Shown here: piece after piece, positions 1 to 64,000 of the stretch
How the letters are laid out: each line of letters begins with the position of its first letter
Position numbering within the stretch: position 1 is the stretch's first letter
Source: Tepidiforma sp.
Lineage (GTDB): Bacteria > Chloroflexota > Dehalococcoidia > Tepidiformales > Tepidiformaceae
Assembly (NCBI RefSeq): GCF_026003995.1
Contig: NZ_BPIG01000002.1
Span: forward strand, 806,001 to 870,000
Direction: 5' to 3'
DNA: 64,000 bases
Position numbers and translations under genes: made by a program
The notes under the pieces: model-generated
What the model was told of the DNA's origin: nothing
The model's input: only the letters and a program-made list of their open reading frames with translations
The model's database searches: none

Positions 1-485
1 AGGCCGCCGGCGGCCCCGCCCTCGGCACCGTCACCGTCGATGTCCCGGCCATTTTCGACCCCCGCTACGCCGCCAGCGCGGTGGTCATCGACCGCCTGAA
101 CGCCGTCCTCGGCCCGCAGTTCCGCCCGGCCGTCGAGCGCTACCCCGTCATCGCCGCCCGTGTGCAGGAAGGCTTCTACGGCAACGGCCGGGCCGCCTTC
201 TGGTTCGGCTGGGGGCCGCCGCTCCCCTCGCCCGACCCCCGCGACGCCCTCCTCGACCTCTACGGCCACGCCCTCGCCCCGGCCGACCGGGAGATGCTCC
301 TCGCCGTCCCCGACGTCGCCTCGCTCAGGAGCCTCCAGCGCACGCTGTTCTCCGGCTTCAGCGGCGGCGTCATCCCGTGGGTTCAGCAGGTGACCGAGGT
401 CTTCCGCCGGCCCGGGCTCGAAGGTCCGTCCCCATCGCCGTTCTGGGATGGCCACCGCGACATCCGGCGGTATCGAACCGCCTGA
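1..485 (+). CDS. C-terminal part of a probable ABC transporter solute-binding protein (family 5-like), cut by the window edge
   Basis: The frame is open from base 3, so the gene starts outside the window; the internal GTG at 81 is not needed as a start. About 160 residues are visible. The pattern of a helix (VIDRLNAVLG), a tyrosine-rich stretch, then FWFGWG followed by PDPRDALLDLYG resembles the C-terminal lobe of peptide or oligosaccharide-binding proteins of the SBP_bac_5 type, where a W-x-x-PDP segment is typical. The end reads PSPFWDGHRDIRRYRTA, also common for that family. The assignment rests on this resemblance only; the signal peptide and N-lobe cannot be seen. Confidence 0.45.
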   Translation, partial: AAGGPALGTVTVDVPAIFDPRYAASAVVIDRLNAVLGPQFRPAVERYPVIAARVQEGFYGNGRAAFWFGWGPPLPSPDPRDALLDLYGHALAPADREMLLAVPDVASLRSLQRTLFSGFSGGVIPWVQQVTEVFRRPGLEGPSPSPFWDGHRDIRRYRTA

Positions 486-537
486 GCGCCGCCTGCCGGT
501 TTTTCGTCACCCCGGCTTCCCGGATACTGGGGAACGG

Positions 538-1656
538 ATGGACCTCCTTTCCCTCGTGCTCTTCATCGCCGGCATCGCCCTCCTCATCGTCGGCGCCGAA
601 GGCCTCGTGCGCGGCGCCGGCCACCTCGCCATCGCCATGGGCGTCTCCCCCCTCGTCGTCGGCCTCACGGTCGTCGCCTTCGGCACCAGCTCCCCCGAGC
701 TCGCTGTCAGCGTCTCGTCCTCCTTCGGCGGCAAACCGGACCTCGCCATCGGCAACGTCGTCGGCAGCAACATCTTCAACATCCTCGTCATCCTCGGCGC
801 GTCCGCCGTCGCCGCACCGCTCATCGTCCACCAGCAGCTCGTCCGCTTCGAAGTCCCGCTCATGATCGCCGTCTCCGTCCTCGTGCTCCTCTTCGCTCTC
901 GATGGCGACATCCAGCGGTACGAAGGCGTCATCCTCTTCCTCGGCGTCATCGCCTACACCACGTGGGCCATCCGAAAGAGCCGCAGCGAGTCCCGCGAAG
1001 TCCAGTCCGAGTACGACGAGTACGAAGCCGCCATCACCGGCCGGCCCGTCACGCCCCGCACCGTCGCGCTCGACCTCGTTCTCGTCGCCGGCGGCCTCGG
1101 CATGCTCGTCCTCGGCTCCGAATGGTTCACCGGCGGCGCCGTCGAGATCGCCGAGTTCCTCGGTGTCTCGCAGCTCGTCATCGGCCTCACGATCGTCGCC
1201 GCCGGCACCTCGATGCCCGAGCTGGCGACCTCCGTCGTCGCCGCCATCCGCGGCGAGCGCGACATCGCCGTCGGCAACGCCGTCGGCAGCAACCTGTTCA
1301 ACCTCATGGCCGTCCTCGGCGCCACGGCCACCGTCTCGCGCGGCGGCGTCCCCGTCGCGGATTCCGCCGTCGCGTTCGATCTCCCCGTCATGCTGGCCGT
1401 CGCCGTCGCAGCCCTGCCCATCTTCTTCACCGGCTACATCATCACCCGCGCCAACGGCCTCCTCTTCCTCGGCCTCTACGCCGCCTACGCCACCTACCTC
1501 TTCCTCGATGCCTCCGGCCACGACGCGCTCGACGCCTACAGCATGGTGATGCTCGGCCCCATCCTGCCCGCCATCGCGATCGTCACCCTCGGCCTCGCCC
1601 TCCGCTTCTACCTCCGCCAGCGCCGCGCCGCCCGCAACGAAAACGCCGGGGCCTGA
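538..1656 (+). CDS. Calcium/sodium antiporter, CaCA superfamily (YrbG-like)
   Basis: Integral membrane cation:proton or Ca2+/Na+ exchanger of 372 residues. Two inverted halves each carry the alpha-repeat signature: GTSSPELAVS with GNVVGSNIFN in the first half and GTSMPELATS with GNAVGSNLFN in the second; the Glu residues in both PEL motifs bind the cation in this family. About ten hydrophobic segments are visible, with a charged cytoplasmic loop (RKSRSESREVQSEYDEYE) between the halves. The frame is open upstream to 448, but the ATG at 538 directly precedes the first membrane helix and follows a GGGGAACGG stretch, so I start there. It lies 52 bases after the upstream gene. Confidence 0.92.
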   Translation: MDLLSLVLFIAGIALLIVGAEGLVRGAGHLAIAMGVSPLVVGLTVVAFGTSSPELAVSVSSSFGGKPDLAIGNVVGSNIFNILVILGASAVAAPLIVHQQLVRFEVPLMIAVSVLVLLFALDGDIQRYEGVILFLGVIAYTTWAIRKSRSESREVQSEYDEYEAAITGRPVTPRTVALDLVLVAGGLGMLVLGSEWFTGGAVEIAEFLGVSQLVIGLTIVAAGTSMPELATSVVAAIRGERDIAVGNAVGSNLFNLMAVLGATATVSRGGVPVADSAVAFDLPVMLAVAVAALPIFFTGYIITRANGLLFLGLYAAYATYLFLDASGHDALDAYSMVMLGPILPAIAIVTLGLALRFYLRQRRAARNENAGA

Positions 1657-1696
1657 ACCCCGGCGCCTGAACGCCGAACCGCAGGCGTCGGTGCGC

Positions 1697-2119
1697 CTAG
1701 ACCTCCACGACCTCCAGCCCCCACACGGGCCGGAACCGCCACGTCCGGATGCCCGCCACCGAAATCTTGTGCTTCTTCAGCAGCTTCTTCGTCTCCGGCA
1801 CCGTCCCGGCCGGCACGTACAGGTAGAGCGGCCCGATCTTCGACATCGGCAGCCAGTCGTTCACCGCCGACTCATCGGTCAGCGTGTCCGGCATCTCCAC
1901 CTCGGCCATCATCCGGAGGAACAGGCCCGGCTTGTGCACCACCACGATGTCCGGCACCAGCTCCCGGCCGTTCGCTTCCCCCACCGCGAGCCGCGGCTTC
2001 GGGACGTTCACGATCGTCTCGTAATCCGGGAACTCGTCGTTCGGGTACGGGAACTTCACCTTCGCGATTTCAGCCACCGTCCCCTGGTGGCGAAGCTGGC
2101 TGAGCTGCTTCACGGTCAC
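1697..2119 (-). CDS. Conserved hypothetical protein, possible PD-(D/E)xK-like fold
   Basis: 140 residues starting at GTG. I do not recognise a named family. The central part reads PDIVVV, then MAEVEMPD, and ends with a PLYLYVPAGT strand and a C-terminal tryptophan-containing strand. The order PD...ExE...strand is reminiscent of the nuclease-like PD-(D/E)xK fold seen in small restriction-endonuclease-like hypotheticals, but the catalytic Lys is not clear, so function is open. It lies 76 bases downstream of pckA on the same strand and converges with the antiporter. Confidence 0.6.
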   Translation of the reverse strand: MTVKQLSQLRHQGTVAEIAKVKFPYPNDEFPDYETIVNVPKPRLAVGEANGRELVPDIVVVHKPGLFLRMMAEVEMPDTLTDESAVNDWLPMSKIGPLYLYVPAGTVPETKKLLKKHKISVAGIRTWRFRPVWGLEVVEV

Positions 2120-2195
2120 GCGAACACGTCCTCCGCAGTGGCGCTGCGAACGATTCTACGGGCGCTCCCCGGCTGGGTCGAACCTCCGCTGCCCC

Positions 2196-3782
2196 TCACG
2201 GCCCGGCGGCCGCGACCTCCGGCCGCACCAGCGGACGGAACTGCTCGAAGTTCGCCGCGAACCGCTCCGCCAGCCCGCGGTACACCCGGTCGTACTCCTC
2301 CGGGTCCGCCCACATCGCCCGCGGGTCCAGCAGCTTCGAATCCACTCCCGGGCAGCGCAGCGGCACCTCGAAGCCGAACACCGGGTCCTTCCGGAACTCC
2401 ACCCCGTTCAGCGCGTCGTTCAGCACCGCCCGCACCATCTTCCGCGTCTCCTGGATCGCGATCCGCTTCCCGACGCCGTACTTCCCGCCCGTCCAGCCGG
2501 TGTTGATGAGCCAGGTCTGCGCCCCCGTCATCCGCAGCCGCTGCTCCAGCAGGTCGGCGTACACCGTGGGGTTCAGCGCCATGAACGGCGCGCCGTAGCA
2601 CGGGCTGAACGTCACCTCCGGGTCCTTCAGCCCCACTTCCGTCCCCGCCAGCTTGCAGGTGTAGCCGCTCAGGAAGTGGTAGAGCGCCTGCTCCGGCGTC
2701 AGCCGCGCCACCGGCGGCATCACCCCGAACGCATCGGCCGTCAGCAGGATGACGTGCGCCGGGTGCGGCGCAACCGGCTCGAGGTAGACGTGCTTCAGCG
2801 ACTCGAGCGGGTAGCTGCCCCGCGTATTCTCCGTGATGCTGTCGTCGTCGAGGTCCACCTCGCGCGTGTCTTCATCGAAGATCACGTTCTCGAGGATCGT
2901 CCCGAACTCATGCGTCTGCTCGAAGATATCCGGCTCCGCTTCCTTCGAAAGCCGGATCGTCTTCGCGTAGCAGCCGCCTTCGATGTTGAAAATCCCCCGC
3001 TCCGTCCACGCGTGCTCGTCGTCCCCGACCAGCAGCCGCTCCGGGTCCGTGCTCAGCGTCGTCTTCCCCGTGCCCGAAAGCCCGAAGAACAGCGCCGACT
3101 TCCCCGTCCGCGGGTCCACGTTCGCCGCCGAATGCAGCGAGAGCGTCCCCTCCAGCGGCAGGTAGTAGTTCATCGCCGTGAAGACGGCCTTCTTCATCTC
3201 CCCGGCGTACGCCGTCCCCGCGATGAGGATGATGCCCTCTGTCAGGTTCAGCGCCACCACCGCGTCGCTCCGCACCCCGTCGGCTTCGCCTTCGAGCTGG
3301 AGGAACGGGCAGTGGATGATCGTGATGTCCGCCCGCTCATCGATCGGCCGCTTCTCCGACGGGATGAACATCGTCCGCGCGAACAGCGAGTGGTACGCCT
3401 GCTCGGTGATCACCCGCACCGTCTTCCGGTGCGCCGGGTCCTGCGAGACCACCGTGTCCTGCACGAAGATCTCGCGCCCGCCGAGGTACTGCATCGCCTT
3501 CGCCAGCAGCCGCTCGAACGTATCCACCGGCAGCGGCTGGTTGTGCTTGCCCCACCACACGTGCTCCGAAATCTCCGGCGTCTTCACCACGAACTTGTCC
3601 TGCGGGCTCCGGCCCGTCCGTTCGCCGCTGAAGACGGCAAAGGTCCCGCCCTGCAGGAGCTTCCCTTCCCGCCGCCGGACCGCGTATTCGTACAGGACCG
3701 GGACGCTCAGGTTGTGGTGAACCTCGGCAGCGCGCGCGATGATCGCGCTGCCCGCGTTGCTGGGTGCCGGGGAAATCGCCAT
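2196..3782 (-). CDS. pckA: Phosphoenolpyruvate carboxykinase (ATP)
   Basis: Converts oxaloacetate and ATP to PEP, CO2 and ADP; first step of gluconeogenesis or an anaplerotic entry, cytosolic. 528 residues from the chosen ATG, the normal length. Visible motifs: the N-terminal GERTGRSPQDKF substrate region, the kinase-1a P-loop GLSGTGKTTLS, the kinase-2 motif LVGDDEHAW, and ENTRGSYPLE. A GTG at 3797 is possible, but the ATG at 3782 has a GGAAG ribosome site eight bases upstream. A good promoter (3824-3852) lies directly in front, so the gene is probably transcribed alone or with the small gene after it. Confidence 0.97.
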   Translation of the reverse strand: MAISPAPSNAGSAIIARAAEVHHNLSVPVLYEYAVRRREGKLLQGGTFAVFSGERTGRSPQDKFVVKTPEISEHVWWGKHNQPLPVDTFERLLAKAMQYLGGREIFVQDTVVSQDPAHRKTVRVITEQAYHSLFARTMFIPSEKRPIDERADITIIHCPFLQLEGEADGVRSDAVVALNLTEGIILIAGTAYAGEMKKAVFTAMNYYLPLEGTLSLHSAANVDPRTGKSALFFGLSGTGKTTLSTDPERLLVGDDEHAWTERGIFNIEGGCYAKTIRLSKEAEPDIFEQTHEFGTILENVIFDEDTREVDLDDDSITENTRGSYPLESLKHVYLEPVAPHPAHVILLTADAFGVMPPVARLTPEQALYHFLSGYTCKLAGTEVGLKDPEVTFSPCYGAPFMALNPTVYADLLEQRLRMTGAQTWLINTGWTGGKYGVGKRIAIQETRKMVRAVLNDALNGVEFRKDPVFGFEVPLRCPGVDSKLLDPRAMWADPEEYDRVYRGLAERFAANFEQFRPLVRPEVAAAGP

Positions 3783-3823
3783 GGCTGCTGCTTCCACACT
3801 CGTTCGCGAGGGTTGACCGAACC

Positions 3824-3852
3824 AGCCTAGCGGAAGCCTTCCGAAAAGTGAA
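3824..3852 (-). promoter_or_regulatory. Sigma-70-like promoter for pckA
   Basis: On the minus strand TTCACT (3852-3847), 17-base spacer, TAGGCT (3829-3824). Transcription would begin near 3817, leaving a leader of about 35 bases before the chosen pckA ATG. Prediction from consensus only. Confidence 0.5.
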
Positions 3853-3917
3853 TAGCTGAACCTCGAGCTATAGCAGCTGCCGATGCTTCGGCCGGCCGAG
3901 CCATATCGCTCCGCGCG

Positions 3918-4760
3918 CTACGCCGCCCGCACCCCGGCCGGCTCGCCCGTCACCAGCTCCATCAGCGCGTCCACCTGCTTCATCAGCCCCGCGAAATCCG
4001 GCGCGGGAATCCGCTGCGTCCCCGGTTCCGGCGGCAGCACGTACCCGGGCAGCAGCCGGTTCGCGACCACGTACCGGTCCGCCATCGCCACGCACCCCGC
4101 CAGCGTGAGCGGCGAATCCAGCGGCTCATGATGCCGCCCGATCGCCTCGCAAATCGGCTCCGGCAGCTTCCACTTCCGCGCCAGCAGGGCGCCTGCGGCC
4201 GCGTGGTCGAACCCCAGCTCCGCCTCCACGTCCTCCAGCGTCCGCTCTTCTGCCATCGCCCGCGCCACGGCCTGGTCCACCAGCGCCGGGTCGCGGTAGA
4301 AGAGCGCCAGCCGCCCCATGTTGTGGACGATGCCCGCCGTGAACGCGCTCGGCACGTCCACCCGCCGCCCCTGCCCCGCGTACTCCGCCGCTTTGAACGC
4401 CACCGCAATCGAATGCCGCCAGAACACCTCGATCCGGAACAGCGCGTGCAGCGCGTCCGGCGCGTACGCCCCGGCGATCGCCCCGCTGATGGCGAGGTTC
4501 CGCGCCTGCACGAACCCCAGCGTCACCAGCGCCTGCTGCACCGACGTGATCTCCCGCATCCGCCGGTACGCCGCCGAGTTCACGACCCGCAAAATCCGGC
4601 TGCTCAGCCCCGGGTCCGCCGAGACGACCAGCGCGAGGTCGGAGGCCGACGCCTTCGGGGCCTGCGCGACCTGCATCACCCGCAGGGCGACCGCCGGCAG
4701 CGGCGGCAGCGCCTCGATCGCCGCGACGATATCGATCCCGGCCGGCTGGCTCTCTCCCAT
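3918..4760 (-). CDS. HDOD-domain protein
   Basis: 280 residues, almost entirely one HDOD domain, a degenerate relative of HD phosphohydrolases found in bacterial signalling proteins. Visible hallmarks are LPPLPAVALRVMQ at the start, DPGLSSRILRVVNSAAY, the ITSVQQALVTLG helix and GIVHNMGRLAL where HD enzymes would have metal ligands; the later RHHEPL segment is also typical. No receiver, EAL or GGDEF domain is attached. Such stand-alone proteins usually act in signalling or stress responses, but partner and target cannot be deduced here. It follows the carboxyltransferase gene by 110 bases on the same strand. Confidence 0.88.
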   Translation of the reverse strand: MGESQPAGIDIVAAIEALPPLPAVALRVMQVAQAPKASASDLALVVSADPGLSSRILRVVNSAAYRRMREITSVQQALVTLGFVQARNLAISGAIAGAYAPDALHALFRIEVFWRHSIAVAFKAAEYAGQGRRVDVPSAFTAGIVHNMGRLALFYRDPALVDQAVARAMAEERTLEDVEAELGFDHAAAGALLARKWKLPEPICEAIGRHHEPLDSPLTLAGCVAMADRYVVANRLLPGYVLPPEPGTQRIPAPDFAGLMKQVDALMELVTGEPAGVRAA

Positions 4761-4870
4761 GGCGCGCCCCTCCTCCGCGAAGGCGTTCTCGCCACAGTGT
4801 CGCCCCGGCCATCCGCCGCGGTCATCGGGGACTCCCCCGCTTTCCCCGGCGGGGCTTCCCCGACCCGGCC

Positions 4871-6418
4871 CTAGAGCGGGATGTTCCCGTGCTTCTTCGG
4901 CGGGTTCCGGTCCGCCTTGTTCTGCAGCATCTCCAGCGCCCGGATGATCTTCGCCCGCGTCTGCCGCGGGTCGATGACGTCATCGATGTAGCCGCGCCCG
5001 GCCGGGATGTACGGGTTCGCGAATTTCTCCCGGTACTCCTCGATCAGCTCCTTCCGCCGCGCCTCCGGGTCCGGCGCATTCGCGATTTCGTCCCGGTAGA
5101 CGATGTTCGCCGCCCCGTCCGGGCCCATCACCGCGATCTCGCCCGTCGGCCACGCGAAGTTCATGTCCCCGCGCAGGTGCTTCGACGACATGACCACGTA
5201 CGCCCCGCCGTAGGCCTTCCGCAGCACCACGGCGACCTTCGGCACCGTCGCCTCGCTGTAGGCGTACAGCAGCTTCGCGCCGTGCGTGATGATGCCGTTG
5301 TACTCCTGCGACGTCCCCGGCAGGTATCCGGGCACGTCCACCAGCGTCACCAGCGGGATGTTGAAGCAGTCGCAGAACCGCACGAACCGCGCCGCCTTCC
5401 GGCTCGCGTTGATGTCGAGCGAGCCCGCGAGGTGAATCGGCTGGTTCGCCACGAACCCGACGCTCCGGCCGCCCATCCGCCCGAAGCCGACCACGATGTT
5501 CGGCGCGAACGCCTCCTGCACCTCCATGAAATCCCCGTCGTCCACGATCCGCACGATGACGTCCCGCACGTCGTATGGCCGGTTCGGCTCCGCCGGTACG
5601 ATCGTCAGCAGGTCCTCCTCCGCCCGGTTCACGTCATCGTTCGTCGGCACGAACGGCGGGTCTTCGGCGTTGTTCGAAGGCAGGAACGAGAGCAGCCGCC
5701 GCACCTCGGCCAGCGTCGCCTCCTCGCCCGCGATGGCGAAGTGCGCCACGCCGCTCCGCGTCGCGTGGACATCCGCGCCGCCGAGCGTCTCCTGCGTCAC
5801 CTCTTCGCCCGTCACCGACTTCACCACGTCCGGCCCGGTGATGAACATGTAGCTCGAGCCCTCGGCCATGAACACGAAGTCCGTGATGGCCGGGCTGTAG
5901 ACGGCGCCGCCTGCGCACGGCCCCATGATGACGCTGATCTGCGGCACGACGCCGCTCGCCAGCGTGTTCATCGCGAAGATTTCGCCGAAGCCCCGCAGGC
6001 TCTCCGGCCCGTCCTGGATTCGCGCCCCGCCCGAGTCCTGGATCCCGATGATCGGCGCCCCCGTCATCATCGCGAGGTCCATCACCTTGAGGATCTTCTC
6101 CGCGACCGCCTCGCTGAGGGAGCCCCCCGCCACCGTGAAGTCGTACGAGAACACGTAGACCGGCCGGCCTTCGACCTTCCCCCAGCCGGTGACCACCGCC
6201 TCCACGTTGCCGCCCGCCAGCGACCCGCGCGGCCGCATCAGCATGTCCAGCTCTTCGAACGTCCCGGGGTCCAGCAGGAGGTCGATGCGCTCCCGCGCCG
6301 TCAGCTTCCCGCGCGCATGCTGCGCCTCGATCCGCTTCTCGCCGCCGCCCAGCGCGGCGGCTTCCTTCAGGGCGATCAACTGCTGGAGCTTCTGCTCAGC
6401 GGTCAACTGGTCGGTCAT
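4871..6418 (-). CDS. Acyl-CoA carboxylase, carboxyltransferase (beta) subunit; propionyl-CoA carboxylase type
   Basis: Transfers CO2 from carboxybiotin to an acyl-CoA, most likely propionyl-CoA giving methylmalonyl-CoA. 515 residues from the ATG at 6418. The first carboxyltransferase half shows [20 protein letters not shown] and the oxyanion-hole region [10 protein letters not shown]; the second half shows [36 protein letters not shown] and [16 protein letters not shown], all diagnostic. The open frame extends 81 codons further upstream, but that extension is arginine/glycine-rich and does not look like protein. Biotin carboxylase and biotin carrier subunits are not in the window. Methylmalonyl-CoA decarboxylase alpha is the close alternative. 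Confidence 0.93.
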
Positions 6419-6518
6419 CCTGGCCTCGGTAGGTAGGGGAATTCGGCCCGCCCTGCCCGTCGCAGCCGGGCGCAGGCCGCCACCGCCGAAGATAGCATCC
6501 TCCGCCCTCCCGGGCGAT

Positions 6519-7946
6519 TCACGAATCCGCGGCCGCCCCTGCCGGTGCCGGCTCGGACCAGAACCTGCCGTTCTCCCGCGCGTTCCGCCCCGGCCGCCGC
6601 GGCCCCTCCGCCAGGATGCGCACCACTTCCGACCACGCGCTCGCGAACCCCAGCGGCGCACCCAGCCGCGCCTCCGCCTCCTCCACCGTCATCGAGTCGA
6701 GGAACTTCTCGCCGAAGAAGTCGAGGCTCGGCCGCGGCAGGATGTAGCAGTCCGGCGGCCCGTCCCGGCGCACTTGCTCCACATAATCCGCGCCGCAGAC
6801 CAGCCCGCTCACGTTCACCCGCTCGCCGAACACCCGGTTCGTCACTCCCCGCACCTCGACCTCCGCCCCCGTCAGCTCCGAAAACTCCCGCGCGATGCCG
6901 GCCAGCATCGGCGCCATCAGCCGCGCCGTCCCCACCACCGCCCGCCGCCCGGCCACGCCCGCCGGCACGCCCCGCTCCCGCAGCCGGCGCCGGGTCCGCG
7001 CCCAGTCGTCCAGCAGCTTCCGCACCATCCCGATGCCGTTTTCGTACTGCGGGAACCCGTCGTACGCCCGCGCCGGCGGCACCGGCAGCCCCGCCGTCAC
7101 GTAGTACTCGTCGCTGCACTGCACGATCGTCGCCCCGTGCCGCCGCCGGAACTCCCGCTGGAACGGCCGGATCAGCTCGATGACCTCCCGCGCGTACGCG
7201 GGCGTCGGCCGCTCCAGCGGGATGCCGTCCCGCTCCAGCGCCCATTCTTCCAGCCGCGGGCTCGCGCCCACCGGCACGACGCTGATGGTCAGCACCGTCG
7301 GGTACAGCGCGCCGAGGTCGGCAATCGACCGCTGCAGGTGTTCGCCGTCGTTCACCCCCGGGCAGAGCACGATTTGCGTGTGCGCCTGGATGCCCATCTC
7401 GCCCAGCCGCCGGAGCTGCGCGATGATGTCCGGCGCCTCCGGGTTCGCCAGCATCCGCCGCCGCAGCGCCAGCTCCGTCGCGTGCACCGAGACGTTCAGC
7501 GGGCTCAGCCGCTGCTCCTCCAGCCGCGCCCAGTCCTCCTCCGTCAGGTTCGTCAGCGTCACGAAGTTCCCGTGCAGGAACGAGAGCCGGTAGTCGTCGT
7601 CCTTCACGTACAGGGTCTTCCGCATCCCCTTCGGCAGCCCCTTCAGGAAGCAGAAGAAACAGTTGTTATTACAGAGGATGACGTCGTCCCACGTGGCCCG
7701 CTCGAACTCCCACCCGATGTCCTCGTCGATCGCCTTTTCGAACACGATCAGGTCGTCGAGCCCGTTCGCCTTCCGGACGAGCACTTCGACCTCCGGTTCG
7801 GCAGCGTAGAACTGGACGTCGACCACGTCGCGCGGCGCCCGCCCGTTGACCCGCACTACGGCGTCGCCCGGCTCGAGCCCGGCGAGGTCCGCCAGCGAGC
7901 CCGGCCGCACGCCGCTGATGACGCCCGGCGCCGGTTCGTTCCGCAT
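6519..7946 (-). CDS. PDZ/radical SAM protein with DUF512 (TIGR03279-like)
   Basis: 475 residues. An N-terminal PDZ-like segment ([20 protein letters not shown]) is followed by a radical SAM-like cysteine motif C-NNN-C-FF-C near residue 95 and a C-terminal DUF512 region. The family is widespread in Firmicutes, Cyanobacteria and Chloroflexota, and its reaction is not established. The start is set at the ATG at 7946; the reading frame extends upstream into ispH, but that part lacks similarity to the family. It sits 25 bases after ispH and is probably the last gene of the rluB-cmk-plsC-ispH transcript. Confidence 0.9.
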
Positions 7947-7971
7947 GCGTTCGATTATGGCACGGGGGCGC

Positions 7972-8916
7972 TCAGCGCCCGGCGCCCGCTGCTCCCACCA
8001 GCTCCCGGATCCGGGCCTCCACCGCATCCACCGAGAAATCCGGCGTCGAAGCCCCGGCCGTCAGCCCGATGCGCTCGACCCCGTCGAACCAGCCCGCCTC
8101 CAGCTCCTCGGGCCCTTCGATGTGGTACGCGCGCGTCCCCTGCTCCTCCGCCACTTCCCGCAGGTGCCGCGTGTTCGCGCTTTTCTTCCCGCCGACGACG
8201 ATCATCACGTCGACCTGCTTCGCCAGCGCTGCGGCCGCCTCTTGCTGGCCCGTCGTGGCGTGGCAGAGCGTGTTCACCACGTGCAGCTCGAAGTTGTAAT
8301 CCCGCCGCAGCAGCATCAGGTTCGCCACGAACTGGGCGAAGTCCTCCATCTTGTGGGTCGTCTGCGCCATCACCCCGATTTTGTTCGGGAACCCGCCCGG
8401 GAACTCCTCGACCAGCCGGCGCAGGCTGGCGAGGTCCGATTGCGGCACGACCGTCGCGTTCGGCGAACCGTCCGGGCCGTTCGTCCAGCCGAGGATGCCG
8501 CGTACTTCCTTGTGCCCCGGGTCGCCGAAAATCAGCACGTGCCAGCCTTCGCGCGCGAACTTCTGCCCGTACCGCTGCGCCCGCGTGACGATCGGGCAGG
8601 TCGTATCGATGATCTCCAGTCCGCTCGCCGCCAGCTCCTTCACCACCCGCTCGGCGACTCCGTGGGCGGTAATCGCCACCCGGCCCTGCTTCACGCGCTC
8701 CGCGGTCGCTTTGCCGATGTCCCCATCCACCTCGTCCGGGCCCGGCAGCTGGACCACCCCGCTCTGCTCGAGGGACCGCACCACGTGCGGGTTGTGGACG
8801 ATTTCGCCGACGCTGAAGACCGGCCGCTCAGGCGACGCCTCGGCTTCCATGATCTGCACGGCGCGGCGCACGCCCATGCAGAACCCCATGTCACTCGCGC
8901 GGATGATCTGGACCAT
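7972..8916 (-). CDS. ispH: 4-hydroxy-3-methylbut-2-enyl diphosphate reductase
   Basis: Last enzyme of the methylerythritol-phosphate pathway, an iron-sulfur enzyme making IPP and DMAPP. 314 residues from the ATG at 8916 (MVQIIRAS). Conserved cysteines are visible in GFCMGVRRAV, in DTTCPIV and in NTLCHATTGQQEA; the VVGGKKSANTRHL and GLTAGASTPD motifs confirm the family. It overlaps the end of plsC by 26 bases, consistent with translational coupling. The ispD and ispF genes of the same pathway are found at 53-54.6 kb. Confidence 0.96.
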   Translation of the reverse strand: MVQIIRASDMGFCMGVRRAVQIMEAEASPERPVFSVGEIVHNPHVVRSLEQSGVVQLPGPDEVDGDIGKATAERVKQGRVAITAHGVAERVVKELAASGLEIIDTTCPIVTRAQRYGQKFAREGWHVLIFGDPGHKEVRGILGWTNGPDGSPNATVVPQSDLASLRRLVEEFPGGFPNKIGVMAQTTHKMEDFAQFVANLMLLRRDYNFELHVVNTLCHATTGQQEAAAALAKQVDVMIVVGGKKSANTRHLREVAEEQGTRAYHIEGPEELEAGWFDGVERIGLTAGASTPDFSVDAVEARIRELVGAAGAGR

Positions 8917-9610
8917 CGTGCTCCTGCGGCGCACCGCCGCCACTCCCAGTATAGGGAGCCACGTACTCCGGCGGTAAGAGCGCCTTGATGGCCTCGAAAA
9001 TCCGCTCCGTCAGGGCGCTCACCTGCTCCTCCGTCGGCCGCTTCACCGCCTCGACCCGGATCGGCTCGCCAATCGTCACCGTGAACCGCGGCCGCCGCAG
9101 CACGACCAGCGGATTCCGGAACCGCTCCGTCCCGGTCACCGCGCAGGGGAGCACCGGCACCCCGGTCCGCAGCGCGATGAGCGCCGTCCCCGGGTGCGGC
9201 TTGCCGAGGTAGCCCGTGCGCGACCGCGTCCCCTCCGGGAACATCCCCAGCACGCCCCCGTGGCGCAAAATCCGCTCCGCGTTCAGCATCGCCCCGAGGT
9301 CGGCTTCGAACCGCCGCACCGGGAACGCGCCCCACAGCCGCGGGATCACCCCGAACGGGTAGCGGAACAGCTCGATCTTCGCCATCCACCGGATGCGCCG
9401 CTTCGCCACTCCCGCCCCCACGATCGGCGGGTCCGCATTGTTCAGGTGGTTCGAGACCACGATCAGCCCGCCTTCGAGCGGCACGTGCTCCCGGCCCCGC
9501 ACCTCCCAGCGCGTCACCAGCCAGAGCGCCCCGCGCAGGGCGTACGTGCACCCCCAGTAGAACGCCGGCACGAACCACTCCCACCGCGGCCGCGGCAGCT
9601 TCAGTTGCAT
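8891..9610 (-). CDS. plsC: 1-acyl-sn-glycerol-3-phosphate acyltransferase (PlsC family)
   Basis: Membrane-associated acyltransferase forming phosphatidic acid. 239 residues from the ATG at 9610, which overlaps the end of cmk by 10 bases. The catalytic NHxxxxD motif is present as NHLNNADPP (near residue 47), followed by the FPEGTRSRTG motif that binds the glycerol phosphate. A hydrophobic N-terminal segment (FVPAFYWGCTYALRGALWLV) would anchor it to the membrane. The order rluB-cmk-plsC-ispH is a recurrent cluster in bacteria. Confidence 0.93.
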   Translation of the reverse strand: MQLKLPRPRWEWFVPAFYWGCTYALRGALWLVTRWEVRGREHVPLEGGLIVVSNHLNNADPPIVGAGVAKRRIRWMAKIELFRYPFGVIPRLWGAFPVRRFEADLGAMLNAERILRHGGVLGMFPEGTRSRTGYLGKPHPGTALIALRTGVPVLPCAVTGTERFRNPLVVLRRPRFTVTIGEPIRVEAVKRPTEEQVSALTERIFEAIKALLPPEYVAPYTGSGGGAPQEHDGPDHPRE

Positions 9611-10275
9611 CCCAGCAGCTCCAGCGCGTAGCGGATCACGTCCTCCAGCGAGAGGTCCGTCGTATCGATGACGACCGCGTCCTCGGCCGGCCGCAGCGGG
9701 CTCGCCGCCCGCGAACTGTCCAGCCGGTCCCGCTGTTCGATGTCCCGGCGCGCCTCCGCCGCCTCCTGCGCCATTCCCCACTGCCGCGCCTGCAGGCTCC
9801 GCCGCGCCGCCCGCGCCTCGGGCGAGGCTTCGAGGAACAGCTTCACCGGCGCATCCGGCAGCACGACCGTGCCGATGTCCCGCCCCGCGAGAATCGCCGG
9901 CCCGCGCGCTGCAATCGCCCGCTGCGCCGCCACCATCGCCGCCCGCACCGACGGCAGGGCGCTGTAAGCGCTCACGTGGTGCTCCACCTCCGGCTCGCGC
10001 AGCCGTCCCGTCACGTCACGCCCACCGACGAGGATGCGCGTCTCCGTTCCCGCCTCGGCGCGGATATCCAGCGACCGCGCGAACGCGCCTGCCGCCTCGT
10101 CTTCCGGGGGCACTCCTGCCTCCAGCGCGGCCAGCGTCACCGCCCGGTACATCAGCCCGGTATCGAGGAAGAGGAACCCGAAGCGCTCCGCCAGCGCCAT
10201 CCCGAGCGAACTCTTGCCCGAGGCCGCCGGCCCGTCGATCGCAATCGGCCAGGGGACGCAGCCATCCTGTGTCAT
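9601..10275 (-). CDS. cmk: Cytidylate kinase
   Basis: Phosphorylates CMP/dCMP with ATP. 224 residues, the usual size. The P-loop is IAIDGPAASGKSSLG close to the N-terminus, followed by FLDTGLMYRAVT, LAGRDIGTVVLPDA and RDRLDSSRAASPL, all family signatures. Its ATG shares four bases (ATGA) with the stop of rluB upstream. The codons upstream of 10275 in the same frame are glycine/alanine filler and belong to the rluB shadow. Confidence 0.95.
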   Translation of the reverse strand: MTQDGCVPWPIAIDGPAASGKSSLGMALAERFGFLFLDTGLMYRAVTLAALEAGVPPEDEAAGAFARSLDIRAEAGTETRILVGGRDVTGRLREPEVEHHVSAYSALPSVRAAMVAAQRAIAARGPAILAGRDIGTVVLPDAPVKLFLEASPEARAARRSLQARQWGMAQEAAEARRDIEQRDRLDSSRAASPLRPAEDAVVIDTTDLSLEDVIRYALELLGCN

Positions 10276-11084
10276 CGCCGCGATGGTACGCGACCCTTCC
10301 GTTCCGGCCCATCGCCGCCGGCGGCGGCCGCCCGTCCCGCCCGGTAGAGCGCCGCCACCTCCTCCGCCGTCAGCTCCCGGAACGCCCCGCTTCCGAGGTT
10401 CCCCAGCCGCAGCGGCCCCACCCGCAGCCGCCGCAGCAGCACCACCTTCCGCCCCAGCGCTCCCAGCATCCGCCGGATCTCGCGGTTCTTCCCCTGCCGC
10501 AGCGTCACCAGCAGCCACGCCCCCGCACCCCCGCCCGGCTCGGCGTCCGCCGGGGGCTCGACCAGCCGAACCGCCGCCGCCCGCAGCCGCTCGCCATCGA
10601 CCTCGATCCCGCGCACTATCCGCTCCAGGTCACGCTGCGACGGCGCGGCATCGACGCCCACCAGGTATTCCTTTTCTACTTCGTACTTCGGGTGCGTCAG
10701 CAGGTCCGTCAGGTGCCCGTCGTTCGTGATGATGACGAGCCCCTCGCTGTCCATATCGAGCCGCCCCACCGGGTGGAGCTGCACGTCGCCTATCGGCACG
10801 AGGTCGAGCACCGTCTCCCGGCCCCGGTCGTCCCGCGCCGTCGTCACGAACCCCCGCGGCTTGTTCAGCGCGAAGTACCGGTAGCGGTCCCGCCGCACCG
10901 GCTCCCCGTCCACGAGGATGTCGTCCGTTTCCGGGTCCGCCCGCGCGCCGAGCGTCGTCACCGGCTGGCCGTTCACTTGCACCCGCCCGGCGAGGATCAG
11001 CTCCTCCGCCTGCCGGCGCGATGCCACGCCCGCGTTCGAAAGGATCTTCTGCAGCCGTTCCAGCGCCACGTCTCCACTCCACAC
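10272..11084 (-). CDS. rluB: 23S rRNA pseudouridine synthase, RluB/RsuA family
   Basis: 270 residues. An N-terminal S4 RNA-binding domain (LERLQKILSNAGVASRRQAEELI) is followed by the synthase domain with the catalytic-Asp motif HPVGRLDMDSEGLVII and the later RQGKNREIRRML motif. The C-terminal 25 residues are Ala/Gly-rich. ATG at 11084 is used; a GTG at 11069 directly before LERLQKIL is an equally plausible start. First housekeeping gene of the cmk-plsC-ispH transcript. RluB versus RluE/RsuA substrate specificity cannot be settled from motifs. Confidence 0.92.
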   Translation of the reverse strand: MWSGDVALERLQKILSNAGVASRRQAEELILAGRVQVNGQPVTTLGARADPETDDILVDGEPVRRDRYRYFALNKPRGFVTTARDDRGRETVLDLVPIGDVQLHPVGRLDMDSEGLVIITNDGHLTDLLTHPKYEVEKEYLVGVDAAPSQRDLERIVRGIEVDGERLRAAAVRLVEPPADAEPGGGAGAWLLVTLRQGKNREIRRMLGALGRKVVLLRRLRVGPLRLGNLGSGAFRELTAEEVAALYRAGRAAAAGGDGPERKGRVPSRR

Positions 11085-11123
11085 CCTCGCCCCCGCGCGC
11101 GCAACCCGCGCGGCCGCGCCCGG

Positions 11124-11909
11124 CTACCGCGCGATGAGCGGCGCCGCGCCGAGGTGGGCCCCCGCATCCACGATGAGCAGCTCCCCGGTGACCAGGTCCG
11201 CCCCTTCGATGAACCAGACCGCCGCCTGCGCCATGTCCTCCGGTGTCCCGGCCTTCCGCAGCGGCGTCGTCCGCTCCTGCTGCGCCAGCGCCGCCTCGTA
11301 GGCCGCGTCGCCGAGGCCGCCGCGCAGCCACCGTCCCTGGATGAACCCCGGGCAGATCGCGTTCACCCGGATCTCCGGCCCGAGCGCCCGCGCCAGCGAG
11401 AGCGTCATCGTGTTCAGCGCTCCCTTGGAGGCCGCATACGCGATCGAACTGCCGATGCCCATCACCCCCGCGATCGACGAGATGTTCACGACCGCGCCGC
11501 GGCCCTGCAGCTTCATCTGCGGCGCCACCGCCCGCGTCATCTGGTACGGCCCGATGACGTTCACCGCGTAGATCCGCTGGAAGTCCTCCGCCGTCAGCCC
11601 CTCGAGGTCCGTGTGGTTCACGAACTTCGTCGCCCCGGCGTTGTTGATCAGCCCATCGATGCGGCCCCAGCGGTCGATGGCCGCCTGCGCCATCCGCCGG
11701 CAGTCCGCATCGTTGGCGACGTCCGCCTGCACGAGCAGCGTCTCGGCGCCGAGCGCCTCGCAGGCCGCCTGCGTTTCGCGCGCCTCGGCCTCCGACTTCG
11801 TGTAGTTGATGACGACGTTGCAGCCCTTGCTGGCGAGCAGCTTTGCGCAGGCCGCGCCCACGCCCGTCGCCGAGCCGGTCACGATGACCACGCCCCCGCG
11901 GATATCCAT
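11124..11909 (-). CDS. Short-chain dehydrogenase/reductase (SDR)
   Basis: 261 residues, classical SDR. Cofactor motif TGSATGVG near the N-terminus, NNAG at about residue 90, and the catalytic Ser...YAASK pair (NISSIAGV, then AYAASKGAL). The C-terminus VDAGAHLG is typical of FabG-like members. The substrate is unknown. It lies 39 bases upstream of rluB on the same strand, so it may be the first gene of that operon. The 190 bases between it and the divergent gene at 12101 hold no gene; they must contain divergent promoters, but I see no convincing hexamers. Confidence 0.88.
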   Translation of the reverse strand: MDIRGGVVIVTGSATGVGAACAKLLASKGCNVVINYTKSEAEARETQAACEALGAETLLVQADVANDADCRRMAQAAIDRWGRIDGLINNAGATKFVNHTDLEGLTAEDFQRIYAVNVIGPYQMTRAVAPQMKLQGRGAVVNISSIAGVMGIGSSIAYAASKGALNTMTLSLARALGPEIRVNAICPGFIQGRWLRGGLGDAAYEAALAQQERTTPLRKAGTPEDMAQAAVWFIEGADLVTGELLIVDAGAHLGAAPLIAR

Positions 11910-12100
11910 CGCCGAAGACCTCCTCGCCGGGCCGCATCGCCCGCGCCCGGCCGCCGCAGTCTACCCCGCTCCTCCCGCCCCGGTGAAGCCGGCCAGCCTG
12001 AAGACAATTCGGGCCGCAAGCAACATAAGCGAGCGACCAGTGTGAATATTTTCCCCGCACCCCTTTACGCCCCTCCCCACCCTCACCACAATCCCGCGCC

Positions 12101-14198
12101 ATGAAGCGCAGAGCGGGGCCCGGGCGGCGCGTCGCCTCCGCATCCCTTCTCTCCGCCGCGTTCGCCGTCGCCATCACCCTCCTCGCAGCCTCGTCTCCGC
12201 CGGCAAGAGCCTCCGACAACCTCCTCGAAAACCCCTCCTTCGCGCCGCCCGTCGAAGACGCGTGGGGCCTCTCTCTGCTCGAAGAAACCCCGGACGGCCT
12301 TCGCCTCGGCAGCACCCTCGCCTTCTTCTCCCAGTACGTCCCCGCTTCGCCCGGGAACCGCTACGACGCCCGCATCACCCTCGCAGCCTCGGCGACCCTC
12401 TCTGCCCAGCTCCGGGTCGAATTCTGGAACACCACCGGCCCCATCAGCGCGGCCACCGTCATCAGCCCGGTCACCATGGTCGGTGAGATACCCGTCGTGC
12501 TTACGACGGCCAGCCCCTCGGCGCCGCCCGGCACGCAGCTCGCTGCCTTCATCGTCGAAGTCCGCGGCAGCACTGGCGCCATCGTCCGGCCCTCAGGCGC
12601 CTCGCTCGTCGAGTCGGCCGGCAATCCAACCCCCGCGCCCACGGCGACGCCGACGAGCACCCCAAGCCCGACGTCTCAGCCACCCGGCGGGGCCGGCGAC
12701 TCTGGAGGCGCGACGGATGCCACCCGCACCCCGACCCCGACGCGCACCCCGACGCCCACCCGCACGCCCACGCCGACGAAAACCCCGACGCCGCCGCGCG
12801 CCAGCACCCCCGCGCGCACTCCGACCATGCCGCCAACCGCTACGCCGACCCTTCCGCCCGGTTTCCGCCAGCGGCGGCCTCCTCCGCAACGGCGATTTCG
12901 AAGTCGTCCAGTCCGGCCGCCCGGCCTACTGGTCGAAGGTCGGCGGCGAACTCCGCGCCTCCGGCGACGCCCACGAAGGCCGCTACGCCGCCTGCCTCGA
13001 TTCCGATACCTCCTCCACGAAGTGGCTCTACCAGGTCGTGCCCGTCGAACCCGGTCAATGGTACGAAGCCCGCGCCTGGGCCAGCGCCAGCGGCGGCGAG
13101 GCCTTCCTCCGCATCACCTGGTACGCCTCCGCCGACGGCAGCGGCTCCGGCGCCGACCAGGCCGATGGCGAACCCGTCTCCGGCGGCTGGGCGCCTCTCG
13201 CCGCCGGCCCGTTCCGCGCCCCGGTCGATGCCCGCTCGGCCCGTGTGCGCCTCATGCTCCGCCCGTCCGGCACCGCCACGGCCTGCTTCGATGACGCCTG
13301 GTTCGACGCCGTCGACGCGCCTCCCCCGACCCCGACGCCTGCGCCGAAACCGTCGACTTCCTCCGCTGCCGGCTCGAGCGCCCCTGCAGCCGCCGCCACC
13401 GCCTCGCCCGCCCCGACGCGCGCCGCTTCGGCCGGCAGCAGTTCGCCCCGCCCTTCCGCCGCGCCGGCCGCGCCGTCAGCCGGGAACCCCGCAGCCCTCC
13501 GTATTTCCGAAATCATGAGCGACCCGCCCGAGCCCGGCCGCGATGCCCCCTTCGAATGGGTCGAAATCGTCAACACCGGTGCCGAACCCGTCGACCTCGC
13601 CGGCTGGGTCATCGCCGATGCCTCCGCCAGCGACACCCTGCCGGCCGCCGTCATCCCGCCCGGCGGCTACGCCGTCATCGCCGGCGCCTCGGCCGTGCTC
13701 CCGGCCGACGTCCCCGTCGTCCGCGTTCCCGATGGCGAAATCGGGAATGGCCTCGGCAACACCGGCGATCTCCTCCGCCTCCGCGACCCCGCCGGGCGCA
13801 CCGTCGACGAAGTTTCCTTCGGCACCCGCACCGACGTGTTCGACCCGCCGCTGCCGGCGCCCGAAGCCGGCGAAACCATCGGCCTCCGCGACTCCGCCGC
13901 CGAGCCAGCTCCCGAGAACTGGGCCGTCACCCTCCGCCCGACGCCGGGCCAGCCCAACGTCTTCGCCGCCGCCGTCGAAACCGCCGTCGCCGGCGCATCG
14001 GCCGCGGGCGCGTCCCCTCAGGCGTCCCGCGCCGGCGCGACCCTCCAGGTCGAAGAAGGCGGCGACGGCGGCTCCGTCGTCCCCTGGATGGTCCTCGGCG
14101 GCCTCGCCGGCATCAGCGTCGGCATGCTCGGCGCCGCCATCGCCCGCGCCGTCAAGCGGGCGCGCGAACGCCGCGGCCGCCGGAAGCCCCGCTCCTGA
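12101..14198 (+). CDS. Secreted/anchored multi-domain surface protein with lamin-tail domain (frameshift at about 12861)
   Basis: Reads as two overlapping frames; removing one base near 12861 restores a 698-residue protein. Order: signal peptide (residues 1-37, hydrophobic core ending PARAS), a beta-sandwich-like domain beginning NLLENPSF, a Thr-Pro repeat linker around residues 180-255, a second carbohydrate-binding-like domain (GGLLRNGDFEVV onward), a second Pro/Ser/Ala-rich linker, a lamin-tail domain (LRISEIMSDPPEP, FEWVEIVNTG, LAGWVIAD), and a C-terminal membrane helix (VVPWMVLGGLAGISVGMLGAAI) with an Arg/Lys-rich tail. The repeated NLLENPSF/GLLRNGDFE start suggests two related sandwich domains. 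Probably displayed on the cell surface; ligand unknown. Confidence 0.75.
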
Positions 14199-14261
14199 CG
14201 CCCTCCCCCGGCCCCGTTCGCCCCTGCTACACTCCCGCCATCCAGCCCCGGAGGCCCGACG

Positions 14262-15489
14262 ATGGCAGCGCTCGACGGCCTGAAAGTCCTCGACCTCACC
14301 CAGTACGAAGCCGGCACGACCTGCACCCAGTACCTCGCCTGGCTCGGCGCCGAGGTCATCAAAATCGAGCGCCCCGGCATCGGCGACCCTGGCCGCAGAC
14401 GTGGCCGGCAAAGGCCGCGATTCCTACTACTTCCTTTCGTTCAATAACAACAAGAAGAGCGTCGCCATCGCCCTCGATACCCCCGAGGGCCGCGAACTCT
14501 TCCTCAGCCTCGTGCCCCGCTTCGACGTCGTGGTCGAAAACTTCACCCTCGGCACCATGGAGAAGCTCGGCCTCGGCTACGACGTCCTCTCCGCCATCAA
14601 CCCCGGCATCATCTACGCCACCATCAAAGGCTTCGGCACGCACGGCCCCTACGCCGGCTACAAATGCTTCGATATGGTCGCCCAGGCCGCGGGCGGTGCC
14701 TTCAGCGTCACCGGCGACCCGGAAGGTCCGCCCATGCGCCCCGGCGCCACCTTCGGCGACACCGGCTCCGGCGTGCACACCGCCCTCGGCATCCTCGCGG
14801 CGTACATCCAGCGGCAGCGCACCGGCCGCGGCCAGGTCGTCGAAATCGCCATGCAGGAAGTCATCGCCAACTTCATGCGCGAACCGATGTCCCAGCGCGA
14901 ATGGCGCTCCAGCCCCATCCAGCGCCGCGGCAACCGCACCGTCGTCCCCACCGACCTCTACCCCTGCGCCCCGGGCGGCCCGAACGACTACATCTACATC
15001 ATGGTCGTCACCACCCGCATGTGGGACGCCCTCATCGCCGCTATCGATATGCCCGAGCTCGGCATGGACCCGCGCTTCGCCACCGTCCGCGACCGCCACG
15101 CCCATGGCGACGAGCTCTGGGAGTACATTGCCAGCTGGACGCGTCAGCGCACCAAGTTCGAAGCCATGGAGCACCTCGCCGCGGCCGGCGTCCCCTGCAG
15201 CGCCGTCTTCGATACCGAAGACCTCCTCGCCAACCGCCACCTCCGCGCCCGCAACATGGTCCGCACCATCCAGCACCCCACCGTCGGCGAATTCCAGCTC
15301 CTCGCCCCGCCCATCCACCTCAGCGACTCCGAAGTCGAACTCCAGCGCGCGCCGCTCCTCGGCGAACACACCGCCGGCGTCCTCGCGGCCGAGCTCGGCC
15401 TCACCGAAGCCGACCTCGCCGACCTGGCGGCCCGCGGCGTGATCGGCCTCCACGACCCGGCCCATGCGCCATCTCCCGCAACAGGCTGA
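14262..15489 (+). CDS. CaiB/BaiF (type III) CoA-transferase (frameshift at about 14398)
   Basis: Restoring one extra base near 14398 gives 408 residues. The N-terminus [30 protein letters not shown] is characteristic; after the break [40 protein letters not shown] and GHTGPY-like GTHGPYAG continue the family pattern. The catalytic Asp expected around residue 170 falls in [11 protein letters not shown] (written here as [11 protein letters not shown]). Such enzymes move CoA between carboxylates, for instance in aromatic or carnitine degradation. A GGAGG ribosome site lies before the ATG. Substrate cannot be inferred. Confidence 0.85.
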
Positions 15490-15518
15490 TTGTCTAACTT
15501 TCAGAAAACCCCTAATAG
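15490..15518 (+). promoter_or_regulatory. Possible promoter in an AT-rich patch
   Basis: TTGTCT (15490-15495), 17-base spacer, TAATAG (15513-15518) directly after the CoA-transferase stop. This is an unusually AT-rich patch and would serve the small gene beginning at 15580. Consensus match only. Confidence 0.35.
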
Positions 15519-15579
15519 TTCCATCCCGCCCCGGGTCGATAATCTGCCCGGAAGGGAACCCGTTCGCTGGAGCCGCCGC

Positions 15580-15978
15580 GTGGCCATTCGCGATCTGCGC
15601 AGCCTGTTCGTCCTCGCGCACTCGCTCGCCCACGACATCTCCGAGGATGCGCTCGAGCTGGAAAAACGGCTCGCGCATCTCCGCTTCTATGCAGCCCAGG
15701 TTGGCGACGCAGGAATCAGCACACTCGCGCACGTCGCTAGCGCGAGCGCCCTGGTCCCGCCAGTCGACCTTCACGCTCGGGTCGAACTCCGGACGGCGCT
15801 GTACGGAGCCCTTGAGGCGCTCGACCGCCTCTCCCTCCTGGTTCGCAGGCTGCATGAGCGTGACCAGGTCGACCCTGGGGTCATCGACCGCCTGCGCCGC
15901 CACTCCGAAGAGCTGACCGCCGTCATCCGGGCCCTCATCGCCGAATGCAACCGGAGCTACGGCCTTCGCACCGCCTGA
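15580..15978 (+). CDS. Hypothetical helical protein
   Basis: 132 residues from the GTG at 15580; the frame is open back to 15490, but the first 30 codons are irregular. No family recognised. The sequence is nearly all amphipathic helix (LFVLAHSLAHDI, LEKRLAHLRFYAAQV, YGALEALDRLSLLVRRL, LRRHSEELTAVIRALIAE), suggesting a helical bundle, possibly a histidine-phosphotransfer-like or sensor-type domain, which is a guess. Its base composition is slightly less GC-biased than neighbours. It ends 39 bases before the yqgE-like gene. Confidence 0.55.
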   Translation: MAIRDLRSLFVLAHSLAHDISEDALELEKRLAHLRFYAAQVGDAGISTLAHVASASALVPPVDLHARVELRTALYGALEALDRLSLLVRRLHERDQVDPGVIDRLRRHSEELTAVIRALIAECNRSYGLRTA

Positions 15979-16017
15979 CCCTTCCCGCTCCCGCCTCCCT
16001 GCGCGAAGATCCGACCC

Positions 16018-16569
16018 GTGACCGAATCCCTCGCCGGGAAGCTCCTCATCGCCTCCCTCTCCCTCGTCGACCCCAACTTCTTCCGCGCCGTCGTCCTCGT
16101 CTGCATGCACGACGATGATGGCGCCATGGGCCTCGTCCTCAACCACCCGCTCGAACAGGCTCCCGTCGCCGACCATCTGCCGCAATTCGCCGACCTCGCT
16201 GCCCCTCCCCCCGTCGTCTTCAAAGGCGGCCCCGTCGAACCGACCGCCGCCATCGCCCTCGGCCGCTTCCGGCCCGGCGCCGAGCCGCCCAACCGCATCG
16301 TCGGCCGCGCTGCCCTCCTCGACCTCTCCCGCCCCATCGACGATTACCGGGCCGACCTCGAATCCGTCCGCGTCTTCGCCGGCTACGCCGGCTGGGGCGC
16401 CGGCCAGCTCGACCGCGAAATCGCCGAAGAAGCCTGGTTCGTCGTCCCCGCCCTCGAAGACGACGCCTTCGACCCGGACGCCGCCACCCTCTGGCGCCGC
16501 GTCCTCCTTCGCCAGCCCGGCAAACTCAAACTCTTCGCCTGGGCCCCCGCCGACCCGCGCGTCAACTGA
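16018..16569 (+). CDS. YqgE/AlgH family protein (UPF0301, DUF179)
   Basis: 183 residues starting at GTG. Family features: the N-terminal GKLLIASLSLVDPNFFRAVVLVCMHDD, GAMGLVLNHPL, a GGPV motif, then FAGYAGWGAGQLDREI and a W-rich C-terminal helix. The family is widespread, single-domain and of unknown biochemical role; in pseudomonads the homologue was linked to alginate regulation. It lies between two unrelated genes on the same strand. Confidence 0.93.
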   Translation: MTESLAGKLLIASLSLVDPNFFRAVVLVCMHDDDGAMGLVLNHPLEQAPVADHLPQFADLAAPPPVVFKGGPVEPTAAIALGRFRPGAEPPNRIVGRAALLDLSRPIDDYRADLESVRVFAGYAGWGAGQLDREIAEEAWFVVPALEDDAFDPDAATLWRRVLLRQPGKLKLFAWAPADPRVN

Positions 16570-16587
16570 CCCGCGCCCGTCCGCCCG

Positions 16588-16616
16588 TTGACGCAGCGCC
16601 CCGCCCGGCGCACCCT
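16588..16616 (+). promoter_or_regulatory. Promoter giving a probable leaderless mRNA for the AhpD-like gene
   Basis: TTGACG (16588-16593), 17-base spacer, CACCCT (16611-16616), then only six bases to the ATG at 16623. The expected transcription start coincides with the start codon, and there is no ribosome-binding site. Confidence 0.5.
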
Positions 16617-16622
16617 GCGCCC

Positions 16623-17192
16623 ATGAGCAGCGAACGCATCTCCTGGTTCCCCGTCCTCGAACGCGACCAGCTCTCCGACGAAGCCCGCGCCCTCTTCGAC
16701 CAGATGGAGGAGCGCATGGGGTTCGTCCCCAACGTCTTCCGCGCGCTCGCCTGGCGGGGCGACCGCATGCTCAAGTGGTGGGCCCACTACCAGGCCGTCA
16801 TGGAGCCGACGCCCGGCCTCGGCAAGGCCGAACGCGAGATGATTGCTGTCGTCGTCTCCATGCAGAACCAGTGCCTCTACTGCCTCACCAGCCACGGCTT
16901 CGCCCTCCGCGCCATCCTCAAAGACCCCGTCCAGGGCGACCGCATCACCCTCGACTACCGCAAAGCCGGCCTCTCCGAAAAGCACATGGCGATGCTCGAT
17001 TTCGCCGTCAAACTCACCCTCGACCCTGTCACCGTCACCGAAGACGACATCGATGAACTCCGCGCCGTCGGCTTCAGCGATGAAGACTGCTGGGACATCG
17101 TCGAAGTCGCTTCCATGTTCAACTTCACCAACCGCCTCATGAGCGGCGCCGGCGTCCTTCCCAACCCCGAATACCACGGCCTCGCCCGCTGA
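16623..17192 (+). CDS. Peroxidase-related carboxymuconolactone decarboxylase family protein (AhpD-like)
   Basis: 189 residues. The AhpD active-site signature E-x(n)-C-x-x-C-x-x-x-H is present as CLYCLTSHG around residue 82, preceded by AEREMIAVVVSMQNQ. This fold is used by alkylhydroperoxidases and gamma-carboxymuconolactone decarboxylases; the paired cysteines favour a thiol peroxidase role. The second half repeats the helical pattern (AMLDFAVKLT, DEDCWDIVEVASMFNFTNRL). Start chosen because the -10 element ends six bases upstream. Confidence 0.9.
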   Translation: MSSERISWFPVLERDQLSDEARALFDQMEERMGFVPNVFRALAWRGDRMLKWWAHYQAVMEPTPGLGKAEREMIAVVVSMQNQCLYCLTSHGFALRAILKDPVQGDRITLDYRKAGLSEKHMAMLDFAVKLTLDPVTVTEDDIDELRAVGFSDEDCWDIVEVASMFNFTNRLMSGAGVLPNPEYHGLAR

Positions 17193-17220
17193 CGTCGCGC
17201 TCGCGCCCGGGACGCAACGA

Positions 17221-17248
17221 AACGGGGGCCGGGTTTCCGGCCCCCGTT
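17221..17248. terminator. Bidirectional hairpin between converging genes
   Basis: Perfect 12-bp stem AACGGGGGCCGG / CCGGCCCCCGTT with a four-base loop, between the stop codons of two converging genes (17192 on +, 17281 on -). T-tracts are weak on both sides. Confidence 0.65.
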
Positions 17249-17280
17249 CCTGTGATCGGTCTCGGGTCGCCCCGGCCCCG

Positions 17281-17820
17281 CTACTCGGGGATGAGCACCC
17301 TGTCGATGACGTGGATGACCCCGTTCGTCGCCTCGACGTCCGCCGTCGTCACCGTCGCATCGTCGATCATGACCTTGCCGTTCTCGACCTTGATGCGCAG
17401 CGTCGAACCCTCCACCGTCGTCGCCTGCGTCAGCGACGCCACCTGGTCCGACGTCACCTTCCCCGCCACCACGTGGTAGGTCAGCACCTTCGTCAGCTGG
17501 TCGCGGTCGGCCAGCAGGTCATCCAGCGTCCCCGCCGGCAGCGCCGCGAAGGCCTCATCCGTCGGCGCGAACACCGTGAACGGGCCGTCGCCCTTCAGCG
17601 TCTCCACCAGGCCGGCGGCTTCGAGGGCGCGCGCCAGCGTCGTGAAGTTCCCGGCGGCCGTCGCCACCTCGATGATGTCCCCGCTCGCCGCAGCCGGCGG
17701 CGCCGTCGGGATGGGCGTCGGCGCTGCCTCGTCGTCGTCACCTCCGCAGGCGACCATCGCCAGCGAAGCGAGCGCCGCCCCGGCGAGCAGCAGCGCAGTG
17801 CGCCATCGAACGACCTTCAT
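17281..17820 (-). CDS. Fasciclin-domain lipoprotein
   Basis: 179 residues. A lipoprotein signal peptide ends in a lipobox-like LASLAMVAC, with Cys about residue 25, followed by an acidic and Pro-rich spacer. The remainder is one FAS1 (fasciclin) domain: [46 protein letters not shown] and the closing [14 protein letters not shown], all hallmark segments. FAS1 domains mediate adhesion or matrix contacts. It would be anchored on the outer face of the cytoplasmic membrane. Confidence 0.95.
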
Positions 17821-18008
17821 GAGAACCCCCTGGGTGTGAGCTTCCCGCCGCCGCTTCCGGCTGGCAGGTACAGGGGGTACGAATGTCGCGTGCCAAATCG
17901 ATCCCCGAACGGAAAGCCGCCTTTTCGCCCGCCTTACCCCGCCTTTCCGACCCCGGCGGCCGGCCGCGCCCTATACTTTTACCTGAGGAGGTTACCTAAA
18001 AGGTCGCC

Positions 18009-18854
18009 ATGAACTTCCTGAAAACCACCATCCTGCTCGCTGCCCTCACCGGCCTGCTCGTCGCCGTCGGCGGCTTCATCGGCGGCACCGGCGGCGCCAT
18101 CGTCCTCCTCATCCTCGCGGGCATCATGAACTTCTTCGCCTACTGGTTCAGCGACCGCGTGGCCCTCGCCATGGCCGGCGCCCGCCAGGTGACGGAAGCC
18201 GATGCCCCGCGCCTCTTCGCTATCGTCCGCGAAGTCGCCCGCGCGGCCGGCATGCCCATGCCCCGCGTCTACATCGTCGAAAACGCCTCGCCCAACGCCT
18301 TCGCCACCGGCCGCGACCCGAAGCACGCCGTCGTCGCCGTCACGACCGGCATCCTCCGCCTCCTCGATGAGCGCGAACTCCGCGCCGTCATCGGCCACGA
18401 GATGGGCCACGTCAAGAACCGCGACATCCTCACCAGCTCCATCGTCGCCACCATCGCCGGCGCCATCTCCATGATCGCGCAGGTGCTGATGTTCACGAGC
18501 CTCTTCGGCGGCGGCGACCGCGACCGCAACCCGCTCGCGGCCCTCGCCGTCATCCTCCTCGCACCCATCGCTGCCACGCTCCTCCAGCTCGGCATCAGCC
18601 GCTCCCGCGAGTACGCCGCCGACGAAACCGGCGCCCGCGTCACCCGCGACCCGCTCGCCCTCGCCAGCGCCCTCGAAAAGCTGAAGATGGGCATCGCCGC
18701 CATGCCGATGGAGCCCACCCCGGCGCAGGAGGCCGTCTCCGCCCTCTACATCGCCAACCCCTTCCGCGGCGAAGGCCTCGCCAACCTCTTCAGCACCCAC
18801 CCGCCGCTGGACGAGCGCATCCGCCGCCTGCGCAACATGGCCGGCCGCATCTAG
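18009..18854 (+). CDS. htpX: Membrane zinc metalloprotease HtpX (M48B)
   Basis: Quality-control endoprotease of the cytoplasmic membrane. 281 residues. Two N-terminal membrane helices (residues 5-45), then the zinc motif HEMGH within AVIGHEMGHVKNRDI, two more helices (SSIVATIAGAISMIA and LAVILLAPIAATLLQL), the third-ligand region SREYAADETGA, and the C-terminal LFSTHPPLDERIRRL motif. A strong ribosome-binding site GAGGAGG is located about 20 bases upstream and a second purine run AAAGG is closer to the ATG. The 188 bases before it hold only the regulatory region. Confidence 0.96.
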   Translation: MNFLKTTILLAALTGLLVAVGGFIGGTGGAIVLLILAGIMNFFAYWFSDRVALAMAGARQVTEADAPRLFAIVREVARAAGMPMPRVYIVENASPNAFATGRDPKHAVVAVTTGILRLLDERELRAVIGHEMGHVKNRDILTSSIVATIAGAISMIAQVLMFTSLFGGGDRDRNPLAALAVILLAPIAATLLQLGISRSREYAADETGARVTRDPLALASALEKLKMGIAAMPMEPTPAQEAVSALYIANPFRGEGLANLFSTHPPLDERIRRLRNMAGRI

Positions 18855-18939
18855 CCGCGCCTGCACTGTCCGAACGCTCCCGCGAGCCGCCCGCCCGGGC
18901 GGCTCGCAGCTTTCTGCGCGATGCGGCACCATCCCCGCC

Positions 18940-19671
18940 GTGGACCTCTTCGAATCCTCCGTCGCGGTCCCCGGTCCCGGCGGCCGGCCCATGCCCGCGT
19001 TCCTCGCCCTCCCGGCCAGCGCCGAAGCCGCGCCGGTGCCGGGCGTCCTCGTCCTCCACGAAATCTTCGGCCTCAACGACGACATCCGCGCCCAGGCCCG
19101 CCGCGCCGCCAGCCTCGGCTACGCCGCCCTCGCGCCGGACCTCCTCGCCGCGCTCGGTCCGCGTCCCTTCTGCCTCGTCCGCGCCTTCCGCGACCTGGCC
19201 CGCGGCGAGGGCCGCGCCTTCGACGCGCTCGATGCCGCCCGCGCGTGGCTCGCCGCCCACCCCGCCGTCGATTCGAGCCGCCTGGGCGTCCTCGGCTTCT
19301 GCATGGGCGGCTCCTTCGCCCTGCTCATGGCGGCCCGCGCACCCCTCCGCGCCGCCGCCGTCTTCTACGGCGCCGTGCCGAAGGACCGCGCCGCGCTCGA
19401 AGGCGTCTGTCCCGTCGTCGCCGGCTACGGCGGCCGCGACCGCCTCTTCGCGCCGCAGGGCCGCCGCCTCCAGCAGCACCTCGCCGCACTCGACACGCCG
19501 CACGACGTCGTCATCTATCCCGCTGCCGGCCACTCCTTCATGAACCGCCACGACGGCGTCGCGGCCCGGCTCGGCGCCTGGGGCCCGATGAAGGTCGGCT
19601 ACGACCCTGCCGCGGCCGAAGACAGCTGGCGCCGCATCGCCGCCTTCTTCGCTGAGCACCTGGGCAGCTGA
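18940..19671 (+). CDS. Dienelactone hydrolase family protein
   Basis: 243 residues from the GTG at 18940. Alpha/beta-hydrolase with a Cys nucleophile: GFCMGGSFAL around residue 130, then GYGGRDRLF carrying the Asp and AAGHSFMNR carrying the His. The N-terminal VPGVLVLHEIFGLNDDIRAQARR is also typical. Members hydrolyse dienelactone in chloroaromatic degradation, but many act on other esters, so the substrate is uncertain. Only one base separates its stop from that of the converging ROK kinase. Confidence 0.93.
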   Translation: MDLFESSVAVPGPGGRPMPAFLALPASAEAAPVPGVLVLHEIFGLNDDIRAQARRAASLGYAALAPDLLAALGPRPFCLVRAFRDLARGEGRAFDALDAARAWLAAHPAVDSSRLGVLGFCMGGSFALLMAARAPLRAAAVFYGAVPKDRAALEGVCPVVAGYGGRDRLFAPQGRRLQQHLAALDTPHDVVIYPAAGHSFMNRHDGVAARLGAWGPMKVGYDPAAAEDSWRRIAAFFAEHLGS

Positions 19672-19672
19672 A

Positions 19673-20626
19673 TCACGCCGACTCGAGCCGCTCGAACGCC
19701 ACCGCCGCCGCGCCCAGCAGGCCCGTGTTCTCCCCCAGTTCGCTCAGCCGCACCAGCGCGCTGCCCGCCGCCCCGTACGCCATCGACCGCATCGCCTCCC
19801 GCATCGGGCCCAGCAGCATCTCGCCCATCGCCAGCAGCCCGCCTGAGAGCGTCACCGCATCCGGGTTCAGCACGTTCACGAGGCTCCCCAGCCCCAGCCC
19901 GAGGTAGTGGCCGCCGTTCCGGATCTCCGCCTCGCTCGCCCGGTCGCCCTTCGCCGCCGCCGCGAACAGGTGCGCGCCCGTCGGCTCCTCATACCCCACG
20001 ACTTCCTTCAGCACCGGCGACTTTCCCTGCTCCAGCAGCTTCCGCGCCCGCGCCGCGAAGGCCACCCCGCTCACCAGCGCCTCGAGGCACCCGCGCGAGC
20101 CGCACGCGCACCGCGGCCCGCCCGGGTCGATCACGATGTGGCCGATCTCCCCGGCCAGCCCCTGCGCGCCCCGGTACAGCCGCCCGTCGATCACCAGCCC
20201 GCCGCCGATCCCCGTCCCAAGCGTCGCATGGAGGAGGTGCCGCGTGCCGCGCCCTGCGCCGAACCGGTGCTCTCCGAGCGCCGCCGCCGAGGCGTCGTTC
20301 TCGATGAAGGCCGGGATGCCAAGCCGCTGCGCCACCGGCGTCGTGAGCACCACGTTCCGGAAGCCTGCGATGTTCGGCGCGAAGATCACCCGCCCCTCGT
20401 TCGCGTTCACCAGCCCCGCCGTCGCAATGCAGGCCGCCGCCGGCCGCGCCCCCGAGGCGCGTACCGCCTCGGCCAGCAGGTCGACGACCAGCTGCACCAT
20501 CTCCCCCGGCGAAGCCTCCGCCGGCGTCGGGTGGTCTGCCCGGTAGCCGATGGCGCCGCCCTCGTCGACGACCGCCGCCCGCAGGTGCGTCCCCCCGAGG
20601 TCTGCTGCCAGCACCGTCCGCGCCAT
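19673..20626 (-). CDS. ROK-family sugar kinase, glucokinase-like
   Basis: 317 residues from the ATG at 20626 (MARTVLAADLGGTHLRAAVVD). The N-terminal phosphate motif DLGGTHLRAA, the central FIENDASAAALGEH and GTGIGGGLVIDG, and the ROK zinc signature GGPRCACGSRGCLEAL are all present. ROK members are either kinases or repressors; there is no DNA-binding N-terminus, so this is a kinase, probably for glucose. The frame is open further upstream, but that extension has no family similarity. Confidence 0.93.
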   Translation of the reverse strand: MARTVLAADLGGTHLRAAVVDEGGAIGYRADHPTPAEASPGEMVQLVVDLLAEAVRASGARPAAACIATAGLVNANEGRVIFAPNIAGFRNVVLTTPVAQRLGIPAFIENDASAAALGEHRFGAGRGTRHLLHATLGTGIGGGLVIDGRLYRGAQGLAGEIGHIVIDPGGPRCACGSRGCLEALVSGVAFAARARKLLEQGKSPVLKEVVGYEEPTGAHLFAAAAKGDRASEAEIRNGGHYLGLGLGSLVNVLNPDAVTLSGGLLAMGEMLLGPMREAMRSMAYGAAGSALVRLSELGENTGLLGAAAVAFERLESA

Positions 20627-20683
20627 ACGTCCGCACTCTAGCGCATGCCCGCGCCGGTCCGCACTTCGCGTACCCTTTCCGCC

Positions 20684-21122
20684 GTGCCCGCCGTCATCGG
20701 CCCCCCGCGAACGCGAGCTCCTCCTCGCCGAACCCGTCGCCCGCCTCGCGACCATCGCGCCCTCCGGCCGCCCCCGCCTCGTCCCCGTCTGCTTCGCCCT
20801 CCTCGACGAGCCGGCCGGCCCCGTCATCGCCGTCGCCGTCGACGAAAAACCGAAGCGGACCGCCGCGCTCGCCCGCATCGCCGACCTCCAGCGCGACCCC
20901 CGCGCGGCCGTCCTCGTCGACCGTTACGACGCCGACTGGAGCCGCCTCGCCTGGGTCCGACTCGATGTGGTGGGCGAGGTGCTCCCCCGCGGCGACACCT
21001 GGCCCGCCGCCCTCGCCGCCCTCCGCGCCCGCTACCCGCAGTACCGCGCGATGGCGCTCGAAGGTCTCCCGCTGCTCCGCTTCGTCCCGTCCCGCGTCGT
21101 CTCCTGGTTCGCAGCCGGCTGA
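20684..21122 (+). CDS. PPOX-class F420-dependent oxidoreductase-like protein (TIGR03668-like; frameshift at about 20703)
   Basis: The GTG at 20684 is followed by a six-C run at 20701-20706; with five C the frame joins VPAVIGP to RERELLLAEPVARLATIAPSGRPRLVPVCFALL and yields 145 residues. The family signature is strong: ARLAT...GRPRLVPVCFAL, VDEKPKRT, RAAVLVDRYDADWSRLAWVRLD. This is a flavin or F420-binding split beta-barrel. Without the correction no start codon fits, which argues that the extra C is an error. Confidence 0.82.
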
Positions 21123-21189
21123 GCGCAACCCGCCCGGCGTCGGCCTGCTACGATCGGAGGCGTACCTTTTCGCCCCTACGGAGGTTCCC

Positions 21190-21663
21190 TTGGTCCTGCA
21201 GTTCACCATGCCCCGCATCGACGGCACCGAAGAGCCGCTCGAACGCTACCGCGGCAACGTCCTCCTCCTCGTCAACGTCGCCAGCAAGTGCGGCCTCACC
21301 CCCCAGTACGCCGCGCTCCAGGCGCTCTACGAGAAATACCGCGGCCAGGGCTTCGAAATCCTCGGCTTCCCCGCCAATGACTTCATGGGCCAGGAACCCG
21401 GCACCAACGAAGAAATCGCCCAGTTCTGCGACCTCAACTACGGCGTCACCTTCCCCCTCTTCGCCAAGATCTCCGTCAAGGGCGAAGGCATGCACCCCCT
21501 CTACCGCGTCCTCACCTCGCTGCCCGAGCCGATCGGCGGCGAGGTCCTCTGGAACTTCCAGAAATACCTCGTCGACCGCGAGGGCAACGTCGTGGCGAAG
21601 TTCGACCCGCGCACCGCGCCCGATGCGCCCGAAGTCATCGAGGCGATCGAACAGCTCCTCTGA
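21190..21663 (+). CDS. Glutathione peroxidase family protein (thiol peroxidase)
   Basis: 157 residues starting at TTG (21190), supported by GGAGG five bases upstream (21180-21184); an internal ATG at 21208 would remove the first strand. The active-site motif NVASKCGLTPQY carries Cys instead of selenocysteine, GFPANDFMGQEPGTNEEI follows, and the WNF motif appears in VLWNFQKYLVDR. Bacterial members usually use thioredoxin and reduce lipid or hydrogen peroxides. It converges with the GH1 gene, with six bases between the stops. Confidence 0.93.
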   Translation: MVLQFTMPRIDGTEEPLERYRGNVLLLVNVASKCGLTPQYAALQALYEKYRGQGFEILGFPANDFMGQEPGTNEEIAQFCDLNYGVTFPLFAKISVKGEGMHPLYRVLTSLPEPIGGEVLWNFQKYLVDREGNVVAKFDPRTAPDAPEVIEAIEQLL

Positions 21664-21669
21664 GCCCCG

Positions 21670-23010
21670 TCAGGCGTCCAGCCCGTTTCGGCGGATGATG
21701 TCGGCGTACATCTCCGCCGATTTTTTCGGAATGCGCGCCAGCGTCCGGTAATCCGTGTACACGATGCCGAACCGCTTGCTGTAGCCGAACGCCCACTCGA
21801 AGTTGTCCATCAGCGACCACTGGTAGTACGCGCGCACGTCGCAGCCGTCCTCGATCGCCCCGTGCAGCCCCGCGAGGAAGCCGCGCAGCAGCTCCTGCCG
21901 CGTCGCATCGTCGATCACCCCGTTCGCGTCCGGCTCGGTGTTGTCGCACACGCCGTTTTCGGTGATGTAGATGCGCGGCCGCCCGTACTCGTTCGAAATC
22001 CACCGCACGAACGCGCCGAGCGCGTGCGGCGCCGCCTCGTACCCCATCGGCAGCAGAGGCAGCCGCGGCGGCGCATAGGTGAACCCCACGCTGTTGTTCG
22101 CCGGCTGGATGAGCCCCCGCGAATACAGGTTCACCCCGAGGAAGTCCGTCGGCGTCGCGATGACGTCCATGTCGCCCGGCTGAATCGGCAGCGGCACCCC
22201 GCGCTCGGCGAAGTGCTTCACCACCGAGGCCGGGTAGCCCCGGCCGAAGACCGGCCCATGGAACAGCCGCGTGTCGAAATCGCGCGCCCGCTCCACCGCA
22301 GCCGCCGTCTCCGGCGAATCGTCGGCCGGCTCGTAAAACGTGTTCGCGTTCGTGATCCCGATTTCGCCCCGGTAGCCGCCCTCGCGGAAGACCTGCACGG
22401 CCCGGCCGTGCGCCAGCAGCGCGTGGTGGATCGCCCGGCTGTACGCCCCGAGGTCGCGCATCCCCGGCGCCATCACTCCGGTGCGGTGCCCCATCTCCGT
22501 GAAGACGATCGGCTCGTTCAGCGTGATCCACCGCGTCACCCGGTCGCCGAACCGGTCGAACGCCGTCTTCGCATACGCCGCGAACGCGTCCACCACCTCG
22601 CGGTTCGTCCACCCGCCGAGGTCCTGCAGCGCCTGCGGCAGGTCCCAGTGGTAGAGCGTCACCGCCGGCTGGATGTTCTTCTCCAGCAGCGCATCGATCA
22701 GCCGGTCGTAAAACGCCAGCCCCTTCTCGTTCACCGCGCCGCGGCCGAACGGGTAGATGCGCGCCCACGCCAGCGAGAACCGGTACGTCTGGATGCCGAG
22801 GCTCGCCATCAGCTCCACGTCCTCGCGGAACCGGTGGTAGTGGTCGCAGGCGACATCGCCCGTGTCGCCGTTCTGCACCTTCCCCGGCTGCCGCACGAAC
22901 GTGTCCCAGATGGTCACGCCGCGGTCGTCCTCCTGCACCGCCCCTTCGATCTGATAGGAGGCCGTCGCGACCCCCCACTGAAAGCCCTCGGGAAACGAAA
23001 GAAACGCCAT
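21670..23010 (-). CDS. Glycoside hydrolase family 1 beta-glucosidase
   Basis: 446 residues from the ATG at 23010. N-terminal GH1 signature FPEGFQWGVATASYQIEGA; acid/base Glu in WITLNEPIVFTEMG (about residue 165); nucleophile Glu in RIYITENGV (about residue 350); C-terminal WSLMDNFEWAFGYSKRFGI. The length is standard and there is no signal peptide, so it is cytosolic. A second in-frame start lies three codons upstream, but the promoter position (see 23018-23046) favours 23010. Confidence 0.96.
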   Translation of the reverse strand: MAFLSFPEGFQWGVATASYQIEGAVQEDDRGVTIWDTFVRQPGKVQNGDTGDVACDHYHRFREDVELMASLGIQTYRFSLAWARIYPFGRGAVNEKGLAFYDRLIDALLEKNIQPAVTLYHWDLPQALQDLGGWTNREVVDAFAAYAKTAFDRFGDRVTRWITLNEPIVFTEMGHRTGVMAPGMRDLGAYSRAIHHALLAHGRAVQVFREGGYRGEIGITNANTFYEPADDSPETAAAVERARDFDTRLFHGPVFGRGYPASVVKHFAERGVPLPIQPGDMDVIATPTDFLGVNLYSRGLIQPANNSVGFTYAPPRLPLLPMGYEAAPHALGAFVRWISNEYGRPRIYITENGVCDNTEPDANGVIDDATRQELLRGFLAGLHGAIEDGCDVRAYYQWSLMDNFEWAFGYSKRFGIVYTDYRTLARIPKKSAEMYADIIRRNGLDA

Positions 23011-23017
23011 GGCGCGC

Positions 23018-23046
23018 ATTCTATGCGCCGCCGCCCTCCAGCAAAA
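23018..23046 (-). promoter_or_regulatory. Promoter giving a probable leaderless mRNA for the GH1 gene
   Basis: Minus strand TTTTGC (23046-23041), 17-base spacer, TAGAAT (23023-23018), seven bases to the ATG at 23010. No ribosome-binding site could fit in the transcript. Confidence 0.45.
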
Positions 23047-23115
23047 CGCCGTTTACGCGCCGCCCCCGCTCGCGTATCGTTCCCCGCGCACAAATCATCC
23101 CGCGGAGTAGGCCCC

Positions 23116-23601
23116 GTGACCCAGGAGAAGACGCCGCTCATCACCGATGAGATGCGCGCCCACGTCGGCAAAGAATCCGAACCCTACACCCTCGAGGTCG
23201 ATAAGACCTCCATCCGCATGTTCGCCCGCGCCGTCGGCCACACCGACCCCATCTTCTACGACGAAGCCGCCGCGAAGGCCGCCGGCTACCGCAGCCTCGT
23301 CGCGCCCCCCGGCTACCTCGGCACGCCCATCTTCAACCCGAACGCCGCCGCCCGCCGCGGCCGCGACATCGGTCCCCAGCCGAGCCGTCCGCTCAACCGC
23401 ATCCTCAATGGCGGCACCGAAATCGAGTACTTCGACGACATCTGCGCCGGCGACGTCCTCACCGCCACCTCCCACGTCGCCTCCTACGAAGAGCGCGAAG
23501 GCAGCATCGGCCAGATGCTCATCACCACGACGAAGACCGTCTACAGGAACCAGGACGGCAAGGTCGTCGCCATCATGACCGGCACCGGCATCCGCTACTG
23601 A
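23116..23601 (+). CDS. FAS1-like (R)-hydroxyacyl dehydratase subunit, HadA-like
   Basis: 161 residues, GTG start preceded by GCGGAGTAGG. Hot-dog fold of the MaoC N-terminal type: MFARAVGHTDPIFYDEAAAKAAGYRSLVAPP is the characteristic segment. It lacks the full hydratase-2 catalytic D-H pair, as expected for the structural partner of a heterodimer. The next gene, 17 bases downstream, encodes the catalytic-type partner. Together they resemble the mycobacterial HadAB dehydratase. Confidence 0.88.
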   Translation: MTQEKTPLITDEMRAHVGKESEPYTLEVDKTSIRMFARAVGHTDPIFYDEAAAKAAGYRSLVAPPGYLGTPIFNPNAAARRGRDIGPQPSRPLNRILNGGTEIEYFDDICAGDVLTATSHVASYEEREGSIGQMLITTTKTVYRNQDGKVVAIMTGTGIRY

Positions 23602-23618
23602 CCCCGAGGAGCACTCCC

Positions 23619-24038
23619 ATGGCAGCGAAATGGAACGAGATCACCGAAGGCATGGCCATCCCCGAGCTCAAGAAGAACTGCTCCACCCAGCAGCTCGTCC
23701 TCTGGGCCGCGGGCTCCGGCGACTTCTACCAGATTCACTACGATAAGGACTTCGCCAAGGGCACCGGCCTCAGCGACATCATCGTCCACGGCGCCCTCAA
23801 GCACGCCTTCCTCGGCCAGCTCCTCCACGACTGGCTCGGCGGCAACGGCAAAATCAAGCGCTTCGGCTGCTCCTACCGCGGCATGGACTTCCCCAACCAG
23901 GACATCACCTGCAAGGGCATCGTCACCCGCAAGTACGAAGAAAACGGCCAGAAGCTCGTCGACCTCGAAATCTGGACCGAGAACCCCGAGGGCAAGAAAA
24001 CGACCCCCGGCTCCGCCACCGTCATCATCAACAGCTAG
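23619..24038 (+). CDS. MaoC-like (R)-enoyl-CoA hydratase subunit, HadB-like
   Basis: 139 residues, single hot-dog domain. The hydratase motif is visible as AAGSGDFYQIHYDKDFAKGTG, with catalytic Asp and His, followed by IIVHGALKHAFLGQLL. GAGGAG ribosome site before the ATG. Located between the HadA-like gene and an SDR; the three genes are spaced by 17 and 27 bases, so they almost certainly form one transcript. Adds water to or removes it from CoA- or ACP-bound fatty intermediates. Confidence 0.9.
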   Translation: MAAKWNEITEGMAIPELKKNCSTQQLVLWAAGSGDFYQIHYDKDFAKGTGLSDIIVHGALKHAFLGQLLHDWLGGNGKIKRFGCSYRGMDFPNQDITCKGIVTRKYEENGQKLVDLEIWTENPEGKKTTPGSATVIINS

Positions 24039-24065
24039 CCCGAACCGCAGAAAGGACCGCCGAAC

Positions 24066-25043
24066 ATGGGCAACCTCCTCGAGGGCAAAGTCATCGCCAT
24101 GACCGGTGCCGGCCGCGGCATCGGCCGCGAATGCGCCCTCCTCGCCGCCTCCGAAGGCGCCCGCGTCGTCGTCAACGACCCCGGCGTCAACCCCGACGGC
24201 TCCGGCCACGACGACGGGCCCGCCGCCCAGGTCGTCGAAGAGATCAAGAAAATGGGCGGCGAAGCCGTCGCCAACTTCGCCGACGTCTCCACCATGGAAG
24301 GCGGCGAAAGCGTCATCCGCACCGCACTCGATACCTGGGGCCGCCTCGACGGCCTCATCAATCTCGCCGCCATCCTCCGCGACCGGATGATCTTCAACCT
24401 CTCCGAAGAAGAGTGGGACGACGTCATCCGCGTCGACCTCAAGGGCCACTTCACCACCATCAAGCCCGCCTCCGTCCTCATGCGGCAGCAGCGCTACGGC
24501 CGCATCGTCAACTTCAGCTCCGTCTCCGGGCTCCAGGGCAACTCCGGCCAGGCGAACTACGGCGCCGCCAAGGCCGGCGTCGCCGGGCTCACCCGCGTCG
24601 CCGCCCGCGACCTCGGCCGCTACGGCGTCACCGTCAACTGCATCGCCCCCGGCGCGGCCACCCGCCTCACGGCCACCGTTCCCCAGGCCGCGCGCGACCT
24701 CCGCGCCCAGCGCGGCATCGCCGCCGCCGGCGGCCCGCCGCAGGCCGCCGCCAACCGCGCCGCCGAGGAAGCCGCCGCCATGCGCACGCCCGATATGGTC
24801 GCGCCCATGACCGTCTACCTCCTCCTCGATGAGGCGTGGAACATCAACGGACGCATCTTCCAGGTCGCCGGCGGCCATGTCGGCCTCCTCGCCGACCTCT
24901 ACCCGCCCTTCCGCAACATCTACAAGCACGGCAAATGGACCCTCGATGAGCTCCGCATGCTCGTGCCCACCCAGCTCATGGCCGGCATCGCCAACCCGGC
25001 GCCGCCCGCCGACGACATCAAAATCCCGGGCCGCGACTTCTAG
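24066..25043 (+). CDS. SDR family 3-hydroxyacyl-CoA dehydrogenase-like protein
   Basis: 325 residues, longer than classical SDRs. N-terminal TGAGRGIGRECALLAASEGA binds the dinucleotide; VNDPGVNPDGSGHDDGPA is the insertion typical of the dehydrogenase unit of eukaryotic MFE-2; the catalytic region is FSSVSGLQGN...ANYGAAKAG. A C-terminal extension of about 60 residues (PPFRNIYKHGKW onward) follows the normal SDR end. With the two hot-dog genes in front this makes a separated MFE-2-like hydratase plus dehydrogenase set for beta-oxidation or a related pathway. Confidence 0.9.
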   Translation: MGNLLEGKVIAMTGAGRGIGRECALLAASEGARVVVNDPGVNPDGSGHDDGPAAQVVEEIKKMGGEAVANFADVSTMEGGESVIRTALDTWGRLDGLINLAAILRDRMIFNLSEEEWDDVIRVDLKGHFTTIKPASVLMRQQRYGRIVNFSSVSGLQGNSGQANYGAAKAGVAGLTRVAARDLGRYGVTVNCIAPGAATRLTATVPQAARDLRAQRGIAAAGGPPQAAANRAAEEAAAMRTPDMVAPMTVYLLLDEAWNINGRIFQVAGGHVGLLADLYPPFRNIYKHGKWTLDELRMLVPTQLMAGIANPAPPADDIKIPGRDF

Positions 25044-25070
25044 TCCGCGCCGCCCGCCGCATCGCCGGAG

Positions 25071-25107
25071 GCCCGCCGCAAATTCCCGCGGCGGGCCTCT
25101 TCTTCTG
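25071..25107 (+). terminator. Rho-independent terminator after the SDR gene
   Basis: 10-bp stem GGCCCGCCGC / GCGGCGGGCC, eight-base loop, followed by TCTTCTTCT. Confidence 0.75.
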
Positions 25108-25144
25108 TCGAGTCCCGGCCGATACTCAGAACAGGGGCCACAGC

Positions 25145-26113
25145 ATGACCATCCGAACGGCCACGCCGCCCGCGCAGCCGCGCACCCTCCGCGTCCTCAT
25201 CATCGATGAGGACGTCGAGCGCATCCGCGCCGTTCGCCAGCTCCTCGAATCCTCGCCCCGCTTCCACGCTCACGCCGCCCGCGGCGCCCAGGAAGCCGAA
25301 AGCCTCCTCGCCGACGGCGCCTTCGACGTCGCCATCATCGCCGCGCGCCTCTGGCTCGACCCCGCCTCGCCGCTCGCTGGCCTCCTGCGCGAACGCCGCC
25401 CCGACATCGCCGTCGTTCTCCTGCTCGATGGCCAGCCCGACCTCGAAGCCGTGCCCTCGCTGAAGCTCGGCGCCCACGATTTCCTCACCATCGGCCAGTT
25501 CGACGCCGGCCAGCTCGCCCTCCGCCTCATCGCCGCCGTCGAAGAGAACCGCACCCTCCGCCGGCGCGACACCATGGTGCGCTGGCTCGAGCGCGAGGCC
25601 CGCACCGACCACCTCACCGGCCTCTACAATCGCCACGCCTTCGATGAGCGCCTCCGCGACGACTGCGCCGCCCGACGCGGCACCCGCGAACCGGTCACCC
25701 TCATCCTCGCCGACCTCGTCGGCACCCGCCTCGTCAACCAGGCCCACGGCCACGACGTCGGCGACGACATGCTCCGGCGCGCCGCCTCCGCCATCGCCCA
25801 CAGCATCCGCGGCGGCGACTTCGCGGCCCGCATCGGCGGCGACGATTTCGGCGTCATCCTCCCCGGCGCCGACCTCACCGTCGGCCGCCTCATCGCCCGC
25901 CGCATCGCGCAGGAGGTCGAGCGGCGCAACCTCAGTGAGTGGGCCGATCTCGTCCCCGTCTCCCTCTCGTTCGGCGTCGCCACGGGTGTCGATTGCGAAC
26001 CCGCCGACCTCTTCGCCGCTGCCGACCGGCAGCTCGCCGGCCGCCACCGCACGGCGGCCGTCCTCAGCCTCCTTCGCCCCGGCGGCGAGACCGACGGTCC
26101 CTCCGTCGCCTGA
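25145..26113 (+). CDS. GGDEF protein with a degenerate receiver domain
   Basis: 322 residues. Residues 15-130 form a receiver-like domain: the acidic pocket is kept (VLIIDEDVER), but the strand that should end in the phosphate-accepting Asp reads DVAIIAARLW, with Ala there. Residues 150-305 form a GGDEF domain: TDHLTGLYNRHAFDERL, then the active-site loop ARIGGDDFGVIL, i.e. GGDDF instead of GGDEF. This suggests either a cyclic-di-GMP synthase that is not controlled by phosphorylation or a degenerate binding protein. It converges with the next gene, ten bases between stops. Confidence 0.87.
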   Translation: MTIRTATPPAQPRTLRVLIIDEDVERIRAVRQLLESSPRFHAHAARGAQEAESLLADGAFDVAIIAARLWLDPASPLAGLLRERRPDIAVVLLLDGQPDLEAVPSLKLGAHDFLTIGQFDAGQLALRLIAAVEENRTLRRRDTMVRWLEREARTDHLTGLYNRHAFDERLRDDCAARRGTREPVTLILADLVGTRLVNQAHGHDVGDDMLRRAASAIAHSIRGGDFAARIGGDDFGVILPGADLTVGRLIARRIAQEVERRNLSEWADLVPVSLSFGVATGVDCEPADLFAAADRQLAGRHRTAAVLSLLRPGGETDGPSVA

Positions 26114-26123
26114 ATCGCCCGGG

Positions 26124-27008
26124 CTACGCCTCACCCGCCAGCAGCCGCAGCGCCTCCACGATCGCCTGCGTCCCGTCCCGGCCCCGGTCCCGCGCCTGCA
26201 GCATCTCGAACAGCTGCCGCACCAGCGCCGTGCCCGGCAGCGGCGTGTGCGTCTCGTGCGCTGCCTCCAGCACCAGCCCGAGATCTTTCTGCATGAGGTC
26301 GACCATGAACCCGGGCGCGAAATCCCCCGCGACCGCCCTCGGCCCCAGGTGCTGCAGCATCCACGAGCCCGCCGCACCGGCCGACACCACCTCCAGCATC
26401 TTCGCAGGGTCCACCCCCGAGCGCCGGCAGAGGCTGATCGCCTCCGCCATCGCAAGGAGATTGAGCCCGCCCGCGACCTGGTTGCAGAGCTTGACGACCT
26501 GCCCTGCGCCCGCCGGCCCCACGTGGACGATCGTCTTCCCCATCGCCTGCAGCGCAGGCAGCGCCCGCTCGAATACCGCCGCGTCCCCGCCGGCCATGAT
26601 TGCGAGGGTGCCCGCCTTCGCGCCGACGTCACCCCCGGAAACCGGCGCATCGAGGAAGCCGATGCCCCGCGCCGCGAGCCGCTCGTACAAGAGCCGCGCG
26701 GTCGCGGGCGCGACCGTCGAACAATCGACGACGATGCTGCCCGCCGCTGCCCCCTCGATGACCCCGCCCGGTCCCAGCACCACCTCCTCCACATCGCGCG
26801 ACGCCGTCACGCAGGTGAACGTGACCTCAGAGCGGGAAGCCACCTCCGCAGGCGAACCGGCGACCGCCGCTCCCAGTTCTGCCAGCGGCTCCGCCTTCGC
26901 CGCCGTCCGGTTCCATACCGTCACCGCGAACCCCGCCCGCAGCAGGTTCGCCGCCATCGGCCCGCCCATGATGCCCAGCCCGATGAACCCGACCCGTTCG
27001 ATCGCCAT
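26124..27008 (-). CDS. NAD(P)-dependent oxidoreductase, 3-hydroxyisobutyrate dehydrogenase family
   Basis: 294 residues from the ATG at 27008. Rossmann signature VGFIGLGIMGGPMAANLLRAG at the N-terminus, FLDAPVSGGDVGAKAGTLAIMAGG with the substrate-binding loop, and the catalytic-Lys region GAGQVVKLCNQVAGG. The C-terminal helical half matches beta-hydroxyacid dehydrogenases. Tartronate semialdehyde reductase and glyoxylate reductase belong to the same family, so the substrate is not fixed. Confidence 0.92.
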   Translation of the reverse strand: MAIERVGFIGLGIMGGPMAANLLRAGFAVTVWNRTAAKAEPLAELGAAVAGSPAEVASRSEVTFTCVTASRDVEEVVLGPGGVIEGAAAGSIVVDCSTVAPATARLLYERLAARGIGFLDAPVSGGDVGAKAGTLAIMAGGDAAVFERALPALQAMGKTIVHVGPAGAGQVVKLCNQVAGGLNLLAMAEAISLCRRSGVDPAKMLEVVSAGAAGSWMLQHLGPRAVAGDFAPGFMVDLMQKDLGLVLEAAHETHTPLPGTALVRQLFEMLQARDRGRDGTQAIVEALRLLAGEA

Positions 27009-27073
27009 CGCGCGCACCTCCCGCGCCGTAATCGCCCGGATTGTGCCGGGCGGCTGTCAACCCTGCTCGCGCC

Positions 27074-28033
27074 TCAGCGCAGCGGCGCGTCCCACGGCAG
27101 CACCGACCGCCCGGGCAACAGCACCGGCTTCACCACACCGTCCGCGATGACCGCCAGGATGTCGTACCCCGCGAAGAGCGACGGGTCCATCCCTCGCAGC
27201 GCCCACGACAGCTTCTCCTCTTCCGCGTACGTCGCCGGCCCGAGGATGACCAGCGCCCGCGCATCCGCCTGCTCAACGGCCCCGGCCTCGTTCGCCGCTT
27301 TCAGCAGCCGCCGCAGGTTCCGCCGCAGCGAAGCGCTCCACTCGTCGTTCTCCGGCGCGGGCGTCCCCAGCACGCAGCTCCCGCCGCCGCCGAGGTCGTT
27401 CGCCGTCCAGCAGTCCCGCGCCTCGATCGTGATCGACTCGTCCACCTCCGGCTGCTGCGACGCCATCACGATCCGCTCGGCCAGCTCCTGCCGCGCGTCT
27501 TCGCTCGCCGGCAGCCGGAACAGCTCGTTCGAATTCAGCTGGAACGTCCCCGGCACGCGGTTCGTAAACCGCGCCCAGTGCCCCGCCAGACCCCCGAGCA
27601 CCGTCACCACCGAGCCAGACCGATCCACCCGCCGCAGGTACAGCTCCACCGGCCGGCAAAACTCCAGCCGCCCATCATCCAGCCGCCGCGCAGCCTCCAG
27701 CGCCAGCACAAGCTGCGAAAGCCCGGGCTCCACCGACGGCGGCACCGCCCCCCGTGGCACCCAGATCGCCAGCCCCCGCCCCTCCGCGTCGAGCCGCCGC
27801 TCGATCGCCGCGCGTCCCGCCTCCCATGCCACCGTGGCATCCGGCCCAAACGTGTTGATGACCGTCGTATGCAACTTCCACCGCCGCCCCACGACCACGT
27901 TGCCGGCCAGCGTGGTCCCGTCCGATTCCGCCCCCTCGACCGACACGCTCCGGGCATAGTGCGGCCCGAACCAGCCAAGAAAGAGCCGCAGCCCTGCCTC
28001 CGCCTGGTCCGCCGGGTACGTTCGTTCGGTCAC
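27074..28033 (-). CDS. Hypothetical protein
   Basis: 319 residues; no family recognised. No signal peptide or membrane helix. The middle contains several beta-rich segments (TLAGNVVVGRRWKLHTTVI, GLAIWVPRGAVPP) and two tryptophan-containing strands. The C-terminus YDILAVIADGVVKPVLLPGR looks like a globular ending. It starts 13 bases after the stop of bL25 on the same strand, so it may be cotranscribed with it. Confidence 0.7.
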   Translation of the reverse strand: MTERTYPADQAEAGLRLFLGWFGPHYARSVSVEGAESDGTTLAGNVVVGRRWKLHTTVINTFGPDATVAWEAGRAAIERRLDAEGRGLAIWVPRGAVPPSVEPGLSQLVLALEAARRLDDGRLEFCRPVELYLRRVDRSGSVVTVLGGLAGHWARFTNRVPGTFQLNSNELFRLPASEDARQELAERIVMASQQPEVDESITIEARDCWTANDLGGGGSCVLGTPAPENDEWSASLRRNLRRLLKAANEAGAVEQADARALVILGPATYAEEEKLSWALRGMDPSLFAGYDILAVIADGVVKPVLLPGRSVLPWDAPLR

Positions 28034-28045
28034 GCGGCGTGAGCG

Positions 28046-28630
28046 CTAGCCTCCGCGCTGGCCGCGGATGCGCGGCTTCGCTACCGAGGCCACCACAATC
28101 GACGGGTCCGTCAGGATTTCGACCCCCGGCGGCGGGGTGATATCGCCCACCGTCAGCACGGAGTCGAAGCCCTTGAGCGGCGCAAGGTCTACCGGGATCG
28201 TGTCCGGGATATCGAGCGGCCGGCACCGCACCGACACAATCTCCAGCCCCGGCAGCAGCGTGCCCGCGAGGTCGCGCACGGCGGGCGCCTCGCCAACGAG
28301 CCGCAGCGGCACGTTCGCCGTGATTGGCCGCTCCGGGTCCACCTGGAAAAAGTCCACGTGAATCGGCTCACCCGTCCCGTGCGCACGCGAAATCCCGCGC
28401 AGAATCACGTACCGCGGCGTGCCCTCGCCCGCCACGCGCAGCTCGATCATCGCGCGCAGCCCGGCCGACTTGATCGTCTTCGCGAACGCCCGCGCATCAA
28501 TCTCGATCGCCTGCGAAACGAGCCCCTTGCCGTACACATTCGCCGGGAGCCGCCCCGCCTCCCGGAGCCGCTTCACTTGCTTGCCCAGCACCGTCCGCGG
28601 TGCCGCCTCAATCGTTACCCGTTCTGCCAT
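28046..28630 (-). CDS. rplY: Ribosomal protein bL25 (CTC form)
   Basis: 194 residues, the long general-stress (CTC/TL5) form. The N-terminal domain binds 5S rRNA: RTVLGKQVKRLREAGRLPANVYGKG is the family signature; HVDFFQVDPERPITANVPLRLVGEAPAV opens the C-terminal TL5-type domain. Its target, the 5S rRNA, is encoded at 34855-34970 in this window. A good promoter precedes it. Confidence 0.95.
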   Translation of the reverse strand: MAERVTIEAAPRTVLGKQVKRLREAGRLPANVYGKGLVSQAIEIDARAFAKTIKSAGLRAMIELRVAGEGTPRYVILRGISRAHGTGEPIHVDFFQVDPERPITANVPLRLVGEAPAVRDLAGTLLPGLEIVSVRCRPLDIPDTIPVDLAPLKGFDSVLTVGDITPPPGVEILTDPSIVVASVAKPRIRGQRGG

Positions 28631-28675
28631 TGGACTACCTCACAGCCACGCTCGATACGTGGCGCACATCGATCC

Positions 28676-28703
28676 AATCTAGCCGAGCCCGTCTCAGGGT
28701 CAA
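28676..28703 (-). promoter_or_regulatory. Promoter for rplY
   Basis: Minus strand TTGACC (28703-28698), 16-base spacer, TAGATT (28681-28676). It gives a leader of about 40 bases. Confidence 0.55.
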
Positions 28704-28726
28704 GCCGCTGGCATTCGCCCGGCAAA

Positions 28727-28758
28727 AGAGGGAGCCATCCGCCGCGACGGCTCCCTCT
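28727..28758 (-). terminator. Terminator of the ferredoxin gene
   Basis: 10-bp stem AGAGGGAGCC / GGCTCCCTCT with a 12-base loop; on the minus strand it runs into TTTT at 28727-28724. Confidence 0.7.
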
Positions 28759-28784
28759 CGCACAAACCTTCAATTGGCCGCAAA

Positions 28785-29072
<288 letters not shown>

Positions 29073-29126
29073 TCGGGGCTCCTCTCCCGTCGGGGATGCT
29101 GCGTTCCTGCCACGTGGGCGTCTCGC

Positions 29127-29156
29127 ATACTACTATTCGGCCCCTCCCTCTGTGAA
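29127..29156 (-). promoter_or_regulatory. Promoter for the ferredoxin gene
   Basis: Minus strand TTCACA (29156-29151), 18-base spacer, TAGTAT (29132-29127). Confidence 0.5.
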
Positions 29157-29203
29157 GAAGAGCCGCCAACCCGGCATCGGCGCCATGACGTCCCGTCCGC
29201 GGC

Positions 29204-29890
29204 CTACTCCCGCAGCCGCTCCCGCCGAGCCTCCCGCACCGCCACAGGCTTCCCCGACCGCAAATCGACCGCGTAAAACCGCCCCGCCCGGATCTCCTCG
29301 ATCAGCTCCCGCTCGTCGCGAATCTCCCGCTCGAAGTACGTCGCGCACTTCCCGATGTCCGAGATGGCGTGCGAGTCCGTCCCGCCCGTCCCGGGGAGGT
29401 GCATCATCTCGCACAGCCGCTGCGAGAACTCGTTCTCCTTGTCGGAGCCCCGGCCGTTGATCTCCTCCAGGCCCTGCACGTACTGGTAGGCCGGGTTCCG
29501 CGCCGCCTTCTCCAGCGCCGCCCGGTACTCGTCGTCATTCCGCGAAAACCACGGCATCTGCCGCCGGTACGGGTGGGCCGCCACGAGCGCCCCGCCCACC
29601 TTCTCCACGTACGCCGCCAGCTCCCGCGACCGGTGCATCCCAAAAACGTACTTGTCGATGCCGAACGCAAGGATGTGGCCGTCATCGGTCGAAATCTCGA
29701 CGCCCGCGAGGACGAGGAAGTTGTGCTTCGCGCGCAGCTCCTCGATCGCCTTGTAATCCCATACCGTGTCGTGCTCCGTGAACACGATCGCGTCGAGGCC
29801 CGCCGCCTTCGCGCGGACGATCAGGTCATCGGGGTTCAGGACGCTGTCGTGCGAGCGGGGCCACGTGTGGCTGTGGATGTCGATGAGCAT
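29204..29890 (-). CDS. PHP-domain metal-dependent phosphoesterase
   Basis: 228 residues from the ATG at 29890. PHP motifs in order: MLIDIHSHTW, FTEHDTVWDY, LAGVEISTDDGHIL, VAAHPYRR and GTGGTDSHAISDIG, covering the metal ligands. Stand-alone PHP proteins of this size hydrolyse small phosphate esters (for example nucleoside 3',5'-bisphosphates), but here the substrate is not known. The frame is open 36 codons upstream without family similarity. Confidence 0.92.
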   Translation of the reverse strand: MLIDIHSHTWPRSHDSVLNPDDLIVRAKAAGLDAIVFTEHDTVWDYKAIEELRAKHNFLVLAGVEISTDDGHILAFGIDKYVFGMHRSRELAAYVEKVGGALVAAHPYRRQMPWFSRNDDEYRAALEKAARNPAYQYVQGLEEINGRGSDKENEFSQRLCEMMHLPGTGGTDSHAISDIGKCATYFEREIRDERELIEEIRAGRFYAVDLRSGKPVAVREARRERLRE

Positions 29891-29903
29891 GGGGCTGCCC
29901 GGT

Positions 29904-29933
29904 ACTATAGGGCCGCCTCTATCACCCGGGCAA
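29904..29933 (-). promoter_or_regulatory. Promoter for the PHP gene
   Basis: Minus strand TTGCCC (29933-29928), 18-base spacer, TATAGT (29909-29904), 13 bases before the ATG. Confidence 0.5.
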
Positions 29934-30020
29934 TCCGCCCCGCCGGCCCCCTCCCCCGGCGCCGGCCGCGCACCCGCGCCGCGAAACCGTCCGTTCACAC
30001 GGTCCCGTCATGATCGCGGC

Positions 30021-30188
30021 ATGGAACGCACGAACAGCCCCTGCCAGCACGAGTGGCGCTACCTCGTCGAGGTCCGCACCCGCGCCATCCGCATCCGCGA
30101 ATGCGCTCGCTGCGGCCGCCGCTCCGTCATCCCGGTCGAGCTCGCCCCGCTCCCCGGCCAGGCGTCCCGCCTCCGCGAAACCGCCTGA
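30021..30188 (+). CDS. Small putative zinc-ribbon protein
   Basis: 55 residues (start MERTNSPCQHEW). C-x-H at residues 8-10 and CARCGRR near residue 34 could form one zinc site, with a beta hairpin (YLVEVRTRAIRIRECARC) between. No family name can be given. The codon bias agrees with real genes of the window; short length keeps this tentative. It converges with the DinB gene. Confidence 0.5.
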   Translation: MERTNSPCQHEWRYLVEVRTRAIRIRECARCGRRSVIPVELAPLPGQASRLRETA

Positions 30189-30200
30189 CCGGGCTGCGCA

Positions 30201-30770
30201 TCAGGCCTCGCCGGCCTGCCGCCGCGCCACCAGCTCCAGCCGCATCTTCCGCTGGTTCGGCTCGCGCCCCTTGAAGTTCGGCTGGTACTCGCTCTGCCGA
30301 CCGAGAATCTGCGCCGTGTGCTGCCGATCGTGGCGGTAAAACGAGCGCAGCCACTGCAGCACCGTCAGCGTCCCGAACATCGGGCTCGTCGCCACCCGGT
30401 CGAAGTCCTCCAGCCGCATCCCGTCGATCAGCCCGAGCGTGTACCTGCGCTCCAGCTCCAGCTGCCGCAGCAGGTCCGCCACCGCGTACCGGTTCGCCTC
30501 TTCGATCGGGATCGGCACCGTCTGCCACGGGATGCGGCCGAGGTCCGGGTTCTCCTCCCGCAGCGCCGCCCGCACCCAGGCGTCGTACGTCCGCTCCATC
30601 TCGCACAGGTGCGCGAGCTGCTCCAGCGCCGTCCACTGCTCCTCGCCCTGGGCATCGACGGGCACCCGCAGCGCATCTTCCGGGCTCAGCCCCTCCGCCA
30701 CCCGGATGAGGTTCGCCCGCTCCTCCGCCATCTTCGCCAGCAGTTCATCCACCTGGTCGCGCGTCGCCAT
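30201..30770 (-). CDS. DinB-family protein
   Basis: 189 residues from the ATG at 30770. Four-helix DinB/YfiT-like bundle: the first helix QVDELLAKMAEERANLIRVAEGL, then WTALEQLAHLCEMERTYDAWV with the first metal-type His, and YRHDRQHTAQILGRQSEY with the final H-x3-H. DinB-like proteins bind a metal ion and several act as bacillithiol or mycothiol transferases; the role here is unknown. Confidence 0.87.
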   Translation of the reverse strand: MATRDQVDELLAKMAEERANLIRVAEGLSPEDALRVPVDAQGEEQWTALEQLAHLCEMERTYDAWVRAALREENPDLGRIPWQTVPIPIEEANRYAVADLLRQLELERRYTLGLIDGMRLEDFDRVATSPMFGTLTVLQWLRSFYRHDRQHTAQILGRQSEYQPNFKGREPNQRKMRLELVARRQAGEA

Positions 30771-30915
30771 CCTGCCTGCCTCCGAATCGGCGGCCGAGCC
30801 GGCGCACGCCCTGCCAGGCCGCATAGGGGATCGCCGCCAGGAGCGCGATGACCGTCACGAGCGCCCCGTACAGGCCCCCGAAGACGAAATCCACCGCGAA
30901 CTCCGCCAGCGGCAC
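30745..30915 (-). CDS. Small single-span membrane protein
   Basis: 56 residues from a GTG at 30915. One hydrophobic helix (FGGLYGALVTVIALLAAIPYAAW) is followed by an Arg-rich tail. It overlaps the start of the DinB gene by 26 bases on the same strand, which suggests coupling. No family recognised. The alternative is a chance open frame. Confidence 0.4.
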   Translation of the reverse strand: MPLAEFAVDFVFGGLYGALVTVIALLAAIPYAAWQGVRRLGRRFGGRQDGDARPGG

Positions 30916-30948
30916 GCCAACGATTCTACCGGCATCCGCCCCGGCCGG

Positions 30949-30977
30949 TTGGGCGCACGCCCCGCCCGTGCCACACT
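30949..30977 (+). promoter_or_regulatory. Promoter giving a probable leaderless mRNA for pth
   Basis: TTGGGC (30949-30954), 17-base spacer, CACACT (30972-30977), then six C to the ATG at 30984. No ribosome-binding site. Confidence 0.5.
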
Positions 30978-30983
30978 CCCCCC

Positions 30984-31616
30984 ATGCCCTTCCGCCGCAA
31001 GCCCGCATCTGCCGGCCCGCGCTTCGCCGCCGACTGGCTCATCGTCGGCCTCGGCAACCCGGGTGAAGAGTACGCCCGCACGCGGCATAACGTTGGGTTC
31101 TGGGTCGTCAACGCCCTCGCGAAGCGCGCCGGCGCGCAGCCGAAAGCCGTCGGCAGCCTCATGCACATCGGCGTCGGCTCGCTCCAGGGCCAGCGCGTCG
31201 CCCTCGTCAAACCGAAAACCTTCATGAACGTCAGCGGCAAAGCCGTCGCCCAGGCCCTCCAGTGGACCGGCTGCGGCCTCGCCCGCACCATCATCGCCTA
31301 CGACGACCTCGACCTGCCCCCCGGCCAGCTCCGCATCCGCGCCGGCGGCGGCCACGGCGGCCACAACGGCCTCAAGAGCATCGCCCAGCACGCCGGGCTC
31401 GATTTCATCCGCGTCCGCATCGGCATCGGCCGCCCTACCGTCGGCGACGAACCCTCCTGGGACCCCGACGTCGTCGCCGACTGGGTGCTCAGCCCCCCCG
31501 CGCCGGCCGACCGCGAACTGCTCGAGGCCGCCGTCCAGCGCGCCGCCGACGCCATCGAGACCATCATCTCCGCCGGCGTCGAAGCCGCCGCTGCCGCCTT
31601 CAATCGCAAGGCGTAA
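30984..31616 (+). CDS. pth: Peptidyl-tRNA hydrolase
   Basis: Releases tRNA from peptidyl-tRNA that drops off ribosomes. 210 residues, with a basic 17-residue N-terminal extension. Motifs: IVGLGNPGEEYARTRHNVGF with the catalytic His, LVKPKTFMNVSG, AYDDLDLPPGQLRIR, and GGGHGGHNGLKSI. The C-terminal tail (EAAAAAFNRKA) is normal for the family. The start codon lies at the expected transcription start. Confidence 0.96.
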   Translation: MPFRRKPASAGPRFAADWLIVGLGNPGEEYARTRHNVGFWVVNALAKRAGAQPKAVGSLMHIGVGSLQGQRVALVKPKTFMNVSGKAVAQALQWTGCGLARTIIAYDDLDLPPGQLRIRAGGGHGGHNGLKSIAQHAGLDFIRVRIGIGRPTVGDEPSWDPDVVADWVLSPPAPADRELLEAAVQRAADAIETIISAGVEAAAAAFNRKA

Positions 31617-31758
31617 GAAGCCCGCAAGAGCGGCTTCAGCGCCGCCGAACGCGTCACGATTTGTCGCTGAACTGTCGCATGCTGCCTGCGCAAACCCGCG
31701 CTGATACCGGGTAAAATTCCGGGAAAGGTTCGGCGACATTCGACCGCGGAAGCGAGGC

Positions 31759-33123
31759 ATGTACCGCGAAGAAGACTACCGCGCTATCGACGCGCACCTC
31801 GGGTTCTTCCCTGGCTGCGCCATCCGGCCACCGCTTCGTATGGACACGACCTGCTCGCCCGGCGGCACCGGCCGCGTCTCCCCGTACGGCTGCGACGTCA
31901 TCTACGGCGACCTCCTTCCCTCGCCATCGCCCGAGGACCCGGAGGAGACCGCGCTCCGCAAGGGCCTCCGCGTCGCCGTGGCGCAGGCGCTCGCCGCCCT
32001 CGATTCCCGCGAGCGCCAGGTCCTTCGTCTCCGCTTCGGCTTCGCGGGCGAACCGCAGACGCTCGAACAGATCGGCGCCGTCTTCGGCCTCACGCGCGAA
32101 CGCATCCGCCAAATCGAGGCGAAAGCGCTGAAAAAGCTCCAGTCGCCCCGGTTCATGCCCTTCCTCGAGCCGTGGCGCCCGGGCGGCCCCGCGCGCCCGG
32201 CCGCGAAGCCGGCAGCGCCCGCCGTGCTCCGCCGGGTGGGCGCACCGGCACCCCGGGATGGGTCCGCCGACCGCCGCCACGTCGGCCCCGCGAAGACGAA
32301 CCGGGAAACGGACCGCCGCGCCGCTCCGGCGCCGCCCCTGGCGAACCGTCCGCCTGCCAGTGCCGAGCGGCCACCGGCGGCCCCGGCGCCGGCCGACCCC
32401 TCCAGCCCGGCCCCGGCGACCGCCGAGGACGCCATCTACGACGCCATCGTTCACGTCTTCTTCCCGCCCTCCGGGCCGTCGGACGCGGAATCCGCTGCCT
32501 CCTCCAGCGTCCCGGCCGTGACCGGTACGAGTGACGCGACCGAGCGCCTCCTCGCGATGCTCGAACCCGCCGAACGCGCCGCGCTCGAACACCTCCACGG
32601 CTTCCGCGCCGCGCTCGCCCCGGCCGCCATCGAACGGCAGCTCGGCATCCCGCAAGCGCGCCTCACCGACCTCGACCGCTGGTTCACCCGCGAACTCCGC
32701 CGTCACCGCGCCGCGCCCGGGACGTACGACCCCGCCCCTCCGCCGCCCTCCGCCCCCGAAGAGCCCGCCGAAACCGAGGATCCCGGCAGCCGTCTCATCC
32801 TGTTCCCGGCAGTCGCCCCGCAGGACCCCCTCGCGATGGCCCTCGAGGGCTTCCGCGCCCGCGGCTACGACATCGTCGACAACCGCCCCCGGGGCGGCGC
32901 CCTCTGGGTCCACGACCTCCATATGAAGCTCGCGCAGGAGATGGAGGATCTTTCGCGCCGCGGCATCCGGTTCCGCTTCACGGAGCACAAACGCGCCGGC
33001 ACCTGGGGCTGGTATCTCGAAGAGGCACCCGCCCCGGCCGCGCAGCGCCCGCCCCGCCAATTAGCCCTGCCTTCCCCGTCCCGGAAGCCGCGCAAGGCGC
33101 GCAAATACCGCGTCCCGTCCTAG
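31759..33123 (+). CDS. Sigma-region-4 protein with long disordered linker and C-terminal GGALWV-type domain
   Basis: 454 residues with an unusual layout. Residues 72-130 are a clear sigma-70 region 4: ALDSRERQVLRLRFGF, LEQIGAVFGLTRERIRQIEAKALKKLQ, i.e. a -35-binding helix-turn-helix. There is no region 2 or 3, so it cannot melt a promoter by itself. A Pro/Ala-rich linker follows (140-230), then a second helical segment that looks like another HTH (LEPAERAALEHLHGFRAALAP, IERQLGIPQARLTDLDRWF), another linker, and a C-terminal domain with MALEGFRARGYDIVDNRPRGG, ALWVHD and FTEHKRAGTWGWYLE. That last domain resembles the GGALWV...WYL module I recall at the ends of some helicases and nucleases. The tail is Lys/Arg-rich. 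Function unknown. Confidence 0.75.
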   Translation: MYREEDYRAIDAHLGFFPGCAIRPPLRMDTTCSPGGTGRVSPYGCDVIYGDLLPSPSPEDPEETALRKGLRVAVAQALAALDSRERQVLRLRFGFAGEPQTLEQIGAVFGLTRERIRQIEAKALKKLQSPRFMPFLEPWRPGGPARPAAKPAAPAVLRRVGAPAPRDGSADRRHVGPAKTNRETDRRAAPAPPLANRPPASAERPPAAPAPADPSSPAPATAEDAIYDAIVHVFFPPSGPSDAESAASSSVPAVTGTSDATERLLAMLEPAERAALEHLHGFRAALAPAAIERQLGIPQARLTDLDRWFTRELRRHRAAPGTYDPAPPPPSAPEEPAETEDPGSRLILFPAVAPQDPLAMALEGFRARGYDIVDNRPRGGALWVHDLHMKLAQEMEDLSRRGIRFRFTEHKRAGTWGWYLEEAPAPAAQRPPRQLALPSPSRKPRKARKYRVPS

Positions 33124-33134
33124 ACTCATTCCAG

Positions 33135-34265
33135 ATGAGCCCGACCGCTGCCGACATCGAACGCTACCGGCGCAACCTCCGCGACGAGGTCGACGGCGCC
33201 GCCCTCTACCGCTACCTTGCCGCCGCTGAGAAAGACCCGAACCTGCGCGACGTCTTCCTCCGCCTCGCCGAGAGCGAAGACCGCCACCGCGCCCTTTGGG
33301 AAGCGAAGCTCCGAGAAGCCGGCGCTGAGGTCCCGGACTACCGCCCAAGCTTCCGCACTCGCTTCCTCGGCTGGCTCGCCCGCCGCTTCGGCACCGCCTC
33401 CGTCAGCCCCATCGTCACCCGCATGGAGATGTCGGCCTACACGATGTACGACGACCAGCCGGAGGCCATCGCCGCCGACCTCCCCCGCGACGAGCGCTCC
33501 CACGCCCGCCTCTTCCGCGAACTCGCTCGATCGACCCGCGGCCGGCCGGTCGAGGTCGACATCGCCCGGCTCGAAGGCCGCCACCGCGCCGGCACCGGCA
33601 ACGCCCTCCGCGCCGCCGTCCTCGGCGCCAACGACGGCCTCGTCTCGAATCTCTCGCTCGTCATGGGCGTCGCCGGCGCGAACCCCGGCCAGAACGTCGT
33701 CGTCCTCGCCGGCATCGCAGGCCTCCTCGCCGGCTCCCTCTCGATGGCTCTCGGCGAATGGATCAGCGTTCGCAGTTCGGCTGAGGCCTTCGCCCGCCAG
33801 CTCGAAATCGAGCGCGATGAGCTCGCCCTGATGCCCGATGAAGAGCTCGAGGAGCTCGTCCTCATCTACCGCGCGAAGGGCCTCGGCGAAGAGGAAGCCC
33901 GCGCCACCGCGCAGCGCATCATCGCCAACCGCGAAACCGCCCTCGATACCCTCGCCCGCGAAGAGCTCGGCATGTCCGAAGAAGAGGCGGGCAACCCGTG
34001 GGTCGCCGCCATCACCTCGTTCCTCACCTTCAGCGTTGGCGCCATCATCCCCGTCATCCCGTGGCTCTTCCTCGCCGGCATCGCCGGGGTGGCCGCCAGC
34101 GCAGCCGCCAGCGCCCTCGGCCTCTTCGCCGTCGGCGCCGCCATCACCCTCTACACCGGCCGGGGCATCCTCTTCTCGGGGTTCCGCATGCTCACCTTCG
34201 GCCTCGCGGCCTCGGCCATCACCTTCGGCATCGGCCGCCTCATCGGCGTCAGCACCGGCATTTGA
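33135..34265 (+). CDS. Ferritin-like/VIT1 fusion iron or manganese transporter
   Basis: 376 residues. The N-terminal 150 residues form a ferritin-like bundle with ExxH pairs (LAESEDRHRALW and PRDERSHARLF) as in erythrin-VIT1 proteins; the remainder is a VIT1/CCC1 domain: VLGANDGLVSNLSLVMGVAGA, LLAGSLSMALGEWISV, a charged cytosolic helical insertion (FARQLEIERDELALMPDEELEELVL), and three membrane helices to the end. Moves Fe2+ or Mn2+ across the membrane; the ferritin-like part likely senses or collects the metal. TAGACT at 33121 sits eight bases before the ATG. Confidence 0.9.
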   Translation: MSPTAADIERYRRNLRDEVDGAALYRYLAAAEKDPNLRDVFLRLAESEDRHRALWEAKLREAGAEVPDYRPSFRTRFLGWLARRFGTASVSPIVTRMEMSAYTMYDDQPEAIAADLPRDERSHARLFRELARSTRGRPVEVDIARLEGRHRAGTGNALRAAVLGANDGLVSNLSLVMGVAGANPGQNVVVLAGIAGLLAGSLSMALGEWISVRSSAEAFARQLEIERDELALMPDEELEELVLIYRAKGLGEEEARATAQRIIANRETALDTLAREELGMSEEEAGNPWVAAITSFLTFSVGAIIPVIPWLFLAGIAGVAASAAASALGLFAVGAAITLYTGRGILFSGFRMLTFGLAASAITFGIGRLIGVSTGI

Positions 34266-34274
34266 CGCCCGCGG

Positions 34275-34775
34275 TCAATCGAGCGCGAGGTCGAGCGCCA
34301 GCCGGCGGTCCGTCGTCCGGATCGCCACCAGCCGGTACGGCAGTTCCCCCGCCGCCTCGTCGAGCCGCTCCTGCAGCGGCGGTTCGATGAGCGCCGCCAC
34401 CGCCTCCGGCGCCGTCAGGCCGCCCAGCGTCGCCCGCGCCACCCGCAGCACGAGCCGCCCATCCGCCACTTCCGGGTCGAGGTACACCGAGGCGCGCGTC
34501 CCAACGCCCCACGCGCCGACGCCGAACGTCACCCCGACGAGCCCCTCCTGCAGCACCTCGACATCCACCGCCGGCCGCTCGCCGACGCCCGGGATGGCCG
34601 GGAGCTCCCGCGCGATGATCGCCGCCAGCGCCCGCTCGTCGAACGTCACCGTGATGTTGCCGCCGCCGGCGACCGCCTCCGTCCGCGCGTCGAAATCGGG
34701 GTCCACCGTGAACCACAGCACGACCGCGACGGCCCCGGCGAGCATCCCCAGCGCGAACGCGAACAGTCCCCGCAT
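34275..34775 (-). CDS. Membrane-anchored hypothetical protein
   Basis: 166 residues from the ATG at 34775. One N-terminal membrane helix (LFAFALGMLAGAVAVVLWF) followed by an extracytoplasmic domain with ITVTFDERALAAIIARELP and repeated beta-alpha patterns. The alternating pattern resembles small lipid-binding SMP/LEA-like beta-rich domains, but I cannot name a family. It converges with the transporter gene, nine bases apart. Confidence 0.65.
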   Translation of the reverse strand: MRGLFAFALGMLAGAVAVVLWFTVDPDFDARTEAVAGGGNITVTFDERALAAIIARELPAIPGVGERPAVDVEVLQEGLVGVTFGVGAWGVGTRASVYLDPEVADGRLVLRVARATLGGLTAPEAVAALIEPPLQERLDEAAGELPYRLVAIRTTDRRLALDLALD

Positions 34776-34817
34776 GCCGCGAGCGTGCCGCCTCCGCCCC
34801 CTTGCCGCAACCGGCGC

Positions 34818-34846
34818 TTGCACGAACTCCCGCCCGCCGCCATAAT
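34818..34846 (+). promoter_or_regulatory. Promoter of the 5S rRNA gene
   Basis: TTGCAC (34818-34823), 17-base spacer, CATAAT (34841-34846); the 5S rRNA begins nine bases later. One of the best promoter matches in the window. Confidence 0.75.
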
Positions 34847-34854
34847 TCGAAGCA

Positions 34855-34970
34855 TCTGGTGGCTAGAGCGAGGTGGACCCACCCGTTCCCATCCCGAACA
34901 CGGAAGTGAAACGCCTCAGCGCTGACGATACTGCCCGGGCAACCGGGTGGGAAAATAGGCCGCCGCCGGG
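34855..34970 (+). rRNA. rrf: 5S ribosomal RNA
   Basis: About 116 nt. The invariant core is present: the CCCATCCCGAACACGG loop-B/C region and GAAGTGAAACGC immediately after, with the GGGAAAATAGG of loop E/helix IV. The ends TCTGGTGGC (34855-34863) and GCCGCCGGG (34962-34970) pair to a nine-bp terminal helix with G-U pairs, which fixes the boundaries. No 16S or 23S gene is beside it: the neighbours are a hypothetical gene and ribosomal protein S1. It has its own promoter and terminator. Confidence 0.95.
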
Positions 34971-34980
34971 TACTCACGAG

Positions 34981-35009
34981 AACCGCCGCGAGGCGGTTTC
35001 TTCCTTTTT
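34981..35009 (+). terminator. Terminator of the 5S rRNA gene
   Basis: 7-bp stem AACCGCC / GGCGGTT around a GCGA tetraloop, then TCTTCC and five T. Confidence 0.85.
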
Positions 35010-35150
35010 CGGGAGGGTCCAGCAGCACCCCCGAGCGACCGGCTGCTGCGCCAGAAGGTAACTGCACGGCCCCCGCAGGCGTTTCTCCTCATGCCCCGCG
35101 CGGCTCCCGCGCAGCCCCGCGTCCGGTTTCCTCGAACGATCGGCCGCTGG

Positions 35151-35156
35151 TACAAT
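35151..35156 (+). promoter_or_regulatory. Probable -10 element for rpsA
   Basis: TACAAT at 35151-35156, 78 bases upstream of the S1 start. The -35 region (TTTCCT, 18 bases upstream) is a poor match. Confidence 0.4.
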
Positions 35157-35233
35157 TCAGTTCGAGAATCCCTCAACTCACCCCGGCGCGTACACCCTGC
35201 GGAAGGGATACGTGCCCCCAGACGGAGCCACAC

Positions 35234-36970
35234 TTGTCAGCAGATACCGCCCAGCCCACCACTCCCCCCGAAGCCGAAATGGATATGGGGGCCCTCCTCG
35301 ACCTCGAAGCCGCCCAGTCCGGCGGCGGCCAGCTTCGCCGCGGCGAAATCATCGAGGGCATGGTGATGGGCGCCTCCCCCGATGGCCTCATCGTCGATGT
35401 CGGCACCAAGATGGAGGCCGTCATCCCCCACAACGAAATGCTCTCCCTCGGCGTCGACGGCGCCAGCCGCCTCAAGGCCGGCGATACCGTCCGCGTCATG
35501 GTCCTCCAGCCCTCAACCGCCGAAGGCCACGCCATCGTCTCCCTCGACCGCGCCCGCGGCGAGGAGGGCTGGGAAACCCTCCAGAAGCGGTTCGAATCCG
35601 GCGAAATCTTCGAAGCCCAGGTCACCGGTCACAACCGCGGCGGCCTCCTCGTCAACGTCGACGGCGTCAACGCCTTCGTTCCGCTCTCCCAGGTCGAATC
35701 CGTCCGCCGCGATGACCCCGACGCCGCAAACCAGCTCGCCGGCCTGGTTGGCCAGGTCATCAAGCTCAAGGTCGTCGAGCTCAACCGGAAGCGGAACCGC
35801 GTCATCCTCTCCGAGCGCGCCGCTATGGCCGAAATCCGCAAGGAGCAGAAGGACCGCGTCCTCGAGGAGCTCCAGGAGGGCCAGATCCGCACCGGCCGCG
35901 TCTCCTCCATCACCGACTTCGGCGTCTTCATCGACCTCGGCGGCGCCGACGGCCTCGCCCACATGACCGAACTCACCTGGGAGCGCGGCAAGAAGGCGAA
36001 GGACCTCTTCCAGGTCGGCGACGAAGTCCAGGCCTACATCCTGAAAGTCGACCGCGAGAACAAAAAGATCTCGCTCTCGCTCAAGCGCGCCCAGCCCGAG
36101 CGCTGGGACACCACCGTCGACCGCTTCGTTATCGGCCAGATCCTCATCGGCCGCGTCACGAAGCTGATGCCGTTCGGGGCCTTTGTCCGCCTTGAAGGCC
36201 CGGTCGAAGGCCTCATCCACATCTCCGAGCTCTCCAACCGGCGCATCAGCACCCGAAGGAAGTCGTCAAGGAAGGCGACGTTGTGCCGGTCAAGCTGGTC
36301 CGCATCGAAAAGGACCGCCACCGCCTCGGCCTCAGCCTCCGACAGGCCCGCAGCGACGCCGAAGCCATGGGCTTCGTCTTCGACGCCAACGGTTCCGTCA
36401 TCGATTACCCGGACGACGTGCGCGAGCAGTTCGGCCTGCCCGCCGCGCGATACCACCGCCCAGCCGGCCCGCCGCGAGCCGCGCACCGCGCAGGAGGCCA
36501 TCGAACAGGCCGTCGCCCGCGACCCCGAGCCGATGTCGGCCTTCGCCGCAGCCTTTGCGCAGGCCCTCGAAAACGCCGAAGCCGGCAACGGCATCGCCGA
36601 GACGGTCGCCCAGGTCGCCGGCCTCGCCCCGAAGGACCAGGCGCCTGCTCCTGCCGAGGCTCCGGCTGCTGAGCCGCCTGCCCCGGCCGAAGCCGCCGAG
36701 TCCCCGGCCGAAGCGGCGCCCGCTGCTGAGCCGGTGGCCGAAGCCGCGCCTCCCGCCGAGGCCCCGGCAGCCGCCGAAGAGACGGCCCAGGCGGCGCCCG
36801 CTGCCGAGGCCCGGGCCGCCGCAGACTCCGGGATCGGCGACGCCGAAACTCGGGTTTCCACCGGGGAGACGGCCCCCGATCAAATGCCGCACAATAATGG
36901 TGAGGGGTCGGAAACGGCCCCCGCCGAAGCACCAGCCGCAACAGAGGAGGAAACTGCTGACGGCTCCTAG
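35234..36970 (+). CDS. rpsA: Ribosomal protein S1 (frameshifts at about 36250 and 36447)
   Basis: Starts at TTG with GGAG upstream. Four S1 RNA-binding domains: about residues 36-105, 123-190, 212-285 and 300-370, the third with FGVFIDLGGADGLAHMTEL and the fourth with FGAFVRLEGPVEGLIHISEL. In the fourth domain one C is missing near 36250 (ISELSNRRIS should continue HPKEVVKEGDVV) and one base is extra near 36447, after which the original frame returns; the restored length is 578. The C-terminal 130 residues are Ala/Pro/Glu-rich low complexity. The four-domain form is typical outside Proteobacteria. Confidence 0.92.
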   Translation: MSADTAQPTTPPEAEMDMGALLDLEAAQSGGGQLRRGEIIEGMVMGASPDGLIVDVGTKMEAVIPHNEMLSLGVDGASRLKAGDTVRVMVLQPSTAEGHAIVSLDRARGEEGWETLQKRFESGEIFEAQVTGHNRGGLLVNVDGVNAFVPLSQVESVRRDDPDAANQLAGLVGQVIKLKVVELNRKRNRVILSERAAMAEIRKEQKDRVLEELQEGQIRTGRVSSITDFGVFIDLGGADGLAHMTELTWERGKKAKDLFQVGDEVQAYILKVDRENKKISLSLKRAQPERWDTTVDRFVIGQILIGRVTKLMPFGAFVRLEGPVEGLIHISELSNRRISTRRKSSRKATLCRSSWSASKRTATASASASDRPAATPKPWASSSTPTVPSSITRTTCASSSACPPRDTTAQPARREPRTAQEAIEQAVARDPEPMSAFAAAFAQALENAEAGNGIAETVAQVAGLAPKDQAPAPAEAPAAEPPAPAEAAESPAEAAPAAEPVAEAAPPAEAPAAAEETAQAAPAAEARAAADSGIGDAETRVSTGETAPDQMPHNNGEGSETAPAEAPAATEEETADGS

Positions 36971-37008
36971 ACGTTCTTTGGGCGCACCCAGGGGAAGGGA
37001 GTACACCT

Positions 37009-39486
37009 ATGGCCGATCGGTTTGACAAATTCACAGAACGGGCGCGGCGCGTCCTGACGCTCGCCCAGGAAGAAGCCCACCGCTTCAACCACAACTACAT
37101 CGGCACCGAACACATCCTCCTGGGACTCGTCCGCGAAGGCGACGGCGTCGCAGCTAAAGTCCTCGCCAACCTCGGCGTCGAGCTCAACAAGGTCCGCTCG
37201 GCCGTCGAATTCATCATCGGCCGCGGCGACCGCACCGTCCTCGGCGAAATCGGGCTCACCCCGCGCGCCAAGAAGGTCATCGAGCTCGCCGTCGATGAGG
37301 CGCGCCGCCTCAACCACAGCTACATCGGCACCGAGCACCTGCTCCTCGGCCTCGTCCGCGAGGGCGAAGGCATCGCCGCCGGCGTCCTCGAAAGCCTCGG
37401 CGTCAACCTCGAGCGCGTGCGCGCCGAAACGACCCGCATCCTCAGCCAGAGCGCGCCCCAGGCCGCGACCTCCGGCGCAGGTGCCCGCCAGGCGAGCCGC
37501 ACTCCCACCGTCGACCAGCTCGGCATCGACCTGACCGCCGCCGCCCGCAACGGTCAGCTCGACCCTGTCATCGGCCGCTCCAACGAACTCGAGCGCGTCG
37601 TCCAGATCCTCTCCCGCCGGACCAAGAACAACCCGGTGCTCATCGGCGAGCCGGGCGTCGGCAAGACCGCCATCGCCGAGCTGCTCGCCCAGCGGATCGT
37701 CTCCGGCGATGTCCCCGAGACGCTCCAGAACAAGCGCCTCCTCACCCTCGATATCGGCTCTCTCGTCGCCGGCACCAAGTACCGCGGCGAATTCGAAGAG
37801 CGCCTCAAGAAGGTCATCGAGGAGATCAAGGCCGCCGGCAACTGCATCCTCTTCATTGATGAGCTCCACATGCTCGTCGGGGCCGGCGCCGCCGAAGGCG
37901 CCGTCGATGCCGCCAACATCCTCAAGCCGTCACTCGCACGCGGCGAGCTCCAGTGCATCGGCGCCACCACCCTTGACGAGTACCGGAAGCACATCGAGCG
38001 CGACGCCGCCCTCGAGCGCCGCTTCCAGCCGGTCATGGTCGAAGAGCCGACCGTCGAAGAAGCTATCGAAATTCTCAAGGGCATCCGCCCGCGCTACGAA
38101 GAGCACCACAAGCTCAAGATCAGCGACGCTGCCCTCGTGGCCGCCGCCGAGCTCTCGGCCCGCTACGTCAGCGACCGCTACCTGCCCGATAAGGCGATCG
38201 ACCTCATCGATGAGGCCGCCAGCCGCGTCCGCATCCGCCGCGCGGCCACCCCGCCTTCCCTTAAGGAAGCGATGAAGGGCCTCGAAAGCCTCCGCCGCGA
38301 AAAGGAACAGGCGATCGCCGCCCAGCAGTACGAATACGCCGCTGAGCTCCGCGACCGCGAGGTCAAGCTCCAGGACAAAATCCGCGAGATGGGCGAGTGG
38401 GAGGAGGGCGAGGCCGGTATCGCGACCCCCGTCGTCACCGAAGAGGACGTCGCCGAGGTCGTCTCGATGTGGACCGGCATCCCCGTCGCCCGCATCGCCA
38501 GCGAAGAAAGCGCACGCCTCCTCCGCATGGAGGAAGCCCTCCGCAGCCGCGTCATCGGCCAGGACGAAGCGATCGAAACCATCGCCCGCGCCGTCCGCCG
38601 GGCCCGCGCCGGCCTCAAGGACCCGCGCCGCCCAATCGGCGTCTTCCTCTTCTGCGGGCCCACTGGCGTCGGCAAGACGGAGCTCGCCCGCGCCCTCGCC
38701 GAGTTCATGTTCGGCTCGCAGGACAACATGATTAAGCTCGACATGAGCGAGTTCAGCGAGAAGCACACCGTCTCGCGGCTCGTCGGCGCGCCCCCCGGCT
38801 ACGTCGGCTACGACGACGGCGGCCAGCTCACGGACACCGTCCGCCGCAAGAGCTACTGCCTCGTCCTCCTCGACGAAATCGAAAAGGCGCACCCCGAAGT
38901 CTTCAACCTGCTCCTCCAGATCTTCGATGAGGGCCGCCTCTCCGATGCCAAGGGCCGGAAGGTCGACTTCCGCAACACCATCATCATCATGACCTCCAAC
39001 GTCGGGTCCGACCTCATCAAGAAAGACAGCGCCCTTGGCTTCGCCACCACGACCGACGAGGTCAAGACCCACGAAGAGCGCTACCAGCGCATGAAGGAGA
39101 AGGTCCTCACCGAGCTGAAGAACGTCTTCAAGCCCGAGTTCCTGAACCGCATCGACAGCACGGTCGTCTTCCGCTCCCTCACCAAGGAAGACATCCGGAA
39201 GATCGTCGACAACGAACTCAAGAAGGTCGAGAAGACGCTCAATCAGAAGGGTGTCCGCCTCGAAGTCACCGAGGCCGGCAAGGACTGGCTCGGCGAGAAG
39301 GGCTACGACGAAGTGTTCGGCGCTCGCCCGCTCCGCCGCGTCATCCAGGACAACATCGAAGACCGCCTCAGCGAGATGCTCCTCGCTGGCGACTTCGGTA
39401 CCGGCGACAGGGTCAAGGTCGACCGCAACCCCGATGCGGACGAACTCACCATCGAAACCGTCCGCGAACCCCAGCCCGTCGGCTAA
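37009..39486 (+). CDS. clpC: ATP-dependent Clp protease ATPase subunit ClpC
   Basis: Hsp100 unfoldase that feeds substrates to ClpP. 825 residues, intact. Two N-terminal Clp repeats (both with [12 protein letters not shown]), AAA domain 1 with Walker [13 protein letters not shown] and Walker [11 protein letters not shown], a UVR-type coiled middle segment ([17 protein letters not shown]), AAA domain 2 with [16 protein letters not shown] and [14 protein letters not shown], and the C-terminal small domain ending PQPVG. It starts 38 bases after rpsA. No ctsR, mcsA or mcsB is adjacent. Its last 719 bases are repeated at 41919-42631. Confidence 0.97.
38768..39486 (+). repeat. Direct repeat copy A (3' end of clpC)
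   Basis: Matches 41919-42631 at well over 90 % identity by eye until the last about 30 codons; the first 60 bases are identical. The two copies bracket the lower-GC cassette. Confidence 0.9.
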
Positions 39487-39511
39487 CCCCCGGCGGTCAA
39501 CACACCCAACA

Positions 39512-39539
39512 CGAGGGGCCGGTGCAAACCGGCCCCTCG
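39512..39539 (+). terminator. Terminator after clpC
   Basis: 11-bp stem CGAGGGGCCGG / CCGGCCCCTCG, loop TGCAAA, then a T-rich stretch (CTCGTATGTCTGTTT). Confidence 0.7.
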
Positions 39540-39577
39540 CTCGTATGTCTGTTTCTCCGCCACGTAAAGGAAGCCCC

Positions 39578-39606
39578 TTGACAGTTAGTCTTCAATGAGC
39601 CAGACT
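39578..39606 (+). promoter_or_regulatory. Consensus-like promoter of the exported-protein cassette
   Basis: TTGACA (39578-39583), 17-base spacer, CAGACT (39601-39606); 31 bases upstream of the first cassette ATG. The only perfect -35 hexamer I found. Confidence 0.65.
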
Positions 39607-39637
39607 GCCGCGAATTTCATCCTGATGAAGTGGCGTT

Positions 39638-40327
39638 ATGCGGGTAACATCATTGCTTGCTGTCGTGACATTGGCGATCGCGTTCTCAGTCATGCTTACC
39701 GCGCTGGCTGCGGCGGACGGCCCCCGCGGCTGGTCTGACGAGGTGCCGGGCCCGGAGCGCGGGCCGTCGGGACAGACCGGACAACTGACCTGGCTAGAGA
39801 ATCCGGCGAGGCCGTACGCGGGAGGGGCAGAACAGGTCGGGCCGTATCGGCTGCTGCCTCCGGGCACTCTCTACATTGAGCGGACCTATCCTGGTGACAC
39901 CGGCGCGCGAGACTTTGCGGAGACTTCGTCGCCGGACGTCCTTCGTCGCTCTGCGCTCTATTTCGAGCCGCTCCCAGGGTTTTCCGTTTCAAGCGAGCGA
40001 GGAACCGTCCGCGACGGGCAGGTCATCGGGATTGATTCCTACTGGAAAAATGATGCCGGTGATGCGCTCATCGTCTCTTCCGCTGCCGTCCCAGACTGGA
40101 TGTTGCCGCTCGATGTCTACCTCTATCCCACGGACAGCCCCCTGGAAGTTTTCACCACCACCATCGCTGGCCGACCGGCTATCGTTGAACAACCCTCGGC
40201 TGGCCCTGCCCCCAACGTTGGTTACGTTCGCGTATGGCTGGAAGGCCAGGAGATCGTTCTGCGGTCGCCTTCCATGGGTCAAGACAGGCTCATTGACCTG
40301 GCTGCCAGGCTTGTCGGAGGTGAGTAG
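39638..40327 (+). CDS. Exported hypothetical protein (cassette gene 1)
   Basis: 229 residues. Signal peptide residues 1-26 (MRVTSLLAVVTLAIAFSVMLTALAAA). The mature part has no family that I recognise; it contains a Trp-rich start (GWSDEVPGPE) and a conserved-looking region RVWLEGQEIVLRSPSMGQDRLIDLAARL at the end, reminiscent of predicted lipoproteins with a small beta sandwich. Base composition is visibly lower in GC (about 60 %) and codon endings in A/T are more frequent than in the neighbours. First of three genes with minimal spacing. Confidence 0.7.
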   Translation: MRVTSLLAVVTLAIAFSVMLTALAAADGPRGWSDEVPGPERGPSGQTGQLTWLENPARPYAGGAEQVGPYRLLPPGTLYIERTYPGDTGARDFAETSSPDVLRRSALYFEPLPGFSVSSERGTVRDGQVIGIDSYWKNDAGDALIVSSAAVPDWMLPLDVYLYPTDSPLEVFTTTIAGRPAIVEQPSAGPAPNVGYVRVWLEGQEIVLRSPSMGQDRLIDLAARLVGGE

Positions 40328-40328
40328 C

Positions 40329-41018
40329 ATGCCCACCAGTCTTTATCCCCGGCTGGCAACGGGCATTGCCCTCATGCTGCTGGCCGTGGCATCGGCGGTC
40401 GCGCTCCCCAGCCCTGCTAACGCGGCAAGCGGAGACATTCGTGTGATCGTGGGAATGGCCACAACCGAGGCCACCCTCACGTACCATCCGCACGCTTGCG
40501 GAACCGCGTATTGGCACTGTGATGAAGGAAATCACCCGAACAATACCGCGTTAGACCTGACGAACACCACCGGCGCAACCGGGGGCGCAGCAGTCTACTT
40601 CCAGTCCTACACCCGGTCAGGCTACGCCTATGGCGTCATTACCAATCACCAATACGGGACCAGTGCCTGTCCCGGGGCGGACGTGGCGCTGTGGGTCCCG
40701 TATCCCGATTCCTCTGTCGGGACTTGGATTGGCTACGTGAATTTCGTTCAGGTCAATGTTAGCCAAACTTTCGGCACTGGCTTCTACGTAAGCGGCGGAG
40801 GTTGGACTATCCAACCAATCGGTTCAGTCGTGTCGGGCCCGGGAACCGGCAATTGCAACTCCACTGGAAGCCATTTGCACCAGAGCGGCACGCACAATGC
40901 GCCCTTCTTGTGGACCAACTGGGCGGTTGATGCCGACGATGATCCCTCGGTTCCGGGCGTGCAGATAAACCCGACGGGTGACTCGTCCCAAAACTGGTTG
41001 CACTGGATCACCTACTGA
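40329..41018 (+). CDS. Exported M23/LytM-like peptidase (cassette gene 2)
   Basis: 229 residues; start one base after the preceding stop, with GGAGGTGAG as ribosome site. Signal peptide to about residue 34 (PANAAS). Zinc ligands of the M23 fold are recognisable: H-x5-D in NHPNNTALDLT, and the G-x-HLH motif as TGSHLHQSG near residue 185. The order His...Asp...His-Leu-His is that of LytM-type peptidases, although spacing and the surrounding sequence are divergent. Four Cys residues could form disulfides. Lower-GC composition, as in gene 1. Could cut peptidoglycan or bind it; catalytic activity is not assured. Confidence 0.62.
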   Translation: MPTSLYPRLATGIALMLLAVASAVALPSPANAASGDIRVIVGMATTEATLTYHPHACGTAYWHCDEGNHPNNTALDLTNTTGATGGAAVYFQSYTRSGYAYGVITNHQYGTSACPGADVALWVPYPDSSVGTWIGYVNFVQVNVSQTFGTGFYVSGGGWTIQPIGSVVSGPGTGNCNSTGSHLHQSGTHNAPFLWTNWAVDADDDPSVPGVQINPTGDSSQNWLHWITY

Positions 41019-41446
41019 TGGCTCATGCCCGCATTCTCGTCCTGATCGCCATCCTGACCGTCGCCGTTCCGGTCCTCGCCGCCTGCGGCGGTGGTGGGAG
41101 CCGCGACACCGCGCCAGCACCGCCGTCCGAAACCACTGCCAGCGTCACCCCCGCCGCGTCGCCTTCCTCGAACGGCAGCACCACCACGCTCCCGCCCGGC
41201 GTGCAGAGCGGAATCGAAGCCTTCGTTCATGACCAGGGCGGCGTCTACATCGGCGAATGCCCCGGGGAATGGAAGCCGCGCGGCGACACCCCTGAGTGGT
41301 GCCACACCCGCGAGTCGGACCAGGGCCAGCGCTTCGAGGTGAACGTCGGCGTGGCCGGGAGCGACTACATCTTCCACCTCGTGTTCGAGAAGGACACGTC
41401 CGGAAACTGGCAGCTCATCTCGTCGGAGCAGGCCGGGAACACCTAG
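41018..41446 (+). CDS. Lipoprotein of unknown function (cassette gene 3)
   Basis: 142 residues; its ATG overlaps the stop of gene 2 by one base (TGATG). Signal peptide ends in the lipobox VLAAC at residue 23, followed by a Ser/Thr/Pro linker to about residue 60. The globular end (FVHDQGGVYIGECPGEW, CHTRESDQGQRFEVNVGV, YIFHLVFEK) holds two cysteines. Family unknown. GC is higher than in genes 1 and 2. Exposed on the outside of the membrane together with the other two products. Confidence 0.7.
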   Translation: MAHARILVLIAILTVAVPVLAACGGGGSRDTAPAPPSETTASVTPAASPSSNGSTTTLPPGVQSGIEAFVHDQGGVYIGECPGEWKPRGDTPEWCHTRESDQGQRFEVNVGVAGSDYIFHLVFEKDTSGNWQLISSEQAGNT

Positions 41447-41561
41447 GCCAGCCAGTGCTGCTCGTCGCCTACATCCTCGTTCCCCGCGCTCTTCATGCGC
41501 TGGAACCGCGACATGCGCTCGGCGCGTCGCCTGTTGCAACCCTCTAGCTGGAATGCCAACA

Positions 41562-41838
41562 ATGGCTCACCAACATGAAAGAAGGTCGCATGCCCTGCTC
41601 GTCCCCGAAAACTCCCTTATCACCCCGGGTCCCGAGTCCGTCCGCGAACTCGCCATCCGCATGGCGCGCCTGACCATCAAGGCGATGTAGCCCGACGACG
41701 AGATGCGCTCGGCCCTGCGCTCCGCCTACGCCTGCAACGCCGACTCCCTCACCGCCGCCGGCCACGTCGTCGCCCTTGAGTTCGCGACGATCGCCGCAGC
41801 CAACACCTACTGGCGCTACCGCGAAGCCGCGCCTACTC
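41562..41838 (+). pseudogene. Small unknown reading frame split by an in-frame TAG
   Basis: ATG at 41562 opens a 42-codon frame (MAHQHERRSHALL...RMARLTIKAM) ending in TAG at 41688-41690. The same frame continues with PDDEMRSALRSAYACNAD and VVALEFATIAAANTYWRY, which looks equally protein-like. Either the gene is broken by a nonsense change or these are two fragments. No family recognised. It lies in the 470-base stretch between the cassette and the clpC fragment, which otherwise holds no clear gene. Confidence 0.35.
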
Positions 41839-41918
41839 CCCGGTTTCCGCAGCCAACTCGGCGGCCTGTAGCAGGGTGCGGCCGGTGGGCTGGAGGTCGA
41901 GGCGGGTGCAGTGGAGAG
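41833..41918 (-). pseudogene. C-terminal remnant of an unknown gene
   Basis: Minus strand, stop at 41833-41835; the last 28 codons read ALHCTRLDLQPTGRTLL then QAAELAAETGE, a well-formed helical C-terminus. Upstream on that strand the frame runs straight into the clpC fragment at 41918, so only the tail of the gene survives at the junction. Family unknown. Confidence 0.3.
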
Positions 41919-42631
41919 CCGTCTCGCGGCTCGTCGGCGCGCCCCCCGGCTACGTCGGCTACGACGACGGCGGCCAGCTCACCGATACCGTCCGCCGCAA
42001 GAGCTACTGCCTCATCCTCCTCGACGAAATCGAGAAGGCGCACCCCGAAGTCTTCAACCTCCTGCTCCAGATCTTCGACGAGGGCCGCCTCGCCGATGCC
42101 AAGGGGCGGAAGGTCGACTTCCGCAACACCATCATCATCATGACCTCGAACGTCGGGTCCGACCTCATCAAGAAGGACAGCGCGCTCGGCTTCGCCACCA
42201 CGACCGACGAGCTCAAGACCCACGAAGAGCGCTACCAGCGCATGAAAGACAAGGTGCTCGCCGAGCTGAAGAACGTCTTCAAGCCCGAGTTCCTCAACCG
42301 CATCGACAGCACCGTCGTCTTCCGCTCGCTCACCAAGGAAGACATCCGGAAGATCGTCGACAACGAACTCAAGAAGGTCGAACGGACCCTCAACCAGAAG
42401 GGTGTCCGCATGGAAGTCACCGACGCCGGCAAGGACTGGCTCGGCGAAAAGGGCTACGACCCCGTCTTCGGCGCCCGGCCGCTCCGCCGCGTCATCCAGG
42501 ACAACATCGAAGACCGCCTCAGCGAAATGCTCCTCTCCGGGCAGTTCGCCGCCGGCGATACCATCCGCATCGACGCCGAAGACGGCCAGCTCAAGATCGA
42601 GCCGATCCGCGAGCCGCAGCCTGTCGGCTGA
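41919..42631 (+). pseudogene. Truncated second clpC: 3' third only (direct repeat copy B)
   Basis: Encodes about 237 residues equivalent to ClpC residues 588-825: [19 protein letters not shown], Walker B ([15 protein letters not shown]), the sensor region and the D2 small domain ending PQPVG. The Clp N-domain, all of AAA-1 and the Walker A of AAA-2 are absent. The last 30 codons differ from clpC (LSGQFAAGDTIRIDAEDG versus [20 protein letters not shown]), so this is a remnant of a diverged paralogue and not a recent copy. A frame starting at 41876 would add unrelated residues. Unlikely to hydrolyse ATP. Confidence 0.85.
41919..42631 (+). repeat. Direct repeat copy B
   Basis: Partner of 38768-39486; offset 3151 bases. 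Recombination between the copies would delete the three-gene cassette and leave one complete clpC. Confidence 0.85.
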
Positions 42632-42652
42632 CCCCGCTCCCGCGCAGCGCAC

Positions 42653-42686
42653 GGCGGCCCCTCACCGGAGGGGCCGCCGCCGTTTT
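42653..42686 (+). terminator. Terminator after the clpC fragment
   Basis: 10-bp stem GGCGGCCCCT / AGGGGCCGCC, six-base loop, then GCCGTTTT. Confidence 0.8.
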
Positions 42687-42808
42687 CCCCCGCGCCTCTT
42701 GACCGGCTGGCGCCGCGCGCCAATACTCCCTCACGACAACCGCTGCGATCGCCCCCGCAGAACACTCCCGCCTGTGGGTAGGGGTCCTGTTTGCTGCAGC
42801 TCCCGCCG

Positions 42809-42838
42809 TTGACGCCATCTCCCCGAGCGCACTACGAT
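42809..42838 (+). promoter_or_regulatory. Promoter for rpoBC
   Basis: TTGACG (42809-42814), 18-base spacer, TACGAT (42833-42838), about 100 bases upstream of rpoB. The rest of the 310-base gap before rpoB contains nothing else I can identify; ribosomal protein genes rplJL are not upstream. Confidence 0.6.
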
Positions 42839-42943
42839 GGTAGACGGCTCGCTATGCCCATTGCGTTCCCCTCTTCCCCCGTCCCGCGGCTCCCTGCCGC
42901 TCTGTGCCATTCGCCCCATCAGTCCTGAAGGAGTTGCCACAGG

Positions 42944-51272
<8,329 letters not shown>

Positions 51273-51307
51273 CGGCGAGCACATCGCCGTTCGCCCGCCG
51301 AGACGAA

Positions 51308-51339
51308 GGGGAGGGGCCGCGCGGCCCCTCCCCTTTTTT
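51308..51339 (+). terminator. Terminator of the rpoBC transcript
   Basis: 13-base perfect inverted repeat GGGGAGGGGCCGC / GCGGCCCCTCCCC followed by six T (51334-51339). Confidence 0.9.
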
Positions 51340-51392
51340 GCTTTTGCGACTTTTGCTGTTGCGGTGCCCGTCCCCGGAGAGCGTGCCGCCCC

Positions 51393-53304
51393 CTACACCA
51401 GCTCGAGCAGCTCGCCCTCGTACTTCCGCGCGCCCCGGCGCAGCTCCGCCAGCTTCCCCACCTTCACCACGCAGTCCGCCACGCCCTTCTCCCCGCGCAG
51501 CGCGTCGAAGTTCTGCATCCCGCAGACGTTGCAGGCCCCGTGATGGCAATCGCCCACCGTCTTCGTCGAATGCACCGCCTGCCACTGGCCGCGCAGGTAC
51601 GCCTTCGTCACGCCGCAATCGATGTGGTCCCACGGCAGCGGCTCCCGCGTGTCCCACTCCCGGTGCGCGAACCACGCCGGGTCAACCCCCGCCGCCGCGA
51701 ACGCCGCCTGCCACGTCTCGAAGCTGAAGTGCTCGCTCCAGGCGTCGAACTTCGCGCCGCGCCGCCACGCCCTCGTACACCGCCTCCGCAACGCTCCGGT
51801 CGCCACGCGAAAGCACCGCCTCGATGAAGCTGTCCCGCGGGTCGTTCCAGCTGAACTCCACGCCGGCGGCCCGGCAGCCGTCCTTCAGCAGGAAGTGCTT
51901 CGGCTCCAGCTCCTCCGCCGTATCCTGCCGTGCCCACTGGAACGGGGTATGCGGCTTCGGCACCAGGTTGCTCGTGCTCACGCGGACGCGCGCCCGCCCG
52001 CCGACGTACTTCTTCCCGATCGCCTTCACCTGCTTGCCCAGCTCCACGATCCCGCCACGTCTTCCATCGTCTCCGTCGGCAGGCCGACCATGAAGTACAT
52101 CTTGATGCCCGTCCAGCCCCGCTGGAACGCGTTTTCCGCCGCCCCGAGCAGGTCGGCGTCACTCACGAGCTTGTTGATCGCGTTCCGCAGCCGCTGCGAA
52201 CCCGCCTCCGGCGCCAGCGTCAGCGTGTGCTTCTTCCCCCTTCGCAATCGCGTTTGCCACGTCCACCGAGAACGTATCGACGCGCGTGCTCGGCAGGCTC
52301 ACCTTCAGGTTCGGGAAGCGTTCCGTGAGCGCCTGCACCATCGGCACGATCTCGCTGTGGTCCGTCGTGCTCAGCGAAAGCAGCGAAAGCTCGTCGTAGC
52401 CCGTGTTCGCCATCAGGTCCGCCGCCGCCTGCACCACCTCCGCCGGCGAACGCTCCCGCGTCGGCCGATAAATCATCCCGGCCTGGCAGAAGCGGCAGCC
52501 CTGCGTGCAGCCGCGCTGGATCTCCACCGCCGCCCGGTCGTGGATCGTCTGCAGGAACGGCACGATCGGCTGCACGAGCGGCGGCGGCAGCTGCTCCACG
52601 ATCCGCCGCCGGATGACAGCCGGCGCCTCCGGCACGAGCGGCTCCAGCCCCGCGAAGTGGCCTGCATCGTCGTACCGCGCCTCGTAGAACCGCGGGACGT
52701 AAACGCCCGGCATTCGCAGCAGGTCGCGCAGCCGCTGCTCCCGCGGCGTGCGCTCGCGCTTCCACTCCCGCACGAGGTCGGCCAGCTCCACCACCGCGTC
52801 CTCCCCCTCCCCGAGCACGAACGCGTCGATGAACAGCGCCATCGGCTCCGGGTTGAATGCCCCGCTGCCGCCCGCGATCACGATTGGGTCGTCCTCGCCG
52901 CGCTCCCGCGCCAGCACCGGGATGCCCGCGAGGTCGAGCATGTTCAGCACGTTCGTGTACGTCATCTCGTACTGGAACGTGAACCCGACGATGTCGAACT
53001 CCCGCAGCGGGTGCCGCGTCTCGAGGCTCCAGAGCGGCACGCCCTCGCGCCGCATCTCCGCTTCCATGTCGTCCCACGGCGCGAACACGCGCTCACAGGC
53101 GACGTCCTCGATGCGGTTCAGGATGTCGTACAGGATGCCGAGCCCCATGTTCGACATCCCGATGTCGTAGGCATCCGGGTACGCCAGCGCGATGCGGACC
53201 GCCGCCGCGTCCCAGTCCTTCGTTACGCTGTTCCATTCGCCCCCGGTGTACCGCGAGGGCTTCGAAACGCGCCGGAGCAGGTCGTCGATGGTCACCGTCG
53301 GCAT
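51393..53304 (-). CDS. TIGR03960-like radical SAM protein (three apparent frameshifts)
   Basis: ATG at 53304 (MPTVTIDDLLRRVSKPSRY). Indels near 52238 (+1, five G instead of four), 52052 (-1) and 51771 (+1); correction gives 636 residues. N-terminal cobalamin-type domain (VRIALAYPDAYDIGMSNMGL, HPLREFDIVGFTFQYEM), radical SAM motif RGCTQGCRFCQAG at about residue 260, then KKHTLTLAPEAGSQRLRNAIN, GIKMYFMVGLPTETMEDV and VSTSNLVPKPHTPFQW. The end carries CNVCGMQNFD. Family members are often fused or adjacent to a DUF2344 protein; none is seen here. Substrate unknown; possibly tRNA or cofactor modification. Confidence 0.88.
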
Positions 53305-53387
53305 GCCGCCACCTCCACGCAGCGGGTGAGAAACACTGCAGGCAAGCATCCATCGTAGCAGCCGCGCCCCCTCCCACCCAAGCCGGG

Positions 53388-53416
53388 CTGACCATGCCGC
53401 CCGCCTGCGCGATACT
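53388..53416 (+). promoter_or_regulatory. Promoter giving a probable leaderless ispD mRNA
   Basis: CTGACC (53388-53393), 17-base spacer, GATACT (53411-53416), six bases to the GTG start at 53423. Confidence 0.5.
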
Positions 53417-53422
53417 GCCCGC

Positions 53423-54098
53423 GTGCCCACCGATGCCGTCATCGTCGCGGCCGGCGCCTCCACCCGCTTCGGCGCCGCCGATAAGCTGACCGCCGACTGC
53501 GCCGGCCGGCCCCTCATCGCCTGGTCGCTCTCCGCCTTCGAAGCCGTCAGCGGCCTCGGCTGCCTCGTCATCGTCGCTGCTCCCGGCCGCGAAGCCGAGT
53601 TCGAGGCGCTCGCCGCGCAGTGGTGTCCCCGCGCCTGCTTCCGGGTCGTCCCCGGGGGCGCGCGCCGCCGCGACAGTGTCGAAGCCGGCCTCCGCGCCTG
53701 CGCCTCCCGCTACGTCGCCATCCACGACGGCGCGCGCCCCCTCGTGACGCCCGCCATCGTCGAGCGCGTCATCGCCGCCGCCGAGGGGCCGCCCCGGCGC
53801 CATCGCCGCCGTCCCCGTCACCGACACCATCAAAGAAGTGCGCGGCGGCGTCATCGTCGGCCACCCCGACCGCTCGCTGCTCTGGGCCGCGCAGACGCCC
53901 CAGGTGGTCCTCCGCCAGGCCTGGCTCGATGCCGCCGCCATGTCCGACGACGACGAAACCGACGACGCCGCCATGCTCAGCCGCCTCGGCCTCGAATGCG
54001 CCGTCGTCGAAGGCAGCCACGACAACCTCAAAGTCACCCGCCCGCTCGACCTCGACATCGCTGCCCGTCTCCTCGCCGCCCGGGGGGATGCCCCGTGA
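53423..54098 (+). CDS. ispD: 2-C-methyl-D-erythritol 4-phosphate cytidylyltransferase (frameshift at about 53793)
   Basis: Third step of the MEP pathway. GTG start. Family signature AVIVAAGASTRFGAADKLTADCAGRPLIAWSL (split here: VIVAAGASTRFG, then DKL) at the N-terminus; HDGARPLVTPAIV in the middle. The run of four C at 53792-53795 contains one base too many: with three the frame continues PPGAIAAVPVTDTIKEV, WAAQTPQVVLRQAWLDAA and DDETDDAAMLSRLG, giving 224 residues, normal for IspD. The stop overlaps the ispF start as GTGA. Confidence 0.93.
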
Positions 54099-54577
54099 GC
54101 GCGCCCTTCCGGGTCGGCATCGGCGAGGACCTCCACCCCGTCGACGATTCCCGCCACCTCATCCTCGGCGGCGTCATCATCGAAGAAGGGCCCGGCCTGC
54201 GCGGCCACAGCGACGCCGACGTCCTCCTCCACGCCATCACCGACGCGGTGCTCGGCGCCGCCGCCCTCGGCGATATCGGCCAGCACTTCCCGCCCGCCGA
54301 CCCGCGCTACGCCCACGCCGATAGCGCCGACTTCCTCCGCACCGCGCTCCGCCTCGCCCGCGAAGCCGGCTGGCACCCCGGCAACATCGACGCCGTCATC
54401 CGTGCCGAGCGGCCCCGCCTCGCGCCCTACATCCCCCACATCCGCGAGCGCATCGCCGCCATCGCCGGCCTCGAGCCCGCCGCCGTCAGCGTCAAAGCGA
54501 AGACGGGCGAGGGCCTCGACGCCGTCGGCCGCGGCGAGGCGATGGCCGCCGTCGCCGTCGTCCTGCTCTACCGCTGA
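54095..54577 (+). CDS. ispF: 2-C-methyl-D-erythritol 2,4-cyclodiphosphate synthase
   Basis: 160 residues from the GTG at 54095. Metal-binding Asp and His in RVGIGEDLHPV, GGVIIEEGPGLRGHSDADVLLHAITDAVLGAA with the second His set, then GDIGQHFPP and the C-terminal KAKTGEGLDAVGRGEAMAA. Overlaps ispD by four bases. The uncorrected frame would merge the first half of ispD with ispF into an apparent fusion; the corrected frame shows two separate, coupled genes. Confidence 0.95.
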   Translation: MSAPFRVGIGEDLHPVDDSRHLILGGVIIEEGPGLRGHSDADVLLHAITDAVLGAAALGDIGQHFPPADPRYAHADSADFLRTALRLAREAGWHPGNIDAVIRAERPRLAPYIPHIRERIAAIAGLEPAAVSVKAKTGEGLDAVGRGEAMAAVAVVLLYR

Positions 54578-54634
54578 ACCTTCCCTTCTCCGCCGGCTCG
54601 TGCCCGTAGCCGCCCCCGGGGCTAGGCTGGAAGC

Positions 54635-55228
54635 GTGGGCAAACGCCTCTTCGACGTCACCCTCGTCCTGCTCAGTGCCCCCCTCTGGGTTCCCATCACC
54701 CTCGTCGCCGCCCTCCTGCTCGCCATCGACCTCGGCGGCAACCCGTTCTTCCTCCAGAAGCGCATCGGCCTGCACGGCCGCCCGTTCACGATGATCAAGC
54801 TCCGCACCATGCGTCACGCCCGCCCCGGCAAAGAAGACCGCTACGTCATCGACGACTTCACGACGTTCGTCTTCTCGCCGCCCGGTAAGCCGAACCCCCG
54901 CATCACCCGGCTCGGCGCCTTCATGCGTAAGACCTCCATCGACGAGCTCCCGAATCTCATCAACGTCCTCAAAGGCGATATGAGCCTCGTCGGCCCCCGG
55001 CCCGAGATTCCCGAGATCGTCGCCCAGTACCCGCCGCACTACCACCGCCGCCACGAAGTCCTCCCCGGCATCGCCGGCCTCGCCCAGCTCAACGGGCGTT
55101 CGGATTTGACCTATGACGAAACGATTACCTACGATCTCGCCTACGTGGACGACCACTCCCTCCGCGGCGATATCGTCATCCTCCTGAAAACTCTCCTCGC
55201 AGTCCTCAAAGGGAGCGGCGCCCGGTGA
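54635..55228 (+). CDS. Bacterial sugar transferase (initiating phosphoglycosyltransferase)
   Basis: 197 residues, GTG start; TAGGCT ends six bases before it, suggesting a leaderless message. Single N-terminal membrane helix ([28 protein letters not shown]), then [24 protein letters not shown], the catalytic-type [28 protein letters not shown] and the C-terminal [13 protein letters not shown]. This monotopic family loads a sugar phosphate onto undecaprenyl phosphate as the first step of surface-glycan assembly. First gene of a six-gene operon; ends overlapping the next gene by four bases. Confidence 0.95.
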
Positions 55229-57135
55229 ACCGCAGCTCCAGCCCCCTCGCCGCCCTCCGCCGCCTCGCGCCCGGCGACCCGCTCGGGACGCTCGTCGCCA
55301 TCGCGCTCGATGTTGCCGTCGTCGCCGTCGCGCTCGCCTGCGCGATGCTCCTCCGGTTCGATGCCGACGTCCCCCGCCGCAACGCCGAGTTCGTCGTCCG
55401 CGTTTTCCCCCTCATCGCCGCCGCCTACGTCGTCGGCAACTTCGTCTTCGGTGTCTACCGCACCGTCTGGGCGTACGGCTCGCTCGGCGACATCATCGGC
55501 CTCTTCCGCCCCGTCTTCCTCGTCACCATCCTCCTCTTCTGCGTCAACTTCTGGCTCGAAGAGCGCCTCCTCCCCCTCTCCGTCATCCTCATCACCGGCG
55601 CGCTCGTCTTCCCCGGGATGGCCGTCGTCAAGATGCGCACCCGCCTCCTCATCCGCCTGCCGTGGATGAACAACGGCGAGCGCCGCCTCCTCATCGTCGG
55701 CGCCGGCCACACCGGCCAGCTCCTCGCCCGCGAACTGCAGGCGAACCCCGACCTCCCCTACCAGCCCGTCGGCTTCGTCGACGACGATCCGAAGAAGCTC
55801 CACCACCGCATCCACGGCCTCAAAGTCCACGGCACCGTCGCCGAACTCGAACACGTCCTCGACCGGATGGACGCTGAGATCGTCGCCATCGCCCTCGACC
55901 GTCCGGCGGGCCACCTCGTGCGCGACATCGTCGGCACCTGCCAGCGCCGCAACATCCCCGTCCGCATGGTGCCCGGCGTCGATAACTGGGTGCTCGGCCA
56001 CGGCCACGATACCCTCCGCGAAATCACCCTCGACGACCTCCTCGGCCGCGAGCCCGTGCAGGTCGATTTCGCCGCCTGCAGCCAGTCCGTCCGCGACAAA
56101 GTCGTGCTCGTCACCGGCGCGGCCGGCTCCATCGGCTCCGAACTCTGCCGGCAGGTGCTCACCTTCCGACCGCGCGAACTCCACCTCCTCGACAACAACG
56201 AAACCGGCCTCCACGACCTCTCGCTCGAGCTTGCCGGCGTCTCGCCCGAGACCGCCATCCACCTCTGGGTCGGCAGCGTCGCCGAGGAGCCCCGCGTCCG
56301 CGAAGTCTTCGCCCGCGCCCGGCCCGACCTCGTCTACCACGCAGCCGCGCTCAAGCACGTGCCGCTCATGGAAGAGCACCCCGCCGAGGCTTTCCGCGTC
56401 AACGTCCTCGGCACGCTCTACTGCGCCACCGCCGCCCGCGAGGCCCAAACCGGCACCTTCGTCCTCATCTCGACCGATAAGGCGGTCCGCCCCAGCAGCG
56501 TCATGGGCGCCACCAAGCGCATCGCCGAGCTGCTCGTCATCGCCCTCGCCCGCGAATCCGCCCGTACCCGCTTCGCCGCCGTCCGCTTCGGCAACGTCAT
56601 GGGCTCCCGCGGCTCTGTCGTCCCGACGTTCATGAAGCAAATCGAGCGCGGCGGCCCCGTCACCGTCATGCACCCCGAAATGCAGCGCTACTTCATCTCC
56701 ATCCCGGAGGCCGTCTCGCTCGTCATCCAGGCCGGCACCTTCGGCGGCCGCGGCGATATCTACATGCTCGACATGGGCGAAGAGATCAACATCCTCGAAC
56801 TCGCCGAGCGGATGATCCGCCTCCGCGGGCTCCGCCCCGGCGAGGACATCGAAGTCGTCTTCACCGGGCCGCGCCCCGGCGAAAAGCTGCGCGAAGAGCT
56901 CGTCGCCGACTTCGAGCACCTCCAGCCCACGGCGCACCCCAAGGTCATGCGCCTCACCGCTTCCGTCGATGTCTCCGAGCGCGAAATCCTCCGCCTCATC
57001 GACGAAATCCGCGTCGTCATGTGGGGCGACCCCGAGGAAGTCCGCCGCCGCATCCACCTCGTCGCACGCCGCTTCTCCCTCGAAGAAGCCGCGTCCTCCA
57101 CCGACACCCCGGAAAGCGAGGCCCTGCCCTCGTGA
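55225..57135 (+). CDS. Membrane nucleotide-sugar 4,6-dehydratase/epimerase (CapD/WbpM/PglF family)
   Basis: 636 residues, GTG start. Four N-terminal membrane helices, a first Rossmann-like region (LLIVGAGHTGQLLARELQ), then the polysaccharide-biosynthesis catalytic domain: VVLVTGAAGSIGSELCRQVL, VYHAAALKHVPLMEEHP, ISTDKAVRPSSVMGATKRIAE (Ser...Met...Lys triad typical of WbpM-type enzymes rather than Tyr), VRFGNVMGSRGSVVP. Members dehydrate UDP-GlcNAc to the 4-keto-6-deoxy sugar. Same operon; overlaps neighbours by four bases on both sides. Confidence 0.95.
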   Translation: MNRSSSPLAALRRLAPGDPLGTLVAIALDVAVVAVALACAMLLRFDADVPRRNAEFVVRVFPLIAAAYVVGNFVFGVYRTVWAYGSLGDIIGLFRPVFLVTILLFCVNFWLEERLLPLSVILITGALVFPGMAVVKMRTRLLIRLPWMNNGERRLLIVGAGHTGQLLARELQANPDLPYQPVGFVDDDPKKLHHRIHGLKVHGTVAELEHVLDRMDAEIVAIALDRPAGHLVRDIVGTCQRRNIPVRMVPGVDNWVLGHGHDTLREITLDDLLGREPVQVDFAACSQSVRDKVVLVTGAAGSIGSELCRQVLTFRPRELHLLDNNETGLHDLSLELAGVSPETAIHLWVGSVAEEPRVREVFARARPDLVYHAAALKHVPLMEEHPAEAFRVNVLGTLYCATAAREAQTGTFVLISTDKAVRPSSVMGATKRIAELLVIALARESARTRFAAVRFGNVMGSRGSVVPTFMKQIERGGPVTVMHPEMQRYFISIPEAVSLVIQAGTFGGRGDIYMLDMGEEINILELAERMIRLRGLRPGEDIEVVFTGPRPGEKLREELVADFEHLQPTAHPKVMRLTASVDVSEREILRLIDEIRVVMWGDPEEVRRRIHLVARRFSLEEAASSTDTPESEALPS

Positions 57136-57740
57136 GCGAACCGCGCATCCACCCCACCGCCGAAGTTTCGCCCGCCGCCAGCATCGGCGCCGGCGCCTCC
57201 ATCTGGCACCACGCGCAGGTCCGCGAGCGCGCCAGCATCGGTCCCGGCTGCATCATCGGCAAAGGCGTCTACGTCGGCGCCGACGTCCGCATCGGCGCCA
57301 ACTGCAAGGTCCAGAACTACTCCTGCGTCTACGAAGGCAACACCCTCGAAGACGGCGTCTTCATCGGTCCCGAAGTCGTCCTCACCAACGACCGCTACCC
57401 GCGCGCCATCAACCCCGACGGCACCCTCAAAGCCGCCTCCGACTGGGACCTCTCCGGCTCCGTCATCCGCTACGGGGCAGCGGTCGGCGCGCGCTCCGTC
57501 ATCCTGCCAGGCCTCACCATCGGCCGCTGGGCGCTCGTCGCCGCCGGTTCGGTCGTCACCCGCGATGTCCCTGATTACGCGCTCGTCGCCGGCAACCCGG
57601 CCCGCCAGGTCGGCTGGGCCTGCGCCTGCGCCCGGCCCCTCGATGCCGGCCTCGCCTGCCACGCCTGCGGCCGCCGCTACCGCCTCGCCGGCGAAAGCCC
57701 CGGCCGTCTCGAACCACTCCCCTCCCCGGAGCCCGCATGA
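57132..57740 (+). CDS. Left-handed beta-helix N-acetyltransferase (WbpD-like) with C-terminal zinc ribbon
   Basis: 202 residues, GTG overlapping the previous stop (GTGA). Hexapeptide repeats run through residues 5-150 (IHPTAEVSPAASIGAGASIW, GPGCIIGKGVYVGADVRIG, IGRWALVAAGSVVTRDVP), with NYSCVYEGNTLEDGVFIGP typical of UDP-3-amino-uronate N-acetyltransferases. After the helix come CACARPLDAGLACHACGRRYRL, a four-Cys zinc-ribbon that is a recurrent tail in this subfamily. In the pathway it would acetylate the 3-amino group made by the next enzyme. Confidence 0.92.
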   Translation: MSEPRIHPTAEVSPAASIGAGASIWHHAQVRERASIGPGCIIGKGVYVGADVRIGANCKVQNYSCVYEGNTLEDGVFIGPEVVLTNDRYPRAINPDGTLKAASDWDLSGSVIRYGAAVGARSVILPGLTIGRWALVAAGSVVTRDVPDYALVAGNPARQVGWACACARPLDAGLACHACGRRYRLAGESPGRLEPLPSPEPA

Positions 57741-58831
57741 CTGCCGTCCCCCGCCCGTACATCCCCGTCGCCCGCCCCCATGTCGGCGAGGCCGAAAAGC
57801 GCGCCGTCATGGACGTCCTCGATTCGGGCCAGCTCGCCGCCGGGCCCCGCGTCGAAGCCTTCGAGCGCGCCTTCGCGGCCTACACCGGCGCGAAGCACGC
57901 CATCGCCGTGAACTCCGGCACCGCCGCCCTCATCGTCGCCCTGCAGGCCCACGGCGTCGGCCCCGGCCACGAAGTCATCACCACGCCCTTCAGCTTCATC
58001 GCCACCGCCACCAGCATCATCGCCTGCGGCGCCACCCCCGTCTTCGTCGATATCGACCCCTTCGACCTCAACCTCGACCCTGAGAAGGTCGAAGACGCCA
58101 TCACCGAGCGCACCCGCGCCATCATGCCGGTCCACCTCTACGGCCACCCCGCCCGCATCGCCGAGCTCGCCGAGCTCGCCGAGGATTTCTCCCTCGCCCT
58201 CATCGAAGACGCGGCCCAGGCCCACGGCGCCGAGCACGCCGGCCAGCGGGTCGGCACCTTCGGCACCGGCTGCTTCAGCTTCTACCCCACGAAAAACATG
58301 ACGACCGGCGAAGGCGGCATGATCACCACCAACGACGACGAGATCGCGCGCCGCGCCCGCATCATCCGCAACCATGGCCAGGAAGTCCGCTACCGCCACG
58401 ACCTCTTCGGCCTGAACTGGCGCATGCAGGACCTCAACGCCGCCATCGGCCTCGCCCAGCTCGAACAGCTCGAAGGCTGGACCGAAGCCCGCATCGCCAA
58501 CGCCGCCCGCCTCAGCAGCCTCATCCGCGGCTTCGAAACCCCGCGCGTCCGCGAGGGCGACCGCCACGTCTTCCACCAGTACACCATCCGCGTGCCTTCC
58601 GGCCGCGACCGCCTCCAGCAGCAGCTCCACGAGGCCGGCATCGGCAGCGCCATCCACTACCCGGTGCCCATCCACCGGCAGCCGGTCATCCAGCAGCTCG
58701 GCCTCGGCGAAGGCAGCTTCCCCGTTGCCGAAGCCGCCGCCGAGCACGTCCTCTCGCTGCCCGTCCATCCCGGCCTCGAACCCGAGGACATCGACTACAT
58801 CGCCGCCACGCTGAACCGCCTCCACAGCTGA
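57737..58831 (+). CDS. DegT/DnrJ/EryC1 sugar aminotransferase (WbpE-like)
   Basis: 364 residues, ATG overlapping the previous stop (ATGA). PLP enzyme with AVNSGTAALIVALQAHGVGPG, EVITTPFSFIATATSI, HLYGHPARI, IEDAAQAHGAEHAG and the Lys that forms the Schiff base in SFYPTKNMTTGEGGMI. Installs an amino group at C3 of a keto sugar, using glutamate. The C-terminal IHYPVPIHRQP is also family-typical. Confidence 0.96.
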   Translation: MTAVPRPYIPVARPHVGEAEKRAVMDVLDSGQLAAGPRVEAFERAFAAYTGAKHAIAVNSGTAALIVALQAHGVGPGHEVITTPFSFIATATSIIACGATPVFVDIDPFDLNLDPEKVEDAITERTRAIMPVHLYGHPARIAELAELAEDFSLALIEDAAQAHGAEHAGQRVGTFGTGCFSFYPTKNMTTGEGGMITTNDDEIARRARIIRNHGQEVRYRHDLFGLNWRMQDLNAAIGLAQLEQLEGWTEARIANAARLSSLIRGFETPRVREGDRHVFHQYTIRVPSGRDRLQQQLHEAGIGSAIHYPVPIHRQPVIQQLGLGEGSFPVAEAAAEHVLSLPVHPGLEPEDIDYIAATLNRLHS

Positions 58832-58872
58832 CCGCCGTGCGCAACGAACCCGCCCGCGCTACCCTCGAACCC

Positions 58873-59886
58873 GTGAACCGCACGCTCCGCGCTGCCGTCA
58901 TCGGCCTCGGCTCCATGGGCGCCAACCACGCCCGCGTCCTCGCCGATACCCCCGGCGTCGAACTCGTCGCCGTCGCCGACCCCGATGCCGAGCGCGTCCG
59001 CAAGGCCATCCAGGGCCGCCCCATCCCCGGCTTCGCCTCCCCTGCCGCCCTCCTCGCCGAGACGCGCCCCGATTTCGTCAGCGTCGTCGTCCCGACGGGC
59101 CTCCACGAGGAAGTCGCGCTCGCCTGCATCGAGGCCGGCGCCCACGTCCTCGTCGAAAAGCCCATCGCCGCCACGCTCGAGGCAGCCCGCCGCATCGCCG
59201 CCGCCGCCGACCGCGCCGGCCTCCTCCTCACCGTTGGCCACATCGAGCGCTTCAACCCCGCCGTCCGCGAACTGAAGCGCCGCCTCGCCGAGGGCCAGGG
59301 CGGCCGCGTCCTCCAGGTCCGCGCGCGCCGCGTCGGCCCCTTTCCCCACCGCATCCGCGACGTCGGCGTCATCCACGACCTCGGCCCCCACGACATCGAC
59401 ATCATGCGCTACCTCCTCGACGACGACGTCGAGCGCGTCTACGCCGAATCCCGCTCCCACATCGCCACCGGCAACGAAGACCTCTTCGCCGGCATGCTCC
59501 GCTTCCGCGGCGGCGCGATGGGCCTCCTCGATATCAACTGGCTCACCCCCACCAAGGAGCGCACCCTCACCGTCCTCTGCGAGCGCGGCATGTTCACCGT
59601 CGACTACGCCGCGCAGGTGCTCTGCTTCTACGAGAACTACGCCGCCGCCGCGAAAGAGGGCGTCTATGCCTCCGTCACCGAAGGCCCGATGACCCGCTAC
59701 CCCATCCCGAACCGCGAACCGCTCCGCGTCGAGCTCGAGGCCTTCCGCGATGCCATCCTCGCCGGCGGCCCCGCGCCCGTCCCCGCCGCCGACGGCATCG
59801 CCGCCCTCGCCATCGCCGAAGCCCTCGTCCGCTCCGGCGAAACCGGCCTCCCCGTCAGCCTCGACGAGGTCGCGACCCTCCCATGA
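58873..59886 (+). CDS. Gfo/Idh/MocA-family oxidoreductase (WbpB-like)
   Basis: 337 residues from the GTG at 58873; an upstream GTG at 58837 would add 12 residues. N-terminal Rossmann motif LRAAVIGLGSMGANHARVLAD, EKPIAATLEAARRIA and VGHIERFNPAVREL with the catalytic-region His/Glu, DLGPHDIDIMRYLL. In this context it would oxidise C3 of UDP-N-acetylglucosaminuronic acid, so that the aminotransferase can act. Four-base ATGA overlap with the next gene. Confidence 0.92.
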   Translation: MNRTLRAAVIGLGSMGANHARVLADTPGVELVAVADPDAERVRKAIQGRPIPGFASPAALLAETRPDFVSVVVPTGLHEEVALACIEAGAHVLVEKPIAATLEAARRIAAAADRAGLLLTVGHIERFNPAVRELKRRLAEGQGGRVLQVRARRVGPFPHRIRDVGVIHDLGPHDIDIMRYLLDDDVERVYAESRSHIATGNEDLFAGMLRFRGGAMGLLDINWLTPTKERTLTVLCERGMFTVDYAAQVLCFYENYAAAAKEGVYASVTEGPMTRYPIPNREPLRVELEAFRDAILAGGPAPVPAADGIAALAIAEALVRSGETGLPVSLDEVATLP

Positions 59887-61157
59887 ACGTCGCCGTCATC
59901 GGCATCGGCCGCATCGGCCTGCCCCTCGCCGTCACCATCGCCTCCCGCGGCCACCGCGTCACCGGCTGCGACATCGACGCCGATCGCGTCGAGCGCATCA
60001 ACCGCGCCGAAAACCCCCTGCCCGATGAGGCCGGCCTCGGCGAACTCCTCGCGCGCACCATCGCCGACGGCTCCTTCCGCGCCACGACCGACACCGCCGC
60101 CGGCGTCCGCGACGCCGCGGTCATCCTCTTCGCCGTCCGCGTCGACGTCGATGCCGACGGCCGCGCCGATCTCAGCCACCTGCTCGCCGCGGTCGATGCC
60201 GTCGCCCCGGCGCTCGCGCCCGGCGCCCTCTGCATCTTCGATACCACCCTCCCGGTCGGCACCACCCGGCGCGTCCTCGCGCCACGCCTCGAACAGGGCG
60301 GCCGCCGCCTCGGGGCCGACCTCCACGTCGCCTTCTCCCCCGAGCGCCTCCTCATGGGCCGCGTCATCGAAGACCTCACGAAGTACCCGAAAGTCGTCGG
60401 CGGCGTCGACCCCGAGGGCGGCCGCCTCGCCGCCGACTTCTACCGCCAGACGTTCGGCGGCGAAGTCCTCCTCCTCTCCTCGGCCGAGGCCGCCGAGCTT
60501 TCGAAACTCGCCGAAGGCGCGTACCGCGACCTCAACATCGCCCTCGCCAACGAGCTCGCCATGGTCGCCGACGTCCACGTCCTCGATATCGCGGAGGTCA
60601 TCCGCGCCGCCAACTCCCAGCCCTACTCCCACATCCACGTCCCGGGCACCGGCGTCGGCGGCCACTGCATCCCCGTCTACCCCCGCTTCCTCATGCAGGG
60701 CGAAGGCCCCTCGGCCCTCTCCGCCCTCGGCCGCGCCGTCAACGATGCCATGCCCGGCTACGTCGTCCGCCGCCTCGCGGCCCTCCTCGGCGGGCTCGAA
60801 GGCCGGCGCGTCCTCGTCCTCGGCCTCACCTTCCGCCCGGACGTCGCGGTCACGTTCCACACCAACGCCGTCGACCTCCGCCGCGAACTCGAAGCGCTCG
60901 GCGCGAGCGTCGAGGGTCACGACCCGCTGCTCAGCCCGGAGGGCATCGCCTCGCTCGGCTTCGAACGCGCCGCCGAGCCCCTCGCCGGCTACGACGCGGC
61001 CATCGTCCACAGCTACCACCGCGCCTACGCCGGCCTCGACTGGGCGCGCATCGCCCCGGTCGTCGTCGATGCCCGCAACGCCCTCGACCGCGCTGCCGTC
61101 GAAGCGGCCGGCGTCCGCTACCTCGGCGTCGGCCGGCCGCCGACTCCCGTCCGCTAA
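59883..61157 (+). CDS. UDP-N-acetyl-hexosamine 6-dehydrogenase (UDP-glucose/GDP-mannose dehydrogenase family)
   Basis: 424 residues. N-terminal NVAVIGIGRIGLPLAVTIASRGH; EVITY-equivalent FSPERLLMGRVIEDL; AAELSKLAEGAYRDLNIALANE; catalytic Cys in GTGVGGHCIPVYPRFL; C-terminal GRRVLVLGLTFRPDV followed by the nucleotide domain. Oxidises the C6 hydroxyl of UDP-GlcNAc or UDP-ManNAc to a carboxylate in two NAD+-dependent steps; WbpA-like or WecC-like. Last gene of the operon; its end overlaps the converging aminotransferase by four bases. Confidence 0.95.
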   Translation: MNVAVIGIGRIGLPLAVTIASRGHRVTGCDIDADRVERINRAENPLPDEAGLGELLARTIADGSFRATTDTAAGVRDAAVILFAVRVDVDADGRADLSHLLAAVDAVAPALAPGALCIFDTTLPVGTTRRVLAPRLEQGGRRLGADLHVAFSPERLLMGRVIEDLTKYPKVVGGVDPEGGRLAADFYRQTFGGEVLLLSSAEAAELSKLAEGAYRDLNIALANELAMVADVHVLDIAEVIRAANSQPYSHIHVPGTGVGGHCIPVYPRFLMQGEGPSALSALGRAVNDAMPGYVVRRLAALLGGLEGRRVLVLGLTFRPDVAVTFHTNAVDLRRELEALGASVEGHDPLLSPEGIASLGFERAAEPLAGYDAAIVHSYHRAYAGLDWARIAPVVVDARNALDRAAVEAAGVRYLGVGRPPTPVR

Positions 61158-62335
61158 TCCGCGGCCGTCCCCAGCCGCGCCGCCGCCGCATCCAGCCCGG
61201 CCCGCAGGTCGGCCGGGAAGCCCTGCTCCCGCAGCAGCTTGCCGAACGCGTTCAGGAAGTAGAGCACGTTCCCCGGCGTCGAGCTCTCGCCCATCAGACC
61301 GACCCGCCACACCTTCCCCTTCAGGTCGCCGAGGCCGCCGCCGACTTCGATGCCGAACCGCCGCAGCAGCGCGCCCCGCACCGCCGTGTCCTCCACCCTT
61401 TCCGGGATGCGCACCGTCGTCAGCACTGGCAGCCGGTAGCCCGCCTTCGCATGGAGCGTCAACCCCATCGCCTCCAGCCCGGCCTGCAGCGCCCGGCCGT
61501 TCCGCTCGTGCCGCGCCCAGCGCGCCTCCAGCCCTTCCTCCAGCACCAGCCGCAGCGCCTCGTGCAGCGCGTAGATCATCGAAATCGGCGCCGTGTGGTG
61601 GTACACGCGCCGCTCGTCCCAGTACGCCTCGAGCAGCTGCAGGTCGAGATACCACGTGTTGCAGGGCGTCTCCCGCCGGCGCACCACATCCCACGCCCGC
61701 GGCGAAAGCGTGATTGGCGCGGCCCCCGGCGGCGCGCTCAGGCACTTCTGCGTCCCCGAATAGACCGCGTCCGCGCCCCACGCGTCGGCCCGCACCGGCA
61801 CCCCGCCGAGCGACGTCACGCAGTCGACCAGCAGGAGCGCCCCTGCCTCCCGGGCGATGCGCGCGAACGGCTCTACCGGCGTCTCCGCCCCGGTCGAGGT
61901 CTCTGCGTGGACGATCGCCACCAGCTTCACGTTCCCCGCCGCCCGGACCGCCGCCTCCACCACCGCCGCGTCCGCCGGTTCGCCCCACGGCGACTGCACC
62001 CGGGTCACTTCGCCGCCGGCCCGCTCCGCCATCTGCGCGATCCGCTCGCCGAAGTAGCCGCAAATCCCCACGACCACCCGGTCGCCCGGCTCCACGAGGT
62101 TCATCACCGCAGCTTCCATGCCGCTCGTCCCCGTGCCGGGCGTCGCCAGCGTCACCTCGTTGTCCGTCTGCAGCACCTCGCGGAGCATCCCGCGGCACTC
62201 GTCCATCGCCCTCAGGAAATCCGGGTCGAGGTGGCCCAGGAGCGGCTTCGTCATCGCCGCGAGCACGCGCGGGTGCGCTCCGCTCGGCCCGGGGCCCATC
62301 AGGATGCGGTTCGGGGGAGTAAACGTCGTCGGCAT
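61154..62335 (-). CDS. Class V aminotransferase (alanine-glyoxylate / serine-pyruvate type)
   Basis: 393 residues. PLP-fold type I, class V: MGPGPSGAHPRVLAAMTKPLLGHLDPDF, GTGTSGMEAAVMNLVEPGD, HAETSTGAETPVE, LLLVDCVTSLGGVPV and the Schiff-base Lys in YSGTQKCLSAPPG. The C-terminal GEVGGGLGDLKGKVWRVGLMG pattern (here IEVGGGLGDLKGKVWRVGLMG) also fits. Likely transfers the amino group from serine or alanine to glyoxylate or pyruvate. Divergent from the acyl-CoA dehydrogenase; 105 bases between starts. Confidence 0.94.
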   Translation of the reverse strand: MPTTFTPPNRILMGPGPSGAHPRVLAAMTKPLLGHLDPDFLRAMDECRGMLREVLQTDNEVTLATPGTGTSGMEAAVMNLVEPGDRVVVGICGYFGERIAQMAERAGGEVTRVQSPWGEPADAAVVEAAVRAAGNVKLVAIVHAETSTGAETPVEPFARIAREAGALLLVDCVTSLGGVPVRADAWGADAVYSGTQKCLSAPPGAAPITLSPRAWDVVRRRETPCNTWYLDLQLLEAYWDERRVYHHTAPISMIYALHEALRLVLEEGLEARWARHERNGRALQAGLEAMGLTLHAKAGYRLPVLTTVRIPERVEDTAVRGALLRRFGIEVGGGLGDLKGKVWRVGLMGESSTPGNVLYFLNAFGKLLREQGFPADLRAGLDAAAARLGTAAD

Positions 62336-62440
62336 GCCGCCGATCCTACCCCCTGCGCTTCGCTGCCGCCTCCCTCCCGCCCACAGCCCCTTTTTCGACG
62401 CGCGTGTACAATCGAGCCACTACCACACGTGAGGTTTTCC

Positions 62441-63625
62441 ATGGACTTCCGCGACACCCCGGAAGAGGCCGCATTCCGCGCCGAAGTTCGCAAGTTCATC
62501 GAAGAGGAGGGCCACAAGGCCCGCCAGCGCGATGACGACGGCGAGCGCGGCTTCTACGGCGGCAGCAAAGAGTGGACGAAGGCCCTCGCCGCCCGCGGCT
62601 GGGTCGCCCCCGCCTGGCCGAAGGAGTACGGCGGCGCCGGCCTCTCCGTCATGCAGCAGTTCATCTTCAACTGGGAGCTCGCCGAGGCCCGCCTCCCCCG
62701 CCCCGGCGGCATCGCCGTCGGCTTCGCCGGCCCCACCCTCATCGTTCACGGCACCGAAGAGCAGAAGCAGAAGTACCTCCCCGGCATCCTCTCCGGCGAA
62801 GACATCTGGTGCCAGGGCTACTCCGAGCCCGGCGCAGGCTCCGACCTCGCCGCCCTTCAGACCCGCGCCGTCCGCGACGGCGACGACTACATCGTCAACG
62901 GTCAGAAGATCTGGACCTCCGGCGGCCACCTCGCCAAGTACATGATCCTCCTCGCGCGCACCGACCCGGATGCGCCGAAGCACCGCGGCATCACCTATTT
63001 CATCGTCGATATGAAGAGCCCGGGCATCACCGTCCGCCCGCTCGTCAACGCCGCCTACACCCACGAATTCAACGAAGTCTTCTTCGAAGACGTCCGCGTG
63101 CCGCGCGCCAACATCATCGGAGAGGAGAACCGGGGCTGGTATCTCGCCCAGACGACCCTCTCCTTCGAACGCTCCAACATCGGCGGCTCCGTCGGCGCCC
63201 GGCAGGCCGTCGAAGACCTCATCAAGTTCGCCCGCGAAAACACCGCGAACGGGCAGAGCACCCTCGCGCACAACCCGGCCGTCCGCCACGAACTCGTCGA
63301 GCGGTACGTCGAAGCCGGCGTTGCCCAGATGATGAGCTTCAAGATCGTCTCCATCCAGGCAAAGGAAGGCGTCGCGCCCGGCCACGAAGCCGCCGTCGCC
63401 AAGCTCTACGGCACCGAGCTCAACCAGCGCATCTACCGCACCGGGATGAAGGTCCTCGGCCTCTACGGCCAGCTCGATGCGAAGACCGACGGCCCCCGGC
63501 CCCCGATGCGCGGGCGCATCAAGTACATGTACCTCCGCTCGATCGCCAACACGATCGAAGGCGGGACGAGCGAAATCCAGCGCAACATCATCGCCACCCG
63601 GGGCCTCGGCCTGCCCCGAGGCTGA
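62441..63625 (+). CDS. Acyl-CoA dehydrogenase
   Basis: 394 residues from the ATG at 62441 (MDFRDTPEEAAFRAEVRKFI); TACAAT at 62407-62412 and GAGG at 62432 lie upstream. FAD/substrate motifs CQGYSEPGAGSDLAALQTRA and DYIVNGQKIWTSGGHLAKY, GEENRGWYLAQTTL, and the C-terminal NTIEGGTSEIQRNIIATRGLGLPR. Oxidises acyl-CoA to 2-enoyl-CoA with electron transfer flavoprotein. The variant with GAGSDLA and TSGGHLA is frequent in Actinobacteria and Chloroflexota paralogues with unknown chain length. Confidence 0.95.
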   Translation: MDFRDTPEEAAFRAEVRKFIEEEGHKARQRDDDGERGFYGGSKEWTKALAARGWVAPAWPKEYGGAGLSVMQQFIFNWELAEARLPRPGGIAVGFAGPTLIVHGTEEQKQKYLPGILSGEDIWCQGYSEPGAGSDLAALQTRAVRDGDDYIVNGQKIWTSGGHLAKYMILLARTDPDAPKHRGITYFIVDMKSPGITVRPLVNAAYTHEFNEVFFEDVRVPRANIIGEENRGWYLAQTTLSFERSNIGGSVGARQAVEDLIKFARENTANGQSTLAHNPAVRHELVERYVEAGVAQMMSFKIVSIQAKEGVAPGHEAAVAKLYGTELNQRIYRTGMKVLGLYGQLDAKTDGPRPPMRGRIKYMYLRSIANTIEGGTSEIQRNIIATRGLGLPRG

Positions 63626-63647
63626 CGCTTCCTCCCGGCCATCGACC

Positions 63648-63676
63648 AGCGGCCGCCCCTTTCCGGGGCGGCCGCT
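63648..63676 (+). terminator. Hairpin after the acyl-CoA dehydrogenase gene
   Basis: 12-bp stem AGCGGCCGCCCC / GGGGCGGCCGCT, five-base loop, but no T-run follows. Possible terminator or mRNA end stabiliser. Confidence 0.45.
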
Positions 63677-63740
63677 TCGCGGCCCGGACCTGCCCAAAGT
63701 GGACCTGTCAGGCGCCCCGCCAATCACGTGTACTGTGGCA

Positions 63741-64000
63741 ATGGACCGTCCCGACCCGGCCGAACGCGCCGCTTGTGCATGGTGGGCGGCGGACCGCGCC
63801 ATCGCCACCTTCGAACGGCTGTCCACCGGCTTCCACGAAGCGTCGGCCGCTAACGGCTGGCCGCGTAAAGTTCACATCGCCCACCTCGCGGACTGGAATC
63901 TCGCCTGCGCCGCCCTGCTGGAAGGTCGGCACCCGGCCGAGGCGATGGGTATCTCGGCCCGGCTCTGGCGCACTGCCGCCGAAGCCGACATCAACGCCTG
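63741..64000 (+). CDS. N-terminal part of a hypothetical, possibly DinB-like protein (cut by window end)
   Basis: ATG at 63741, open to the last base; 86 codons visible. TACTGT (63731-63736) ends four bases before the ATG. Sequence: MDRPDPAERAACAWW, a helix with FERLSTGFHEAS, then KVHIAHLADWNLACAALLEG, which looks like the first helices of a DinB/YfiT-type bundle with a His at the metal position. Too little is visible for a firm call. Confidence 0.45.
   Translation, partial: MDRPDPAERAACAWWAADRAIATFERLSTGFHEASAANGWPRKVHIAHLADWNLACAALLEGRHPAEAMGISARLWRTAAEADINA

Follow-up and report, generated by a model that had tools for sequence, protein, structure and literature searches.

The Locus and Its Neighbors

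The window, the whole stretch of 64,000 nucleotides analyzed here, comes from a Chloroflexota bacterium and encodes a protein that has region 4 of a sigma factor and no region 2, which raises the question of what such a protein could do in transcription. The gene is the open reading frame 31759-33123, for which the coordinates and frame given in the original prediction were correct. Its product (P0001) joins region 4 to a C-terminal domain (CTD) and is called here the sigma4-CTD protein. The genome, G000, is represented by a 2.84 Mb assembly that is 92% complete.

30984-31616, + strand: pth, peptidyl-tRNA hydrolase, upstream neighbor (Pfam, E 2e-61), likewise upstream in G001-G004
31759-33123, + strand: sigma4-CTD ORF, 454 aa, with relatives that are full-length in G002 and shorter but intact in G003 and G004
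33135-34265, + strand: rubrerythrin-VIT1 membrane protein (VIT1), downstream neighbor (Pfam), beginning 11 bp past the sigma4-CTD stop

The start codon is supported by the relatives, which begin with MYRDEDYRAIE in G002 and, from a GTG codon, with VYSDEDYRAID in G001. A scan across 31560-33200 detected no promoter or terminator.

When 61 genomes were searched with P0001, 57 matched, mostly over region 4 alone. Region 4 and the CTD were found together in G000-G004, that is, in five of the six genomes of the genus, and in G012 of the same family, giving six known members in all, one of which has a frame change. The remaining genus genome (G005, 72% complete) showed neither the sigma4-CTD gene nor VIT1. 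All five genus copies are flanked by pth upstream and VIT1 downstream, the latter in the same orientation and at a distance of 11 bp in three genomes and 85-88 bp in two. Of 32 VIT1 matches, 30 loci were fetched with flanks of up to 1.5 kb, some less, and the 25 from other genera contained no sigma4-CTD gene, pth or CTD within these flanks.

The frame change lies near residue 378 of the G001 copy. Because of it, the frame at 6548-9001 of the G001 locus (L037) runs on into VIT1 as one ORF of 817 codons, which is probably an assembly error and possibly a fusion. In the window itself, rpoB (42944-46782) is open in two frames of 782 and 497 codons, and a comparison of this span and 46813-50748 with G001, G003 and G004 revealed frame changes in rpoB and at the end of rpoC. 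Since both genes are essential, these changes suggest small indel errors in the G000 assembly. Another feature of the window is a second, partial ClpC at 41876-42631. This C-terminal fragment has a counterpart in G003 and shares 88.7% identity with the ClpC encoded at 37009-39486, over residues 588-825 of the latter.

A Primary-Type Region 4 without Region 2

The N-terminal part of the protein comprises the following elements.

31768-31800, + strand: N-terminal helix, residues 4-14 (structure model), with the motif EEDYRAI (compare EADYAVI in P0006, the G012 member)
31822-31947, + strand: region 3.2-like segment, residues 22-63 (RPPLRMDT...GDLLPSP), from the alignment with SigA
31948-32151, + strand: sigma region 4 of primary type, residues 64-131 (Pfam PF04545, E 2.2e-19)
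32092-32118, + strand: recognition helix TRERIRQIE, residues 112-120, kept in all six members, in one with I changed to V

Residues 72-130 had been described as an excellent region 4, and the Pfam search bore this out: Sigma70_r4 matches residues 77-128 with an E of 2.2e-19 and is the sole family above its cut-off in the protein. Of 47 NCBIfam matches, the best 25 concerned MzaA and the C-terminal portions of sigma factors, with no region 2 among them, and all fell far under the full-length cut-offs, save the generic TIGR02937 (51 vs 42.9 bits). In the region-4 search of the whole genome, the sigma4-CTD protein took the top row with 74.3 bits, SigA scoring 74.1. Residues 64-131 are identical to SigA of G000 at 39 of 68 positions, and across the six members this comparison ranges from 34/67 to 57/69 (51-83% identity), P0006 having 57 of 69. 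The recognition helix of SigA of G000 is identical to TRERIRQIE. In E. coli sigma70, the equivalent residues touch the -35 element. Since all six members keep this helix, a putative -35-binding activator or sigma competitor is the leading class of explanation.

A full-length structure model had low confidence overall (mean pLDDT 68, pTM 0.35), and only its domains were therefore used. With the full model as query, Foldseek retrieved sigma factors, the best at E 4.4e-5. Taken alone, region 4 superposed on two chains of 8d5v, a SigA region 4-flap chimera, with an rmsd of 0.9-1.1 Å across 71 columns; alignments to sigma factors of more than 100 columns had an rmsd of 5-17 Å. Region 4 of the sigma4-CTD protein is of sigma-factor ancestry.

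Ahead of region 4 we found the region 3.2-like segment, which was absent from the original prediction. Its resemblance to region 3.2 of SigA is weak (10 of 32 positions identical). The charge of the segment differs from that of its counterpart, with 7 D/E and 3 K/R in residues 22-63, as compared with 10 D/E and no K/R in SigA of G000. The acidic finger is lost in every one of the six members, which have 3-7 D/E together with 3-4 K/R.

The absence of region 2 was confirmed: no region 2 or region 3 family appeared among the Pfam matches, and an in-frame region 2 upstream is ruled out, as the intact pth gene occupies that place and ends at 31616. Pfam searches of G000 yielded 11 region-2 hits (counted at E <= 0.01) and 17 region-4 hits. 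For all 11 region-2 hits, the next hit in order was a region 4 on the same strand, within about 320 bases; ten of these partners were above cut-off and one was weak (C3:273310, E 0.006). An orphan region 2, with no region 4 nearby, was therefore found in 0 of 11 cases in this 92% complete genome. The predicted inability of the protein to bind the -10 element is consistent with the absence of region 2 from the protein and of an orphan region 2 from the genome. Five further region-4 rows of G000 have no adjacent region 2; four of them are above cut-off (C2:466004, C1:162285, C3:51618 and C5:61289) and possibly represent other HTH proteins.

Linkers and a Degenerate Second HTH

Region 4 and the CTD are separated by long Pro/Ala linkers, as had been noticed from the sequence; these are real and diverge fast. 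Two elements lie between the domains.

32422-32448, + strand: linker motif AEDAIYDAI, residues 222-230, within a model helix at 222-234
32524-32712, + strand: degenerate second region-4-like HTH, residues 256-318 (hhalign, shuffles and model)

The second HTH, also part of the original prediction, held in part. In the model its helices (258-266, 270-279, 288-295 and 299-318) are spaced like those of region 4 (61-79, 83-93, 102-109 and 113-127). By sequence, however, it is weak. The hhalign comparison gave a P of 4.4e-4 with a probability of only 33.5. In a ranked set of 3003 sequences, made up of the three long copies and 3000 shuffles of the P0001 segment, the copies took ranks 1 (P0005), 10 (P0001) and 21 (P0002), and two shuffles scored nearly as high as the best copy. 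The alignment did not show the second HTH in the shorter relatives of G003 and G004.

The linker motif had been absent from the original prediction. The pattern [AE]E[DE].[ILFVY]..[AS][IL] occurs in the linkers of all six members and in 0-18 of 5000 shuffles per linker, numbers that are overstated because the pattern was made after inspecting the sequences and because the members are related. The segment around it, residues 216-232, is not slow-evolving; its dN/dS was high in four pairs (1.94, 0.74, 0.94 and 0.37, from 11-17 codons each). What makes the motif of interest is its occurrence in the distant P0006.

The C-Terminal Domain and Its Carriers

The rest of the protein is formed by the CTD and a short tail.

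32809-33021, + strand: CTD, D.RP.GGALWV...GWYL, residues 351-421, fold H-E-E-H-E-E (PADLOC, alignment and model)
33022-33120, + strand: Pro/Arg/Lys-rich tail, residues 422-454, aligning only with G002

A GGALWV...GWYLE domain had been proposed here and likened to one fused to helicases and nucleases. It proved to be a real domain, conserved in an alignment of 22 sequences and confidently folded, and it does occur on helicases and nucleases. AlphaFold, run on the CTD alone (an 84-residue construct), gave a pLDDT of 89-97 per ten-residue block for residues 11-80, with the order helix-strand-strand-helix-strand-strand; the fold model covers the CTD of P0001 only, and the D.R..GG.LW motif is seen in the alignment. 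No Pfam-A family covered the CTD in P0001 or in the other CTD proteins scanned. Foldseek found no PDB fold below E 0.48; the weak hits include gyrase A and LAGLIDADG homing endonucleases, the strand order being one that we take to be reminiscent of LAGLIDADG. By sequence, there was no PDB match better than E 0.014; the best rows were NADH-quinone oxidoreductase subunit 5 (E 0.014-0.022 with query A1, 0.075-0.13 with A4), and neither these nor the Foldseek hits led to a conclusion. A PDB search with the tail of a ZorC from Ramlibacter returned designed barrels and unrelated rows.

The PADLOC models provided the first link to a named family. The last ~60-70 residues of the ZorC models match the CTD of P0001, P0002 and P0006, for P0001 with an E of 5e-5 as a whole protein and 1.6e-5 as the CTD alone. 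P0003 and P0004, of G003 and G004, showed no ZorC match at E <= 0.1, but their CTDs do align. The Ramlibacter ZorC, which matches the PADLOC model at E 3e-180, has the D.RP.GGALWV motif and was aligned with the CTD.

Searches with CTD alignments picked it up in at least 10 of the 294 class genomes, among them the six carriers of the sigma4-CTD protein, and in at least 11 of 400 genomes of the phylum, the two weakest unconfirmed. These are lower bounds because the first-look candidates were only partly scored for many genomes. In the phylum search, L061 and L062 (E 7e-4 and 1e-3) were inspected by eye, which gave no confirmation, and they are not counted as relatives; L063 and L070 are likewise left out of the count. 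In the class of Litchfieldia at least 7 of 250 genomes matched, one being the seed genome and one weak; in the phylum of Ramlibacter at least 2 of 398 did, one being the seed genome, and both of these matches are ZorC-like (L052 by scan, L144 by eye). A set of genome contigs gave the CTD in 4 of 139 candidate stretches. Plasmids had no match to the CTD of the window and one record matching the CTD of L051, which by eye is of helicase type.

The proteins that carry the CTD are diverse. It is joined to an SF1 helicase with an MTES_1575 nuclease in L032 and L051 (Pfam) and, by eye, in L142; the proteins of L047 and L056 match PADLOC PDC-S37 and resemble this kind. It is also found on a topoisomerase (L057) and a helicase-PLD protein (L046), both assigned by Pfam and both cut by the locus start, and on DUF4145 (HEPN) proteins in L065, L067 and L069 (Pfam), those of L066 and L068 looking alike. 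In most of these helicase-nuclease, topoisomerase, helicase-PLD and DUF4145 proteins, the CTD forms the C-terminal end or lies close to it. Nine non-sigma CTD proteins or frames were scanned with Pfam, and region 4 was absent from all of them. In L067 (514-2319), the DUF4145-CTD protein is extended by an HNH_repeat-like part (24.9 bits; cut-off 26), and L044 (16-2511, G233) has an 832-codon frame with the CTD in mid-protein and no Pfam match at E <= 0.01. The CTD is a small, confidently folded domain that has no Pfam match and unites at least six kinds of conflict and DNA-processing proteins. ZorC is among its carriers, and passages of PMC11890865 assign the ZorC tail no role.

The Relative in G012 and Mobile Elements

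P0006 of G012 is an open frame of 589 codons with an uncertain start. About 160 residues ahead of its region 4 resemble the N-terminus of Eco57I-type methylases (E 0.011 against PADLOC type IIG). When searched for in 288 genomes, this N-terminal part matched in 12, G012 included, with 10 of 13 rows lying in frames of 1027-1313 aa; the matches include the downstream neighbor of P0006 itself (G012:C18:11508-11951). On the same strand, P0006 is preceded by an SNF2/helicase-PLD protein and followed by an Eco57I methylase and then RhuM; VIT1 of this genome lies on a different contig. The N-terminal part and the neighbors point to a restriction-type setting as a plausible home of the sigma4-CTD family. 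From a restriction-type form the genus copies may have descended and settled, a direction that we infer.

A scan of genome contigs with the whole P0001 confirmed 0 of 88 candidate stretches, and scans of viral contigs confirmed 0 of 10 with query A5 and 0 of 8 with P0001. Among plasmids, P0006 gave 178 records, none covering 80% of it, and the 25 listed all lay over the sigma part; likewise, among 30 phage records for P0001, the 20 listed all fell inside residues 64-137. Inspection by eye of the called genes near the sigma4-CTD gene, most of them unscanned, recognized no zorA, zorB or zorD, nor was a defense gene recognized, by eye or with Pfam, among the window genes inspected.

Evolutionary Rates

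Between G000 and G001, the sigma4-CTD proteins are 66% identical, whereas pth and VIT1 are 97% and DinB is 99% identical; between G000 and G002, the values are 54% for the sigma4-CTD protein, 86% for pth and 93% for VIT1. The dN/dS in G000-G001 was 0.46 for the sigma4-CTD gene, as compared with 0.06-0.12 for pth, VIT1, DinB, ferredoxin and the ORF at 34275. Rows for rpsA (0.29-0.87, at 81-91% identity) were left out, since the values misfit a conserved gene; frame errors are our guess. The dS was likewise higher in the sigma4-CTD gene (0.53) than in pth (0.11) and VIT1 (0.22); replacement of the gene by a diverged allele is possible, but ferredoxin also reached 0.49.

Across four pairs, dN/dS was 0.14-0.44 for region 4, 0.27-0.57 for the second HTH, 0.31-0.73 for the CTD (0.73 in G000-G003) and 0.54-0.86 for the first linker. 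Values above 1 were seen in single short segments, residues 1-21 and 216-232 in G000-G001 and the poorly aligned segment 1-21 in G000-G003. The gene therefore diverges fast, yet its domains are under constraint.

A Model for the Sigma4-CTD Protein and Its Alternatives

The architecture, the kept recognition helix, the absence of region 2 and the acidic finger, and the relatives of the CTD are the observations that an explanation has to accommodate. We favor the hypothesis that the sigma4-CTD protein is a non-initiating sigma region 4 mimic carrying a defense-type module, to which we give about an even chance of being right. It would stem from the tail end, regions 3.2 and 4, of a sigma factor of primary type. 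Linkers that are long and probably disordered tie this part to the CTD, a small alpha/beta domain and presumably an add-on module of phage-defense and DNA-processing enzymes. Through region 4 the protein is predicted to dock on -35 elements, on the tip of the RNA polymerase beta flap, or on both, which we consider somewhat probable. Since region 2 and the acidic finger are absent, the protein should neither open promoters nor prime initiation, and it would instead compete with or modulate SigA; for competition the balance is close to neutral. The CTD, the linker motif and the degenerate second HTH may recruit a nucleic-acid or protein partner. A role in defense rather than in housekeeping regulation is a more tentative proposal, and the housekeeping-type genes that adjoin the genus copies speak against it. 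The DNA-repair link of the original prediction is better described as a link to defense or DNA processing, indicated by the CTD on ZorC, helicase-nucleases, topoisomerase and HEPN proteins and by the restriction-type neighbors.

Several other explanations deserve attention. The protein might be a dedicated regulator of its own operon, binding one or a few -35-like sites and controlling rubrerythrin-VIT1 in iron or oxidative stress, which would agree with VIT1 following in the same direction in all five genus genomes with the gene and with the lack of a recognized defense gene among the window genes inspected. We regard this as unlikely, as the gene is missing from the fetched flanks of the 25 VIT1 loci from other genera, the G012 relative stands beside restriction-type genes on a contig separate from VIT1, and fast divergence would be odd beside a 97%-identical neighbor. 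Sigma-like HTHs in defense proteins may be plain DNA-binding parts, and region 4 could accordingly be a generic HTH of a defense protein that makes no contact with RNA polymerase. The SIGMA-HTH precedents in BrxL, a DndH variant and DUF4145 proteins, as well as the restriction-type context in G012, fit this; but a complete, primary-type region 4 preceded by a region 3.2-like segment, and 51-83% identical to SigA of G000 in six members, makes it slightly less credible still. It is also conceivable, though improbable, that the protein is an immune sensor, whose host-like region 4 would be bait for phage proteins gripping region 4 or the flap, the tethered defense-type module acting once the bait is gripped. 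The fast divergence of a host-like region 4 and the relative inside a restriction-type cluster are compatible with such a sensor.

Decay of a gene retained by accident of position, to which the frame change of the G001 copy and the fast divergence could point, is very improbable. Four of five genus copies are intact, the domains have a dN/dS of 0.14-0.48 in G000-G001, G000-G002 and G003-G004, although the CTD reaches 0.73 in G000-G003, and the frame change in G001 could stem from faulty assembly, as is suggested for rpoB and rpoC in the window assembly. In Bacillus subtilis, SigO-RsoA divides sigma activity between two proteins. The presence of region 3.2-4 and the absence of region 2 would suit one half of a split sigma factor of this type, with region 2 supplied in trans by another protein. 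Every region-2 hit of the genome, however, has a region 4 beside it, in one case a weak one, and the acidity of the finger is gone, so that this explanation has the smallest chance of those considered; at 92% completeness of the assembly, a region 2 gene may have escaped detection. Docking of the non-initiating mimic on promoters or RNA polymerase, if it occurs, would connect transcription initiation to phage defense or DNA processing.

Comparison with Known Systems

No known family covering the full length was found in Pfam, NCBIfam, PADLOC or PHROGs, in keeping with the original description of an unfamiliar architecture. Searches of the open-access literature, by terms other than the motif, found no description of the architecture and no name for the CTD. 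Sigma-like HTHs are known from defense proteins; the distinctive feature here is a complete primary-type region 4 that is detached from a sigma factor and joined to the end module of ZorC and helicase-nuclease proteins.

The sigma4-CTD protein shares region 4 and the recognition helix with regions 3.2-4 of SigA/RpoD; it differs in having no regions 1-3.1 and no acidic finger, and in the addition of Pro/Ala linkers, a second HTH and the CTD. SigO-RsoA, which appears in a table row of PMC10141391, differs in its partner, as no partner region 2 was found in G000. With ZorC (Zorya type I, EH_Signature), the C-terminal part is common to P0001, P0002 and P0006; EH_Signature was not among the Pfam matches of P0001 at E <= 10, and membership in ZorC was rejected. 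A passage of PMC11890865 treats ZorCD as part of a nuclease-like effector in Zorya, and the main text of PMC12458937 contains neither 'zorc' nor 'sigma factor'. The SF1-MTES_1575, DUF4145, topoisomerase and helicase-PLD proteins have the same CTD, but an enzyme or HEPN part takes the place of region 4.

At the other end of the protein, the similarity is to MzaA, from the anti-phage system MZA. The C-terminal end of the MzaA models matches region 4, and mzaA is called a sigma factor in an excerpt of PMC9523054. Little of the models extends past region 4, which leaves no counterpart of the CTD there, and membership in MzaA was rejected at 83.6 bits against a cut-off of 800, over residues 61-139 only. 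According to portions of the respective papers, SIGMA-HTHs occur fused to DUF4145 (PMC3710099) and in BrxL (PMC12839542), and a sigma-factor-related HTH occurs in a DndH variant (PMC10853773).

For the proposed role itself, T4 gp33 may serve as a functional analogue, though not as a family member. As described in part of PMC7892883, gp33 clamps the helix of the flap tip in the manner of region 4, represses gp55-dependent transcription when alone and activates it with gp45; it is described there as structurally unrelated to region 4 and as unable to bind DNA on its own. This example shows that a protein which clamps the flap and does not initiate can act as a repressor by itself and as an activator when it has a tethered partner (PMC7892883).
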